DNA from: Spirochaetales bacterium
Lineage (GTDB): Bacteria; Spirochaetota; Spirochaetia; Sphaerochaetales; Sphaerochaetaceae
Assembly: GCA_012838275.1 (NCBI GenBank)
Contig: DUPO01000133.1
Location: 1-64,000 of the forward strand
Direction: 5' to 3'
DNA length: 64,000 nucleotides
Below are positions 1 to 64,000 of the stretch, one piece after another. Numbering within the stretch: the first letter of the stretch is position 1; every line of letters begins with the position of its first letter. Position numbers and translations under genes: made by a program. Below the pieces are notes generated by a model. That model worked only from the letters and a program-made list of their open reading frames with translations, had not been told where the DNA came from and ran no database searches.

Positions 1-24
1 AAAACGGCCTTTCGGCCGTTTTTC
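1..24 (-). terminator. Rho-independent terminator, 3' of the phosphoribosyltransferase gene
   Basis: AAAACGGCC-TTTC-GGCCGTTTT stem with flanking A/T tracts. Confidence 0.8.
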
Positions 25-29
25 ATTCG

Positions 30-650
30 TTACAGGTTGTCCCCTCGCACATCGTGCAATATCTGCCTCACTTCAGGATCGGCAAACTGCTCATCGATCT
101 CCTTAGAGGTAAGACCGAGAAACTCATGACAGTGATAATGAATCCACTGCTCCTCTTCAGGTGAGTTCAGCACGTGTTTGCGGCAGTAGTAGTCGGGTTG
201 TATGGGAAGGGGCTCCTCATTCTTGTAGAGAGGCACCTTGTAGTCATATACGGCGATCTTGAGGTCTTCACGGGGTATGCCCTTATGCATGATGATTTCT
301 GCAAGGGCGTTGACAGTCTTGCCTGTATCAAAGATATCATCAACAACAAGAATCCTGTCACCGGTTCTCAAATGCTCGGGTGAATAGGTCCAACCATCGA
401 CCATGACATTTGTCTGGCTCCTGAGATACCCATAAGAGCGGGCTACAACAGCGGCATAAAAAACAGGGCGTCCTTTTTCTCGAATACGGACCATCTTGTA
501 GTATTCGCTGAAAACATTTGCCATATAGGCTCCACCCCTCAAGGAAGCATAGATGATATCAGGTATGAAATGATCCTCAATATACATCTTGTGGGCAAGC
601 TTCAAGGCGCTGTCGCGAATTGTATCGCCGGATATAAACTCTTTTATCAC
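30..650 (-). CDS. Phosphoribosyltransferase (xanthine/hypoxanthine-type)
   Basis: 206 aa ORF; PRPP-binding motif ILVVDDIFDTGKT. Confidence 0.85.
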   Translation of the reverse strand: MIKEFISGDTIRDSALKLAHKMYIEDHFIPDIIYASLRGGAYMANVFSEYYKMVRIREKGRPVFYAAVVARSYGYLRSQTNVMVDGWTYSPEHLRTGDRILVVDDIFDTGKTVNALAEIIMHKGIPREDLKIAVYDYKVPLYKNEEPLPIQPDYYCRKHVLNSPEEEQWIHYHCHEFLGLTSKEIDEQFADPEVRQILHDVRGDNL

Positions 651-665
651 CTTTGCACTCCTAAA

Positions 666-1424
666 TTATGCTTCTACCGTAAGGATTTCCAAACCGTCCT
701 TGGTGAGGGCGATGGTATCTTCAAAATGTGCAGAGGGTTTGCCGTCTGCTGTGACTACAGTCCATCCATTCTCCAGGGTCCTGACATTTTTAGTCCCAAG
801 ATTGATCATGGGTTCGATTGCCAGCACCATTCCCTCACGGATTCGAGGATTCGGCATGAAGGAGCTTACATAGTTGGGTATGGAAGGATCCTCATGTACA
901 TCGAGGCCTACCCCATGTCCGCAGAAATCGCGTACGACTCCGTAGCCCTTGGAGTTTGCCAGTTTGTAGACGGCACCACTGATGTCCTGTATGCGGGCTC
1001 CCTTCTTTCCTGCTGCCTCAATACCCAGAGCTAGGCATTTTTCAGTCACAGTACACAAATCCTTCCACTCTTTCTTGGTTTCCCCAATGATGAAGGTTCG
1101 GGCCATATCGGAGAAATGGCCGTCGAGGTTGATGCCCAAATCTATATCGACGAGGTCACCTTCGGCGATGAGCCGGTCCTTGCTGGGAATCCCATGGATG
1201 ACCTCCTCGTTGATGGATATGCAGGCTGTAGCAGGAAATCCCTCATAATCCAGGAAAGCAGGCTTTACCTTGTGTTTCATCATGAAATCATAACAATACT
1301 TATCAATGGTAAAGGTGGACATCCCAGGCTCCATAAAGGAAGGTAGTGAATTCATAAGGCGGGCTGTCAGCTGACACGCCTCGCGTATTCTTTGTATCTG
1401 GTCAAAGGTTTTCAGTCGTATCAT
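666..1424 (-). CDS. map: Type I methionine aminopeptidase
   Basis: GHGVGLDVHEDP, DIDLGINLDGHFSDMARTF and AIEPM metal-ligand motifs. Confidence 0.95.
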   Translation of the reverse strand: MIRLKTFDQIQRIREACQLTARLMNSLPSFMEPGMSTFTIDKYCYDFMMKHKVKPAFLDYEGFPATACISINEEVIHGIPSKDRLIAEGDLVDIDLGINLDGHFSDMARTFIIGETKKEWKDLCTVTEKCLALGIEAAGKKGARIQDISGAVYKLANSKGYGVVRDFCGHGVGLDVHEDPSIPNYVSSFMPNPRIREGMVLAIEPMINLGTKNVRTLENGWTVVTADGKPSAHFEDTIALTKDGLEILTVEA

Positions 1425-1863
1425 GCTCAGTTTTTCCTTTTAGGGGAAACAGTTGCTTTTGCATCGTATCCAGCATTCCATTGATGAACTTGTAGTTCAC
1501 TTCGGTTGAAAAGTCTTGTGAAAGCTTAACTGCTTCATCGATGATGATATGGGGATGGATATCGCCATACAAGAGACAATACACACTAATCCTCAGAACA
1601 TTCCTGTCGACGATATCGATACGTTCCAAGGGACGGTTCAACGAGAATTGGGAGATCAGCTCATCTATCTGCCCAAGGTTCTCGATGGTTCCCTGAACAA
1701 GATAGTGGGCATATAATTTAACCTCTTCTTCAAGATCCGCATATTCTGCATCTGTGATGCCGCTAAAGTGTTGAGGAATATGCTCCTTTGTCATGATATG
1801 GTTAAAATCAAGAGCATAGAGTGTCTGTATTGCAAGTTCCCTTGCCTTGTGTCTTGTTCTCAT
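1402..1863 (-). CDS. nusB: Transcription antitermination factor NusB
   Basis: N-term RxxARELAIQTLYALD and C-term IIIDEAVKLSQDFSTEVNYKFINGMLD typical of NusB. Confidence 0.93.
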   Translation of the reverse strand: MRTRHKARELAIQTLYALDFNHIMTKEHIPQHFSGITDAEYADLEEEVKLYAHYLVQGTIENLGQIDELISQFSLNRPLERIDIVDRNVLRISVYCLLYGDIHPHIIIDEAVKLSQDFSTEVNYKFINGMLDTMQKQLFPLKGKTEHDTTENL

Positions 1864-1865
1864 AA

Positions 1866-2912
1866 TTATTTCTTATACAGGATGTTTACGCTTGCGCTCT
1901 TGCGCAAATCTTCCACCAAAGAGTTGATGGCCGAATAGTAAATTTCCTGTTGTTTCGCTCCTGTGAGTTGTGCTGTGATGTAGTCACGGATTGTGGTGGT
2001 GGTATCGGGATTGATCTGATCGTCAAGAGCCAATATCTTGGTTTCATTGTAGGCCAGGATCTTCAGGATATGAAAACCTGTATTGGAGACCACCACATCG
2101 CTGGTACTCCCCACATCGGTTGAGAATGCCATATCAAAGAAACCTTCACCCAGACCAAGAAGAGCTTGCTCATCGTCCATGGTCAGCCAACCGATGTCTC
2201 CAGCCTTGCTCTTGCTCTGCTTGTCCTGTGAGTACTCCACAACTGCCTTTTCAAAAGAGACGGTTCCATAGCGCAGTTGCTGAGCAACACGATCCATGGT
2301 CGCCTTATTCTTCTTGTTAGTCGCCTCATCATCGGTAAATGGAATGAAGATATGACTGAGTTTGACAGTCTCGGGACTGACAAATTGTGTCTTGTTCTTT
2401 CTATAGAAGGAAGATACTTCGGTTTCTGAAATTGAAACCGGCTTATTCAGTTCTGAAGCTTTCTTCAGTCTGACATAAGCGTCCACCATCAGTTGCTCGC
2501 CGATCATCTGCCTGTACGAATCGACGCTGCCAAAATTCGCGTTGACAACTTGCTTGAACTCATCATCGGTGAGCTTCTGGCCGTAGCTGGACTCGATGCT
2601 GGCTTTCTGTGAGGCATATGCCTGGTCAATCATAGCGTCAGTTATCTTGACACCATCACGCGCTGCACCCTGGCGGAACAACTCGTTGTTTATCAGAAGG
2701 TTTAGGATCTGCAATGGATCGACTGTTGCAGGATCGGCACCACTTTGGACCGCACTAGCCTTGTATCGAGCCACCTCCGCATCAAGTTCGGATACTGTGA
2801 TGGGGGTTGTCTTGGTAAGACGGACAGTGGCTGCGGGAGCACCAATCGGGGCTGCAAAAAGAACCATGCTTGCCAGTATAACGGTGGTAGCCAAAACTAA
2901 TATTCGTTTCAT
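1866..2912 (-). CDS. Periplasmic peptidyl-prolyl isomerase (SurA/PrsA/parvulin type)
   Basis: Signal peptide; SurA-N-like domain; parvulin domain (KLSHIFIPF...GDIGWL...GFHILKIL). Confidence 0.85.
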   Translation of the reverse strand: MKRILVLATTVILASMVLFAAPIGAPAATVRLTKTTPITVSELDAEVARYKASAVQSGADPATVDPLQILNLLINNELFRQGAARDGVKITDAMIDQAYASQKASIESSYGQKLTDDEFKQVVNANFGSVDSYRQMIGEQLMVDAYVRLKKASELNKPVSISETEVSSFYRKNKTQFVSPETVKLSHIFIPFTDDEATNKKNKATMDRVAQQLRYGTVSFEKAVVEYSQDKQSKSKAGDIGWLTMDDEQALLGLGEGFFDMAFSTDVGSTSDVVVSNTGFHILKILAYNETKILALDDQINPDTTTTIRDYITAQLTGAKQQEIYYSAINSLVEDLRKSASVNILYKK

Positions 2913-2969
2913 TAAAAACTCCTAGAGATTACTTGAGTACAAAATAACTGAATACAGGATAAAAGTACA

Positions 2970-3383
2970 TTAAATTTGCAGATGTTTTCCAATTGCCCTT
3001 GCATAATCAGGTTTGGTGACGATCTCACTCTTCTTAAGGAACAGGCCTTCATGCTCCATGGTCTTCATAAGAGCCTGCAAGGTTTTCATTGATCGGAGCC
3101 CACCCTTAGAGACGAAGCCCATACAACGTATGCCGGAAACTTCCCCAGCAGACCTAAGGAACTGGGAAACAGTTGTAGGGATCTTACCACCCCAAAAGGT
3201 GTTGGCTTCCGTTCCAAAGATAAGATAGTCATAGAATGAAACCTTTTTCCCCATGTCGAGGTTCATATCAATGATATCAACCTGATGGCCTTGTGAGGAG
3301 ACTCCCTCCGCCAAGGATTTGGCAATAGCTTTGATTTTTTCGCTCTCTCTAGAGGCGGAAGCATACAATACGCAAACTTTCAT
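2970..3383 (-). CDS. Flavodoxin-like protein
   Basis: 137 aa; flavodoxin-like layout (VLYASASRESEKIKAIAKSLAEG, DYLIFGTEANTFWGGKIP). Confidence 0.6.
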   Translation of the reverse strand: MKVCVLYASASRESEKIKAIAKSLAEGVSSQGHQVDIIDMNLDMGKKVSFYDYLIFGTEANTFWGGKIPTTVSQFLRSAGEVSGIRCMGFVSKGGLRSMKTLQALMKTMEHEGLFLKKSEIVTKPDYARAIGKHLQI

Positions 3384-3457
3384 ATGATATCCCTTATAAC
3401 AGATACCGACCGCACATCATGCGGCCGGCAGTCAAATAACAAATGGCATCTACCGAC

Positions 3458-3808
3458 CTAATTGGTTGCGGCAGGAGCTTCAACTGTACTAGCAGGAGTC
3501 TCTGATTCCACCCACCAGTCAGTGGTTTGCTGAACCTGTTCAGTCTTCACCGAATCGAGAAGCTTGTCTTGAGACGGACTCTTGTTGACAAATGCTACGA
3601 CAAGAGCAAGAACCATGAACACTACAGCCAGCGTAGCAGTTGCTTTCGTAACGACACTGCTTGCATGAGATCCGAAGGCAGTATTACTACCACCACCGAA
3701 GATGCCGCCCAATCCTTCACTCTGTTCATCCTGCACTGCGACAAGGAAAATCAAAAGGAGACTGACGATCACGAATAGTACCAACAAAATAACGCTCAAA
3801 ACACCCAT
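3458..3808 (-). CDS. secG: Preprotein translocase subunit SecG
   Basis: Two TM segments with QDEQSEGLGGIFGGGSNTAFGSHAS motif. Confidence 0.92.
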   Translation of the reverse strand: MGVLSVILLVLFVIVSLLLIFLVAVQDEQSEGLGGIFGGGSNTAFGSHASSVVTKATATLAVVFMVLALVVAFVNKSPSQDKLLDSVKTEQVQQTTDWWVESETPASTVEAPAATN

Positions 3809-3825
3809 TTAACTACTCCGGTTTG

Positions 3826-4578
3826 TTACATATCAAAAGTGACGATAGGCAAGAACTGCTCAACAGAGAGCGAAGCACCGCCAACAAGGGCACCATCGAT
3901 ATGTTCCTTGGACATCAAAGACTTAACATTTGAAGCCTTTACTGAACCACCATACTGTATTATGAGCTCTTCTGCAACACCCTTTGTATAGAGTTTGGCT
4001 ACAAGAGAACGAATAAAAGCATGAGCACTATCTGCATCTTCCGGTGTGGCGGTCTTTCCAGTACCTATAGCCCATACAGGCTCATAGGCAATGGTGATCC
4101 TAGCCATATCCTCAGCAGAAACACCCTGAAGGCCAACTGTGACCTGACGGGTCAGAACCTCTTCCAGCTTGCCTGCTTCCCTCTCTTCAAGAGTCTCTCC
4201 GACACAAAGGTCCACGTCCATCTTCTCTGAGATGGCAAGCAGGACTTTCCTGTTGATCAGAGCGTCAGTCTCACCGAAAATAGCCCTTCTTTCGCTATGG
4301 CCAAGGAGGACAGTATTGACCCCAAGGTCCTTTAGCATGGCAGGACTTATCTCTCCGGTGAAAGCACCGCTCTTGTTGTCGCTCATGTTCTGAGATGCAA
4401 CGATGATGTTGCTGCCTTTGACAGCTTCCATCACAGCGGGGATGGTGACAAAAGGAGGAGCGATCATGACCTTGGTCTTTACCCCTTCCAAAGCCTTTAC
4501 AAGTTCCTTAGCGAAAGCCGCACCCTCACTGGGGGTCATGTTCATTTTCCAGTTTCCAGCAATATAAGGTTTTCTCAT
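3826..4578 (-). CDS. tpiA: Triosephosphate isomerase
   Basis: MRKPYIAGNWKMN start, AYEPVWAIGTGKTATPEDA, QYGGSVKASN; start trimmed from the ORF track's 4647. Confidence 0.96.
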   Translation of the reverse strand: MRKPYIAGNWKMNMTPSEGAAFAKELVKALEGVKTKVMIAPPFVTIPAVMEAVKGSNIIVASQNMSDNKSGAFTGEISPAMLKDLGVNTVLLGHSERRAIFGETDALINRKVLLAISEKMDVDLCVGETLEEREAGKLEEVLTRQVTVGLQGVSAEDMARITIAYEPVWAIGTGKTATPEDADSAHAFIRSLVAKLYTKGVAEELIIQYGGSVKASNVKSLMSKEHIDGALVGGASLSVEQFLPIVTFDM

Positions 4579-4579
4579 C

Positions 4580-5758
4580 TTATTTCTCCAATGCCTTGAT
4601 GCCAGGAAGGACCTTCCCTTCCAAAAACTCAAGGGATGCACCTCCACCGGTGCTCACGTGACTAATCTTATCGGCAAGGTTGAACTTGTTGACAGCTGCA
4701 ACAGAGTCGCCCCCACCCACTACTGTAGTACCCTTGCAGGTTGCAAGAGCTTTTGCAATGGCGAGGGTCCCTTGGGCAAACGCCTCAAATTCAAAGACAC
4801 CCATAGGACCGTTCCAGACGACACTCTTAGCACCTTCAACAGCAGAGACGATCAGCTTCACTGTCTTGGGACCGATGTCCATACCGATGAGGTCCCCTGA
4901 AATGTCTGCACTGTCAACGGTTATGGCCTTGGTGTCTTCCTTGAACTCAGCACCACATAGGTGGTCTACAGGAAGGATTACCTCGACCCCTTTTTCCTTA
5001 GCCTTCGCAAGGAAGGAGGATGCCGTATCCTTGTACTCCTCTTCAACCAGGCTCTTTCCTATGGAATGACCCTGAACAGCGAGGAAGGTATAGGCCATTC
5101 CTCCACCGATTACGATGGTATCGCAGGAGTTGACCAGGCTTTCAAGAACCCCAATCTTACTTGAAACCTTTGAGCCACCGATAATGGCAACAAAGGGTTT
5201 TTCGGGGTTCTCTAGCAGAGGAGCCATGAACTTAACCTCTTTTTCAATGAGGAACCCTGCGTAGGAGGGCAGATAGTGCGCCACACCAGCAGTGGATGCA
5301 TGAGCTCTGTGGGCAGTGCCAAAAGCATCGTTCACGTATACATCGCCAAAAAGTGAGAGCTTTTTAGCAAAATCCAAGTCATTCTTCTCTTCTTCAGCGT
5401 AGAATCTGACGTTCTCGAGCAGCAAAACCTCACCACTCTTAAGAGCCTCAACCTCTTTGGCAACCTCGGCCCCGATGACATCGGAAGCAAGCTTGACCGG
5501 TCGGCCCAGTAACTGGGCGAATTTCTTGGCGATGGGAGCCATGGACAATTCAGGATTTTTCTTTCCCTTGGGCCTGCCGAAGTGGCTCATCGCTACGACG
5601 CTGCCGCCTGCATCCAAAATATACTGTATGGTGGGCAGGGCAGACCTGATCCTGGTATCGTCAGTTACTTCACCGTCTTTCAGCGGTACATTGAAATCAA
5701 CACGAACAAGAGCTCTCTTGCCTGAGAAATCATAATCCCTGATAGTTTGTAAAATCAT
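4580..5758 (-). CDS. pgk: Phosphoglycerate kinase
   Basis: [55 protein letters not shown]. Confidence 0.97.
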
Positions 5759-5804
5759 ACTAATCCCCTTTCTCTATAAATGATGCATATCCCCAAGCAA
5801 AACC

Positions 5805-5830
5805 TCAGGCCTGCTTTGCAACAGGCCTGA
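5805..5830 (-). terminator. Intercistronic hairpin between gapA and pgk (attenuator/processing or terminator)
   Basis: TCAGGCCTG-CTTTGCAA-CAGGCCTGA, 9-bp perfect stem, followed by TTTT on the minus strand. Confidence 0.6.
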
Positions 5831-5847
5831 AGATAGTGTAGCTTAAG

Positions 5848-6852
5848 TTATTTCACCAGTTTCTTGGCGAGGTCGACAACACGGGTTGAGTACCCCATCT
5901 CATTGTCATACCAGCTGAGAACCTTGATCATCTTCTCACCCATTTTCATGGTCAGAGCAGCATCAAAGATTGAAGAGTGACTGTTTCCAACGATATCATG
6001 GGAAACAATGGGATCTTCAGTATACTCGAGAATACCCTTCATCGGGCCTTCTGCTGCCTTTTTCATAGCTGCATTGACTTCTTCAACGGTAGCATCCTTC
6101 TCAAGCATGACGACTAGGTCGACAATGGATCCGACAGGAATAGGAACACGCATTGCCATTCCGTTAAGTTTGCCCTTCAAAGAGGGAATGACATCAGATA
6201 CGGCACGGGCAGCACCAGTGGTGGTAGGAATGATTGACACGGCACCTGCTCGTGCACGGCGAAGGTCAGAGTGAGGCTGATCCTGCATGACCTGGTCATT
6301 GGTGTATGCGTGGATGGTGGTCATGAGACCGCGCTCGATTCCGAATGCATCATCAAGAACCTTTGCAATCGGAGCAAGACAGTTGGTTGTGCAGGAAGCG
6401 TTAGAGAAAGCTTCGAGGCTCAGGTCGAGCTGGTCGTCGTTGACGCCGCAAACCACGGTCTGTTCGATCTTGTCCTTTGCAGGAACGGTCAGGATTACTT
6501 TCTTTGCACCAGCCTTGATGTGATCCTTGTAACCGCCCTTTGGCCCTTCGGCAACGGTGAAAACGCCAGTTGATTCGATGGCTACATCAACCCCAAGCTC
6601 CTTCCAAGGAAGTTCAGCGGGATTCCTGAGTGCAAACACTGGAATGGTCTTTCCGTCAACAATGATTGCATTGTCGCCAACTTCTACAGTCTTGTCATAC
6701 ACACCATAGTTGGAGTCATATTTCAAAAGATGAGCCAGTGTCTTAGGACTGGTCAAGTCGTTGATACCGACAATCTCGATATTCTTGTCTGCAAAAGCAA
6801 CCTTAAATACGTTGCGTCCAATTCTTCCAAAACCATTAATTGCAATTTTCAT
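5848..6852 (-). CDS. gapA: Glyceraldehyde-3-phosphate dehydrogenase
   Basis: [31 protein letters not shown] active site, [16 protein letters not shown]. Confidence 0.97.
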
Positions 6853-6930
6853 TGTATTCCTCCGGGAATTTTAATTCCGTATCGATATTAATATACTGTT
6901 TACCCCCCAAAGGGTCAACGTAGTATCAAA

Positions 6931-7698
6931 TTATTTGACCACCAATTTTAATTGGTTGATCTTATGTCCGTCAATGCTCTCTACAGTGAATACCGCCTGG
7001 GAATCCTCAATGGATTCACTTTCCGACGGAATCCTGCCAAAAAGCTCGAAAACATAACCACCGATGGTCTCAAAGTCCTCTTCGTCGATCTTCAGCCCTA
7101 CTCTCTCATTGACATCATCAATGGAGGTTCTAGCCTCTACAATATATACCTGTTCTTCAACTTTGAATATTCCATCACCCTCATCCTCATCAAACTCATC
7201 TTGGATATCTCCAACGATGACCTCAAGGATGTCTTCCATGCATACGATCCCACTGACACCGCCGTATTCATCAATTGCTATGGCGATGTGTACCTTGCGG
7301 ACCTTGAATTCCCTAAGCAGGTCATCAAGATGCTTGCTTTCAGGGATAAAATAAGGCTTTCGCATAAGTTTACGTACATCGAAGTCATTCTCAACCCCAT
7401 GTCGTAAGATATCCTTTGCATAGAGGATTCCAACAATGTTATCTATGGTGTCCTCATATACGGGATACCGTGAATAACCTTGTTCCTGGATTATCTCATA
7501 AAACTCATCGAGGGTGATCGTACTGTTAAGGAATTCCACATCGACCCGGGGGACCATGATCTCTTTTACCGTCTTGTCCTTGAGTTCCTCGATCCCTTCA
7601 ATCATCGTCTGCCGTTCTTCAATCTCAACCTTCTGGCGAAGCTCCTGATCCAAATTGTGGTGCTTTTTCTTGAACAAGCCTTTCATTCGCGAAATCAA
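6931..7698 (-). CDS. CBS-domain transporter-associated protein (TlyC/CorC-like, no TM domain)
   Basis: IMVPRVDVEFL, VFDEYGG-like AIDEYGGVSGIVCMEDILE; C-terminal CorC_HlyC-like domain. Confidence 0.87.
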   Translation of the reverse strand: MISRMKGLFKKKHHNLDQELRQKVEIEERQTMIEGIEELKDKTVKEIMVPRVDVEFLNSTITLDEFYEIIQEQGYSRYPVYEDTIDNIVGILYAKDILRHGVENDFDVRKLMRKPYFIPESKHLDDLLREFKVRKVHIAIAIDEYGGVSGIVCMEDILEVIVGDIQDEFDEDEGDGIFKVEEQVYIVEARTSIDDVNERVGLKIDEEDFETIGGYVFELFGRIPSESESIEDSQAVFTVESIDGHKINQLKLVVK

Positions 7699-8198
7699 CG
7701 TTTAATCCCCCCAAGTTTCATGAGAATCTGCTCCTGTTGTACGAGCATTGGCTCAAGCGCATCATTGCTTGCATGATCAAATCCAAGGAGATGCAGCAAG
7801 CCATGAACCAAGAGCCGAAACAGCTCCTCATCGACATCAACACTAAATGATTGTGCATTTCTTTTCAAGGTATCTATCGATATCACCATGTCTCCAAGCA
7901 CTCTAAGTTCTACTGGCGGTGTACTATCCCCACTAAAAGAAAGTTCAGGCCAACTGAAGTCCTGGAGATCTTCTTCCTGGACAAAAGAAAGGATGTCAGT
8001 GCTCTCATCCTTGTCGCGATAGGTCTTGTTAAGCTCTTGCATTCGCACATCGCTTACAAAGCTGAGAGAGAGCTCACAGGGGTCCACGCCCAGTGCCTCC
8101 AAAACAGATACGATCCGCTTCCTTACCAGTTCTTCAGGTGCAACTTCCCGGTAGGAATCATCATCGTACGATATGTCCACTACCAATTCTTTTTTCAT
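7695..8198 (-). CDS. ybeY: Endoribonuclease YbeY
   Basis: ELNKTYRDKDESTDILSF and HGLLHLLGFDH metal motif. Confidence 0.94.
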   Translation of the reverse strand: MKKELVVDISYDDDSYREVAPEELVRKRIVSVLEALGVDPCELSLSFVSDVRMQELNKTYRDKDESTDILSFVQEEDLQDFSWPELSFSGDSTPPVELRVLGDMVISIDTLKRNAQSFSVDVDEELFRLLVHGLLHLLGFDHASNDALEPMLVQQEQILMKLGGIKR

Positions 8199-8204
8199 AT
8201 CCGC

Positions 8205-10439
8205 TTATCCTTTTACAGGTGTTTTTTGCAAGGTATCCCCTAGCTCTTCGGGATAGGCTATACGGTGATGGTCCCTTCCTATCAGTGATTGTAAAAATGA
8301 AGAGCCGATAAGTTCCAGGTCCGTTAGCGAGAGCAAGGAGTCCTTGAGCTGGTCTCTTGCAATCTTGCCCATGATAACAGAGTGGATCAGCTTCTCATAC
8401 TTGGAAGGAGAAGCCTTTTTCAAAGTCCTGCTGGCAGCCTCGACACAGTCGGAAAGCATTACGATCGCAGCTTCCGGAGTAGTGGGAGTCACCCCATTGT
8501 AGGAGTAGTCATCCTCATTTACATCAATGCCTGAGACCTGTGCCTGTTCTTTTGCTTCATGGTAGAAAAATTGGATCACATCGTTGCCATGGTGTTGGGC
8601 AATTATATCCAACACTTCCTGCGGCAGCCCGGCTTCCCTGCCTTTTTCCACGCCTAGTTTGACGTGGCTTTTGATAATGGCCACGGAAAGACTCGGCTTG
8701 ATATCATCATGCTTGTTCTCCTGGCCTTGGTTTTCAATGAAATATTCCGGATGGTCAACCTTGCCAATATCATGATAAATGCCCCCTACCCGGGCAAGCA
8801 TAGCATTTGCTCCGATTGCCTTAGCCGCATTGTAAGCCAAGTCAGCTACATAGCGGCTATGATTATACGTTCCCTGGGCTACGACAGAGAGGCGGTCAAG
8901 TACCGGGCTGTCGGCAAAGGCGAGTTCGCTGAGGCGAAAGGATGTCGGAATGTTGAATACCCTCTCACACAGAGGGACAATGGCGGCTACAAGCACCAAC
9001 GATACCGATATGTTGACCACCAGAGCACCCAAAAGGCTGATAATCCCATTGAAGGAGAGTCCTGCTAGCAGATTCAGTGAAATCGCAATGAAACTGCTGA
9101 AGAGACAGGCATAAAACCAGTTATAGATATCTTCAAGTCTCTTGATGGTGAATTGGAAAAAATACAGACAGAATCCAATAGTTGTCATGGAGAAAAAGAA
9201 TGTCAGGGCAGTGCTGTGGGGAAGGATCATGGCGTAGCATGAGAGCATGAAGCCACTGATGATACCGACACGTTTCTTGTTGGTGATCTGTGAGATGAAG
9301 ATAGGTGCGAACAGGACGGGCAAGAATGAATCCTTGAATTGGATGGAGTTTTGCATGGTCCAGTGTGAGATGAGATACAACATCAAAAGGGATAGCAGGA
9401 TGGAGGAGAGCATCAGGTTCAGATAGAGATAATGACGTTTCTCATGCTTGAGAAATTCTGTGAAGACATACAGGGCTGAGCCGGTAGCCAACACGATGAA
9501 AATGAACCTTCCTATCAATTCAAGTACAGTGTAGTTGATCGAGGAACTTTTCATCTTTGAGACCAAGGCCATCTGTTCCTCAGTAATGACAGAGTCCTTG
9601 GCTATAAGCTTCTGCCCTCGCTGGATGGTAACCAGCTCGGGCTTGACCTGTTGCTTGGCTACTGTACGGAGTTGAAGGGTTTTAGCTTCGTTAAAGCGAA
9701 CATTATCCTCAAGCAAAAGTGAAAGGGTGTCAAGAAGCAATTGGGGCTGGAAAAGAGGGTTCGCATCCGTATACGCCTTCAGCCAATAGGAAAGATAGTG
9801 TTCCAGATTCTCTTTGGTCACAATGGAATTGAAGGGTTGCTCGACAAGGGAGCGTGCCTTCTCCATGGTTAGGGTATTGTCCATATAGAAGAACTCATAG
9901 CCATTCTGTCTGTTCTTTTGTACATCCGATTGTGAGAAAAGGCCTTTTTGCAGGATAAGTTCACTGGTCTCTTCAAGTGCTGACAGCATGAATTTCAAAT
10001 CTTGTTCGCTCATTTCAGCAAAACGAGCCATGACATTCGCAGAATCAGGAGACCCTACCCTTTCAAATTTCTGCACATCTGTCTTTGCAGGATCCCAATA
10101 ATCAATGAAATCCTGAACTCGGGAAACCGAGACAGAGGTGGCATGGAGGGAGAACGAGAAGTAAGGTAGCACCTTCTCCTCCGCCTTTGCCAATAGGCGC
10201 TCAGTCTGTTCGATATCCTCATATTCAAAGGAGGAAAATGCAAAGACATCCTCATTGGCCAAAGAGCCTACCTCATAGCGTGACGAGAATGAACGCACCC
10301 CCTTTCCCGGGCTGCTGATCAAAACCAAGGGGATGATCATCGCCGCGGAAACTATCAGGACTACAAGAATTATGGCAAGGGTCCTTTGGTTTCTGATGTT
10401 GAGGGCTTTTTTCTCTTTGCTCAATTGTTTTCTGCTCAT
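8205..10439 (-). CDS. 7TM-HD receptor-type phosphohydrolase (PgpH-like)
   Basis: N-term TM and extracellular region, multi-TM block, HD motif (GIYHDIGKVDHPEYF, IAQHHG, LSDCVEAASRTL). Confidence 0.9.
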   Translation of the reverse strand: MSRKQLSKEKKALNIRNQRTLAIILVVLIVSAAMIIPLVLISSPGKGVRSFSSRYEVGSLANEDVFAFSSFEYEDIEQTERLLAKAEEKVLPYFSFSLHATSVSVSRVQDFIDYWDPAKTDVQKFERVGSPDSANVMARFAEMSEQDLKFMLSALEETSELILQKGLFSQSDVQKNRQNGYEFFYMDNTLTMEKARSLVEQPFNSIVTKENLEHYLSYWLKAYTDANPLFQPQLLLDTLSLLLEDNVRFNEAKTLQLRTVAKQQVKPELVTIQRGQKLIAKDSVITEEQMALVSKMKSSSINYTVLELIGRFIFIVLATGSALYVFTEFLKHEKRHYLYLNLMLSSILLSLLMLYLISHWTMQNSIQFKDSFLPVLFAPIFISQITNKKRVGIISGFMLSCYAMILPHSTALTFFFSMTTIGFCLYFFQFTIKRLEDIYNWFYACLFSSFIAISLNLLAGLSFNGIISLLGALVVNISVSLVLVAAIVPLCERVFNIPTSFRLSELAFADSPVLDRLSVVAQGTYNHSRYVADLAYNAAKAIGANAMLARVGGIYHDIGKVDHPEYFIENQGQENKHDDIKPSLSVAIIKSHVKLGVEKGREAGLPQEVLDIIAQHHGNDVIQFFYHEAKEQAQVSGIDVNEDDYSYNGVTPTTPEAAIVMLSDCVEAASRTLKKASPSKYEKLIHSVIMGKIARDQLKDSLLSLTDLELIGSSFLQSLIGRDHHRIAYPEELGDTLQKTPVKG

Positions 10440-11425
10440 TACTGGTTACCCTTGTCGTTGTTCTTGGCATCAATTGCATACGCATCGATAATCTGTTGGA
10501 CTATGCGGCTGCGCACCACATCGCACGAATCAAAAAGAACAAACTCGATATCTTCAATATCCTGCAGTATTTCCATGGCATGGACAAGTCCGCTCTTGCG
10601 ATGCCGGGGCAGGTCAACCTGGGAGATGTCCCCTGTTATGATAGCACTCGACTGCTCTCCCAGACGGGTCAGGAACATCTGCATCTGCTCTATGGTGGTA
10701 TTCTGCGCCTCATCAAGTATGACGATGGCATTCTGCAGCGAACGGCCCCGCATATACGCAAGAGGCGCTATCTCAATGCTCCCGTTCTCTTCCAGGCGAT
10801 GGATGGTGGAGAGGCTTGTCATTGACTCCATCGCATCATAGAGAGGCCTCAGGTACGGATTGATTTTCTGGGCCAGGTCACCTGGAAGGAATCCCAGGTT
10901 CTCTCCAGCCTCAACTATCGGCCTGGTAAGGATCATCTTATTTCTTTGTCCTGAAAGGAGCATGCTCAATGCATAGGTAACGGCAAGGAAGGTCTTACCT
11001 GTACCGGCAGGACCGATGCCGAACACTACCTGCTTCTGTTGCATTGCCCGAATATATTTCTCCTGACGTGCTCCCTTGGGATAGGCTATTCGGTTCTGTA
11101 CGACAAGAGAGGGCTTCTTCTCACTCTCTTCATTGCCGTTTTGGGCGATGTCCATCACCGACCTGGCGTGTTTGAGACCCTGATACTCCATGAATATCTC
11201 AGCTTCGCTTATGTAGTCCTGTTTTTCAGCCATGTCTTTCAGACGGGGTAAAAGCCTTTGGAATCGATTTCCAGAGGCTTCATTAGGACATGTATAAGAG
11301 AGTTTGATACCTTTTGCAAAAAGTTCACAACCAAGTAAAGCTTCCATGTAAGGCAGGTTGCGGTCATTGATCCCACAAACACGTTGCATCTGCTCTTCAT
11401 TATCGAAATCGATACTGCTTTCCAT
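10439..11425 (-). CDS. phoH: PhoH family ATPase
   Basis: FGIGPAGTGKTFLAV, ILTRPIVEAGENLGFLPGDL, LDEAQNTTIEQMQMFLTRLG. Confidence 0.95.
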   Translation of the reverse strand: MESSIDFDNEEQMQRVCGINDRNLPYMEALLGCELFAKGIKLSYTCPNEASGNRFQRLLPRLKDMAEKQDYISEAEIFMEYQGLKHARSVMDIAQNGNEESEKKPSLVVQNRIAYPKGARQEKYIRAMQQKQVVFGIGPAGTGKTFLAVTYALSMLLSGQRNKMILTRPIVEAGENLGFLPGDLAQKINPYLRPLYDAMESMTSLSTIHRLEENGSIEIAPLAYMRGRSLQNAIVILDEAQNTTIEQMQMFLTRLGEQSSAIITGDISQVDLPRHRKSGLVHAMEILQDIEDIEFVLFDSCDVVRSRIVQQIIDAYAIDAKNNDKGNQ

Positions 11426-11433
11426 CTCCCACC

Positions 11434-14400
11434 TTATGACGAAGGACTTTGCATCCAGACACCGGATCTTTCAGTCCATTTCTCATCAACTTTAAGTTCA
11501 GGGATAGTCTTCCATTGGAGGAAAACCGAAACAACCGGAACCCATTTGTATTGATTGGCCAATAGTACTACATTTCCCGTATATTTACAATTCAAAGACC
11601 AGTCCTCCATATAGTGTGTCAGCTCTATGGCGATGGAGTTCATGTTGAACTGGGTGGCATGCCTGCCCCCTCCCACCAGGTCAAAGGAGCGTGCAAGGTC
11701 CGCCCACATGAGGGGGAAGGAGAAACCGGAACCGTCATAGTACCGGTGGAATCCCCTATTGGTGCTTGTAAGTGAAAAAGAGAAATCAAGGAACTCAGCA
11801 ATGGAAAAGCCAGCCTTTGCAGTCAGACTCAAGGCCGTGGCGTACGTATCAACAAAACTGATGTTCAGTTTGGCATCAAGGCCGAGCCTTAAGGTGATCC
11901 GTCTCTTCCACCATGAATGGGTAAGGTCCTTGATCGCTACCTGAGTGGTGAAACTCTCAGCAATCAGAGCATCAGAAGGTCCGGAATAGACCAGGGTGGA
12001 TGTTATGTAGGGTATGGAGACAGTAGTCGTAAGGTCCTTAAAATAGTTGGGTCCGTGCAGTGCTGAAGCAGCCTCAAAGGAGAAACTCTCCTTGAAGGTT
12101 AGCTGCTTGGAAAACAGCTCCAGCAGACCGCTACCCGAGAGAGTGAGGGGTGACCATCTGTCCGGTTTGAGGTTTTCAAGGTCGTAGGTTCCCAAGAGTG
12201 AAAGCGTGACATGGCTCGTGGTGAACTTTGCTGAGGAAGAGAGTAACTTAGGGGCTAACTGGCCATCATCATCGACAAAGAGCAGTGAACCGGCAAAGGC
12301 CCACGGTCCTATCGCATAGCCGAGAGCCGGCAATAGGGATTGGGTCAACGGATAGAGGGTCGCAGTGATGGATGGGGAGAGGGTCCCCTCTCCTACAGCA
12401 AAGGACTTGGCCAGACGCAACTGGTGTTTGGTCACATGTTCCTTGGTAAAGGAGAAGTAGGACTCTTTGCTCTCATAGAGAATGGCCGAGCGTGAGTCAC
12501 GGAATGTATAGAGCCTTCCCTCCAAGATGTAGCTCAGACCTATGAGCGGTACTGATGCACTGGTCGAACTGGTCACTTGGAACTGCCTGGTAAGATACGT
12601 AGCCTTGGTCCTGTCCTCACTGGTGATGAAAGGCGAGGATACTTTCTGTTTGAAAGTGAAAAAAGAGGGGTGCAGAACCATATCAAGCTGCAGGCTTGGA
12701 TTAGTGGAGGTGTAGATATTCTTGTTAGTCTGCCAAGTCGTATTGGGATCTTCAAGGTTTGCAACTGAATAAATCAGTTTCTCATCTACCGAGTACCCAA
12801 GGGTTATGGACTGCCTGCCTCCTTTGGAAGGTGGGCGGGCCTTGGTGGCCAAAGTCGGGATATTCGCCTTTTCCAACGTTGGATCGAGATTGAATGGTTC
12901 ATATTCAGCTGGCTTGGCCTGCTCTTTGACGGTGATCTCCTCTTCACTTCCCTTGCTTTCAAGAGGACGGGACCAGGAGAAGAGCTCTCCGCTGATGGTA
13001 GCATTCAGCTCTGGCAGGGTGAGTTTCTTTATCCTGTAGCTATAAAGAGAAGTTGTTGTATCCTTACCCCATTGCCAGTCAATGGAAGCGTTGAGGGTGG
13101 TGACCTTAGCTTGTCTGACATAATCTCCGAACAGGTCGGTTGGGAAATTGAAGGTACCGTTAGCCTTCCATGTATAGGAGTTCACATCTCCCATATAGGT
13201 TGAGGGAAACTCCTGCCGTGTGCCAAACAGGGAGTCAAAGGAGAATGTTGTCAGCCGATTGCCATAGAGACGGCGGACGGATGGGTCGGAGTAGAAAGGC
13301 ATTGTGATAGTCAGGTCAGACCAGGAGGAGGCTACCACGAACTTGTTGTCCCCATACATCCTTGTTTTTGGGAAATCCCCATACCTTGTCAGACTCTCCT
13401 TGCCATCCGGATGGACTGCGAGCCTCAAGCTATTGTCAAGGACGACTTTCTTGGAAAAAAAGCTGTGGTGGGCTTCCATGCCGATGGTTATGCCGCTCTG
13501 TTCATAGGAATCCCCCATCAGGGCGAGATAGGAGCCACTACTGTCAGCCCATCTCTCAAATGGTGTCATCTCCCCTTCCCTAACCCTATACATCACACCA
13601 TCGGCCTTGAGGCTGCCATCGGGATCGCTGCCAAGCAGGCTGGTGAAGCTGCTGCCTTCACTCTTTTTGAAGTTCGGATAGGAACCGTAGATCTCAAATG
13701 TGGTGTTGAGGAACATACCCCTGTCGCTTGAAAACCCAATGGCAGGGTTACCCGCCATCCTGACACCAGGGATGAAGAAGGCAGGGACCCACAGGACAGG
13801 AACCCTGCCTATGGAGAGATATGCATTCTTTACCAGAATATCACCACCACTGAGAAAAGCGAGTCTCTCTGCAGTAATGGATGAGTATGCGTGTTTTTCA
13901 TTGGTAGTGATGAATCCCCTATCAAAATATATCCCGTCACCAGAACCGTTGTAGGAGATGAGGTCTCCTGTAGTAAAGAATCGGATATCCTCACCCTCGC
14001 TGTTCTTCCTCTCTGTTGTGGTAGTTCCCCCGGAAACCAAAAGGGCTTCGCTCTCCCAATTGAGAGTTACGATGTCTCCGGTCACACTCTGCTTCGTAAC
14101 GCTATCGCCACCCTCATCAAAAAAGACATCCCCAAAAGCAATAAGCAGGTTGTTTTCAAGATCGACAATCATCCTGGCTGCCGACAACCGCTTGAGGCGC
14201 GGATCATCCTGAAGGGCGAATTCAACCTCTGCATTTCCCTCAAGGACTACCAAAGAAGAGAGAGACCGGTCATTATATACCGAGTCTGCATGGATAATCG
14301 TCAATGTGTAGGTTTGCCTGGAAGCGGAATTTTGCGGAAGAGAGAGAGGCTCGATCTCATGATAGGAGTATAAAGAGGAGCGCATCTCTTCGCTTGTACC

Positions 14401-14578
14401 TTTGGGCAGGCCGCGTAGGGCTACCATTGAAACCAGCTCACTCTCAGTAGCCTGCTCTATGGAAAGGGCCACTAGCAGAGGATCATCGACAGAGAGTGAG
14501 AATACAGAAAAGGCACACCCCAGCAACAAGAGTGCAAAAACTATCAGCTTTCTGAATCGTAACCAATCAATCTGTTTC
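11434..14578 (-). CDS. OstA/LptD-like outer-membrane protein
   Basis: ~1050 aa with signal sequence, N-term OstA-like region (NNLLIAFGDVFFDEGGDSVTKQSVTGDIVTLNWESEALLVSGG) and long beta-rich C-term; start set at MKQIDWLRF. Confidence 0.65.
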
Positions 14579-17401
14579 ATGGAGCATCTGAGCAAGATAA
14601 TACCCCGTGAAAGAGTCTTTGCATAGGGCAACTTGCTCAGGAGTTCCACTGGTTACAACCATTCCGCCCCCATCGCCACCTTCAGGTCCGAGATCTATGA
14701 TGTGGTCAGCCTGTTTTATGACATCCAGATTATGCTCGATGAGCATTACGGTATTCCCACCATCGACAAGACGGTTGATGACCTCCATCAGCTTCTTCAC
14801 ATCAGCAAAGTGCAGGCCGGTCGTGGGCTCATCGAGAACATAGAGAGTTTTACCCGTTCCGTACTTGGAGAGTTCCAGACTGAGTTTGACACGCTGGGCC
14901 TCTCCCCCACTGAGTGTGGTGGCGCTCTGACCAAGGCGGATATATCCCAAACCAACCGAGATCAGGGTATCGAGCTTGCGTTTGACCCTTGGTATGGCAC
15001 TGAAGAATTCAGCTGCCTCATCCATGGTCATGGCGAGTATCTCAGCTATATTCTTGCCTTTGTAGCGGACAGAAAGAGTCTCCTTGTTGAATCGCTTGCC
15101 ATGACAGACATCGCACGTCACATAGACATCAGGAAGGAAATTCATCTCGATCTTCAAGGTCCCGTCACCTTTACAGTTCTCACACCTGCCACCAGACACG
15201 TTGAAAGAGAAGCGTCCGCTCTTGTAGCCGCGGGCCTTACTCTCCGGCAGGGAGGCATACAGCTCCCTGATGGGAGTGAACACTCCCACATATGTTGCAG
15301 GGTTGCTGCGAGGGGTCCGACCGATCGGACTCTGGTCAATGTTGATGACCTTATCCAGATGCTGCACTCCATTAAGACTTGCATATCCGTCAAAGTTGGG
15401 GCTCTTCTGTGCCAGCTGTCGCTTTACAGCAGGGAGGAGTACCTCATTGAGCAGGGAACTCTTCCCGCTGCCCGATACCCCTGTAAGCACGATCATCTTG
15501 CCCAATGGGATGTCCACATCAATGCTCTTGAGGTTGTTTTTGCTCGCTCCCTTGATGGCAATCTTCTTGCCGTTGCCTTTTCTCCTCTTGTCAGGGATAG
15601 GAATGGTAAGCTTACGACTCAAGAACTGACCTGTTATGCTCGCAGGATTCGCTTCTATCTCACTGGGTGTTCCCTGAGCTGTTATATAGCCCCCATGGAC
15701 ACCCGCACCGGGTCCCAGGTCGACAACATAATCCGCTTCACGTATGGTGGCCTCATCATGTTCGACCACCAACACCGTATTTCCCAGATCCCGTAAGTTC
15801 TTGAGGGTGTCTATGAGTTTTTGGTTATCTCTCTGGTGCAACCCTATGGAAGGTTCATCCAGAACGTACAGCACTCCACTTAGGGCGGAACCTATCTGTG
15901 TGGCCAGACGGATGCGTTGGGCTTCCCCCCCACTGAGGGTGGCGCTGCTACGGTCAATGGTCAGGTAGGTCAGGCCCACATCACTTAGGAATCGCAGACG
16001 CGAACGTATCTCCTTGAGCACTTGGGCAGAGATTATCTTCTGATTTTCAGTAAGGGTGAAATCCTTGAACAGTTCCAAAGAAGCCTTAACGGAGAGACGG
16101 GTCGCCTGCATGATGCTCATCCCCTTGATGGTTACAGCGAGTGCCTCAGGCCTGAGGCGCTCCCCATGACAGCTGTCGCAGACATGGGAGTGCTGAAAGG
16201 AGTTCATCCACATGCGAATCTGCATGCTCGGTGTCTCATAATAACGACGCTGAAGATCCGGGATCACCCCAGGGAAGGGTTTTTTGACCCGATAGATCTC
16301 CTTGCGCTTCTCTTTGGTATACTCCATGGTGAGATTTTCTTTTGTGCCGTACAGGATCGCATCAATGACTTCAGGCTTCAATTTGCTGAACGGAGTGTCC
16401 AAGGTAAACCCAAAATGATTGGCCAGTGCTTCAAAAGGGATTCGTGACCATTCGGCATCCGGGTTTTGGGAAGCGATGGCACCTTTGTTAAAGCTCTTGG
16501 AATAGTCTGGGATGATGAGGTCGGGATCAAATTCAGTCTTCACACCGAGGCCGTTGCATTCCGGACATGCACCAAAGGGGTTGTTGAAGCTAAAAAGCCG
16601 TGGCTCCAGGTCCGGCAGGGTTATCCCGCAGTGAGAGCAGCTGTTGCGTTCGCTGAAAATTTCCTCATGTTCGCTGCCATCATCCGCCATGAAGGTAATC
16701 TTAACCAGACCGTTGGTCATCTCGTTGCACGTCTCTATGCTGGAAGCCAGTCGCTGGCGGGCATCCGGGCGGAGGATGAGGCGGTCCACGACAACATCGA
16801 TGGAGTGTTTCTGTTGTTTGTCGAGCATGATCGGCTCATCAAGCTCCATCATTACCCCATCGACCTTGACTCGTTGGAAACCACCGTTCTTGGCATCCTC
16901 AAACACCTTCTTGAACTCGCCCTTGCGTCCGATGGCAACAGGAGCGCTTACTATGATCCTGCTCTCATCCTTTGCCCTGTATATTGCCTCGATGATCTGG
17001 TCGATGCTCATCTCGGTAATCTCGCGGCCGCACTTATGACAGTGTGGAGTGCCTACCCTAGACCAGAACAGACGGTAGTAGTCATAGATTTCAGTAATGG
17101 TACCTACTGTCGAACGTGGATTTTTCTGAGTCGATTTCTGTTCGATCGCTATGGCGGGGCTGAGGCCTTCCATATAATCCACATCAGGCTTGTCCAGCCT
17201 GTCCAGAAACATCCGTGCATAGGAGCTGAGACTCTCTACATAGCGCCTTTGACCTTCAGCAAAGATAGTATCAAAAGCCAGCGAACTCTTTCCGCTTCCG
17301 GAGAGTCCGCTGATGACGATGAGTTTGTTCTTTTCAAGTTCAATATCTATATTTTTAAGATTGTGCTCGCGAGCACCCTTGATTATGAGTTTATTCTGCA
17401 T
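14567..17401 (-). CDS. uvrA: Excinuclease ABC subunit A
   Basis: Two ABC ATPase domains, zinc fingers (CHKCG, CSHCG, CPECNG, CENCKGDG, CDVCHG). Confidence 0.98.
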   Translation of the reverse strand: MQNKLIIKGAREHNLKNIDIELEKNKLIVISGLSGSGKSSLAFDTIFAEGQRRYVESLSSYARMFLDRLDKPDVDYMEGLSPAIAIEQKSTQKNPRSTVGTITEIYDYYRLFWSRVGTPHCHKCGREITEMSIDQIIEAIYRAKDESRIIVSAPVAIGRKGEFKKVFEDAKNGGFQRVKVDGVMMELDEPIMLDKQQKHSIDVVVDRLILRPDARQRLASSIETCNEMTNGLVKITFMADDGSEHEEIFSERNSCSHCGITLPDLEPRLFSFNNPFGACPECNGLGVKTEFDPDLIIPDYSKSFNKGAIASQNPDAEWSRIPFEALANHFGFTLDTPFSKLKPEVIDAILYGTKENLTMEYTKEKRKEIYRVKKPFPGVIPDLQRRYYETPSMQIRMWMNSFQHSHVCDSCHGERLRPEALAVTIKGMSIMQATRLSVKASLELFKDFTLTENQKIISAQVLKEIRSRLRFLSDVGLTYLTIDRSSATLSGGEAQRIRLATQIGSALSGVLYVLDEPSIGLHQRDNQKLIDTLKNLRDLGNTVLVVEHDEATIREADYVVDLGPGAGVHGGYITAQGTPSEIEANPASITGQFLSRKLTIPIPDKRRKGNGKKIAIKGASKNNLKSIDVDIPLGKMIVLTGVSGSGKSSLLNEVLLPAVKRQLAQKSPNFDGYASLNGVQHLDKVINIDQSPIGRTPRSNPATYVGVFTPIRELYASLPESKARGYKSGRFSFNVSGGRCENCKGDGTLKIEMNFLPDVYVTCDVCHGKRFNKETLSVRYKGKNIAEILAMTMDEAAEFFSAIPRVKRKLDTLISVGLGYIRLGQSATTLSGGEAQRVKLSLELSKYGTGKTLYVLDEPTTGLHFADVKKLMEVINRLVDGGNTVMLIEHNLDVIKQADHIIDLGPEGGDGGGMVVTSGTPEQVALCKDSFTGYYLAQMLHETD

Positions 17402-18434
17402 TTCTTACCGCTTCCAATACTGCTTCCCTAGCCTCTTGAAGGGAGACTTTTCGCACCAGTTTACCTTTTTCATAGAGGAAGATATCTCTTCCAATACCTG
17501 TGATCGCAATGTCTGCATGTTTGGCTTCACCCGGACCGTTGACCTGACAACCCATGATGGCCACCGTGAGATCCTTCTGTACGCTCATCAGATCCTTCTC
17601 AATGGAGTGCAAAAATCCCTGGGAATCAAAGCTATGCCTTCCGCACCGGGGACAGCTGACAATGCGTATACCACCCTTGCGCAGACCTAAGGTGCGAAGC
17701 AATTCGACCCCGGCCTGGACCTCTGTCTCTATTTCACCGGTAATGCTGATACGAAGCGTACTTCCTATACCCTTTTCAAGCAATCTTCCCAAAGCCCACG
17801 TTGACCGGGTAACCGATGAGACAACCGAACCGGCTTCGGTTACACCCAAATGCAACGGATAGCCGCTTTGCGATGCGAAGAGCTTGTTTGCCTCATAGGT
17901 CGTCTCCACATCGCTAGCCTTCAAGGAGATGACTGTGTTATAAAACCCAAGGCTTTCAAACCAGGAGAGATATTCCAAGGCGGTGTTGCTCATCAGGATT
18001 GGCATAGGGTCTTCACCTTTGGGCAGGGATCCGCTATTCAAGCCGATACGGATAGCCACATTGTTATCCAATGCGCTTCTTACCACCTCATCCACTTTCC
18101 AACGCGCACCGATATTACCAGGATTGATACGTATCTTATGAGCTCCACAAGCAATTGCATCCAGTGCGAGCTTATAGTCAAAATGAATATCAGCCACCAG
18201 GGGAATGGGGCTGTGTTTGCAGAGACAGGAAAAACTTTCGTGATCATCCGAGCTCGGGTAGGAGAACCTCAAGATATCGCATCCCATGGCATTCAAAGAT
18301 CCGATACGTCTGAGCAACTCATCCAAAGCTTCCCTTTCATGGGGAATGGCACTGTCATACATGGTTTGCACCAGTACTGGAAGGCCGTGGCCGATCTCTT
18401 TATCGCCAATGGTAGCTGTATGATACTCTCTCAT
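17391..18434 (-). CDS. ispG: 4-hydroxy-3-methylbut-2-enyl diphosphate synthase (flavodoxin/ferredoxin)
   Basis: GcpE signature: DIHFDYKLAL, IRINPGNIG, SCPRCGRHSFD, MGCQVNGPGEAKHADIAITG. Confidence 0.95.
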   Translation of the reverse strand: MREYHTATIGDKEIGHGLPVLVQTMYDSAIPHEREALDELLRRIGSLNAMGCDILRFSYPSSDDHESFSCLCKHSPIPLVADIHFDYKLALDAIACGAHKIRINPGNIGARWKVDEVVRSALDNNVAIRIGLNSGSLPKGEDPMPILMSNTALEYLSWFESLGFYNTVISLKASDVETTYEANKLFASQSGYPLHLGVTEAGSVVSSVTRSTWALGRLLEKGIGSTLRISITGEIETEVQAGVELLRTLGLRKGGIRIVSCPRCGRHSFDSQGFLHSIEKDLMSVQKDLTVAIMGCQVNGPGEAKHADIAITGIGRDIFLYEKGKLVRKVSLQEAREAVLEAVRNAE

Positions 18435-18517
18435 GATAATTCCTCTCTTTATCGCTACCCACTCTACCGCTTTTGCCGCTCTTTGTTAAGAGCTTAGTAA
18501 ACGCCTGTAAAGCTTAT

Positions 18518-18964
18518 TCAGTCGGATATCGTAAAGATGAGTTTTCGTACCAAGGCTTTTTTCCCAGGTGATTCCATGCCGCTGGTATGCGGTTCTCCGG
18601 GCATGAACAAGGCAAAATGTCCTGACTTGGCATGGATGACTCCGATGGGATCGGCGATGAGGGTAGCCTGCCCTTCCCCATCAAAGCTCAGGGAGCGTGC
18701 ATGCTCACGCCAGGAAATACCCATAAGCTCCTCACCCTCAATTACGACATATAGTCGGGTCTTCTCTTCGAATACCTGATAGGGACCTGGTTGGGATGAA
18801 TTTTCATATGCAACAAGTTCACAAGTGATACGGGCATTATCGGTTGGATGGAACCCCAAAGGTTCGTCCTTCCACTGTTTGGCTTCAAGGATTTGCATTG
18901 CAGCAGTAAGGCCATGATTGAGTGAAATGTACGTGTGAAGGAATGAAAGCTCATCATAGATCAT
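18518..18964 (-). CDS. YhcH/YjgK/YiaL family (cupin-like) protein
   Basis: FALFMPGEPHTSGM...KALVRKLIFTI; family-typical size. Confidence 0.8.
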   Translation of the reverse strand: MIYDELSFLHTYISLNHGLTAAMQILEAKQWKDEPLGFHPTDNARITCELVAYENSSQPGPYQVFEEKTRLYVVIEGEELMGISWREHARSLSFDGEGQATLIADPIGVIHAKSGHFALFMPGEPHTSGMESPGKKALVRKLIFTISD

Positions 18965-19075
18965 GTGTTGTACCTCGTATTCTGATACTCTTCAGTATAC
19001 AGATTTAAACAAGAAGGACAAGATTTGAAAAAGATGAGCTTTCAAAAATGGAGATTCAGACAGTTAGACTGAGGG

Positions 19076-19276
19076 CTAATTCCTGCCGGACATCATCAAC
19101 AACAGACCTGAAACTGCAGCAGCAGCTCCTCCTATGAGGTACCACATGGTCTCCTTGCCAAATTTGAACCCCAAAAACGATCGAAGTGATTCAGATGCGG
19201 ATTGGGAGGCAAAATATCCCCCAACGATAAGCGCCACACCGCCAACAAACAGTACGATTCCAAGTATACGTGTCAT
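19076..19276 (-). CDS. Small DUF3185-like membrane protein, copy 1
   Basis: 66 aa, two TM; GIVLFVGGVALIVGGYFASQSASESLRSFLGFKFGKETMWYLIGG. Confidence 0.72.
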   Translation of the reverse strand: MTRILGIVLFVGGVALIVGGYFASQSASESLRSFLGFKFGKETMWYLIGGAAAAVSGLLLMMSGRN

Positions 19277-19341
19277 ACATATCTTCCTTTTTCTTTCAGC
19301 GATAATCTACAAGGAGTAGAAACACAAAACCTCAAACAGTT

Positions 19342-19545
19342 TTACCTGCTCATCAAAACAAACAGACCGGATAGAAAAGCGGCTATACCGCCAAGAATGA
19401 ACCACATGGTCTCCTTGCTGAACTTAAATCCCAAAAAGGACCGAAGTGACCCGGAAACAGACTGAGACTTGATGTACCCTCCCCCAAGAAGAGCGAGGCC
19501 ACCAACCAGCAATACAATCCCAATAACCTGATTACTCATATACAC
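19342..19545 (-). CDS. Small DUF3185-like membrane protein, copy 2
   Basis: 67 aa paralogue; GIVLLVGGLALLGGGYIKSQSVSGSLRSFLGFKFSKETMWFILGG. Confidence 0.72.
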   Translation of the reverse strand: MYMSNQVIGIVLLVGGLALLGGGYIKSQSVSGSLRSFLGFKFSKETMWFILGGIAAFLSGLFVLMSR

Positions 19546-19965
19546 CTTCCTTTTTCATTTCAACCGATTGTTATCGTTACAACTCCGTATAATGCAAAGA
19601 GCAAAGAGAAATTTCTAATAATCTTGTGTTTTCTTTGCAACCAACAGTGCACTATACTTAACAATCAACTACTTAGCTGAACAAGTCAATCTATTACTAG
19701 CAATATTAGTCGATAAACTTTGTTATCTGTCAATCTTTATTAATATATGGCATTATCTATTACTAAAAGATGATTATTTGGTGGATTTACATTTTATATT
19801 CAATAGCAAATACAATAATCAGGCACCTCTTTTCTACTATACCTGAAACCTATTCAACGGAATCCTAATGAGCGAACTATTTAATTCAACTGGGAATAAG
19901 AAAGGGGTCAGCTCTTTACTTTTATATTGCAATCAACTATATTGTATTCCATGGAGAATAAACGA

Positions 19966-20565
19966 ATGAATAACACATTTTTAGAGAGCGTAGCCCTCAG
20001 ACGAACTATATATGACCTTGGCAGTAGCTTACCTGTATCCAAGGAGACTGTAACCAAGACGATACAGGAAGCAGTGCGCACCAGTCCCTCTGCATTCAAT
20101 TCACAGAGTGCTCGAGCTGTAATCCTTTACGGCGACGAGAGCAAGAAGCTTTGGAAGATCGTACTGGATGCACTTATGAAAATTGTCCCCAAGGATCAGG
20201 CAGCAGATACCAAGAGCAAGATTGCCGCATTTGACTCCGGAGCAGGAACCGTCATGGTCTTTGAGGATATGTCTGTAGTCAAGAAACTTCAGGATGATTT
20301 TCCGATCTACAAGGACAACTTTGCCCTTTGGAGTCATCATGGAACAGGTCTGACACAGTTCTCTATCTGGACTGCCCTCGCAAACATCAAGGTCGGGGCA
20401 TCGCTTCAGCACTACGGAAACCTCATTGAGGAAGAAGTCAGGAAAACATGGGGTCTGCCCTCCTCCTGGTCTCTCATAGCCCAGATGCCCTTTGGATCCA
20501 TCAACAGCCCGGCAGGTGAAAAAACCTATCAACCCATTGAGGAAAGAGTTCTTGTAAAAGGGTAA
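19966..20565 (+). CDS. Nitroreductase family protein
   Basis: ALRRTIYDLGSSLPVSKETV..PSAFNSQSARAVILYG; GGAG SD 9 nt before the chosen ATG. Confidence 0.88.
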   Translation: MNNTFLESVALRRTIYDLGSSLPVSKETVTKTIQEAVRTSPSAFNSQSARAVILYGDESKKLWKIVLDALMKIVPKDQAADTKSKIAAFDSGAGTVMVFEDMSVVKKLQDDFPIYKDNFALWSHHGTGLTQFSIWTALANIKVGASLQHYGNLIEEEVRKTWGLPSSWSLIAQMPFGSINSPAGEKTYQPIEERVLVKG

Positions 20566-20589
20566 CTGATACTCCTTTATACACTACAT

Positions 20590-20640
20590 ATACCAACAAG
20601 AAGATGCGGAAAACGCTCTTTTTGTTGGTATTGCTTTTGA
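20590..20640 (+). terminator. Terminator 3' of nitroreductase gene
   Basis: ATACCAACAAGAAGA..GCG/CGC..TCTTTTTGTTGGTAT stem followed by a T-rich stretch. Confidence 0.65.
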
Positions 20641-20696
20641 TATATCACCTTTGATGTTAGGGATTTTTGGTTTATGATGGTGAAAGAGGATTACCT

Positions 20697-21167
20697 ATGA
20701 CAAAGACAGAGACCTATCACTGCATCTACGACTCTTTATTCGGACCCATCACCTTACAGAGTGATGGAAGCTCTCTCATAGCCTTGGACTTCGGCAAAAA
20801 GGAAACTCTCAGAGAGGCGAAGCTTGTAGTATTTGACCAGACAAAAAATGAGCTTGACGAATACTTCAGTGGAAAGAGGAAGCATTTCACCATTCCCCTC
20901 AAAATTGCAGGAACCCCTTTTCAGGAACTTGTTTGGAGTGCGCTTCTCGAAATTCCTTATGGTGAGACCCGATCGTATGAGGATATAGCCATCAAGATAG
21001 GTAATCCCAAGGCTTGCCGTGCCATAGGCATGGCAAACAACAGAAACAATATAGGAATAATCATCCCTTGTCATAGAGTTATAGGAAAGGATGGAAAGCT
21101 GGTCGGATACGGTGGGGGCCTTGATAAGAAGATCGCTCTGTTGGAGTTGGAGAAGAAATTTGCATAA
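20697..21167 (+). CDS. ogt: Methylated-DNA--[protein]-cysteine S-methyltransferase
   Basis: Active-site GIIIPCHRVIGKDGKLVGYGGGLDKK. Confidence 0.95.
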   Translation: MTKTETYHCIYDSLFGPITLQSDGSSLIALDFGKKETLREAKLVVFDQTKNELDEYFSGKRKHFTIPLKIAGTPFQELVWSALLEIPYGETRSYEDIAIKIGNPKACRAIGMANNRNNIGIIIPCHRVIGKDGKLVGYGGGLDKKIALLELEKKFA

Positions 21168-21216
21168 AAAAGTGCATGCTACAATTCATCTCTGTTCATG
21201 AACTGTAGCGTACACT
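21166..21216 (-). terminator. Strong hairpin terminator of the SHOCT cassette
   Basis: AGTGCATGCTACAATTCAT / ATGAACTGTAGCGTACACT long imperfect stem, followed by TTTTTT on the minus strand. Confidence 0.75.
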
Positions 21217-21248
21217 GAAATCATAAGCCGAAACTTTCCAGGCTTCCC

Positions 21249-21518
21249 CTACTTCAGATCTTTTTTCATTTTCTGGAATTCTTCTGTGGTCACTTCTCCC
21301 TTGGCATAGCGATTCTTTAAGATTGCCAATGCTTGAGAGTCGTCATTGATCAGGTTGTGTTTTTTCCTGATGCTCACAAGAAGCAGTACAACAAGGAGTA
21401 TGCCGACAACCATGAGGGCGATCATCAACCAAAATCCCCAAGGGGAATCCATATAATTCAGACAGGCGAATCTGCCTGACCTGGGCATCCCTCTAAAACC
21501 CCAATAATATCCATGCAT
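21249..21518 (-). CDS. SHOCT-domain membrane protein
   Basis: One TM plus C-terminal ALAILKNRYAKGEVTTEEFQKMKKDL (SHOCT motif). Confidence 0.82.
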   Translation of the reverse strand: MHGYYWGFRGMPRSGRFACLNYMDSPWGFWLMIALMVVGILLVVLLLVSIRKKHNLINDDSQALAILKNRYAKGEVTTEEFQKMKKDLK

Positions 21519-21535
21519 CTAAACACCTCCTGTAT

Positions 21536-21724
21536 TTATTTGCTGAGTTCTTCTCTCATTCGAAAAAACTCATCTTGCGATAGCGATCCTTCTGCATATC
21601 TCTGCTTGAGTATCTCCAAAGGTGACTTTTCATCTGCTTTCGATATGTGATTCCTGTTTAAGTCTGGATTTCTGAAAACAACATACAAAAGCAGGATAAA
21701 GACCAGTAATGGTATAAACATCAT
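21536..21724 (-). CDS. Small SHOCT-domain membrane protein
   Basis: N-term TM plus PLEILKQRYAEGSLSQDEFFRMREEL. Confidence 0.82.
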   Translation of the reverse strand: MMFIPLLVFILLLYVVFRNPDLNRNHISKADEKSPLEILKQRYAEGSLSQDEFFRMREELSK

Positions 21725-21734
21725 ATAGCGCTCC

Positions 21735-21753
21735 TTATACCCCTAGGGGGTAT
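21735..21753 (-). promoter_or_regulatory. CsoR-family-like operator upstream of the SHOCT cassette
   Basis: Minus strand TATACCCCCTAGGGGTATA, 10 bp upstream of the SHOCT ATG region and abutting its AAGGAG SD. Confidence 0.65.
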
Positions 21754-21898
21754 ATGTTCATCTTTGTACGTTTTTTCACTATATGTCAATCTTTTACCCT
21801 AGTGAAATGCTGGGTTTTTAAGGAAACGGATGATATTTATATATTTTTGCCTAGTATGTTGCAAATGCAGGCTCTTGTTACATAAAATGTGTATCGCA

Positions 21899-21950
21899 TT
21901 CCCATACAACAAAGGACACTCCCTCGGGAGTGTCCTTTGTTGTATGGGAA
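21899..21950. repeat. 52-bp near-perfect palindrome (25-bp arms, 2-nt loop); includes the V-ATPase operon terminator-like stem
   Basis: TTCCCATACAACAAAGGACACTCCC-TC-GGGAGTGTCCTTTGTTGTATGGGAA. Confidence 0.9.
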
Positions 21951-21968
21951 CCGTTGTTCAGTAACTTT

Positions 21969-22406
21969 TTATTGCAAAGCAAGCAAGCTAAAGACCAAGG
22001 TGAAGAGGGCTACAGTCTCTACGATACCGATGACGATAAAGTAGTTGGCCGTACCTTTCCCCGTCTCTGCCAAGGCATCACAAGCACAAGCACTGGTCTT
22101 GCCCTGCATCCAAGCGGAGAGACCGATGGCCAATCCACCAAACACACCAACACCAAATGCAAGGGTTGAGGAAGCTCCAGCGGCAATTGCTGCGGCGATG
22201 AAATTCATGAGCAGGAACCCGTAGATGGTCTGGGTCAGTGGAGCACCAGCAAAAGCGACCATGATAAAGGGTGCGGGCTTACCGTTTGCATAACATTTCT
22301 TCCAGCCGCCGACTGCTGCCTGAGCTGCAACACCTGCACCAAGACCGGAACCTAGAGCAGAAAGGGACAAGGCGCAAGCCAGTCCGATAAATTCCAAATT
22401 AGCCAT
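21969..22406 (-). CDS. ntpK: V-type ATPase subunit K (proteolipid)
   Basis: Two-hairpin c-type subunit; GSGLGAG, PLTQTIYG, MQGKTSA, GIVETVALF. Confidence 0.93.
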   Translation of the reverse strand: MANLEFIGLACALSLSALGSGLGAGVAAQAAVGGWKKCYANGKPAPFIMVAFAGAPLTQTIYGFLLMNFIAAAIAAGASSTLAFGVGVFGGLAIGLSAWMQGKTSACACDALAETGKGTANYFIVIGIVETVALFTLVFSLLALQ

Positions 22407-22437
22407 GTTTTCTCCTTAGTTGTTCTTAAACAACGAT

Positions 22438-24276
22438 TCAGTTTTCTTGTACCGTCTGTGAGAACGGTTCATATGAGATTCCAGTCCACTCCATACCGAG
22501 TTGTCCGGAAAATTCCAAAAGATTAAGCCGTACACCATGTACGACTACAGAGAGCAGACCCATAACCAAGTTGAGGGAGTGCCCGATTACAAGGACCAGA
22601 ATACCTGCAATTGCAGCAAATCCTGAAAGCATCCCACCTGCCATGCTGTTGAAGCTTTGGGCGATCGCAACGGATGCCATGCCAACAGCGAACAGTCGGA
22701 TGTAACTCATGATATTGGAGAAACAGCTGATGGTATTCAGGAATGTGGTAAAGAATCCTCCCAAGCCTGCAGTCAGCCCCTTACCAAAAGGGATACCGGG
22801 GCCTTGAGCACCAAATACTACAACAAGCATAAAACCAAGACCTATCGCACCTGCAACCATCGAGTAATTTACAGGTTCGCCGACTACAAGCTGCAGTACG
22901 ACAAAGTAGAGGGCCAATATGTCGATCATCCAACCGATATCAGCAAAGAGGCTCAAATCCTTATTCGGAGCCTTATGCACGATGTTCAGCACACATGCCA
23001 AGGAGAGCTGCACTGTTCCGATGATGAAACAGAACTTCATCACCTGATTCTGAGCAGTTACCGCATCCAGGCCGAACAGTTCGGGATAGTTGGATATCGA
23101 AGGTATTACCAGGTTTTGCAGGAAAGGTATGGATTCAAGAATCATCTTGGAACCAAACCACGTACCTGTGAGCGATCCCCAGACAATAGTAGCCATACTT
23201 AAGACATAGATGAGCAACACCATGGTATTGGCCTTCTTTGCCTTGATATGCATGCCTGCGGCCGCAAGAAGGAAAACCAAGCCGTAACCTGCATCCCCTA
23301 TGATCATGGCAAAGAACAGGGTGAAGAAAAGCAGGAACCAGAGGCTGATATCATTCTCCCTGTAGCCTGGGACAGTACCGAGGATATCAAACAATGGCTT
23401 GATGATGCCCGTACCCTTTGCATACTTCACTTGGGTCGGAGGATTATCATCTTCACTCGGGTCTTCTATAAGATAAGCCCATCCCTGGTTGGATGCGAAC
23501 TTGCTGAAGTCACTCTCCTCTGGGGCAGGGAGGTAGCCGGTAATCCAGGACAAGTCATCTCCCCCATCGGAGTTTGCCGATACCTGGTCGAAGTTGAGTT
23601 CCTGCTCAGTGCGGCTTATCATGTGCTGATATGCATCCAGATAGATTCCCGCCTCCTTGAGAGTTGCGTCTATCTCGACCAGACGTTGCTTTGCATAGGC
23701 ATTGCGTTCCTCAAGCTCGGCCAGAGAGACATCAGGTATCTCAAATCGAGTGACGCCTGAAATGTTCTCAAGGGTCGTATTGACCACTGCAATAGCCTGA
23801 AGAGCTCCCATAGGTGCGAGTTCAATATAGGGGATATCAGGATCGAGTGCCTTCATATCTTTTTTGGAAAGCGTATAGAAAGCAAGGGACACCCCTTCCC
23901 TTGAGAGTTGTGCAATCTCGTCGGGGTTGAAATCACCCCAAGGCCTCAACAGCTCTATGCTGGTATTGTCCTTGGCAACCTCTTCCTCAAGATTGTTGGC
24001 AGTCTCAATCAACTGCAGATATCTCTCATGGAGCTCGACGAATACCTCTTCAGAAACATGTTTCTGAGGAGGCAGGTTCTTGGCATCGACCTTATCAAGA
24101 ATGTTGTTTCTCACCTTTGCCAGGTCATCAAGCTTCCTTCTGAGGACTTCACTCTTCTCCGTACGGACAGCTTCGGTGAATATATGCATCACCCCTCTCT
24201 TCCGCAGGCTCTTGAGCATCGAGTCCTTATTATGGGCCTGTACAATGACAGATACTTTTTTCATCGGAACAATCAT
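22438..24276 (-). CDS. ntpI: V-type ATPase subunit I
   Basis: MIVPMKKVSVIVQ start, C-term multi-TM FAMIIGDAGYGLVFL and SNIMSYIRLFAVGMASVAIAQSFN. Confidence 0.94.
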   Translation of the reverse strand: MIVPMKKVSVIVQAHNKDSMLKSLRKRGVMHIFTEAVRTEKSEVLRRKLDDLAKVRNNILDKVDAKNLPPQKHVSEEVFVELHERYLQLIETANNLEEEVAKDNTSIELLRPWGDFNPDEIAQLSREGVSLAFYTLSKKDMKALDPDIPYIELAPMGALQAIAVVNTTLENISGVTRFEIPDVSLAELEERNAYAKQRLVEIDATLKEAGIYLDAYQHMISRTEQELNFDQVSANSDGGDDLSWITGYLPAPEESDFSKFASNQGWAYLIEDPSEDDNPPTQVKYAKGTGIIKPLFDILGTVPGYRENDISLWFLLFFTLFFAMIIGDAGYGLVFLLAAAGMHIKAKKANTMVLLIYVLSMATIVWGSLTGTWFGSKMILESIPFLQNLVIPSISNYPELFGLDAVTAQNQVMKFCFIIGTVQLSLACVLNIVHKAPNKDLSLFADIGWMIDILALYFVVLQLVVGEPVNYSMVAGAIGLGFMLVVVFGAQGPGIPFGKGLTAGLGGFFTTFLNTISCFSNIMSYIRLFAVGMASVAIAQSFNSMAGGMLSGFAAIAGILVLVIGHSLNLVMGLLSVVVHGVRLNLLEFSGQLGMEWTGISYEPFSQTVQEN

Positions 24277-24277
24277 A

Positions 24278-24889
24278 TCAGGCCTCCTTTACCATTTTCT
24301 TCTTGGCGATCTTTCCCCGAACCACGGCTGCTGTCTGCTGGTCTCCCAAATAGATGCCGATCTTACGAATATTCTCCTTGGCCTCAGGGATCTTTACCTT
24401 TTCAAAGAGATTGACTCTCTGGCTGGTGGTCCTAAGTTCCCTGGACAACAATTTTACCTGCTGTTCCAAGGTGGAAATGAGAGCATCAAAACGGGATACA
24501 TCACGCAAACTTTCCAGTGCCTGGTCAACCCAAAGCGGATAATCATTCAAATCATAGGTGATAGGCTGGAAAGAGAGTTCCTTGAATACGGGAATGTTCA
24601 CACCGGCAATATTGCCTACTGACCGTTCAACCCGATCTATCCTGATAAGATTATCCAGATCCAGTTCCTCAGCAAATACCGTATTTTCATGAAAGACAGC
24701 TATCCAGACCTGCATCGCCTGCACAAGTTGCTGTTGTTTTTTGCGCATTTCAGCAACCTCAGTCTCTATCTGACGTATCACCATCTGCAACTGTTGTTTC
24801 TTCAGTTGCAAGGTCGGCAGATAGCGCTGAAACTGTTTGAGGCTATCCTTTTGCAGCTTCTGCTCGTTCTTTGTCAGTTTGACGGCCAT
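24278..24889 (-). CDS. ntpD: V-type ATPase subunit D
   Basis: LTKNEQKLQKDSLKQFQRYLPTLQLKKQQLQ; C-term RTTSQRVNLFEKVKIPEAKENIRKI. Confidence 0.93.
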   Translation of the reverse strand: MAVKLTKNEQKLQKDSLKQFQRYLPTLQLKKQQLQMVIRQIETEVAEMRKKQQQLVQAMQVWIAVFHENTVFAEELDLDNLIRIDRVERSVGNIAGVNIPVFKELSFQPITYDLNDYPLWVDQALESLRDVSRFDALISTLEQQVKLLSRELRTTSQRVNLFEKVKIPEAKENIRKIGIYLGDQQTAAVVRGKIAKKKMVKEA

Positions 24890-24898
24890 CGCTCCCCC

Positions 24899-26206
24899 TT
24901 AGTCAACCGATTTTTTCGGCCAACGGTTGAGAATCAGATCGCTCTTCAATCCTGTCTCATTCGGTTCAAAACACTCAGCAAGAATCTCCCAGCCCAAGTC
25001 CAAAGCCTGTTCAAGTGGAATATTGACACTCAGGTCCATAAGCTTCTCCTCAAACAGGGCACCATACTTGAGCAATTTCTCATCCCACTCTGTCATCATG
25101 AAGCCCATGGACTTCTTCTCAACAGACTCCTTGTAGGATGCGAAGAGCTTGATCATACCGTCCATAAGGGCCCGGTGGTCATCACGGGTGTCCTTGTTGA
25201 CCTGCTGCTTCAAGCGAGAGAGCGAACCAAACGGCTCGATTCTTCCGCCCTTGAGATAGTACTGCCCTTCGGTGATATACCCTGTGTTGTCTGGAACCGG
25301 GTGGGTTACGTCATCACCAGGCATGGTGGTCACTGCAAGGATGGTAAGTGAGCCTGCACCTTCAAAGTCAACGGCCTTCTCATATCTGGAAGCCAATGCA
25401 CTGTAGAGGTCGCCAGGATATCCACGATTGGAAGGGACCTGGTCCATGGTTATTGCCATCTCCTTCAAGGAGTCAGCAAAGTTGGTCATGTCGGTCAGCA
25501 ATACAAGGACTTTCTTGCCATCGAGGGCAAACTTCTCTGCGACAGCCAGGGCCATGTCCGGAACAAGAATACACTCAACGGTAGGGTCGCTGGCTGTATG
25601 GACAAACATGATTGTCCTGCTCATGGCCCCGCTCGCTTCCAAAGTGTCCTTGAAATAGAGAAAATCGTCATATTTAAGTCCCATGCCGCCAAGGATGATC
25701 AGGTCAACCTCAGCCTGCATGGCAATGCGCGCCAGCAGCTGGTTGTAGGGTTCACCACTTACCGAGAAAATCGGTAATTTCTGGCTTTCAACAAGGGTAT
25801 TGAAAACGTCGATCATTGGGATTCCGGTACGAATCATGTTTCGAGGGACGATTCTCATAGCAGGGTTAACTGCAGGTCCGCCGATATCAACCATATTTTC
25901 TGTCAGTGAAGGGCCCTTGTCACGGGGCTTACCCGTACCGTCAAACACCCTACCCATCAGGTTGTCGCTGTAGGAGACCCTCATGGGAACACCCAGGAAC
26001 CGAATCTGGTCCCCGGTTGATACACCCTGGCCACCAGAGAATATCTGCAGTGAAACCAGATCGTGGTCGAGCTTGATGACGTTGGCATAACTGGTGCCTT
26101 GGGAGGTTGTGACAATTGCCAGGTCCCCATTGCTGACCCCTTCCGCACGTACGGTTATGACGTTTCCTACGATCGATTCTATCTTTGAATATACTTTTTG
26201 CATCAT
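24899..26206 (-). CDS. ntpB: V-type ATPase subunit B
   Basis: [63 protein letters not shown]. Confidence 0.96.
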
Positions 26207-26213
26207 CTACCCC

Positions 26214-27971
26214 TTACATCAACTTCTCGGCAACATGGTCAAACTGCACAAACTTGCCCTTATAGAGCTTCTTGATCTCACCTTCCAACTGGGAAAACCG
26301 TTCGCCTTTGAATTCCACGTTATTCCAGTCGAGGAACTTCTGTCTGAGCGTATTGAAGAAGGATCGGACCTCTTTCTTGCTTTCCAAATCATATTTGGCT
26401 GCAAGGACGGTAAACATAAGGTCAAACACATGTCGTTGCCTCTCAATGGGTATGGATGAATCCACCGGGTCAAAGGAGTTCTGTTGCAGATAGCACGTAT
26501 CGATGAGCTCACTCTTCTGATAGACGACATAGTCGGCAATGGAAGTACCTTCCTCACCGACGACCTTCATCATCTGGTTGACCTCACTGCCCCTAAATAG
26601 GATTGAACGGGCATATTCGACCTTGTTGGCAGCAATGATCCCCACGTACTTTGACCAGGATCCGAGCGGGTCGATTGCTGGATACTTACGCGCATCACTA
26701 CGTTCGCGACTCAAACCATGGAAAGCTCCGACAACCTTAAGCGTTGCCTGTGTTACCGGTTCCTCAAAGTTACCTCCGGCAGGACTGACTGTCCCTCCGA
26801 TGGTGACCGAACCGATCCTTCCATCCTTCAGCCTGACCTTTCCCGCTCTCTCATAGAACTCCGAAATGCGGCTCTCCAGATAGGCTGGGAAAGCTTCTTC
26901 ACCGGGAATCTCTTCAAGACGGCCACTCATCTCACGCATTGCCTGGGCCCACCGAGAGGTGGAGTCGGCAAGCAATAGGATGTCCAAGCCCATCTGACGG
27001 TAATATTCGGCTATCGTCACTGCGGTATATACCGATGCTTCGCGGCTTGCAACCGGCATGGAGGATGTATTGCATATGATGATGGTTCTCTCCATCAGGG
27101 ACCTTCCGGTCTTGGGGTCGGTCAGTTCAGGGAATTCCTTGAGAACCTCGACGACCTCACCGGCACGTTCACCACAAGCTGCGATGATGACGATGTCGAC
27201 ATCGGCGTTACGGCTTGTCATGTGCTGCAGAACCGTCTTTCCAGCTCCAAAGGGGCCTGGTGTGCAGTACGTACCGCCTTTTGCTACAGGCAGGAAGGTA
27301 TCAATGATCCTGATCTTGGTGACCAGTGTCTCATCAGGACGCAGGCGTTCTTCATAAGTCTTGATCGCGCGTTTCACGGGCCAGGTAAAAACCATGGTCA
27401 GGTTACGCTTGTTGCCCTTAGGATCTTCAACCGTTGCAATCTCCTCCCGGACATTGTAGGTTCCCTTCTCCTTGATTGACGTCACTTTCCAGTCGACATC
27501 AGCAAAAGAGAAAGGGAGCATGATCTCATGGGTAAACAGCCCTTCCGGAACAGTACCGAAAGTATCTGCAGGTCTGAGCAGGTCGCCGACCTTTACCGAA
27601 GGGGTGAATTCCCAATCGAGATTGGGGATGGGATCGAGGTACACACCCCTTTGCAGGAAGAAGCCACACTGCGAGGCAAGCTCAGGGAGTGGGTTCTGCA
27701 GGCCGTCGTAGATCTGTTGCAACAGACCAGGGCCCAGTTCGACACTGAGCATCTCATCAGAGAACTCAACACTGTCTCCAACACTGATGCCTTCTGTCAT
27801 TTCGAAGACTTGCAAGGATGCAACATTCTTGTTGATCTTGATGACTTCGCCCTTGAGTTTGACATCCCCCAGGAGGATGTACCCTACTTCGTTCTTTGAG
27901 ATGGCGCTGTCAAATTCTACAGAAACCATATTGCCGTTGACGCCAATAACACGTCCACTTGTATTTGCCAT
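26214..27971 (-). CDS. ntpA: V-type ATPase subunit A
   Basis: Walker A GPFGAGKTVLQH; catalytic-subunit motifs ADSTSRWAQAMREMSGRLEEIPGEEAFPAYL. Confidence 0.97.
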   Translation of the reverse strand: MANTSGRVIGVNGNMVSVEFDSAISKNEVGYILLGDVKLKGEVIKINKNVASLQVFEMTEGISVGDSVEFSDEMLSVELGPGLLQQIYDGLQNPLPELASQCGFFLQRGVYLDPIPNLDWEFTPSVKVGDLLRPADTFGTVPEGLFTHEIMLPFSFADVDWKVTSIKEKGTYNVREEIATVEDPKGNKRNLTMVFTWPVKRAIKTYEERLRPDETLVTKIRIIDTFLPVAKGGTYCTPGPFGAGKTVLQHMTSRNADVDIVIIAACGERAGEVVEVLKEFPELTDPKTGRSLMERTIIICNTSSMPVASREASVYTAVTIAEYYRQMGLDILLLADSTSRWAQAMREMSGRLEEIPGEEAFPAYLESRISEFYERAGKVRLKDGRIGSVTIGGTVSPAGGNFEEPVTQATLKVVGAFHGLSRERSDARKYPAIDPLGSWSKYVGIIAANKVEYARSILFRGSEVNQMMKVVGEEGTSIADYVVYQKSELIDTCYLQQNSFDPVDSSIPIERQRHVFDLMFTVLAAKYDLESKKEVRSFFNTLRQKFLDWNNVEFKGERFSQLEGEIKKLYKGKFVQFDHVAEKLM

Positions 27972-27983
27972 ATTCCAACTCCA

Positions 27984-28517
27984 CTACGTATTAGCTATTT
28001 CAGTCTGTAAATTGGAGAAAAGGCGTTTGAATTCAGCATAGCCCTCCTCCTTGGTAAAGAGACTCTTGCGCTCCAACAGCTGCAACTTTACAGCATAGGA
28101 GAGCAAAGCCTCCACATCGAAGTAGTGCAAGGCTGAGATCTCATCGAGATAATTCCATTTCAGGGAGAGCAAGGCGAGTTCCGCTTCCAGGGCATTCTCA
28201 TTAGAGAGGGCCTGACGGACAGTCTCTCCGATGCGAAATTCCTTATCGCCTTCATTGCGATATGTCTGTACGGAGAGACCGAGCTTCTTGCTCCGTTGGT
28301 CATTGAGTTCTTTTTTCACCATAGAAGAAAAGTGTTGCCACTTTTTTAAAAAAGGGTGGGAAGAGCTTCTGCCTGAAATGGCAGATTCGATAGTCCGGTA
28401 ATCACGTTCGCTTACCTGACTCTTGCACTTTGCAAGGAACGTGGCCGTATCAAACGGGCACTGTCCGTCGTAGCGCAACAGGGGCAACGTAGTTACCAGA
28501 TAGTAATAGGAAGCCAT
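27984..28517 (-). CDS. DUF2764 family V-ATPase operon protein
   Basis: MASYYYLVTTLPLLRYDGQCPFD; position between E and A genes. Confidence 0.8.
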   Translation of the reverse strand: MASYYYLVTTLPLLRYDGQCPFDTATFLAKCKSQVSERDYRTIESAISGRSSSHPFLKKWQHFSSMVKKELNDQRSKKLGLSVQTYRNEGDKEFRIGETVRQALSNENALEAELALLSLKWNYLDEISALHYFDVEALLSYAVKLQLLERKSLFTKEEGYAEFKRLFSNLQTEIANT

Positions 28518-28526
28518 CTCTGCTCC

Positions 28527-29129
28527 TTACTTCGCTTGGGCGAAGACAATATCGGCAATTGCCGAAGAAAGGAAAGGAGCCATGAGATTGGCAGTCTCCT
28601 CTGCACTGAAATCATAAAAACCTGACCCGTCTTTTTCGGCTATGCGGAAACCGCTCTGTACTTTTTCAACAGCCTTAATTTCCAATCCACCCTTGATCTT
28701 CTCACTGAGCTCACTCTTCAGGGAAGAGGCGAGCCGTTTGAAATCCTTCTCGCTGAGCTGGACTTCTGAGTCTGCCCCATCGGAGAGTTGTGATACAACA
28801 GATGTGACCAGGGAGAGCATATCTTTGGAACTGAAAGCCTCTTCAAGTTTCTCGACCAGCAGATTATCCAGTTGCTTCTGGATAGCTTTCTTCAAGGAGA
28901 GCTGTACATCCCTACTTGCCTGTTGGAGACTGGCGCGTGCACTCTGGTCACGTACATCAATCTCTTTCTGTGCATCTTCAATAAGTTGGGAAGCACGTTT
29001 GCGTCCTTGGGAGACAATCTCGTCAGCCTGGGCTTTGGCATCAGCGATAATCTGAGCCGCCTCTTTCTGGGCTACTTCAATGCCATCCTTGCGGATGGAA
29101 GCAACCAAATCTTGAATTTGTTGAGCCAT
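28527..29129 (-). CDS. ntpE: V-type ATPase subunit E
   Basis: MAQQIQDLVASIRKDGIEVAQKEAAQIIADAKAQADEI; start trimmed from 29219. Confidence 0.88.
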   Translation of the reverse strand: MAQQIQDLVASIRKDGIEVAQKEAAQIIADAKAQADEIVSQGRKRASQLIEDAQKEIDVRDQSARASLQQASRDVQLSLKKAIQKQLDNLLVEKLEEAFSSKDMLSLVTSVVSQLSDGADSEVQLSEKDFKRLASSLKSELSEKIKGGLEIKAVEKVQSGFRIAEKDGSGFYDFSAEETANLMAPFLSSAIADIVFAQAK

Positions 29130-29314
29130 CTGAATTCCTACCTTGTAATAATGCATTATGATAAAGGATTCTCCAAAAATAAGCAACAAACGAAAAATCC
29201 TAGCGTATGCGACAAACAAGCAAGATTATCGTCCAATGTGAGAAAAAATGCAAGCTAGGCATCTATTTCAATATCCTGTGTACACAATCCATCAATTTTA
29301 CTATAGTAGCCGAT

Positions 29315-29623
29315 ATGAACACGTTACACCTATTCAGTTCCCATACTATGAGGGGAATCATTCGGATCTTCAACTTGCAGACAGAAAAAACCCTACTCTT
29401 GAAAAGTGAGAACCTCACCAAAGATATCCAAAAAATCCGTTTCGACCTTGACCTCGGCAATTTTCCCAATAGGGAACTTCAAGAAGAATATGAAGAGCAT
29501 GGGCTTGAAATATATACAATTGACCCTTTGCTCATTGCTGAAAACAATGAAGATCTGGACAAGCTTCTCCAACAAGGAGAGCAGAAGCTCGAGGAGCTAG
29601 ATATCCCTTTCTACCGATATTGA
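29315..29623 (+). CDS. Small protein resembling a degenerate GIY-YIG-like domain
   Basis: GIIRIFNLQTEKTLLLKSENLTKDIQKIRFDLDLGNFPNRELQEEYEEHG follows the spacing of GIY-YIG family ...SxNL...RFxLxxGxHxNxxLQxxxxxxG; GIY/YIG residues degenerate; start uncertain (29315 or 29348). Confidence 0.5.
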   Translation: MNTLHLFSSHTMRGIIRIFNLQTEKTLLLKSENLTKDIQKIRFDLDLGNFPNRELQEEYEEHGLEIYTIDPLLIAENNEDLDKLLQQGEQKLEELDIPFYRY

Positions 29624-29638
29624 AGCGAACTGAGCATC

Positions 29639-29673
29639 TACATCCCTCCATCCATACGGAGGTAAAAGATGTA
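29639..29673 (+). promoter_or_regulatory. Hairpin sequestering SD and start codon of the 29669 ORF
   Basis: TACATC-CCTCC-ATCCATAC-GGAGG-TAAAA-GATGTA; GGAGG is the SD and the ATG lies in GATGTA. Confidence 0.6.
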
Positions 29674-30118
29674 CTACCGAATGTGTTTTTCCAGTGAATT
29701 GCCAATATTCAAGAGTGTTGCAAAAGCCAACCGGCTGATGTTGAGAATATATCTGCACATAGAACAGCAAGGCGGCACTATTTTGGATTATACCCTGCTG
29801 CCTTCCCTGCTCGACCTACTCATCTATCTTCCGGGAATCGAACCCAAGTTCGCCTTCCTCCCCTACCGGTGCACCCTTGAACATATCCCCCACACTACTG
29901 AGCTCCTCTACCACTACAAGCAGATCAGCAAGCTTCTCCCCTTAGGAGGGAAAAACTACCCCCTGTGCGGAACCTATGAGGCATATCACGGCAGCAACTG
30001 TCTCTGCTCCCTAGGCAAGATGGGCCCCTTCCCAGACGATCTGAGCATACAGTCGATTCTCCATGAAAAAAGCTCCCCGGTTACGGAGAGCCTTGCAGAC
30101 AAAGCAACTATCTCTTAA
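29669..30118 (+). CDS. Hypothetical protein
   Basis: 149 aa ORF with GGAGG SD 6 nt upstream; no family recognised. Confidence 0.65.
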
Positions 30119-30897
30119 AGAGCCTTCTTGTCCTTACGTATGAGGTTTCGCACCCCTTCTACAGCCACCTTGATGGCTGAATCTGTATCGTGATACTTGG
30201 GATTATCCATCCCCAGCAGCTCCCGCTCCTGGTTACCCACGACAAAGAAGGCACTCCCACAGCGAGCCCCAAGCTTGGCGGCGACTACGAACAGGGCCGC
30301 ACTCTCCATTTCGCTTGCAAGGACACCCAACCGTTTCCAGGCCTCCCACTTGTTGATGAGGTCATAGGAGACCGGCATCTCGGAAGGTGCGTGCTGCCCA
30401 TAAAAGGAGTCCTTGCACTGCACCACCCCTGCATGGCTTCTGTTACCAAGGCTATCAGCTGCATCCATCAAGGCTGTGACAACCTCGAAGGTCGCAACAG
30501 CCGGAAACTCGATGGGAGCGTACTCCCGACTGGTCCCCTCCATCCTGACAGCTCCTGTGGCGATCACAACATCCCCACCGATCACATCAAGGGCTATTCC
30601 ACCACAGGTGCCCATACGAACGAAGGTATCGCTTCCGCACTTGTAGAGCTCCTCCATCGCAATGGAGGCGGAAGGGCCGCCTATGCCTGTGGAGGTTACC
30701 GAGACCTTCTCGCCTTCAAGGGTTCCTGTGTAGGTGACATATTCACGACTGTCAGCGACAAGACGGGCATCATCGAGATATTTGGCTATCAAGGGGACGC
30801 GCTTGGGGTCTCCGGGAAGAATGACATACCGCCCGACATCGCCTTCCTTGATATGCAGATGGTATTGGATACCTGTTCCATTCATATAATCAGACAT
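30115..30897 (-). CDS. udp: Nucleoside phosphorylase (uridine phosphorylase type)
   Basis: [59 protein letters not shown]. Confidence 0.9.
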
Positions 30898-30962
30898 AAT
30901 CACTCCTTGCAAAAATCGTAACACGCATCTTGTCAGGAAGCAAGAATACACCAATCAAAGCT

Positions 30963-31442
30963 TCAATATCCCATATCCTTGAGAAGACCCGAAAGGATCC
31001 TGAAACGTTCTCCCATGATCTCGCCGTCTTTTCCCAAGGCATCGGCGAGCAAACGTATGTCGGTATCGATAAGGGGATTATTATCACAGACCTCAACGGT
31101 CATTGCAGAACCCTGCATGCCAATCCTATCAATTTGCATGTTTTCAGGATCATAATACTTAGGGAATCTATATGCATCCTGGAAATACAGGCTGGTCCTG
31201 CAGACAAGGATTGCGAGGTCTAGGACCCTGTTGAGAGGAAGTTCCTCACTCTGACGGGACCATTTTTCTCCTGTATGGCGCCAGACTTTTGCTGACACCT
31301 CTACATTTCCCCGATCATTCCACTGAGCAAGCCCTACAGAGAGTCCTTGCGCATCCGAATCATTGGCTTTTCTTCCATCCACTTCCCCGTAGTTCTCCAC
31401 GACGATCACGGGTTTGTGTTTCAGTGTTGTGGGTATTTCCAT
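30963..31442 (-). CDS. DUF6530-like protein
   Basis: 159 aa; KHKPVIVVENYGEVDGRKANDSDAQGLSVGLAQWN; family name is from memory. Confidence 0.55.
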   Translation of the reverse strand: MEIPTTLKHKPVIVVENYGEVDGRKANDSDAQGLSVGLAQWNDRGNVEVSAKVWRHTGEKWSRQSEELPLNRVLDLAILVCRTSLYFQDAYRFPKYYDPENMQIDRIGMQGSAMTVEVCDNNPLIDTDIRLLADALGKDGEIMGERFRILSGLLKDMGY

Positions 31443-31789
31443 ACCTGTATCTCCTTTGCTTCCGGATTTTTCTCCAGATATATTTCGGTAAGGATCGCAA
31501 GGTCCTCCTTGTAATCCCTGGTTTCATCATTTTTATCATAGTGAAGCTCTTCTAGTACTGTAAAACTAAACTTCTCACTGCCATGCTCTGTATACAGCTG
31601 TTGTAATTCAGGCATGTGGAGCAAACTCCCTACAGAGAGCCTGAACAACAGGGAGTTCTTTGCATTTTTCAGATTTGTCGCCCAGCCGATGAAAACATCA
31701 TCCGTAGCTTCACAGCTCAGGGAAAAACAACCCATGGGTGGTCGCATCTCATTGTACTCCTGCCGTAATCTCTTCTTATCGACTGACAT
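31421..31789 (-). CDS. Degenerate GIY-YIG-like protein
   Basis: MRPPMGCFSL...VFIGWATNLKNAKNSLLFRLSVGSLLHMPELQQLYTEHGSEKFSFTVLEEL; GIY-YIG-type layout. Confidence 0.6.
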   Translation of the reverse strand: MSVDKKRLRQEYNEMRPPMGCFSLSCEATDDVFIGWATNLKNAKNSLLFRLSVGSLLHMPELQQLYTEHGSEKFSFTVLEELHYDKNDETRDYKEDLAILTEIYLEKNPEAKEIQVWKYPQH

Positions 31790-31808
31790 TCTATCTCCAA
31801 CCTATTCT

Positions 31809-31839
31809 ATATTTAGTAAATTAGTAATTTACTAAATAT
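31809..31839. promoter_or_regulatory. 31-bp perfect palindrome, candidate operator
   Basis: ATATTTAGTAAATTA-G-TAATTTACTAAATAT, directly upstream of the minus-strand ORF starting at 31789. Confidence 0.7.
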
Positions 31840-31851
31840 TATTATGGCATA

Positions 31852-31881
31852 AAAAAAGCAAGGGTGCAAGGCCCCTGCCAT
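31852..31881 (-). terminator. Terminator 3' of mutS2
   Basis: Minus strand GCAGGGGCCTTGCACCCTTGC followed by TTTTTTT. Confidence 0.7.
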
Positions 31882-31887
31882 CTTTTA

Positions 31888-34248
31888 TCAGAAGAAAACA
31901 TACGTTTTCCCCATCCCCCCATCTTCAGGAAGGGCAAATCGATAATCAGTGACATGTTTGTTCTTCTTGAGGTACTCCCCTATCCCGCGGCTGAGAATCC
32001 CGTCTCCGTAGCCATGAATGACAGAGAAGGTGGAGAGTCCGTGGACTAGGGAACTTTCCACCTGCGCTTCCATAGCAGAAAGTGCTTCCTCCAAAGTCAT
32101 GCCTCGCACATCGATGACCAACTTGGGTGAAGGGGTGCTGCTGTGGTACTGCACATGGACCTTAGTCTCCTCCTTCTTCCTGGGCAGGGAGAGTTCGCTC
32201 TCACTAAGGGTAAACTTTATGGCACCGATTGCAACTATCCACTTCCCTTTCGATGCCTTACGAATAATGCGCCCTTCACGCCTTGCACTGCCGCACAGGA
32301 CATCCATATTAGGCTTGAATTGAATAGGCTTTTCATCTTTTGACCGGCTCTGACCCTGGATCTCTTCACTTTGCTCTTCAATCTGTCGTTCTGTCGTTAT
32401 CTGCTTCTCTTGCAGTGATGAGACAAAACCCTTGACCCTCTTGGTTTTCTCACGATTTATCTCTCCGCTTCGAAGCTCAGCTACAAGGCGTTCCAGTTCA
32501 CTGCTCTTCTCCCTCATGAAGCGATACAGTTCGCTTGACTGCTCCTGCTTGAGAATGAGTGCATCCTGTTTGAGCTTCAGCTCCTTGAGTTGGACCTCCC
32601 TTACCTGCTGCTGAAGCGCATGGTGCCGATCCTTGAGCTTTTGTTCAGATGCTTCGGCCTCTCTTCTTCGCTTTTCGAGCCCTTTGATAATCTCCCCAAT
32701 TTCAACGGCCTCACTGCCCAGATAGTGTTTTGCCTTGTCCAGCACCTCCGGAGGAAGACGCATCGTCTTCGCTGTATCGAGGGCATGGCTGTCACCGGGG
32801 ATACCGCTGATAACCTTGAACGTGGGAAGATGGCTAAAGTCGTCAAACTCCATCGATGCGTTGATGACACTCTCCTTGGCATAGGCAAACTGCTTGAGAA
32901 CCCCATGATGGCTCGTCACCAAAGTGAGCTTCGCCTCCTTGAGGCAGTACTCCAAAGTCGCCCTTGCCAAGGCAGCACCCTCCACAGGGTCGGTACCGCT
33001 GCCAAGTTCGTCCATGATGACCAGTGAGTCTTTTGTCATGTTTCGTAGGATATAGCCTATCTGCTTCATATGACCGCTAAAAGTGGAGAGCTCCTCTTCA
33101 ATGCTCTGCTCATCGCCAATATCTGTAAAGATATCATCAAACAGAGGCAGGGCGCTGCCGTCCTTAGCAGGGATAAAACCGCAGAACTGATTCAACATGG
33201 CCATCAGGCCGACAGTCTTTATCGTAACGGTCTTTCCTCCGGCATTCGGTCCTGAGATGACTACGGCCTGAACCTTGGAGTCAAGCTTCACTGTGATCGG
33301 AACAGCCTTCCTCCCCAGCAAGGGGTGACGTGCGTCGATCATAGTGAAGAGAGGGCTGTCTAGGTCAACCTGTGAAGCCTGGGTCTTGAAACTGTAACGC
33401 GCGGCGCCGAACAGGGCATCGGCATCACCGACCATCTGTTGGAGAGAGAGCAAACAAGCCTTGCACTCTCTGGCCTCCTTATCAAGCCCTGCAAGCAGTT
33501 TGGCAACCTCGACTAGAATTTGGTTTTCGGCCATCACCACCGAATTGTTCATCTCAACCAGTTTGTACGGTTCCATAAACACGGTATTGCCTGATGAGGA
33601 TGCGCTGCTGATGAATCCTTCCACCTCGCTACGGCGGTCATTCCGTACGGGAATGACCACCCTCCCGTCCCGAAAGGCACTCTGGTCACTCTGCATAGCG
33701 GAGCTCTTAGTCTTCATATAGTCATTACAGAATTTGGAACGGACAGCCTTCGCATGCTCGACCTCTCTTCTCAATGATCGTATGGCAGGGTGGCTATCCT
33801 TGACTTCTCCCGATTCATCGAGGACCGAATGAATGCTGCTCTTAAGGTGCAGCAGCTCATCCTCGATGGCAAGACCGAGCAAACCATGGATATCCTGCAG
33901 AGGTCCGCTGTTATCGAGATTCTGGTTACAGTATTCCAGAAAGATTTCGGCACTCCGGATGTAGTGGGCAAGTGCAACCAGACCCTGCCCGTCAAGGACC
34001 AATAGGGGGTTTTCCAGAATACGCATGGCCTCTGTGATATCTACGAAGGAGGAGGGCACTCCCCCATTGGGGTGACCAAGCAACCTGTAAAACGCCGCTA
34101 CCTTTCTCTGGCGCTGCTGCAATGCATCCCTATCGGAAAGAAACCCAAGGTTCGCAAGCCGTTGGACACCCTCGGTACTGAGGGCACAGCCCTGTATTTT
34201 CTGTAGGACAGAGAGAAATCCCAGGTCCTCAATACTCTTCTTGTTCAT
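31888..34248 (-). CDS. mutS2: Endonuclease MutS2
   Basis: VVISGPNAGGKTVTIKTVGL, IMDELGSGTDPVEGAALARA, C-term Smr domain IDVRGMTLEEAL...HGYGDGIL. Confidence 0.95.
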   Translation of the reverse strand: MNKKSIEDLGFLSVLQKIQGCALSTEGVQRLANLGFLSDRDALQQRQRKVAAFYRLLGHPNGGVPSSFVDITEAMRILENPLLVLDGQGLVALAHYIRSAEIFLEYCNQNLDNSGPLQDIHGLLGLAIEDELLHLKSSIHSVLDESGEVKDSHPAIRSLRREVEHAKAVRSKFCNDYMKTKSSAMQSDQSAFRDGRVVIPVRNDRRSEVEGFISSASSSGNTVFMEPYKLVEMNNSVVMAENQILVEVAKLLAGLDKEARECKACLLSLQQMVGDADALFGAARYSFKTQASQVDLDSPLFTMIDARHPLLGRKAVPITVKLDSKVQAVVISGPNAGGKTVTIKTVGLMAMLNQFCGFIPAKDGSALPLFDDIFTDIGDEQSIEEELSTFSGHMKQIGYILRNMTKDSLVIMDELGSGTDPVEGAALARATLEYCLKEAKLTLVTSHHGVLKQFAYAKESVINASMEFDDFSHLPTFKVISGIPGDSHALDTAKTMRLPPEVLDKAKHYLGSEAVEIGEIIKGLEKRRREAEASEQKLKDRHHALQQQVREVQLKELKLKQDALILKQEQSSELYRFMREKSSELERLVAELRSGEINREKTKRVKGFVSSLQEKQITTERQIEEQSEEIQGQSRSKDEKPIQFKPNMDVLCGSARREGRIIRKASKGKWIVAIGAIKFTLSESELSLPRKKEETKVHVQYHSSTPSPKLVIDVRGMTLEEALSAMEAQVESSLVHGLSTFSVIHGYGDGILSRGIGEYLKKNKHVTDYRFALPEDGGMGKTYVFF

Positions 34249-35209
34249 GCTTATCCATATTTCTATAACGTTCACGACTCTGGTCGCTCTTCCCCATCCA
34301 TTCGGGATCCTTCGCATCCAACGAAGCGAGCATTCTCAGATAACTATCGTAACGGTCGTAATGAATCTTGTCCTGTTCGAGGAGACGCTTGACTTCACAA
34401 TCAGGCTCCTCGTTGTGCAGACAGTGGTCGAACGCACATTTTTTTGACGGCTCAAGAAATTCCGGGAAGGATTGGGCGATCCTTTGGGGATCACCATGGG
34501 GGACCTGGATCTCTCGCACGCCCGGTGTATCCACCAGGGTAAAGTCATCGCCTTCTATCATCAGCGAGTAGTTGGTGGTATGCCTGCCCCGATTATACTT
34601 CTCAGAGATTTCACCGATTTTCTGCTCAACATCAAGAATCCGGTTGATGAGGGTGGACTTGCCTACTCCACTCTGTCCTATGAAGGCTACCGTCTTTCCT
34701 TTCAGCAAGGAAACAAACTCATCAAGGCCTTCCCCGGTAAGGGCACTGACTCCCCGTATGGTGTATCCAAGCTTGTTGTAGAGGGCAAAGCGTTCGAATT
34801 CATCCTCAGTAAGCAGGATGTCACTCTTGTTCATCACTATCATCACATCCACATCTATGCTGCAAGCTATGACACGGTCTATGAAGCGCGGACGGAAGGG
34901 AGGAGAGTCCGCACTGCAGACACAGACTATCAGGTCCATGTTAGCCACAACAGTCTGGTTGCTCTTTCCCTTGACGTTCCAACGCTGGAAGCAGTTGGTA
35001 CGTTCAAGGCGCTCGAGTATGAGCCCCTCTGATGTTCCGGTGATGACAAAAGAGACCCTGTCACCGACTGCCAGAGGATTGTATTCATGAGTTCCGGTAT
35101 CGAGCTGCTTGCCTTTTATCCGGCACAGATAGCTCGTCTCACCCTCTTTGACGGTGTATATATTGCTGATTCCTCTGGTGACGATACCTATGTGTTGCTG
35201 CATGTTCAT
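34229..35209 (-). CDS. rsgA: Ribosome small subunit-dependent GTPase A
   Basis: Circularly permuted GTPase: NKSD, GQSGVGKSTLINRI, RHTT, DTPGVRE; zinc-binding C-term CAFDHCLHNEEPDCEVKR. Confidence 0.95.
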   Translation of the reverse strand: MNMQQHIGIVTRGISNIYTVKEGETSYLCRIKGKQLDTGTHEYNPLAVGDRVSFVITGTSEGLILERLERTNCFQRWNVKGKSNQTVVANMDLIVCVCSADSPPFRPRFIDRVIACSIDVDVMIVMNKSDILLTEDEFERFALYNKLGYTIRGVSALTGEGLDEFVSLLKGKTVAFIGQSGVGKSTLINRILDVEQKIGEISEKYNRGRHTTNYSLMIEGDDFTLVDTPGVREIQVPHGDPQRIAQSFPEFLEPSKKCAFDHCLHNEEPDCEVKRLLEQDKIHYDRYDSYLRMLASLDAKDPEWMGKSDQSRERYRNMDKHEQEEY

Positions 35210-35266
35210 ACTGTACTAGCAAAGAGCCCTTCTTGACAACTCTCTGAGAATTGGTACTGTTATGTT

Positions 35267-35845
35267 ATGTTTAATTTCAAAACTTGTGAGAAGCCGCCAT
35301 GCAATACATATATCTGTGGAGAAGGCCCCTTCTGCTTCCGTCACAGCCCGAACAAAGAGGACCTTTACAAGAGCTGTCTCGCTTCTCTTCTTGGGGATTC
35401 GGATGTGATCGACCTCTCCATAACCGGAGCCGAGTTTGAAAATTTGACGCTTCCCAAAAAGGGGTTTGTCTCATCAAACATGGCATGGTGCACCTTCAGG
35501 GACATCGACTTCTCGGCTTGTACGTTCATAACAAGTTTTTTTGATTTCTGCCTTTTCGAAAACTGCCGTTTCAACGGGATAAACAGCAGGTATTCGATCT
35601 TTTCCGGAAGCAAGATGATAGGATGCGACTTCAGCGGGTCTTCCATCACACACACAAACTTTGTAGGCATAGATACTCTGAACTGCAACTTCGGCGACTG
35701 CGACCTTTATTACTCAAACTTTGGTACCAGTTATCTCCGTGATACCGATTTTATCGATTGCAACCTCAAGAAAGCTGACTTTTCCCACACAAACCAACGC
35801 AGGGTGTCCTTCAGGTACTCCAATTACGAGGAGGCACGCCATTGA
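35267..35845 (+). CDS. Pentapeptide-repeat protein with Cys-rich N-terminus
   Basis: Repeats such as ADFSH, CDFSG, TNFVG, CNFGD, SNFGT; N-term CEKPPCNTYICGEGPFCFRH. Confidence 0.85.
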   Translation: MFNFKTCEKPPCNTYICGEGPFCFRHSPNKEDLYKSCLASLLGDSDVIDLSITGAEFENLTLPKKGFVSSNMAWCTFRDIDFSACTFITSFFDFCLFENCRFNGINSRYSIFSGSKMIGCDFSGSSITHTNFVGIDTLNCNFGDCDLYYSNFGTSYLRDTDFIDCNLKKADFSHTNQRRVSFRYSNYEEARH

Positions 35846-36450
35846 GGATATACCAGCATTTTTCAGTAGTAGGCTTTTGCAACACCTACCTCATAGGATC
35901 AAAAAAAGGCAGTGAGGCCATTCTCATCGATCCGGGGCATGTCGACACCGAACTGATACATTTGATCGAATCCAATGAGTTCAAGCTGAAGCATGTGCTG
36001 CTTACCCATAGGCATAAGACGCATACAGCGGGAATAGGCACCTTGGCAAAGATATACAATCCTACCATCTACGCCTCTTCCTTCGCTTCTTACGAATATC
36101 CAGTCAAACCCATCAGCGACCACCAGGTCCTTACCTTGTCCGGTCTGGAGGTGGAGGTAATCCATGTACCTGGGCATAGTCTCGACAGCCTGGTCTATAA
36201 GATCGACCACGCCCTGTTCACAGGAGATACGCTGATGTGCGGCCGAGTCGGTACAACGACAGGCTATCGTGAGCAGGCACTGTTGCTACAGTCCATCTGG
36301 AAGAGAGTGATGAGCCTTGATGAGAACATTCTCCTCTTTCCCGGGCATGGCACTGCAAGCAAACTGCGCATCGAACGTATGTTCAACCACCAGCTGCTCG
36401 AATTGGGTGCCATAACAAAGGAAAGGCAGAACTGGCGTGAGACTGAGTAA
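35842..36450 (+). CDS. MBL-fold metallo-hydrolase (glyoxalase II-like)
   Basis: THRHKTHTAG (HxHxxH variant), VPGHSLDSLVY, FTGDTL, FPGHG. Confidence 0.88.
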   Translation: MRIYQHFSVVGFCNTYLIGSKKGSEAILIDPGHVDTELIHLIESNEFKLKHVLLTHRHKTHTAGIGTLAKIYNPTIYASSFASYEYPVKPISDHQVLTLSGLEVEVIHVPGHSLDSLVYKIDHALFTGDTLMCGRVGTTTGYREQALLLQSIWKRVMSLDENILLFPGHGTASKLRIERMFNHQLLELGAITKERQNWRETE

Positions 36451-36463
36451 GCGATCTCTGGTT

Positions 36464-37420
36464 TCAGGAACGGCGTCCCTGCACATACTGCAGGAACCGG
36501 GCAGGCAAGGGAGAACGGAACGTCATCCGTTCCTGCTTGCTCGGATGGTCGATCTCCAGCTGTAGGGCGTGCAACATCATGGTAGTCCCGTCTTCCTTGC
36601 CATAGATCACATCGCCGATCAGTGGGTGACCCAACGAGGTGAGGTGTACCCGTATCTGATGGGTCCTTCCAGTATGGATGTTTATTCGCACAAGGGCAAA
36701 GCCCTGAAATTGGCGCAGCACCCTATAATGTGTCAGGGCAGTTCTCCCCTCTTCCCCACTACAGGTGACAAAGCGCTTACGGTTGCGGACATCGCGTTTG
36801 ATGTTGTTTTGAATACTCCCTTCAACTCTGGAAAAATTTCCTTTTGCAAGGGCTATGTAAGTCTTGGTTGTCGTATGTGCCTTGAACTGGGCCAGAAGGT
36901 TGCGATGAGCCTCGCACGTGCGTGCGATGACCATAGTGCCGCTGGTATCCTTATCGAGGCGATGCACGATACCAGGCCTTATGAGGGGGGAATCAAGGGT
37001 GGCTTCCTCCAAATCTTCCGAATCACTCTCCTCATCAAGGAAAAGCTTGCTGAAATCCATCCCATATCGGCCTAGAAGGGCGTTCACGACCGTACCTTCA
37101 TGATTTCCCAAAGCGGGATGGACAACCATCCCCTGCTCCTTGTTGATCGCCAGCAGCTCCTCATCCTCATACAGCACATCAAGGGGTATGTCCTCTGCGA
37201 CCAACCCCTCGAATATCTCCTCGGTATAGGTGATAAGGAGAGTATCCCCGGTCTTGACCGACTTGCCCTTTTTTGCAGGTTTGCCGTTCAAGAGGATGAG
37301 TGTATCAGGCTCACCGAGTACAGAACGCCTCAAGCCTTGCAACGCAAGATACGCATCAAGACGCATTTTTTCTTCTAGCTCTTCTACTGTAAATGCAAAC
37401 TTTTGTACTTTGATCGCCAT
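36464..37420 (-). CDS. RluA/RluD family pseudouridine synthase
   Basis: S4-like N-term, IVHRLDKDTSGTMVIA, HTGRTHQIRVHLTSLGHPLIGD. Confidence 0.95.
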   Translation of the reverse strand: MAIKVQKFAFTVEELEEKMRLDAYLALQGLRRSVLGEPDTLILLNGKPAKKGKSVKTGDTLLITYTEEIFEGLVAEDIPLDVLYEDEELLAINKEQGMVVHPALGNHEGTVVNALLGRYGMDFSKLFLDEESDSEDLEEATLDSPLIRPGIVHRLDKDTSGTMVIARTCEAHRNLLAQFKAHTTTKTYIALAKGNFSRVEGSIQNNIKRDVRNRKRFVTCSGEEGRTALTHYRVLRQFQGFALVRINIHTGRTHQIRVHLTSLGHPLIGDVIYGKEDGTTMMLHALQLEIDHPSKQERMTFRSPLPARFLQYVQGRRS

Positions 37421-37758
37421 TACTTCTCCTCCACTTCACCGATAATGTAGTCGGCAACAGAAATCCCCAAAGAGAGACCGCTAGCGATACCACCCTGGAT
37501 GAGGATAGCGGTCAGGGCATCCTTGGCAGGGGGTACCCACCCTGCATTCACTGCAATGGAGTACCCTACAGTGGCAACTGCCATAGTGATGACAAAGGAT
37601 CCGAAAAACAGGATTTCAGCCCTACGTAGCTTATAGGTCCAGAGAGGGAACTCATTCTCCTCATATGGTTCATACGCAGGAAGGCTCGCGCTGCTGAGGG
37701 GAACCAGCGAGAAGCAAAATAGGAGCAACACCAGTACGAACAAAGGTTTTTTCATCAT
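37420..37758 (-). CDS. Hypothetical membrane protein
   Basis: 112 aa, signal peptide plus TM segments. Confidence 0.7.
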   Translation of the reverse strand: MMKKPLFVLVLLLFCFSLVPLSSASLPAYEPYEENEFPLWTYKLRRAEILFFGSFVITMAVATVGYSIAVNAGWVPPAKDALTAILIQGGIASGLSLGISVADYIIGEVEEK

Positions 37759-38450
37759 CGGTATAGCCTCTCACCAAACAGTAGAGACCCTACCCTGACC
37801 ATTGTAGCACCCTCTTGTATTGCAAGAGGGAAGTCGGAGCTCATCCCCATGCTCAGGGTTGAAAAATCTAGATTTGGGTAACGATCGGTGCATGTTTGCT
37901 GTAATTCGCGAAGAAGGGCAAAAGCAGAGCGAGTCTCCTTCTCCCCTCCCACAAGCGGACCGATGGTCATCAGTCCTCCTACCCTGAGGCCTTGCATTTC
38001 GCTGATGGCATCGAGGGCGGTGTAAAGCTCATCCTCACTCTCAAAACCGCTTTTGGATGACTCTGCACTGGTGTTGTACTGAAGGAGAATAGGCATCCTG
38101 ATCTCTTGGGCCAAGCATGCGCTGTTGATTCTCTGTGCGAGCTTGAGTGAATCGACACTGTCGATGCTATCCACAAGAGGAAGGATCTTTTTTACCTTGT
38201 TTGACTGCAGATGCCCAATAAGGTGCAGTTTCATGCCCTCAGGCCTATCAAGAGGGAACTTCTCCTCCACCTCCTGGACCCTATTCTCCCCAAACAAGGT
38301 TTGTGAACAACCAAAAAGATCAAGAATCTCCTTATAGGAGTGGGTCTTGCTGACAGCCATCAACGAAACAGATGAAGGAACTCTGCCACTATCCCTAAGA
38401 GACCTCTCGATCATTTCCAGTGTTCTGTCAAGTCGTGCCTGCATGGTCAT
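37755..38450 (-). CDS. YggS family PLP-dependent protein
   Basis: SLMAVSKTHSYKEI, FGENRVQE, HLIGHLQSNKVK, LSMGMSSDFPLAIQEGATMVRVGSLLFG. Confidence 0.95.
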   Translation of the reverse strand: MTMQARLDRTLEMIERSLRDSGRVPSSVSLMAVSKTHSYKEILDLFGCSQTLFGENRVQEVEEKFPLDRPEGMKLHLIGHLQSNKVKKILPLVDSIDSVDSLKLAQRINSACLAQEIRMPILLQYNTSAESSKSGFESEDELYTALDAISEMQGLRVGGLMTIGPLVGGEKETRSAFALLRELQQTCTDRYPNLDFSTLSMGMSSDFPLAIQEGATMVRVGSLLFGERLYR

Positions 38451-39268
38451 TTCTTGCTCCTCTGTTGTCTTTTCTTTTCCCGATAGGAGCGGAATTCCAT
38501 CTTCAGCAACTCAAGCTGCAACCGGTCTTCCTCGTTTCTTGCTGTAATGGAGGGGAATGCATTGAGGATGCGTCTTGAGCGTTTATTGAGCTTGAGCCTA
38601 CGTTCTTCAAGTTCATTTTTCAAGCGCTCTTTCAACCTCTCCAGTGCTGGAGTTGTCTTTTGTTTTGCAATGAGGTCAAACCTTACCTCAAGCTCATTGA
38701 CCCTAAGCTTGAATTCAGCAAGCTGTTTCTGGAATGCAGCCATGGTGATTATGCTGCTGGTCGTATCTATTGCGATTATGAAGAGCAAGACGCTGCTCAG
38801 CGGGTTAAGCACCTGGGCAGGTATGCTTGAGACAAGCCTGATCATGTTCGGGTGCAACCAGTAGGTGGCAGCGAGACCCATCAGGCCGAAAAGCGTTGAG
38901 TTGAGCAGACAGACCCTTCCTCGTATGTTAGCAAACTTCTCTGAGTAATCCCAAAGTTGGGTATGAAAGATCTTTTCCATCAAAAAACTGGTCACATATT
39001 CCAAACCGCTAGTCAAAACGAATGCAATAAGGAAAACAACTATGGGATGGGCAGAAAAAAACATCAGGGGAACAACTACCAACAAGCCCCCAAACCCATA
39101 GATGGGAAGATATGGGCCATGAAGGAATCCCCTGTTTACAAATCGCTTCACCGGGATGGAACAGTATATGACTTCACTGACATACCCGATGATCGCGTAT
39201 ATGAAGAAGTAAAGAAAGTACTGATCAAACTGCATCATGACCTCCAATGTAGTTTCAACTATACCCAA
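38447..39268 (-). CDS. Putative ABC transporter permease (CmpB/PF06541-type)
   Basis: YAIIGYVSEVIYCSIPVKRFVNRGFLHGPYLPIYGFGG. Confidence 0.82.
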   Translation of the reverse strand: MGIVETTLEVMMQFDQYFLYFFIYAIIGYVSEVIYCSIPVKRFVNRGFLHGPYLPIYGFGGLLVVVPLMFFSAHPIVVFLIAFVLTSGLEYVTSFLMEKIFHTQLWDYSEKFANIRGRVCLLNSTLFGLMGLAATYWLHPNMIRLVSSIPAQVLNPLSSVLLFIIAIDTTSSIITMAAFQKQLAEFKLRVNELEVRFDLIAKQKTTPALERLKERLKNELEERRLKLNKRSRRILNAFPSITARNEEDRLQLELLKMEFRSYREKKRQQRSKK

Positions 39269-39274
39269 TTGGTC

Positions 39275-40222
39275 CTAGCGGGGCAACACCGGTGATTTCC
39301 TGCCGCCCTTTCTCTGCAGGTGGATAGTATATATCCCGAGGGTGACCAGTGCCAACGAAATGGGATATTTGATATGCATGATGTCCTCACCTAGCAACAG
39401 GGCCGAAAACAGGGTTCCAGCAATGGGGACAATGAAGGTAAAGACACTGACTTTCCCGACAGGGTGGTACTTGAGAAGCTGCGACCAGAGGGTAAATGCC
39501 AGAGCTGATAAAACGGAGAGATAAGCCAAGACTAAAATACCGGAAACAGATACCACAGCAAGTCTCCCTCCGGATCCCAAACCGATGATGATCAAGACAA
39601 GCCCTCCGAGAGTCAGGTTGTAGGCAGTGACGGCCAAGGGTCCGTCACTCTGGGTAATTTTACGGTTGATGACAGAACCAATCGCAAAACAAAGCTGGGA
39701 GACCAGCAACATCCCCTCTCCGTTCAAGGAGAAGCGTATGGTCCCTTCCCCCAGTGTCGAGATGAAGATACCGAAGACACAGACAATGGAGCCGACCACT
39801 TTCTGTGTATTTAGCTTGTCATCCGTAAAGAAAAAGTGAGCCAGCACCACAGCATAACAGGCAGATAGGGAGGAAAAGATGGTAGCAGCCGCACCGGTAG
39901 TGTTGGAAACTCCAATATATGCGAAAAAGTATTGGGCTGTAGTTTGAATGAGGGCGAGGATGATGACCAAATGGTAGTTCTTTTTCTGCATGGTAGGCAT
40001 TTTCCCGGTGGAGATGCGGTGGTACGCAACAAGAAGCAGACCGGAAAGGAAAAATCTGATCCCAGCAAAAAGGATTTTGGAGCTTACACTGCCACCTATG
40101 GCAAACAGTTCGTAACCGACCTTTATCGTAGGGAAAGCAGTCCCCCAGAGCAAGTTGCAGAAAATAGCAATCACTATCGCCATCTTTGGACTTTCAAACA
40201 GGCTGCGTTTCATAGATACCAT
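39275..40222 (-). CDS. DMT/EamA family transporter
   Basis: Ten-TM EamA layout, NLLWGTAFPTIKVGYE. Confidence 0.88.
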   Translation of the reverse strand: MVSMKRSLFESPKMAIVIAIFCNLLWGTAFPTIKVGYELFAIGGSVSSKILFAGIRFFLSGLLLVAYHRISTGKMPTMQKKNYHLVIILALIQTTAQYFFAYIGVSNTTGAAATIFSSLSACYAVVLAHFFFTDDKLNTQKVVGSIVCVFGIFISTLGEGTIRFSLNGEGMLLVSQLCFAIGSVINRKITQSDGPLAVTAYNLTLGGLVLIIIGLGSGGRLAVVSVSGILVLAYLSVLSALAFTLWSQLLKYHPVGKVSVFTFIVPIAGTLFSALLLGEDIMHIKYPISLALVTLGIYTIHLQRKGGRKSPVLPR

Positions 40223-40230
40223 CCTTACAT

Positions 40231-40262
40231 AAAAAGCGCACCCGATTAGGATGCGCTTTTTT
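40231..40262. terminator. Bidirectional terminator between tRNA-Val and the EamA transporter
   Basis: AAAAAGCGCA-loop-TGCGCTTTTTT, abutting the tRNA 3' end. Confidence 0.85.
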
Positions 40263-40333
40263 GACCGGAGAGGGATTTGAACCCCCGACCAATTGCGTGT
40301 AAGGCAACCGCTCTCCCGCTGAGCTATCCGGCC
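40263..40333 (-). tRNA. tRNA-Val (anticodon TAC)
   Basis: 71 nt cloverleaf on minus strand: GGCCGGA/TCCGGTC acceptor, anticodon loop CTTACAC, T-loop TTCAAAT. Confidence 0.93.
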
Positions 40334-40443
40334 GACTTGAAAGAAAGTACCATAAAGGCGCTACAGGTGTCAACTACGAAGTGGATAATAGTGCAACTGT
40401 GTGGAGATTAAGACCTCAACAGCGCCTATCAACAAGCATTGTA

Positions 40444-40477
40444 GCGACTAACCAACCTGATACAGGTGGTTAGCCGC
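40444..40477 (-). terminator. Strong hairpin 3' of guaB, no U-tract
   Basis: GCGACTAACCAACCTGATACAGGTGGTTAGCCGC, about 14-bp imperfect stem. Confidence 0.45.
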
Positions 40478-40510
40478 AAGCAGACAAAACAAGTATTATC
40501 ACACCTCTCA

Positions 40511-42019
40511 TTACTTTCGAGGCATATCATTGGAATCCTTGAGCAGCACATCATGCGCACCGCCCTCGACAATGGAAGTTGATGATACCAAGGTAAGCTT
40601 TGCCTTCTCCTGCAACTCCCTGATGCTCAGGGCTCCGCTATTGCACATTGTCGAACGCATCTTGCTCAGTGTGAGCTGTACGTTGTCACGCAACGCCCCA
40701 GCATACGGGACATAGGAGTCCACTCCCTCTACAAAAGAGAGCTTGCTATCCCCGCCCATATCATAGCGTTGCCAGTTGCGTGCCCTCGCAGACCCTTCAC
40801 CCCAGTACTCCTTCATGTAGGAACCTTTTACGTTCACCTTATCGGTCGGACTTTCGTCAAACCTTGCAAAATAGCGGCCCAACATTAAAAAGTCCGCACC
40901 CATGGCAAGGGCAAGTGTCATGTGGTAATCATGCACAATGCCGCCGTCGGAGCAGATGGGAATATAGGTGCCTGTCCTCTTGTAGTACTCATCCCTGGCC
41001 TTGGCCACTTCGATGACACTTGTTGCCTGCCCCCGGCCTATGCCCTTGGTCTCTCTGGTTATGCAGATCGAGCCACCGCCAATACCAACCTTGATGAAAT
41101 CTGCTCCGCTCTCTGCAAGAAAAAGGAAACCCTCAGCATCGACAACATTTCCCGCTCCCACTTTCACACTGTCCCCATACTCATTGCGGACCCATTGCAG
41201 TGTCTTTCTCTGCCATTCGGTAAACCCTTCAGATGAGTCTATGCAGAACACATCGGCGCCACTGGCAAGGAGAGCTGGAATCCGCTCCTGATAATCACGG
41301 GTATTTATCCCAGCCCCTACCAAATACCGTTTACGACTGTCCAACACTTCATTGGGATGCTCCTTGTGGCTGTCATAGTCCTTACGGAAAACAAAGGAGC
41401 AGAGCCGGTTGTTCTCGTCCACGATCGGAAGGGAGTTGAGCTTGTGTTCCCAGATGATATCATTGGCTTCACTGAGAGTGATCCCCTCCTTTGCATAGAC
41501 CAGACGGGAGAAGGGGGTCATAAAGGATGAGACGGGGGTATCCATGGACATCCTGCTTGGTCTCCAGTCGCGGCTTGTGACCACTCCGACCAAAACCCCA
41601 TGCTCGCTGCCATCGCTGGTGATAGCTATGGTATTGTGGCCGAACTTCTTCTTGAGATGTATCAGATCCTGCAAGGTCTGGTCTTCCCGAAGATTGGAAT
41701 CGCTGGGGACGAATCCCGCCTTGAAGGCTTTCACCCGCGCGACCATCGCGCACTCCTCTTCAATACTCTGAGAGCCGTATATAAAACTTATCCCCCCTTC
41801 GCGCGCCAAGGCCCTCGCCATGGATTCCCCGCTGACCGACTGCATGATGGCACTCGTCATAGGGATGTTCAGGGAAAGGGCACTCTCCTCCCCTTTGGCG
41901 AATTTCACCAGGGGCGTTTTCAGACTGACATTGGAGGGGATAGCGTTTTCATCCGAGTAACCGGGTACCAATAGGTACTCACTGAATGTTCGGGAAGGTT
42001 CTTTAAAAAAATATGCCAT
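40511..42019 (-). CDS. guaB: IMP dehydrogenase with CBS domains
   Basis: [53 protein letters not shown]. Confidence 0.93.
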
Positions 42020-42081
42020 ACTAAAAGGTCTCCTTTCAGGTTATGACACCTCATACTGCATCTTTAATAAGTTTTGTGCAA

Positions 42082-42121
42082 GATTTATGCAACAAAAACC
42101 TTTTGAATTGTTGCACAAATC
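42082..42121. promoter_or_regulatory. Inverted repeat upstream of guaB
   Basis: GATTTATGCAACAA-12 nt-TTGTTGCACAAATC (13/14 match), plus additional half-site TTTGTGCAA at 42073. Confidence 0.55.
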
Positions 42122-42157
42122 TCAAACTTACGAGTATTACCCCTCAAATGTGACTAG

Positions 42158-44017
42158 CTAACGACGGCATTCCAATATGCAGTTCTCTTTCGCATCAAGT
42201 TTTAAGACAATTGAATTTTTGTCCGGACTGAATTCCCCACGTTTCTCTCCGAGGAAATCGGTCACTTGAAGCATGTAATTGGGTATGATGAGCTCCTTAG
42301 GCTCCCCATGTTTGTTGATTATGCCCAGCAGTGCAACCTGACTGTCATAACGGGCAAAAACCAGCGAGGTATCATCGGCATACACCACCTTGTGCGCAGA
42401 TGACTTCAGCATCATCCCATACCGTTTGCGGATATCTCCCACAAAGAGATATAAATCATAGAACCTCATGTCCCACTTTGTCCTGTCCCACTGCATGGGA
42501 TAACGGGAATCCTCGACGCTGCCATAGGGACCTTCCAGTCCAATCTCATCACCATAATAGAGGCTTGGCATGCCGGGCAGAAGGTACAACAACATGACAC
42601 TCCCGCTATAGATGGCAAAATCAAACTGGTTCGGTGTTGCGTGAAAACGTGTGGTGTCATGACTGTCGAGCAGGTTCATCTGCATAGGATGCATCTGTGC
42701 GGGTAGACTCGCAAGCTGGCTTTCCAAAGCTTGGGCGAGCTCTACTGCGGTATACGCCCTGGTAGGTTTGGGGTCATGTCCCCACCCTTCCGAGAGGAAC
42801 CTGTCGGTCTCCCCCATCCAGGACCGAAGCGGCCTGCTGCTCCCTAGATAGTTCATCGTTCCATCCCACATGTCACCTTGCAGGAATGGGGCTGAATCAA
42901 CCCAGTTCTCTCCGACCAGATACACCTGCTCATTCTCGGCCTTTACACTCTTGCGCACCTCCCTCCAGACCTCTTCGCACAGCTGGTCATCCCCTCTCCG
43001 TCCCAAGACTGAAGCGACATCGAGGCGCCATCCATCCTGCAGGTAAGGTTCCTTGAGGAATCGTATCAAGGCTGAATCCTCTCCTTTGTAGATCAAAGCC
43101 CTCAGGCGAGAACTGTTGTAGTTCAGTTGGGGAAGCGTCGGGACATCCTCCCAGCAGGCGACTGACCCATCCTCATTGAAATAGTAGAACGATGCCTCTT
43201 CACTGTCACGATCCTGCTGTGCCTTCAAGAGCCAGGGGTGTTCGATCCCTGTATGATTGATGGAAATATCCACCACGATACGAATCCCCTCATCGTGCAG
43301 CTTCCTAGTCAGGGAGATGAAAGCCTCATCACCACCCAACTTCTCGTCAATATGGAAAAAATCACAGCAATCGTAGCGATGGGTCGTCCTTGAGACACCA
43401 ATCGGGTTGAGATAGAGGACGTTCACCCCCAAGGCCTTGAAATGTGGGATGGCATCTTCAATGCCCTTGAGATCGCCATTGAAAAAGTCGAGGCACTTTC
43501 CCTCATCGAACGGCAGGGGTTTCTCTGAGAAATCCATCGTCTGCACTTTTCCACCATCGAAAGTGTACTCACCATCCTTGGCCCCTACAGAGGGGTCGGA
43601 TTCCTTGAACCTGTCGGGGAATATCTGATAGCAGGTGGATGATCCTACCCATGAGACGTCAATGATGTCCGGTTTCAGGAAAAAGCTGTCATACAGCGAA
43701 GGGGGACTCGCACTCACTCCCTTTCGTGAGTAATAGTATGCACGGTCGCATGCAAACAGGACGAAATACCAATACATCGGCTCATCCGGCATCGTTACAG
43801 ATGCTCTATAGAGCAGTCGATCCCCACACTCTGCACCTCTGAGTGGATGCGGATGTTCATTCCCATGATGGAAAACAAACAACGAAGCCGAGAAGAGTTC
43901 ACTCTCCTTACTTATCTGCATGCTGATAAGCACACTCTCTCCTGTTTTGGGATAGAGAGGATCCACATAGGTCTGTGAGACCGAACTGTCCACTGTTTGC
44001 ATCCATTTCCGACTCAT
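42158..44017 (-). CDS. GH13 alpha-glucosidase/cyclomaltodextrinase/neopullulanase-like
   Basis: N-term starch-binding-like domain; GH13 motifs IRIVVDISINHTG, GWRLDVAS, LVGENW, LLDSHDTTRF. Confidence 0.9.
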   Translation of the reverse strand: MSRKWMQTVDSSVSQTYVDPLYPKTGESVLISMQISKESELFSASLFVFHHGNEHPHPLRGAECGDRLLYRASVTMPDEPMYWYFVLFACDRAYYYSRKGVSASPPSLYDSFFLKPDIIDVSWVGSSTCYQIFPDRFKESDPSVGAKDGEYTFDGGKVQTMDFSEKPLPFDEGKCLDFFNGDLKGIEDAIPHFKALGVNVLYLNPIGVSRTTHRYDCCDFFHIDEKLGGDEAFISLTRKLHDEGIRIVVDISINHTGIEHPWLLKAQQDRDSEEASFYYFNEDGSVACWEDVPTLPQLNYNSSRLRALIYKGEDSALIRFLKEPYLQDGWRLDVASVLGRRGDDQLCEEVWREVRKSVKAENEQVYLVGENWVDSAPFLQGDMWDGTMNYLGSSRPLRSWMGETDRFLSEGWGHDPKPTRAYTAVELAQALESQLASLPAQMHPMQMNLLDSHDTTRFHATPNQFDFAIYSGSVMLLYLLPGMPSLYYGDEIGLEGPYGSVEDSRYPMQWDRTKWDMRFYDLYLFVGDIRKRYGMMLKSSAHKVVYADDTSLVFARYDSQVALLGIINKHGEPKELIIPNYMLQVTDFLGEKRGEFSPDKNSIVLKLDAKENCILECRR

Positions 44018-44061
44018 GATTGCCTCCAAAACTAGATTTCTTAGATTATCAGGGTAATTTT

Positions 44062-44090
44062 TTATAAAATAACCATTTGTCTATTGTAAA
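44062..44090 (-). promoter_or_regulatory. Promoter of the divergent GH13 gene
   Basis: Minus strand TTTACA - 17 bp - TTATAA. Confidence 0.55.
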
Positions 44091-44099
44091 AAATAAAGG

Positions 44100-44128
44100 T
44101 TGACTGGTTTAGAAAACCGGTTTAATAT
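44100..44128 (+). promoter_or_regulatory. Promoter of the malE-like operon, with LacI-type operator in the spacer
   Basis: TTGACT - 17 bp - TAATAT; palindrome AAACCGGTTT at 44114-44123 in the spacer. Confidence 0.7.
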
Positions 44129-44226
44129 TAAGTATATACCAACCTTGGTTTGCTTTTCAAGGAAAATCCAAGCTGGTAGTAAACATTGTTCAAAGCTTTA
44201 GAAATCACAAAGCAAAAGGAGAAAAC

Positions 44227-45705
44227 ATGAAAAAAAGTCTAATCGTTGTCCTAGTACTCCTCATGGCATTCTCAGCCTCTGTTTTTGCACAGGGAGCTGG
44301 TGAAGCTGACAAAGGGTACGACATCTATGTCTACAACTCAAAGGGAGAGAACGCAGCACAGTTTGCTGCGATGTGTGCAGCTTACGAGGCTGAGACAGGA
44401 ATCAGGGTCAAAAACTTCTCCATAGGAAGCGGCCAGGACCATATGGAAACGTTGCGGTCTGAGATGAACAGTCGCCAAATGCCTTCCATATTCTCCATTC
44501 AGAGCCTAAAAGAGCTTCCAGAATGGAAACAAGGTGGATTTGTCCTTGACCTGAACACTGTCACTAGCGGTGATTTCGCTAAGATGGTTGCTGCCATTCC
44601 CCAAGGATTGAGGCTGTCCTCTGACGGCAAGACAAGCTACGGCATCCCCTACAACGTAGAGGGTTACGGCTTCATCGTCGACCGAGATATGCTTTCCGAG
44701 CTGTTCGGCCCTTCCAAGGTGGACGCAGTCCTTCTGGACATCAAGGCGGCTACCTACGAAGAGTGGGAAACCCTTGTAAAAACCATTGATGCCTGGATTA
44801 CATCCCCTAAAGCCACTTCCGTCAAGTTGAACGGCAAAAGCTATACACTCGCATCCTCAAAGGGAAAACTGAGCAAGAATCTCAATGGGGTCTTTGCTGT
44901 CATGGGGGCGGAAAAATGGACTTATGGCGATCACTTCATCAACGTCGCCCTCAACGCAGTGCTAACCAGTGAGACAGAAGCCCAACAAGCGGATGATGCG
45001 AAGGTGAAGAGCCTTAAGGGTGCGCTGCTTGCCTACGCCAAAGCCCTCGACCTGAAGACCAGCTACCTAGCAGGCCTCAAGGGCAGGGCAGTCCGTGGCC
45101 AGGATTTCGTCTCCAGTTCGAACTTCGGCTATGACCAGGCCGTACAGATCTTTGCAGACAGCAAGGCTGTATTCTTCAAACAAGGAAACTGGGCATTTGG
45201 CAACATCGCAGGGGTAAACCCCGCGCAAGCCGAAAGACTTGAGTTTGTCCCCGTAAAAATGCCTTTCCAGAGTCAGGATATCAAGCGGACTGATGGGACA
45301 ACCGTAGCGAAACTCAACAGCTCGATTCCAGTGTTCGTGCCTAACTACTATGCCGTAAACGCCATGGTTCCCAAGGCTGAACAGCAGAAAGCCTTTGATT
45401 TCCTCTATTGGATGAACAACAGTGATACCGGAAAGAAGTACATTGTAGAGGAGTTTGCATTTATCCCCTACAATGCCGATCCTGAAACCACCACAGTTCC
45501 CAACAGCCTTGGAAACTCGATCATCGACTACATGGCCAGTGGAAACACCCTGTCCGCTCCTTACAATGGTGCCCCCGCATCATGGAGTGGAGATGTTGTC
45601 GGCCTGAGAATCATGGAGAGTTATCTCACCAAGAGAAATTGGACCGCCTCTGATTATGAGGCAATTGCAAACTACGCCATAGACCAGTGGCTTGCAATGA
45701 AATAA
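44227..45705 (+). CDS. ABC transporter sugar-binding protein (maltodextrin-type)
   Basis: Signal peptide MKKSLIVVLVLLMAFSASVFAQGAGEA, SBP family 1 features, operon context. Confidence 0.87.
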   Translation: MKKSLIVVLVLLMAFSASVFAQGAGEADKGYDIYVYNSKGENAAQFAAMCAAYEAETGIRVKNFSIGSGQDHMETLRSEMNSRQMPSIFSIQSLKELPEWKQGGFVLDLNTVTSGDFAKMVAAIPQGLRLSSDGKTSYGIPYNVEGYGFIVDRDMLSELFGPSKVDAVLLDIKAATYEEWETLVKTIDAWITSPKATSVKLNGKSYTLASSKGKLSKNLNGVFAVMGAEKWTYGDHFINVALNAVLTSETEAQQADDAKVKSLKGALLAYAKALDLKTSYLAGLKGRAVRGQDFVSSSNFGYDQAVQIFADSKAVFFKQGNWAFGNIAGVNPAQAERLEFVPVKMPFQSQDIKRTDGTTVAKLNSSIPVFVPNYYAVNAMVPKAEQQKAFDFLYWMNNSDTGKKYIVEEFAFIPYNADPETTTVPNSLGNSIIDYMASGNTLSAPYNGAPASWSGDVVGLRIMESYLTKRNWTASDYEAIANYAIDQWLAMK

Positions 45706-45721
45706 CTTCCCAAATCCTTAA

Positions 45722-45745
45722 GGGGCCGGGTTTCCGGCCCCTATT
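45722..45745 (+). terminator. Intercistronic hairpin between SBP and permease genes
   Basis: GGGGCCGG-GTTT-CCGGCCCC perfect 8-bp stem, weak T-tract. Confidence 0.7.
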
Positions 45746-45760
45746 TCCCAGGAGTATCAA

Positions 45761-46669
45761 ATGAATTTTTATAAGAAATGGTTCTGGCCCTTGGTCATAC
45801 CCTCCCTACTCCTTTTCACCATGGTCATCCTCTACCCGTTCATCATGGGTGTGGTGAACTCGTTTTTGGCTTGGAGGGGCACCTACTACTTCGACCCGGA
45901 TACCGGAACCCGGGCAACGAGCATGTTCAAGTCGTTTGTAGGCTTTGCAAACTATAAGGAAGCTTTTCAGGATACCCGTTTCATCTCTGCTCTGGTCTAT
46001 ACGGTGAAATACACCTTCATAGCAGTAATTTTCGTCAATGTCGCAGCTCTCGCCCTTGCCCTGATGGTAACCAAGATAACCAAGAGTTCCGGAATCTATC
46101 GGACAATTTTCTTTCTCCCCAATATGTTGGGCGGCCTCGCATTGGGTTTTATCTGGCAATTCATATTCCAGATAATCTTCACTGACATCCTATTTTCACC
46201 CGAAGCCCTGTACCTGCCCTTTTTACGGTATATGACGCAAGATTCCACTAAAGCCTTGTTTGCTTTGGCCATGCTCAATACATGGCAGTATGCAGGTTAC
46301 ATGATGATAATCTATGTTGCGGGTCTGAATAACATCAGCGCTGACTACTATGAGGCAGCCAGTATCGACGGAGCCTCCTACTGGTACTCTTTTAGAAAGA
46401 TCACCATTCCAATGTTGATGCCTTCCTTTACCATTGTCTTCTTCATGACCTTGGCTAACAGTTTCAAGTTGCTGGACCAGAACGTGGCTCTCACCGACGG
46501 TGAGTTCGGTACGCGACTTCTCGCCATGCAGATACTCAGGACAGTCAAGGATACCGCTCCCCCTAACTATGGGAAGGCCCAGGCACAGGCGGTGATATTC
46601 TTCATCCTCGTGGCAGGCATAACCTTGACACAGGTAGCCATTACCAAGCGAAAAGAAGTGGAGATGTAA
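45761..46669 (+). CDS. ABC sugar permease (MalF-like)
   Basis: EAA loop YYEAASIDGASYWYSFRKITIPMLMP. Confidence 0.92.
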   Translation: MNFYKKWFWPLVIPSLLLFTMVILYPFIMGVVNSFLAWRGTYYFDPDTGTRATSMFKSFVGFANYKEAFQDTRFISALVYTVKYTFIAVIFVNVAALALALMVTKITKSSGIYRTIFFLPNMLGGLALGFIWQFIFQIIFTDILFSPEALYLPFLRYMTQDSTKALFALAMLNTWQYAGYMMIIYVAGLNNISADYYEAASIDGASYWYSFRKITIPMLMPSFTIVFFMTLANSFKLLDQNVALTDGEFGTRLLAMQILRTVKDTAPPNYGKAQAQAVIFFILVAGITLTQVAITKRKEVEM

Positions 46670-46670
46670 T

Positions 46671-47552
46671 ATGAAAAAAACACCACCGATCACCTCCAAT
46701 TCAATGAATGAAAACTATTTCCTCAAAAAAAAGATACAGATGGCTGTTCTGTATGCGGTCCTTAGCGGTATTGCAATCTATACACTGGCCCCCCTCTGGC
46801 TCCTGCTAGTGAACTCCTTCAAGAGCCAGAGTGAGATCATAAGCTCGCCGCTGGGCCTGCCTTCTGAAATAACTTTCTCCTATCTCAGTAATGCGATGAA
46901 GGAGATTAACTTTTTCAGGGCCCTCTTCATCACAACGGCCATAACCAGCACATCGGTATTGCTGATAGTAATCGTAAGCAGCATGGCCGCATGGATCATG
47001 GTTCGCAACAAGAGCAAGGCAAGCACCATAGTCTTCATGTGTTTTGTCGCAGCTATGCTCATCCCCTTCCAGGCCGTCATGTATCCTCTCATTCAATTTT
47101 TTGATGATATCAGACTCAAAAGTGCGACCGGTCTCGTCCTGATGTATGGGGGGTTCGGTCTATCCATGTCCGTATTCCTCTACCATGGGTTTGTCAAGAG
47201 TGTCCCAAGAGGGGTTGAGGAGGCTGCGACCATCGACGGGTGCAACATCTTTCAGATGTACATACATGTGGTCATGCCGCTGCTCAAGTCGATCACAGTG
47301 ACGGTGATCGTACTGAACTCCATGTGGATATGGAATGACTATCTCCTGCCCTTCCTGGTCATTGGGAACAGCCCTACCAAAACACTGGTCCTCGAACTGT
47401 ACTTTGCAAGAATCACAGCAGGGCAGTTCGGAAACCCTTGGCAGCTGATCTTCCCTTCAGTCATGGTCTCAATCATACCGATCATCATCGTATATCTCTT
47501 CTTGCAAAAATATATTGTAAAGGGAATCAGCGATGGTGCCATAAAGAGCTAG
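46671..47552 (+). CDS. ABC sugar permease (MalG-like)
   Basis: EAA loop VEEAATIDGCNIFQMYIHVVMPLLK. Confidence 0.92.
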   Translation: MKKTPPITSNSMNENYFLKKKIQMAVLYAVLSGIAIYTLAPLWLLLVNSFKSQSEIISSPLGLPSEITFSYLSNAMKEINFFRALFITTAITSTSVLLIVIVSSMAAWIMVRNKSKASTIVFMCFVAAMLIPFQAVMYPLIQFFDDIRLKSATGLVLMYGGFGLSMSVFLYHGFVKSVPRGVEEAATIDGCNIFQMYIHVVMPLLKSITVTVIVLNSMWIWNDYLLPFLVIGNSPTKTLVLELYFARITAGQFGNPWQLIFPSVMVSIIPIIIVYLFLQKYIVKGISDGAIKS

Positions 47553-47555
47553 ATA

Positions 47556-49364
47556 ATGAAAGAGTTCAAGAAACGATGGACGGCAAGGCAAGGCGAATTG
47601 CTTACCTTGTGGGAAGAGCTTTACAAGAACAGGGACATCCAGCCCCTCTATGACCTCCTCCAGAGCAAATTCAAGGCTAGGAAACCTTCATTGAAGAGCC
47701 TCGATGCAGAGAGGATTGCAAATCCTCTCTGGTATCTGGGTTCAAAAATGAGCGGCATGATGCTCTATGTCGATAAGTTCAACAAAACCTTTGGGGGTCT
47801 TGAACAGAAACTGCCCTATCTTGAAAGCCTTGATGTCCGTTACCTGCACTTGATGCCCTGCATGAAGATGCCCCTTACCAACAATGATGGAGGCTACGCC
47901 GTAGAGGATTTCACCAGTTTTGACCCCCGTCTCGGCACAACAGAGTCCTTCATCTCACTAGCGGACAGATGCAGGGAGAAGAACATCAGCCTCTGCCTGG
48001 ATTTCGTCCTCAACCACTGTGCCGACACCCACCCATGGGCATGTAAGGCCAAGGCAGGAGAGAGAGCCTACAAGGATCGGTTTTTCTTCACAAAAAAGAG
48101 GAGTGTTGTCGATTCCTATGAGGCAACAACCAGTGAGGTGTTTCCCCAGCAAGCTCCAGGAAACTTCACCTACCTAGCAGACAGTGAAGAGTATGTGATG
48201 ACCACTTTCAACCATTTCCAGTGGGACCTCAACTATGCGAACAGCAGCGTGTTGCTCGCTATGCTCGATGCCATGCTTACCCTGGCCAACTATGGCGTCG
48301 AGGTATTCCGCCTGGACGCCATCCCATATATCTGGAAAAGATGGGGCACCAGCAACAGGAATTTGCCTGAAGTGCACACGCTTCTCAGGATCTTCCGTCT
48401 TGTCCTTGAGATAGCAGCCCCCCTATGCATCATCAAGGGAGAAGTGGTCATGGCCCCTAAGGAGGTAGCTCCATATTTCGGAACGGAAAAGGCACCTGAA
48501 TGCCATCTTTTGTACAATGTCTCCCTTATGGTGCAGATGTGGAACTCCCTCGCCACTCGCGACACCCGCCTGCTCCAGAAAAGTCTTGCCGAGCTTCCCA
48601 CCGAGATCCCTACAACTGCAACTTGGGTAAACTACCTTCGTTGCCATGATGATATTGGATGGGGCATTGAGGATGAGGATCTGATTGAACTTGGATTTTC
48701 TCCATTTGACCACAAGCAGTTCCTCATCTCCTTCTATCTGGGCACCTTCCCAGGATCCTTTTCAAGGGGAGAGCTCTACGAGGTAAACGAGAAGACCCAG
48801 GATGCAAGAAACTGTGGGACTGCGGCATCCCTATGCGGCCTGGAGAAGGCGTTGGAGGAGAAGGATACGTATCAGGAGGAACTTGCCTTGAAGCGGTTGG
48901 TCCTGGCCCACGTATTCATCTACCTTACCCGCGGCATAAGCATCCTCTACAGCGGTGATGAGATCGCGAGCTTGAACGATTACAGCTACCATGACGATCC
49001 GATACTGGCCAAAGACAGCAGGAATCTGCACCGAGGTGCTTTTGATTGGACAAAAAAAAGCAGTGCGGGCTTAAATTTGTTTACTAAACTGAAAGATATG
49101 ATAGGATATCGTTCAAAAGAGCCTGATTTCAATGCAGATTCTCCGGAATCGGTCATAGCCAGCAATGACCACTCTGTTTTTGCACTCAAACGAGGTTTAA
49201 AACACGTGGTCCTGGCCAACTTCAGTGAGTACCAGAAATCTGTGCTGTTCGATCACACTCTTTTCGGTCCTTATCGTGAAGTCTTTTCGCAACGGGAACT
49301 CGTTCTCGGAAATGACCCTTTCATTCTTGGACCCTACCAATATCTTCTGCTCAAAAGGATGTAA
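47556..49364 (+). CDS. Amylosucrase-like GH13 enzyme
   Basis: MLYVDKFNKTFGGLEQKLPYLESLDVRYLHLMP, NDGGYAVEDF, VFRLDAIPYIWKRWGTSNRNLPEVH, YLRCHDDIGW. Confidence 0.85.
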   Translation: MKEFKKRWTARQGELLTLWEELYKNRDIQPLYDLLQSKFKARKPSLKSLDAERIANPLWYLGSKMSGMMLYVDKFNKTFGGLEQKLPYLESLDVRYLHLMPCMKMPLTNNDGGYAVEDFTSFDPRLGTTESFISLADRCREKNISLCLDFVLNHCADTHPWACKAKAGERAYKDRFFFTKKRSVVDSYEATTSEVFPQQAPGNFTYLADSEEYVMTTFNHFQWDLNYANSSVLLAMLDAMLTLANYGVEVFRLDAIPYIWKRWGTSNRNLPEVHTLLRIFRLVLEIAAPLCIIKGEVVMAPKEVAPYFGTEKAPECHLLYNVSLMVQMWNSLATRDTRLLQKSLAELPTEIPTTATWVNYLRCHDDIGWGIEDEDLIELGFSPFDHKQFLISFYLGTFPGSFSRGELYEVNEKTQDARNCGTAASLCGLEKALEEKDTYQEELALKRLVLAHVFIYLTRGISILYSGDEIASLNDYSYHDDPILAKDSRNLHRGAFDWTKKSSAGLNLFTKLKDMIGYRSKEPDFNADSPESVIASNDHSVFALKRGLKHVVLANFSEYQKSVLFDHTLFGPYREVFSQRELVLGNDPFILGPYQYLLLKRM

Positions 49365-49366
49365 GC

Positions 49367-50434
49367 ATGGACCTTCCACAGAAACGACCGACTATCAAGG
49401 ATATAGCCCGCGAAAGCGGGTATTCGAAGACAGCTGTCTCTTTTGCCTTCAACGAACCTTCCAGGATAAGTGCAAAGGCAAGGGATATCATACTCTCAAC
49501 TGCTGACAGGCTGGGTTATATCCCAGACCCGATGGCCAGGAACTTCTCCTTGCGAAGACACCTGAGCATCGGCTTTCTCCTACCGCAGATAATCCATTAC
49601 TCAATGCGCAACCCATATACGCTGCAAGTTATCCAAGGGATAGGAAGCGTATGCCAAAAGTACGGTTACACCCTTACCCTTATTCCGCCTCTGAACGAAT
49701 CCATCACCGATGCCGTGCGAAGTGCAGCTGTCGACGGGCTTATCACGATGGGCATGCAGGTTGGCATGGACATCGTCGATGTCATGAAAACCCGCAAGCT
49801 TCCCTTTGTAACCATCGACGGGACACCTTCTGAGGATATGCCCTCTGTGAACATAGCGGATGAGGAGGCTTCGTATCAGATCATGCGCCTCGTACTTGAA
49901 AAAGGGCATCGCTGCATAACTATCATAAGCCTTAGTGAAGATGCCTTTGAATCCGATGAGTTTGAAGCCAGCGTGCCCAAGCGAAGGAAACGCGGCTATG
50001 AAAGGGCTCTCAAGGAGTTCGGGCTGAGCCTGTACGATCTTGATGGGTCTGTCACCAACATGGTAAGCGAGTGTACCCTGGAAGACGGCAAACATGCCGG
50101 CCATCTCATTTCAAAACTGAGGAACAGGCCGACATGCGTCATGGCGATGAGTGACATCGTAGCCATCGGATGCATCCTCTATTTCAAGGAAAACTCCATT
50201 AGGGTACCCGATGACATCTCCGTGGTCGGTTTTGACAACATCATTGAGAGCCAGCTGATAACCCCTGCCCTCACTACCGTCGACCAACCTGCCCAAGAAA
50301 AAGGGTATCTCGCCTCGGAGGCCTTGTTCCGTATGATCAACGGGGAGACGTTGGGATCGACCCATATGGAGATTCCCTTCACCATCATAGAGAGGCAATC
50401 CCTCAAAGAGGTACCCAGCAGTGACGAATACTGA
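49367..50434 (+). CDS. LacI family transcriptional regulator
   Basis: TIKDIARESGYSKTAVSFAFNEPSRISAKAR HTH; periplasmic-binding-like C-term. Confidence 0.93.
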   Translation: MDLPQKRPTIKDIARESGYSKTAVSFAFNEPSRISAKARDIILSTADRLGYIPDPMARNFSLRRHLSIGFLLPQIIHYSMRNPYTLQVIQGIGSVCQKYGYTLTLIPPLNESITDAVRSAAVDGLITMGMQVGMDIVDVMKTRKLPFVTIDGTPSEDMPSVNIADEEASYQIMRLVLEKGHRCITIISLSEDAFESDEFEASVPKRRKRGYERALKEFGLSLYDLDGSVTNMVSECTLEDGKHAGHLISKLRNRPTCVMAMSDIVAIGCILYFKENSIRVPDDISVVGFDNIIESQLITPALTTVDQPAQEKGYLASEALFRMINGETLGSTHMEIPFTIIERQSLKEVPSSDEY

Positions 50435-51998
50435 GCAGAGAAGATTTTGTGGTGTTCTCATGCATCCCACAAGTTTGGAAGGCAGGCATGGCATCGGGGA
50501 CCTAGGCCCTAAGGCTTATGCATTTGTCGATTCCCTGAAAAAGGCAGATGTTCGTATGTGGCAGATACTGCCCCTCGGTCCTACCGGGTATGGCAACTCC
50601 CCTTACGCTTCCCGTTCGACCTTTGCAGGCAATGAACTGTTGCTCTCCCTTAGCCTCCTAGCCAAGGAGGGGTATCTTTCAAACGAACAGGTTGATTCTC
50701 CGCCACCTTTCCCCAAGGATAGGGTCGACTACTCTCTTGTAGAGGCCTGGAAGATGCCGCTTCTTAAAATTGCCGCTGGTAATTTCCTCGATCAGGGGGA
50801 TCAGAAGGACGAATTTAGCGATTTTTGTGATAGGAACCAGTTCTGGCTCGATGACTACGCACTCTTTATGATCCTATACGAACACTATAATGATGCCCGC
50901 TGGTTCAGCGTATGGAAAAAGGAAGACGGTGTCTATTCCAAGGATACCGTAGCGAGACTACAGAAAAAACACCCACGAAAAATAGCGATATGGAAGGCCT
51001 TGCAGTTTTTCTTTGAGTTGCAGTGGCAAGATCTCAAGAGATATGCCAATGGACATGAGGTCTCGATCGTTGGTGACATCCCTATCTTTGTCGCAGCCGA
51101 TTCAGTGGATACCTGGAGCAATATCAGTCTGTTCAAGACAGATGAGAGCTTCCACTATTCAGGAGTAAGCGGAGTCCCGCCCGATTTTTTCTGTGCCACA
51201 GGACAGCTGTGGGGGAACCCGCTCTACGACTGGGAAGTGATGAAACAAGACAACTACCAGTGGTGGATGCAACGGATGAAAGCCCAGCTTCATCAGTGCG
51301 ACATACTACGCATAGATCACTTCAGGGGGTTCGAATCCTACTGGGAGGTCCCTTACGGCCACAAGACAGCAGAACATGGCAGTTGGGTAAAGGCCCCGGG
51401 GAGCGATTTCTTCAAACAAGTTAAAAAGCAACTGGGAGAGTTGCCGATCTTCGCAGAGGACCTTGGCTTTATGACCCCAGAAGTAGAGAGACTGCGTGAT
51501 GAGAACAATTTCCCCGGCATGCGGATCTGTCAATTTGGATTCACACGGGACGTGGCGGACTTCCCAAACCCTTACGACCTATTCCTTCCTCACAACTATC
51601 CGAGCAACTGTGTCGCATATACGGGTACCCATGACAACAATACTGTCCGTGGCTGGTTTGAAGAACTTGAAAACAAGGATAAGGAGATGGTGATGACCTA
51701 CCTGGGGTGCCACCAGAAGGAAGTGGTGTGGGCTATGATCCGCTGTATAATGGCAAGCCATGCACAACATGTCATTTTTCCGATGCAGGACCTGTTGGAT
51801 TTGGACGCCAAAGCCAGAATGAACACACCTTCAACCTGTGGTTCCCATAACTGGTCATGGAGAATGGAGCAGGAGCATGAGTGTGATGCGTCTCTTGCGA
51901 AACTGGAGAAACTGATCACTATATATGGCCGTAACGGCAAGCTGGCCGATGAAAAAGAACTAGGGCATCTTCTGGCACAGACAGGAAGACCTTGTTAG
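50421..51998 (+). CDS. malQ: 4-alpha-glucanotransferase
   Basis: GVLMHPTSLEGRHGIGDLGPKAYAF, DIPIFVAADSVDTW, RIDHFRGFESYWEVPYG, TGTHDNNTVRGWF. Confidence 0.95.
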   Translation: MTNTEQRRFCGVLMHPTSLEGRHGIGDLGPKAYAFVDSLKKADVRMWQILPLGPTGYGNSPYASRSTFAGNELLLSLSLLAKEGYLSNEQVDSPPPFPKDRVDYSLVEAWKMPLLKIAAGNFLDQGDQKDEFSDFCDRNQFWLDDYALFMILYEHYNDARWFSVWKKEDGVYSKDTVARLQKKHPRKIAIWKALQFFFELQWQDLKRYANGHEVSIVGDIPIFVAADSVDTWSNISLFKTDESFHYSGVSGVPPDFFCATGQLWGNPLYDWEVMKQDNYQWWMQRMKAQLHQCDILRIDHFRGFESYWEVPYGHKTAEHGSWVKAPGSDFFKQVKKQLGELPIFAEDLGFMTPEVERLRDENNFPGMRICQFGFTRDVADFPNPYDLFLPHNYPSNCVAYTGTHDNNTVRGWFEELENKDKEMVMTYLGCHQKEVVWAMIRCIMASHAQHVIFPMQDLLDLDAKARMNTPSTCGSHNWSWRMEQEHECDASLAKLEKLITIYGRNGKLADEKELGHLLAQTGRPC

Positions 51999-52020
51999 GC
52001 AACACGTCTTGTCATGCTAT

Positions 52021-52077
52021 TAAAGCTATAGGGGCCTCACAAGCTGTGAAGTCCCCCTTTAGCTCTCTATTTTTTTC
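52021..52077 (+). terminator. Terminator of the maltodextrin operon
   Basis: AGCTATAGGGGCCTCAC..GTGAAGTCCCCCTTTAGCT stem followed by TTTTTTT. Confidence 0.65.
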
Positions 52078-52082
52078 AGGTA

Positions 52083-52712
52083 TTATCCCTTCAATACGCT
52101 GACCATTTGGGCCATTACGTTATTGGGAGAAGGTGAAGCATCCACATCAACCAGCAAACCTTCCCTCTTGTAAAAGGAAATGAGGGGTTCAGTCTGCTCC
52201 AGATAGACATCCAGGCGGTGCTCTATAGCCTCAGGCTTGTCATCGTCTCTTTGTATCAGGGCCTCACCAGTCTCATCATCGATACCTTCTCGTTTGGGAG
52301 GATCATAGGTAAGGTGATAGATTCTTCCGGTGGATTTGCACATCCTGCGTCCGGACAATCTCTTGATGACCTGTTCACGGCCCAACTCGAAGTTGACGAC
52401 AGCATCTAGCTGTACCATCATTTTCAAAGCTTCGGCTTGGGCTATGGTCCTGGGAAACCCATCCAGGATGAAGCCATTCTTAGCATCGTCTTCAGCTAAC
52501 CGCTCCTTGACCATGGCAATGGTAATGCTGTCGGGGACCAGGTCCCCACCGGCTAGGATAGCCTTGACTTGTTTGCCCAAGTCGGTTTCACCTTTGATAT
52601 GATTGCGGAACAGGTCCCCGGTTGAAATATGGGGGATGCCGTAATGTTTTTTCGCCTGGGACGCAATGGTCCCTTTTCCGGCTCCAGGAGGGCCGAGAAA
52701 CACAAGATTCAT
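52083..52712 (-). CDS. adk: Adenylate kinase
   Basis: FLGPPGAGKGTIA, HISTGDLFR, FILDGFPRTIAQAEAL. Confidence 0.96.
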   Translation of the reverse strand: MNLVFLGPPGAGKGTIASQAKKHYGIPHISTGDLFRNHIKGETDLGKQVKAILAGGDLVPDSITIAMVKERLAEDDAKNGFILDGFPRTIAQAEALKMMVQLDAVVNFELGREQVIKRLSGRRMCKSTGRIYHLTYDPPKREGIDDETGEALIQRDDDKPEAIEHRLDVYLEQTEPLISFYKREGLLVDVDASPSPNNVMAQMVSVLKG

Positions 52713-52910
52713 AGTTCACCTCATGAGAGAAAGATAGGTAAACAGTACCACACTATCTTTTTCTTGTCCTTATATACGGGATAAATTACCCATTTGTTTT
52801 CCTGTAATTATTGTTTTCCCTTAGTGAGCAGCAATAAAGTATGCCATCTGTTTCCTTGTATAAACAGTTCACTTCGGGTAAAATCTCCGAAGAAACAGGA
52901 GAAACAACCC

Positions 52911-53975
52911 ATGAATAAAGTAATATTGCATGCCACGGACCTCGATGGTTACCTTTTGGAGAGCGACAAGGAAAAGATTGCTCATGTCAATGAGCTATAT
53001 AAGAAGACTCTCACCCACTGTTCGGTGTTGGAGAGTGCAACTGATCTTATGCAGCTTGAAGGTGCGAGGAAAGGTCTTGTAGACAGCGCTTCTGAAATTG
53101 GAAAATATCTGAAGGATGTCTTCTCTGAGGAGCCAAACATCCATGTCTACTCATTCGAGACCCCAAAACAGCAACATGGCCAGGCTTCCCGCCTCATTGC
53201 AAAACTCCGTGACCCCGGCACTGACAATGCAGAGTTTCTCTATTACATTCAGAGGGCTTATGAGATGTTGTTCTCCCATGTCTTCGCTGATGCGGCCCTT
53301 CCAAGCAAACGCAGCATCATCACCAAAACTCCTGTGACCAGCCCTGTAAGAAACTATGCGGTGCATAGGATCCCTGATGTGGACTCCCTGATAAAGAACA
53401 GCGTCATGTGTGTGATGTTGCGCGGTGCCCTGCTACCGAGCATGATCCTGAGCAAAGAGATACAGGAGTACTCTTCAGACGACTTTGTGACACCATTTGC
53501 CCTCTTTAAGATCAAACGTGATGACAGTAAGAAAGAGTCCAACATGGATTACATCCTTGATCTTGACAAATCCTACTTCAAGCTCGAAGAACTTGATGGC
53601 AAGGATCTTATTTTTGCCGACCCTATGAACGCCACAGGCGGCTCGTTGGTTACCATCATCAAGTATCTGCATGACAACAACATTCACCCCAAATCCATCA
53701 AGTTCATCAATGTCATCAGCGCACTTAAGGGATCCTTGAGAATTTGCCGTGCCATTGAAGGTGCCGAGGTATATACGCTCTGGATGGACCCTGTGCTCAA
53801 TGATGCGGCCTACATCCTCCCCGGTCTGGGGGATGCGGGGGACAGGCTTAATGGTAAGGATGCTGAAAACAACCCGAGAAACATCATCCAGCTTCTTGCC
53901 GACTACGGCTCTTCGATAACCAACCTCTACCGCTCCCAGGTTCGGGAGATAGAGAGGACGGTACTGCAGCCGTGA
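52911..53975 (+). CDS. Uracil phosphoribosyltransferase-like protein with N-terminal extension
   Basis: C-terminal UPRT-like PRPP motif IFADPMNATGGSLVTIIKYL; about 130 aa extra N-term; start set at ATG after AGGAG. Confidence 0.78.
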   Translation: MNKVILHATDLDGYLLESDKEKIAHVNELYKKTLTHCSVLESATDLMQLEGARKGLVDSASEIGKYLKDVFSEEPNIHVYSFETPKQQHGQASRLIAKLRDPGTDNAEFLYYIQRAYEMLFSHVFADAALPSKRSIITKTPVTSPVRNYAVHRIPDVDSLIKNSVMCVMLRGALLPSMILSKEIQEYSSDDFVTPFALFKIKRDDSKKESNMDYILDLDKSYFKLEELDGKDLIFADPMNATGGSLVTIIKYLHDNNIHPKSIKFINVISALKGSLRICRAIEGAEVYTLWMDPVLNDAAYILPGLGDAGDRLNGKDAENNPRNIIQLLADYGSSITNLYRSQVREIERTVLQP

Positions 53976-54583
53976 AAAAAGCAATACCCATCCTGCTTCT
54001 CTCCATCCTGCTGCTCAGCTCGTGTTCGACCCAGGTAGCCAAAAGGGAGAGAAGCCTTGCCTTGCAAGCTGAAGCTCTGACTCTGCTTGATGACAAGGAG
54101 TATGGGAGAGCGGTAGCTCTGTTTGAGGAGGCCGTGGACCTTATGCCTAAAGCGAGCGAGGGTCGGTACAATCTGGTGCTTGCCCTTCTCGCAAACGGAC
54201 AGTTTGATGAGGCTGTCACCTTAAGTGACGCCTCATTCACCATGTTCCCAGCCCATCTGGAGTTCCTCCTTGCCAAAGCGTTCGCATACAGGCAAAAGGG
54301 AGATTTGGATGAGGCCTTTGCCCTCTATTCTGAGATTCTGGAAAAAGATAAGGGGAACTTCCCCCTCCAAGCCACCTTGATGGAAGTGGCTTTGGAGTCT
54401 GGCTACTTTGACTTTGCTAAGGATAGGGCGCTTTTCCTGATCTCAGTACACAAAGAGGAAGCGAGGGCATTCGGTGTCCTCGCTACCTTGGAGGGTGAAG
54501 AGAGCTGGTATGGGCACGCTTACTCCCTCATGAAGGGAGCTTCAGCAGAAGACCTAGAGCAGCGCCAAGAACAATCCAGATAA
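53972..54583 (+). CDS. TPR-repeat lipoprotein
   Basis: Lipobox LLLSSCST; TPR-like repeats; GTG start. Confidence 0.78.
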   Translation: MKKAIPILLLSILLLSSCSTQVAKRERSLALQAEALTLLDDKEYGRAVALFEEAVDLMPKASEGRYNLVLALLANGQFDEAVTLSDASFTMFPAHLEFLLAKAFAYRQKGDLDEAFALYSEILEKDKGNFPLQATLMEVALESGYFDFAKDRALFLISVHKEEARAFGVLATLEGEESWYGHAYSLMKGASAEDLEQRQEQSR

Positions 54584-55073
54584 GCGGATGGACCTTCCTG
54601 AACTTCAGTGCCAATCCTAGCAAAATGAAAAACAGGAGAGTCTCAAGACCCCTGATGGAACCTGCCTTGAACAGGGTGACTGAAAACACTTTGGAGGCGG
54701 CGAATATGATCAGGCCGATTACTGCTGCCCGCAACCCGTAGAAAGCATCCCTGACGAGGGGATTCTTGTCAAACTGGTCAAGAAACCTTGCTATGATACA
54801 GATGATTATGACACTGGGAGTCACCTCACCCAAAGTTGCTATGAGCCCGCCAAACGGGCCTGCCGTAAGGAAACCGGCATAGGTCGCCATATTGATGCCA
54901 ATGGGACCTGGTGTCGACTCACTGATGGCCAGCATGTCAACAATGTTCTTGGCAGTGAACCAATCGGGTCTTTTTTCTGCAAGGTTGTAAAGAAACGGCA
55001 AAGTGGTCAGCCCTCCGCCGATCGAGAACAGCCCAATCTTGAAAAACTCATAAAACAAAAGGAGAAATATCAT
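54528..55073 (-). CDS. Chromate transporter, single-domain subunit
   Basis: FFKIGLFSIGGGLTTLPFLYN, STPGPIGINMATYAGF. Confidence 0.9.
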   Translation of the reverse strand: MIFLLLFYEFFKIGLFSIGGGLTTLPFLYNLAEKRPDWFTAKNIVDMLAISESTPGPIGINMATYAGFLTAGPFGGLIATLGEVTPSVIIICIIARFLDQFDKNPLVRDAFYGLRAAVIGLIIFAASKVFSVTLFKAGSIRGLETLLFFILLGLALKFRKVHPLIWIVLGAALGLLLKLPS

Positions 55074-55633
55074 TCGGCCTTCCTCCTTTTGAGGTTCTGT
55101 ACAACTAGGCCGAACAAAATCCCTACGATGACAAACAAGATGGGTGAAAGTTGCAGAAAGATGGTGCCTGCAACAGTTACCAAACAGAGGATCAGGGTTG
55201 GGAAATCGACGATGCTTCTCTTATAGAGGGTAATGACTGACTGGGTGATGAGAGCACAGACGGCCACTCTGATCCCTCCAAAAGCTTGTTGGAGCAGGAT
55301 GCTCTCCTCAAAATGCGTCAAGACTGAAGCAAGCAGGGTTATGAGCACCAAAGAAGGGGTAACCATTCCAAGTGTTGATATGATGCTGCCCCAGACTCCC
55401 CTTTTCCTATATCCGATCATGGAAGCGGTATTTATTGCAATGATTCCGGGAGTACATTGCCCGATGGCATATATGTCCAAAAGCTGTTCTTCGGTAACCC
55501 ATCTGTACTTGTCTATAACTTCCCGTTGCAACATCGGTAGCATCGCAAGGCCGCCGCCGAAAGTAAGCCCTCCAATTTTAAAGAAAGAGAAATACAGTTG
55601 CCAAAGTGTGGTTTTATCTCTGTTTATACTCAT
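55070..55633 (-). CDS. Chromate transporter, single-domain subunit
   Basis: FFKIGGLTFGGGLAMLPML, CTPGIIAINTASMIGYRKRG. Confidence 0.9.
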   Translation of the reverse strand: MSINRDKTTLWQLYFSFFKIGGLTFGGGLAMLPMLQREVIDKYRWVTEEQLLDIYAIGQCTPGIIAINTASMIGYRKRGVWGSIISTLGMVTPSLVLITLLASVLTHFEESILLQQAFGGIRVAVCALITQSVITLYKRSIVDFPTLILCLVTVAGTIFLQLSPILFVIVGILFGLVVQNLKRRKAE

Positions 55634-56085
55634 CCGAACAGCAGCTTATCCATCTCGATGCGAACCATTGCGTCACAGCGTTCATTACCTTCAACACCTG
55701 CATGACCTTTGACCCACTTCCATTCAACGGGAAGTTTGCTGTTCAGCTCATCCAATGCCACCCAGAGTTCCTTGTTTTTCACCGGAGCCTTGGCTGCGGT
55801 TCTCCAACCATTGCGTTTCCAGTTCTGGATCCATTGGGTAATGCCATTTTTCACATACTGGCTGTCCGTATTGATGACGATCTTTTCCGGCTGATAGAGG
55901 GCACTTGCCTTCAGGGCTTCTATCACCGCCGTAAGCTCCATCCTGTTGTTGGTTGTGGCAGGGGATCCTCCGCTACACTCTTTTTCAAAGAGATCATCCG
56001 CTTTGAAAGTAAATGCCCAGCCTCCCGGGCCGGGATTGCCGCTGCAACCGCCATCTGTATAAATCTCAATATGCTTGTACTTCAT
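55630..56085 (-). CDS. rnhA: Ribonuclease HI
   Basis: IEIYTDGGCSGNPGPGGWAF, TNNRMELTAVIEAL, TDSQYVKNGI, VKGHAGVEGNERCD. Confidence 0.96.
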   Translation of the reverse strand: MKYKHIEIYTDGGCSGNPGPGGWAFTFKADDLFEKECSGGSPATTNNRMELTAVIEALKASALYQPEKIVINTDSQYVKNGITQWIQNWKRNGWRTAAKAPVKNKELWVALDELNSKLPVEWKWVKGHAGVEGNERCDAMVRIEMDKLLFG

Positions 56086-56159
56086 ACGAGCGATAGTACC
56101 TCAGAGAATTTCCTAGGTCAACCGGAATGACTTGACAGCATCCTCAGATCAAACGTACG

Positions 56160-56305
56160 ATAGACGCAGTCCGAGCCAAGGGAAAGGGGTACAAGCCCCT
56201 GCGGTCCCGCCACTGTAATGGATGGGGATCTGCACAATGACACTGCCTAAAGCGGGAAGTCGCAGATTCCAAGGAAGCCAAAGCCAGGAGACCTGACTCG
56301 GATGT
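56160..56305 (+). ncRNA. Cobalamin riboswitch
   Basis: CCAAGGGAA, GCCACTGTAATGG, GCGGGAAGTCGCAGA, AAGCCAGGAGACCTGACTCG match conserved cobalamin riboswitch boxes; upstream of btuFCD-like genes; boundaries approximate. Confidence 0.9.
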
Positions 56306-56376
56306 CATTACGAAAAGCTTACGGAGTATAGGCTTGGGTATGTTACATGCCCATTATTCCAAAGGGGCAATGGTAT

Positions 56377-57264
56377 ATGTTTAAAAAATTCGGATTCAGA
56401 TATTTCCTAGCAGCTGTTTTGCTTGGCATCACAGCCTTCACACCTCTCCTGGCCCAACCGCTCTTGGAGAAAAAGCCTCAAAAGTCAGAAAACATCTCAA
56501 TAGTCAGCCTCGCCCCCAATGTGACCGAGACGCTGTACGCCTTGGGAGCGGAAAGCCATCTGGTAGGCAGGACCGACTACTGCACCTATCCAGAAGATGC
56601 GCTGAAAATTCCCAGTATCGGGACACTGTACAGCCCATCCCTGGAGAAGCTGGTCTCACTGCAACCGGATATGGCAATCGCCACGGATTTTGTCAGCGAT
56701 GAGTTGCTGCAATCACTGCAGAGTGCAGGCATCGAGGTGTTGTCCCTAGATGTGCAGAAGACCTTCTCTGGAACATATACCCTTATTCGGGAGATAGCCC
56801 AAGCTGTCGATCGCGTGAAAGAGGGAGAACTTCTTATTCTGGCAATGCAGAATCAAGTCAAGGATACCGTGGAAAAAGCAAGGACCATGGATAAGAAACG
56901 AGTCTATTTCATGGTTGATTTCGGATCCTTTGACGGTACTGCCACCGGCGATACCTATATCAGTGAAATGCTGGAGATGGCCGGAGCGATCAATATCGCC
57001 CAAGATGCAACCAGATGGACATATAGCAAGGAACTTCTGGTAGCAAATGATCCGGACCTCATCATCATGACACCAAGATGGGGGCAAAGCGACGAAGAGA
57101 CGCGCCAGGAATTTATCAAGACAAAACCCTACAGCGACCTCAGGGCTACCAAGGAAGGGAATCTTGTCTTTATAGATTCAGACATGATCAGCCGTCAGGG
57201 CCCTCGCAGCGCCATGGCGCTGGAGGAGTTGGCTAAGGCTATCCACGGAGAAGATTGGCTATGA
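56377..57264 (+). CDS. btuF: Cobalamin/corrinoid ABC transporter substrate-binding protein
   Basis: ISIVSLAPNVTETLYALGAESHLVGRTDYCTYP; riboswitch upstream. Confidence 0.87.
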   Translation: MFKKFGFRYFLAAVLLGITAFTPLLAQPLLEKKPQKSENISIVSLAPNVTETLYALGAESHLVGRTDYCTYPEDALKIPSIGTLYSPSLEKLVSLQPDMAIATDFVSDELLQSLQSAGIEVLSLDVQKTFSGTYTLIREIAQAVDRVKEGELLILAMQNQVKDTVEKARTMDKKRVYFMVDFGSFDGTATGDTYISEMLEMAGAINIAQDATRWTYSKELLVANDPDLIIMTPRWGQSDEETRQEFIKTKPYSDLRATKEGNLVFIDSDMISRQGPRSAMALEELAKAIHGEDWL

Positions 57265-58241
57265 AAAAACGCCTGGCATTAGCTCTGGCGCTGTCGACTC
57301 TACTTCTAGGAATGGTCTCTCTCACTCTCGGCCCCGCCGGAATATCCATCTCTGACACACTCCTTACCCTCACAGGGAAAGCCACCAATGCTTCGCAGCA
57401 CTACATCATCTTTCAGTTGCGGCTTCCCCGGGTCCTTACAGCCATATTGTGTGGTGCTATCCTAGGCGGAGCCGGAGCTGTCTTCCAGGCAGTCCTTCGC
57501 AACCCTATGGCAGACCCGTTCGTATTGGGAGTATCCGCAGGAGCGTCCTTCGGGGTAGCCCTCTCCATCAATTTGGGATATGCAACGCTCTTGGGCCTCC
57601 CCTTCTCCGCCCTCCTGGGAGCACTGACAACCACGTTGCTGATATTCCTGGTGGGATCTAAACATAAAGTGAGTCAGACAACGCTGCTCCTCACTGGTGT
57701 GGCTGCAAACTATATACTGTCAGCCGGCATGACGCTGCTGATGTTTCTCAATCATGAACAGTATGACAGGATACTCTTCTGGACCTTGGGCAGCTTTAGC
57801 TCAAGCACCTGGAGGCAGGTTGTGTTCATGGTTATCGGTGTCCTCCTCTTCATTGTCCCGATGCGTCTAGCTCACACTGAAATGGACATGCTCCTCCTTG
57901 ATGAGGGTTCAGCCCTCGCATCCGGACTCCCCTTGCAGAAGATCAGGTTAGCCCTTCTTCTGCTTGCTACATTTGCCGTTGCCACCTGTGTCTCCTTCTT
58001 TGGAGTAATAGGGTTCATAGGCCTTATGGCACCCCATATGGCCCGCCTGCTACTTGGGCCCAAACACAGCAAGATGCTCATACCTACCTGCCTTTTAGGG
58101 TCCTTTTTGCTTTTGGGAAGCGATACCCTTGCCCGACTGATCCTCCCTACCGGAGAGATGCCGGTCGGTGTGATAACCAGCATCCTCGGCGCTCCCCTGT
58201 TTATCTGGATGCTTCGTAAGGGGCGGTATGCCTATGTATAG
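57261..58241 (+). CDS. btuC: FecCD-family ABC permease (BtuC-like)
   Basis: RLPRVLTAILCGAILGGAGAVFQAVLRNPMADPFVLGVSAGA. Confidence 0.92.
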   Translation: MKKRLALALALSTLLLGMVSLTLGPAGISISDTLLTLTGKATNASQHYIIFQLRLPRVLTAILCGAILGGAGAVFQAVLRNPMADPFVLGVSAGASFGVALSINLGYATLLGLPFSALLGALTTTLLIFLVGSKHKVSQTTLLLTGVAANYILSAGMTLLMFLNHEQYDRILFWTLGSFSSSTWRQVVFMVIGVLLFIVPMRLAHTEMDMLLLDEGSALASGLPLQKIRLALLLLATFAVATCVSFFGVIGFIGLMAPHMARLLLGPKHSKMLIPTCLLGSFLLLGSDTLARLILPTGEMPVGVITSILGAPLFIWMLRKGRYAYV

Positions 58242-58992
58242 TCTTGAAGCGAAAGGGCTGACCGGCGGATATGACAAGCAGGAGGTCTTCAACAACCTGA
58301 GCCTCTCTGTACCCAAAGGCAAATTCATCGCCCTGACCGGGCCTAACGGCAGCGGGAAAAGCACTCTTCTCAAGTTCTTCTATAAAGAGCTCATCCCCAC
58401 ATCAGGATCGGTGCATATAGCAGGGGCAGAAGTCTCTTCCCTTAGCCAGAAGAATCTAGCCAGGAAGCTAGGTTTTGTCCCTCAAAACGGCAGGATCGAT
58501 TATGATTTCTCAGTTTTAGAAGCCGTTTCTATGGGACGCTATGCATATGGCGGCCATGATGAGGGGGAAACAGTCGAGCAGGCTATGCGTGACTGTGACA
58601 TCACGCACCTAGCCCACAAGCGTGTTACTGAACTATCCGGCGGAGAGATGCAACGCGTCCTTCTCGCACGCTCCCTCTGTCAACAAGGTGGAGTGCTGCT
58701 CTTGGATGAGCCGGTGAACCATCTTGATGTGAAACATCAACGTACCATGATGAATCTGCTCAAGAATCTGGTAGAGAAGGATTTGAGTGTCATCTGCGTC
58801 CTGCATGACCTGTTATTGGTCCAAGTCTACAGCGATGAGACAATCCTGTTGAAAAAGGGAAAGGTCTTTGCAAACGGTCCGACAGAAGAGGTTATCTGTC
58901 ACAAGAATCTTTACGAAGTCTACAACATTGATTCGCATAAGATTCATGATCCCTCCTTAGGAAGGGACCTCTGGATGCCTACCTGGTGTTGA
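58228..58992 (+). CDS. btuD: ABC transporter ATP-binding protein (BtuD-like)
   Basis: Walker A GPNGSGKST, signature LSGGEMQRVLLARSL, Walker B LLLDEP. Confidence 0.92.
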   Translation: MPMYSLEAKGLTGGYDKQEVFNNLSLSVPKGKFIALTGPNGSGKSTLLKFFYKELIPTSGSVHIAGAEVSSLSQKNLARKLGFVPQNGRIDYDFSVLEAVSMGRYAYGGHDEGETVEQAMRDCDITHLAHKRVTELSGGEMQRVLLARSLCQQGGVLLLDEPVNHLDVKHQRTMMNLLKNLVEKDLSVICVLHDLLLVQVYSDETILLKKGKVFANGPTEEVICHKNLYEVYNIDSHKIHDPSLGRDLWMPTWC

Positions 58993-59034
58993 CCAGTGTT
59001 TACGGTGTTTGTACACTTGTCCTAGGAGCTATCG

Positions 59035-59706
59035 GTGAAAAAAATCAGTTATTTCCTTCACAGCATCTACAGAACTGTTGTCAAGGTGATACTACAACTC
59101 AATTATGATTTTCAAACCTGGCAGGAGGAGAGCCTGCCTCCGGGACCTAAAATCTTCTGTTCCAATCACTTCAGCAGCAGTGATGTGCACTTTGTGACCA
59201 CTCTGATGAAGGATCCCCTGCACATGGTAATCGGACCGGGGTTTGGCATACCGGTCGTAGGGAATTTTCTCGGCTGGACTGAGCAGATCAAGGCCCTTAC
59301 CCCCTCTGACCGTAAAAAAGTTGTCTCAGAGGCAGCATCTTACCTGGCCAAAGGTGATTCAGTCTACATATTCCCCGAAGGAGGGCTCAATGCCCAACGC
59401 CAGCTCGCCCTCTTTCGTCCCGGCGTCGCCAGGATATATCTGGAAAACCCAGTGCCCATCGTACCTATCGGGTTGCTATCCCCAAGAAGACGGGTGAAGA
59501 ACAAGCGCTCCAAGACCGCAGGTCGGAGCATGACGGTGGTATCGAGAAACTACTATGCAAATATAGGAAAGAGTATGGAATTCCCTGAAGCGATTGAACT
59601 TGCAAAGACAGACCGCGAAGGTGCTGAACAGCTGATTTGCTCGCTTTTGACCGTTGAGGTCTCCCGTCTGATCGATGAGATCAAAACCGACAAATTCTGG
59701 AGTTGA
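59035..59706 (+). CDS. 1-acyl-sn-glycerol-3-phosphate acyltransferase-like (PlsC family)
   Basis: NHFSSSDVHF (NHxxxxD motif) and FPEGGLNAQ; GTG start. Confidence 0.87.
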   Translation: MKKISYFLHSIYRTVVKVILQLNYDFQTWQEESLPPGPKIFCSNHFSSSDVHFVTTLMKDPLHMVIGPGFGIPVVGNFLGWTEQIKALTPSDRKKVVSEAASYLAKGDSVYIFPEGGLNAQRQLALFRPGVARIYLENPVPIVPIGLLSPRRRVKNKRSKTAGRSMTVVSRNYYANIGKSMEFPEAIELAKTDREGAEQLICSLLTVEVSRLIDEIKTDKFWS

Positions 59707-59708
59707 GT

Positions 59709-60482
59709 ATGGATGATTTGAACAAGTTGTTTTCGGAGTTCGAAAGACAGGTGGCAGAGATAACCTCCCATGCTTCCCAAGTGCATAAACTCGACTTTTC
59801 GGCAAAGCTGAGAAACGGCACATATTTCAACTTTTCCTACAATAGTGACACCTACAAAAGAAAACTCAACAGTGAGGGAAAACACCCCTACACTCCGGCT
59901 TCAGTTTTCAATGCTGTCGTTGACATCCTCGGATCCCTCGTATCACTGGCTATCTTGGTGTTCCTTGCGATAGCAATCAAACGAAGCGAACTGGGCTTTG
60001 TCACTCCGACTGTACTCATCATCCTCACCTTCAGCCTATTCGCCTTCTGTTTTGTAATGAATGCCCTCTACCACCTTTTTGATGCTACCAGCGGAGCCCG
60101 ATTTGTCTTTTCCAATGTCATGGAAGCCCTCAAGATACTCTCGTTGTCCTTTGCGAATGTCGCCCTCTCCATGCTGGTCTCTCCAGAAAAGGCATCCCTG
60201 GTCCTGTTGTTCACCCTTTTGGTGGGCGCCACAGCAGCCCTGTTGCTCTCCTTGGGAACCCAAGGGGGCAGCCGGGCCTCCCTGGCTTTTTGCATCCTTC
60301 TTCCCTATCTTCCCCTCTATGCAGTGACAAGCCTTGCCCTGCTTATGACAGCGACTCTCTTCGCCCTCTGGTCACTGGTGGGGCTGATAGCAAAAACCAA
60401 TCTTCGAATCAGGAGCAATACTACCTTTGCCCTCATCGGGGTACTCTCTTTAGGCATGAACTTCCTCTCTTTGCTTGGATAA
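59709..60482 (+). CDS. Multi-TM membrane protein, possibly distant hemolysin III-like
   Basis: Several TM segments; FVMNALYHLFDATSGARFVF resembles HlyIII SALYH motif. Confidence 0.6.
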   Translation: MDDLNKLFSEFERQVAEITSHASQVHKLDFSAKLRNGTYFNFSYNSDTYKRKLNSEGKHPYTPASVFNAVVDILGSLVSLAILVFLAIAIKRSELGFVTPTVLIILTFSLFAFCFVMNALYHLFDATSGARFVFSNVMEALKILSLSFANVALSMLVSPEKASLVLLFTLLVGATAALLLSLGTQGGSRASLAFCILLPYLPLYAVTSLALLMTATLFALWSLVGLIAKTNLRIRSNTTFALIGVLSLGMNFLSLLG

Positions 60483-60571
60483 TTTCCCCGAATGTTCCCT
60501 AATTGCAATTTTTTTAACTTTCAAAACACCAAGAGAAAGCCTATACTATTGGGGAACAAGGAGGAAAACCT

Positions 60572-61540
60572 ATGAAAATGGCAATTTTAGGTGCTGGCAA
60601 TATTGCTCGGAAAATGGCAGCAACCATAGCCGAAATGGAGAATGTCGAAGCTTACGCCGTCGCATCAAGATCACTTGACAAGGCAAAAGAGTTCGCACAA
60701 AAATGGAACATTCAAAAAGCATATGGTTCCTACGAAGAGATGGTGAATGACCCAGATGTAGATCTGGTCTACATATGCACCCCTCACTCCTTTCACTATG
60801 AGCACATGATGCTCGCCCTCGACCATGGTAAACATGTGTTGTGTGAAAAGTCCTTCACTATGAATGCCCAGCAGGCCAGGAAAGTCCTTGCATATGGAAA
60901 GGAGAAAAAGCTCCTGGTAGCTGAAGCAATATGGACACGGTATCTGCCGATGAGACTTGTACTCGACCAGATACTTGACCGCCGTGTAATTGGGGAGCCT
61001 CACTCACTGACTGCAAATCTGTGCTATCCTGTAAAGGGTGTCAGACGTCTGGTCGACCCTGAACTTGCAGGAGGGGCCTTATTGGATGTGGGTGTCTACC
61101 CGATCAATTTCGCCATGATGGTCTTCGGAAACCAGATAGAGGAGATATCCTCCACCTGTATCAAGACAGATAGTGGCGTTGACGAGTCGAACAGCATCAC
61201 CCTCACCTTCAAGAGAGGCAAGATGGCTGTATTGCACAGTTCCATGGTAAGCACCAGTGACCGCAGAGGTGCTATATTTGGAAGCCGTGGCTTCATCGAA
61301 TTTCTGAATATCAATAACTGTGAAGGGATTAATGTATATGACAAGGATTACAACCTTGTGGAAACATATAAGCCTTTCAGGTACATCACCGGATTCGAAC
61401 ATCAGGTGGAAGCATGTAGAAAGGCTATTGAGGAAGGGGAGCTCGAATGCAAGCAGATGCCGCATAGCGAGATTATTCGTGTCATGGAAGTCATGGACAC
61501 TTTGAGAAAACAATGGGGAATCAAATTCCCAACGGAGTAG
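60572..61540 (+). CDS. Gfo/Idh/MocA family oxidoreductase
   Basis: AILGAGNIARKMA Rossmann motif, VYICTPHSFHYEHMMLALDHGKHVLCEKSFTMNAQQA. Confidence 0.93.
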   Translation: MKMAILGAGNIARKMAATIAEMENVEAYAVASRSLDKAKEFAQKWNIQKAYGSYEEMVNDPDVDLVYICTPHSFHYEHMMLALDHGKHVLCEKSFTMNAQQARKVLAYGKEKKLLVAEAIWTRYLPMRLVLDQILDRRVIGEPHSLTANLCYPVKGVRRLVDPELAGGALLDVGVYPINFAMMVFGNQIEEISSTCIKTDSGVDESNSITLTFKRGKMAVLHSSMVSTSDRRGAIFGSRGFIEFLNINNCEGINVYDKDYNLVETYKPFRYITGFEHQVEACRKAIEEGELECKQMPHSEIIRVMEVMDTLRKQWGIKFPTE

Positions 61541-61542
61541 GT

Positions 61543-62037
61543 ATGGAACTTGACGAGAGAATGGCAATTGTGTCGGCACAAGAGGAATTGTTGAGATTTG
61601 AGACCTTTACCCATGAGGATGCGTGGGAGTTGGGTAAGATATTCGTAGCAGAGGCTATGGATAAGGATCTGAAGATTGCTATCTCTATCAAGCTAATGAG
61701 TGGACTTACCCTATTTCAGTACTCAGCTGAAGGTGCCAACCTCAGCAATGAGACTTGGATAGACCGTAAGTTCAGAACAGTCTTGAATTTTGAGATGAGC
61801 ACCTTACGTTACTCTTTATGGCTGAAACAGAGAGGAACTACCCTTGTAGAGAGGGGCCTGGACCCTACCAAGTTTGTTGCTTGTGGCGGAGGCTTCCCGA
61901 TCTATGTCGAAGGCGTAGGAACAGTTGGGGTTGCGATCGTATCGGGTCTGACCGATCTGCGCGACCATGAAGTGCTGGTCAACTGCATCAGTCGTTACAT
62001 CGGCGAGGATAATGTCCCACACTACCCTGTCATGTAA
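61543..62037 (+). CDS. UPF0303 / HbpS-like (heme-degrading domain) protein
   Basis: LSNETWIDRKFRTVLNFEMSTLR, ACGGGFPIYVEGVGTVGVAIVSGL. Confidence 0.82.
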   Translation: MELDERMAIVSAQEELLRFETFTHEDAWELGKIFVAEAMDKDLKIAISIKLMSGLTLFQYSAEGANLSNETWIDRKFRTVLNFEMSTLRYSLWLKQRGTTLVERGLDPTKFVACGGGFPIYVEGVGTVGVAIVSGLTDLRDHEVLVNCISRYIGEDNVPHYPVM

Positions 62038-62053
62038 CCGGATTTGAACGTTT

Positions 62054-62086
62054 AAAAAGACCCGAGGCCTAGGCTTCGGGTTTTTT
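62054..62086. terminator. Bidirectional terminator between convergent genes
   Basis: AAAAAGACCCGAGGCCTAGGCTTCGGGTTTTTT. Confidence 0.85.
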
Positions 62087-62653
62087 CTTCTTGAGCAGAT
62101 GCATGTAGTACTCCCTCTCGATCTTTGAATGCTTGATCCCAAGCTGCGTGAGAAGGTCCAGAAGCGTCTTTTTGGCAAGATTCACCCTAGAGTGATCTTC
62201 AAGGACAAACTCCATCTCGATGAACCAGCCAAGAGTTGCTATCTCAACCAATTCTATTGTTAACTGAGGGAGATCTTTAGATGCGGTATAGGTGTAGAGA
62301 AACCCTTTTTTTGTTTTGGTGATGTACGTCACATACCCCAGACTGAGGAAAAACTGAAGGGCCGCCCCTCCCTGATCAGAGGTAGAAGTGAATTCAACCT
62401 CCTCATTCACCTCAATGCCATCCTTGATCGCCTTATTCTTATAGGTAAATACCAAGGACCCTTCCATGGATTCGAAAGATCTGCCGGTCTGCTCCGCCCT
62501 GATACGAAACAGGGCATCCTCGCCTTCAAGGCTGAGGTAGGTATCTTCCTTCAGTTCACACCGGGCAAGCGATATGCCGGCAAGTGCTTCAATGCGTTGC
62601 TGTAAGAGAAGAGGTTCTGCAACATGGGCTTTCAGTTCCACTTCCAAGGCCAT
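62069..62653 (-). CDS. CYTH-domain protein (class IV adenylate cyclase-like)
   Basis: MALEVELKAHV (ExExK), later LTIELVEI / GWFIEMEFVLED. Confidence 0.87.
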   Translation of the reverse strand: MALEVELKAHVAEPLLLQQRIEALAGISLARCELKEDTYLSLEGEDALFRIRAEQTGRSFESMEGSLVFTYKNKAIKDGIEVNEEVEFTSTSDQGGAALQFFLSLGYVTYITKTKKGFLYTYTASKDLPQLTIELVEIATLGWFIEMEFVLEDHSRVNLAKKTLLDLLTQLGIKHSKIEREYYMHLLKKKKPEA

Positions 62654-62654
62654 A

Positions 62655-63431
62655 TCAGTCTTTCCAAGGGAAGATCATATTCCGGAGGGAACGGTGTCCG
62701 ACACTCTCCTGCTCATCATAGAGCAGCTCGTCCCAAGGGATATTTTTCTTGTCGGCTTCGGGGTTCTCTTCAAAATAGTCATATTTGTACATCAAGAGTT
62801 TGGTTGCATCACTGGAGGCGAGCAACATACCAGTGATCCCAGGGGCCAGACCAGCAAGCATGACTGAAATGGCTAGGTTTATCATCTGGTAAATCGCCTG
62901 GAAAAGGGAAAATCCTAGGTTATCAAGAAGGAGGATGAAGCTTTTTTTCAGGGTCTTTACCGGAGTATCCCCACGCATATGGTAAAACAGTGGGAAATAA
63001 TACATCAATGCGAGGCTCAAGGCTGCAAATACCCAAAACAGCACCACAGAGAGTACCGTACCTACAATGTTTCCATAGCTGAGATAGAAGGGAATGACAA
63101 GAAGGATGAGGGTTACATTCAACACCAGCAGAGCCCAGAACAGCAGAGCATGACGCCATGACTCCCTGATACCCCGCTTGAAACCATCAAAGCCTCCACG
63201 TTCGTAGCGGCTATAGGAGTACGTTGAGGAGGCGCTTCCAGCAAAGAAGAAGGCAAACAAGCCCAAAGAGAGCACCATCACCAACATGCTAAGAGCCATA
63301 TTGACTTCACCAAGACTCAGACCGCCCATCAGGGCTAACACTACCAGGAGAAACCCCAGGTTGTGGATAACCATCCCAATGAGGTTGTCCCATCCATCGA
63401 AAAATGCTTTTTTTAAGAAGAATCCAATCAT
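62655..63431 (-). CDS. Multi-TM membrane protein (DUF624/YesL-like topology)
   Basis: About six TM segments; family assignment uncertain. Confidence 0.65.
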   Translation of the reverse strand: MIGFFLKKAFFDGWDNLIGMVIHNLGFLLVVLALMGGLSLGEVNMALSMLVMVLSLGLFAFFFAGSASSTYSYSRYERGGFDGFKRGIRESWRHALLFWALLVLNVTLILLVIPFYLSYGNIVGTVLSVVLFWVFAALSLALMYYFPLFYHMRGDTPVKTLKKSFILLLDNLGFSLFQAIYQMINLAISVMLAGLAPGITGMLLASSDATKLLMYKYDYFEENPEADKKNIPWDELLYDEQESVGHRSLRNMIFPWKD

Positions 63432-63794
63432 GCTTCAAGAGTAGCGATATCGTGAAGATAAGGCAAGCGTTTTTGTTTCATGGGACGGGCTTGGACAAGG
63501 AATACATAGGGTTTCTACCCTTTTAATCCCTTCTACAACCCAGCAAACTGGAAACGACAGGCCTTCAACACCTACCTATCAACCTAGCGGCAGCAGGGGT
63601 TCATATACCCCCTGAGATGGGATTTTCAACGATGATTGTTCACTGACCGGTAACATTAGGGCCTTAAATCAACCTCGAACCGTCTGAAAGTCTCGGATGA
63701 CATTTGCTAACTGTTTGCCCGATTGATGGTTACGCGACTGCTTGCCTGTCAAATCAAGGTATTGGCTTTGAAAAAATTCTTTACAAAAACCCTC

Positions 63795-63823
63795 TTGACT
63801 AACCTTAGGGCATTTACTATTAT
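63795..63823 (+). promoter_or_regulatory. Promoter of tRNA-Met
   Basis: TTGACT - 17 bp - TATTAT, 26 bp upstream of the tRNA. Confidence 0.7.
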
Positions 63824-63848
63824 GCAAGGGTTGTTTGACACAACAGAC

Positions 63849-63920
63849 GGCGGCATAGCTCAGTTGGTAGAGCAAACGGCTCATATCCGTTAGGTCAGGG
63901 GTCCGAGTCCCTTTGCCGCT
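63849..63920 (+). tRNA. tRNA with CAT anticodon (elongator Met most likely)
   Basis: 72 nt cloverleaf: GGCGGCA/TGCCGCT acceptor, AACGG-CTCATAT-CCGTT anticodon arm, T-arm AGGGG-TCCGAGT-CCCTT. Confidence 0.92.
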
Positions 63921-64000
63921 ACTAGAAACCTTCCTCAAGCAGGAAGGTTTCTTTTTTGTTTACGGCCCTGCCCTACTTCAGATATCCTAGCCACTTATCC

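Follow-up and report, generated by a model that had tools for sequence, protein, structure and literature searches.

The closest described counterpart of the locus analysed here is the CsoR regulon of Streptomyces lividans, in which a type 2 operator is found at copZA (PMC3902906). Published CsoR operators combine a TAC-X9-GTA dyad with G tracts and flanking TA; in Streptomyces the consensus reads ATATACCCCTNAGGGGTATAT, and operators of type 2 belong to CsoR and those of type 1 to RcnR (PMC3902906). On the protein side, the SHOCT family (PF09851) was described by Eberhardt et al. (2013; PMC3581485), where self-oligomerisation was tested without support and no definite role was assigned. SHOCT genes adjoin copper islands in archaea, such as the copper fitness islands of Cuniculiplasma and Mia14 (PMC5498576), and a silver-induced SHOCT protein is on record (PMC10694973). 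No paper dealing with SHOCT and CsoR together was found in the open-licence literature searched.

The locus studied here, a pair of SHOCT genes behind a palindrome, lies in a stretch of 64,000 nucleotides from a Spirochaetales bacterium (the window), and it was compared among 26 genomes of its genus. The genus shares with S. lividans the operator consensus, the TAC-X9-GTA dyad, the location of the operator at the promoter, the csoR-copZ-copA core and a sensor of the Cys-His-Cys/RLxR kind, but it has in addition a separate transcription unit for a pair of small membrane proteins with a SHOCT domain (PMC3902906). Both proteins agree with the described family in passing the Pfam cut-off and in carrying a C-terminal SHOCT domain preceded by a hydrophobic helix, and whereas the family paper leaves the role undefined, regulation and neighbours point here to copper (PMC3581485). 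The archaeal islands and a cluster of the Ilyobacter plasmid pILYOP02, in which a SHOCT gene lies among genes for a multicopper oxidase, a cupredoxin and a metal sensor, resemble our locus in the vicinity of SHOCT and copper genes, but no paired SHOCT genes are described there and the other neighbours differ (DUF302, multicopper oxidase; PMC5498576). Thus, operator and sensor are of a known kind, and the SHOCT pair as a member of a CsoR regulon is not described in the open-licence literature that we found.

The two genes are encoded on the minus strand, shoct1 (62 aa) at positions 21536–21724 and shoct2 (89 aa) at 21249–21518. Upstream of them, on the same strand, a -35 hexamer TTGACA (21784–21789) is followed after a spacer of 18 by a probable but weak -10 hexamer, AAAGAT (21760–21765), the best candidate, with 3/6 matches. 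The palindrome TATACCCCCTAGGGGTATA occupies positions 21754–21736, and its end overlaps by one base a Shine-Dalgarno sequence AAGGAG (21731–21736), in such a way that the arrangement proposed in the initial annotation, a palindrome between a TTGACA-type promoter and the ribosome binding site, was found as described. The strong terminator also claimed there corresponds to a minus-strand hairpin at 21216–21171 followed by T6 (-31 kcal/mol, z = -5.2). Another strong minus-strand hairpin (21895–21953; -46 kcal/mol, z -9.9) separates the pair from the upstream gene for a V-type ATPase subunit, and because of this hairpin and the downstream terminator the pair can be considered its own transcription unit. 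The gene flanking it on the other side, in opposite orientation, encodes an O6-methylguanine-DNA methyltransferase.

The palindrome was then compared with the published operators. It is the sole site within 3 mismatches in the window, where 0.01 would be expected by chance, and it reads ATATACCCCCTAGGGGTATA, fitting both the ATATACCCCTNAGGGGTATAT consensus and the TAC-X9-GTA rule (PMC3902906). Its dyad, TAC-CCCCTAGGG-GTA with TA/TA flanks, is the inverted repeat of a type 2 operator. Within the genus, an operator-type site was found at the equivalent place before the shoct1 orthologue in 13 of the 26 genomes (G000, G003, G006, G010, G011, G016, G017, G019, G020, G021, G023, G024 and G025), several of which are closely related, so that the 13 occurrences cannot be taken as independent; the site was seen in six different versions. 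In all 13 the 17-bp core begins 6 bp past the -10 hexamer, the location at the promoter typical of a CsoR-type operator, and lies 10–12 bp ahead of the ATGATG of shoct1, with TTGAC(A/G) equally placed as -35 and AGGAG between palindrome and start. Conservation of operator and pair in relatives, as the initial annotation had asked for, was found in half of the genomes compared.

Similar sites are present in relatives upstream of csoR-copZ-copA and also ahead of the gene for another P1B ATPase, which has a CPH motif and scored as a copper ATPase (TIGR01511; CopB type), so that the operator lies there at copper efflux genes. The genomes of the genus contain 13 exact 17-bp sites, 12 of which precede csoR, copB or shoct1, the G025 site on C2 being assigned through its identity with sister genomes, and a reversed-pattern control gave zero matches in most genomes. 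Several one-mismatch matches in other genomes fell within open reading frames and were treated as chance. A gene for csoR was detected in 17 of the 26 genomes and in 11 of the 13 with operator and SHOCT pair, the exceptions being the window's genome and G021. The consensus match, the position kept in 13 species and the presence in relatives of csoR and of matching operators ahead of csoR-copZA and copB strongly support the prediction that the palindrome is a CsoR-type operator, as the initial annotation had proposed, and at the level of the genus a CsoR reading is well supported. Counting against a CsoR regulon, G009 and G022 have csoR and a SHOCT pair that lacks the operator, and G001 and G002 show degenerate sites only. 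Beside csoR, in several genomes, a second operator copy faces a divergent gene for a thioredoxin-like lipoprotein (L091, 2627–3400; L095, near 13020), which is likely a further member of the regulon.

The initial annotation had also presented the pair as a stand-alone system with no copper exporter nearby. This holds at the window's own locus, where neither csoR nor a P-type ATPase gene appeared in the translated 15–28 kb, and the whole-genome searches with PF02583 and CopA gave zero matches on the contig of the window (C49), but it does not hold in relatives. On single contigs of G003, G023, G006 and G001 the SHOCT pair lies 4–13 kb from csoR-copZ-copA, and in G020, G024 and G025 csoR and the pair are close together by coordinates. 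The pair of the window's species and that of G016 have another neighbourhood, beside V-ATPase genes. Gene order in G017 and in G372, from a different genus of the same family, is copB (TIGR01511, CPH motif), shoct1, shoct2, a 223-aa SHOCT protein and a small ferredoxin-like protein, and in G337 the gene for a 228-aa SHOCT protein comes after a copB. Since in several relatives the pair sits either within 4–13 kb of csoR-copZA or immediately after copB, the absence of an exporter near the window's pair is a local relocation and not the mark of a stand-alone system.

The second SHOCT pair and the 223-aa SHOCT protein behind copB are nearly identical in both genomes (L179, 2229–3533, in G017; L172, 7703–9007, in G372), and such near identity of the second pair across two genera suggests horizontal transfer; a tblastn search of plasmids with the 223-aa protein found nothing. 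In G017 and G025 the palindrome preceding the second SHOCT pair, ACACCCCCTCGGGGGTGT, is symmetric but lacks TAC/GTA and was therefore not counted as a CsoR site. In it, TATA is changed to CACA/TGTG on both sides.

Both proteins passed the Pfam SHOCT cut-off of 27, with 28.1 bits for the 62-aa and 36.9 bits for the 89-aa protein, which bears out the two SHOCT reading frames of the initial annotation. In shoct1 an N-terminal hydrophobic helix is followed by the domain at residues 35–60 of 62, whereas shoct2 begins with about 25 variable residues, followed by one hydrophobic helix, a basic loop and the domain at residues 62–88 of 89. A structure model of shoct2, of low confidence (mean pLDDT 67), showed helices at 26–72 and 78–88. 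Comparison of shoct2 orthologues found no invariant metal-ligand residue, and this speaks against conservation of a copper site in the N-terminal part. A search of genome contigs with the 89-aa protein gave one weak match in Verrucomicrobia (L020), an unrelated longer protein that was discarded.

Taken together, these data make it likely that shoct1 and shoct2 are transcribed together as a unit of the copper (CsoR) regulon of the genus, and they suggest an accessory role of the pair in copper export or in copper stress at the envelope. In the predicted mechanism, CsoR tetramers would sit on the palindrome and block initiation when Cu(I) is not in excess, since the palindrome begins 6 bp past the -10 and covers the expected transcription start. 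Binding of Cu(I) by the Cys-His-Cys residues would release CsoR, and the pair would then be made along with copZ, copA and, in several species, copB. Both proteins are expected to be inserted in the inner membrane, the SHOCT ends probably facing the cytoplasm, and most likely they would assist the copper ATPase or take part in copper handling or copper stress at the envelope. The conservation of the operator in relatives that have the sensor and copper pumps suggests that the pair belongs to the copper-defence response.

The window's own genome fits this scheme less well. It is a metagenome-assembled genome (MAG) of 2.36 Mb in 229 contigs, 95% complete, and a whole-genome search with PF02583 did not find csoR in it, formally the outcome that the initial annotation had named as speaking against its own proposal; as the assembly is an incomplete MAG, this absence is not decisive. 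Nor was an orthologue of the csoR-linked CopA found there: the best match, which is also the best P1B ATPase of this genome, is a CopB-type protein on C104 with 38% identity, and no recognisable operator was detected at its gene, a result that counts against the CsoR regulon. Also against it, csoR and the csoR-linked copA were not found in G021 (MAG, 92% complete) either, although both genomes keep a perfect palindrome. A synteny check placed the kamA-like neighbour of the csoR region of G016 on C226 in the window's genome, with no csoR beside it. The further operator copies for which the initial annotation had suggested a genome scan did not appear, as the pattern scan found no second good site in this genome, and a relaxed scan gave 28 forward sites versus 24 in the reversed control and is therefore uninformative on further targets.

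All 16 complete csoR products examined share RLARIEGQ, YC, ENH and TC, that is, RLxR and Cys-His-Cys, in this family the DNA-contact motif and the Cu(I) site, respectively, so that a Cu(I)-type CsoR occurs in the genus. Related G/C-tract palindromes are used by CstR, RcnR and FrmR, and control by one of these paralogues would make the pair answer to persulfide, nickel or formaldehyde; nevertheless, this is highly improbable given the Cu(I) residues of the csoR products, their NCBIfam scores (best RicR with 79.5 bits, under its cut-off of 175; RcnR 33.9 and FrmR 31.1, far under cut-off), the same sites preceding copper ATPase genes, and the type of the site, 2 (CsoR) and not 1 (RcnR) (PMC3902906). 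Of the metal or persulfide induction expected in the initial annotation, copper is thus retained as a prediction, whereas sensing of nickel, zinc or sulfide is disfavoured because the complete csoR products examined in the genus carry the Cu(I) Cys-His-Cys and RLxR. A true loss of csoR and copZA in the window's species, leaving the palindrome as a relic or to another regulator and the pair constitutive or rewired, would explain why csoR and the csoR-linked CopA are missing from both this MAG and G021, and it has a parallel in the single-contig genome G004, which lacks csoR and keeps copA. Moreover, the operator-less SHOCT genes of G009, G013 and G004 lie near two-component genes, and the regulator may thus have changed at these loci. 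Even so, an unused site should decay, and the palindrome of the window is among the most perfect of the genus, while no such site precedes the SHOCT genes in G004, G005 and G013, where csoR was not found. Behind copZA in G016 there are transposase-like ORFs, located at a contig end, and regions of this kind are often missed in MAG assembly. We consider true loss unlikely and, because the palindrome is perfect here and absent before the SHOCT genes of these three genomes, favour a csoR-copZA region missing from the assembly.

With CsoR as the preferred regulator, the role of the pair was weighed between copper handling and membrane stress. We tentatively propose that the pair is a dedicated module of copper homeostasis, a small hetero-oligomeric partner in the inner membrane that might dock on CopA or CopB or buffer Cu(I) at the membrane, and that might switch between CsoR and two-component control across lineages. 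Somewhat doubtful, yet of real weight, is a general membrane-stress adaptor or scaffold that is copper-induced incidentally and is not the copper-handling partner of the ATPase: SHOCT-like domains are predicted as membrane anchors and linked to PSP envelope-stress systems (PMC11237479), versions of the genes that lack the operator lie near two-component genes, and metal ligands in shoct2 are not conserved. The recurrent linkage to csoR, copA, copB and multicopper oxidases speaks for the copper-specific partner instead, and PSP genes were not noticed in the SHOCT neighbourhoods examined. SHOCT proteins are widespread, and the conserved CsoR operator together with the linkage to copper ATPases makes a SHOCT role directly testable. 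If the assignment to the regulon is true, the known content of CsoR regulons is widened; a dedicated copper module, if true, would be the first function for a family of single-helix SHOCT proteins.

Some further observations were made on the loci compared. The SHOCT genes without CsoR operator in L097, L099 and L182 lie near genes for a response regulator and a histidine kinase. In G016 (L198, 2560–5432) a second copA, with a CPC motif, has a second csoR-like gene behind it. In the window, the hairpin at 21895–21953 is near-perfect and exceeds an ordinary terminator in length, and at 19076–19545, on the minus strand, two adjoining genes encode small membrane proteins of 66 and 67 aa, both DUF3185 (PF11381), likely a tandem duplication.
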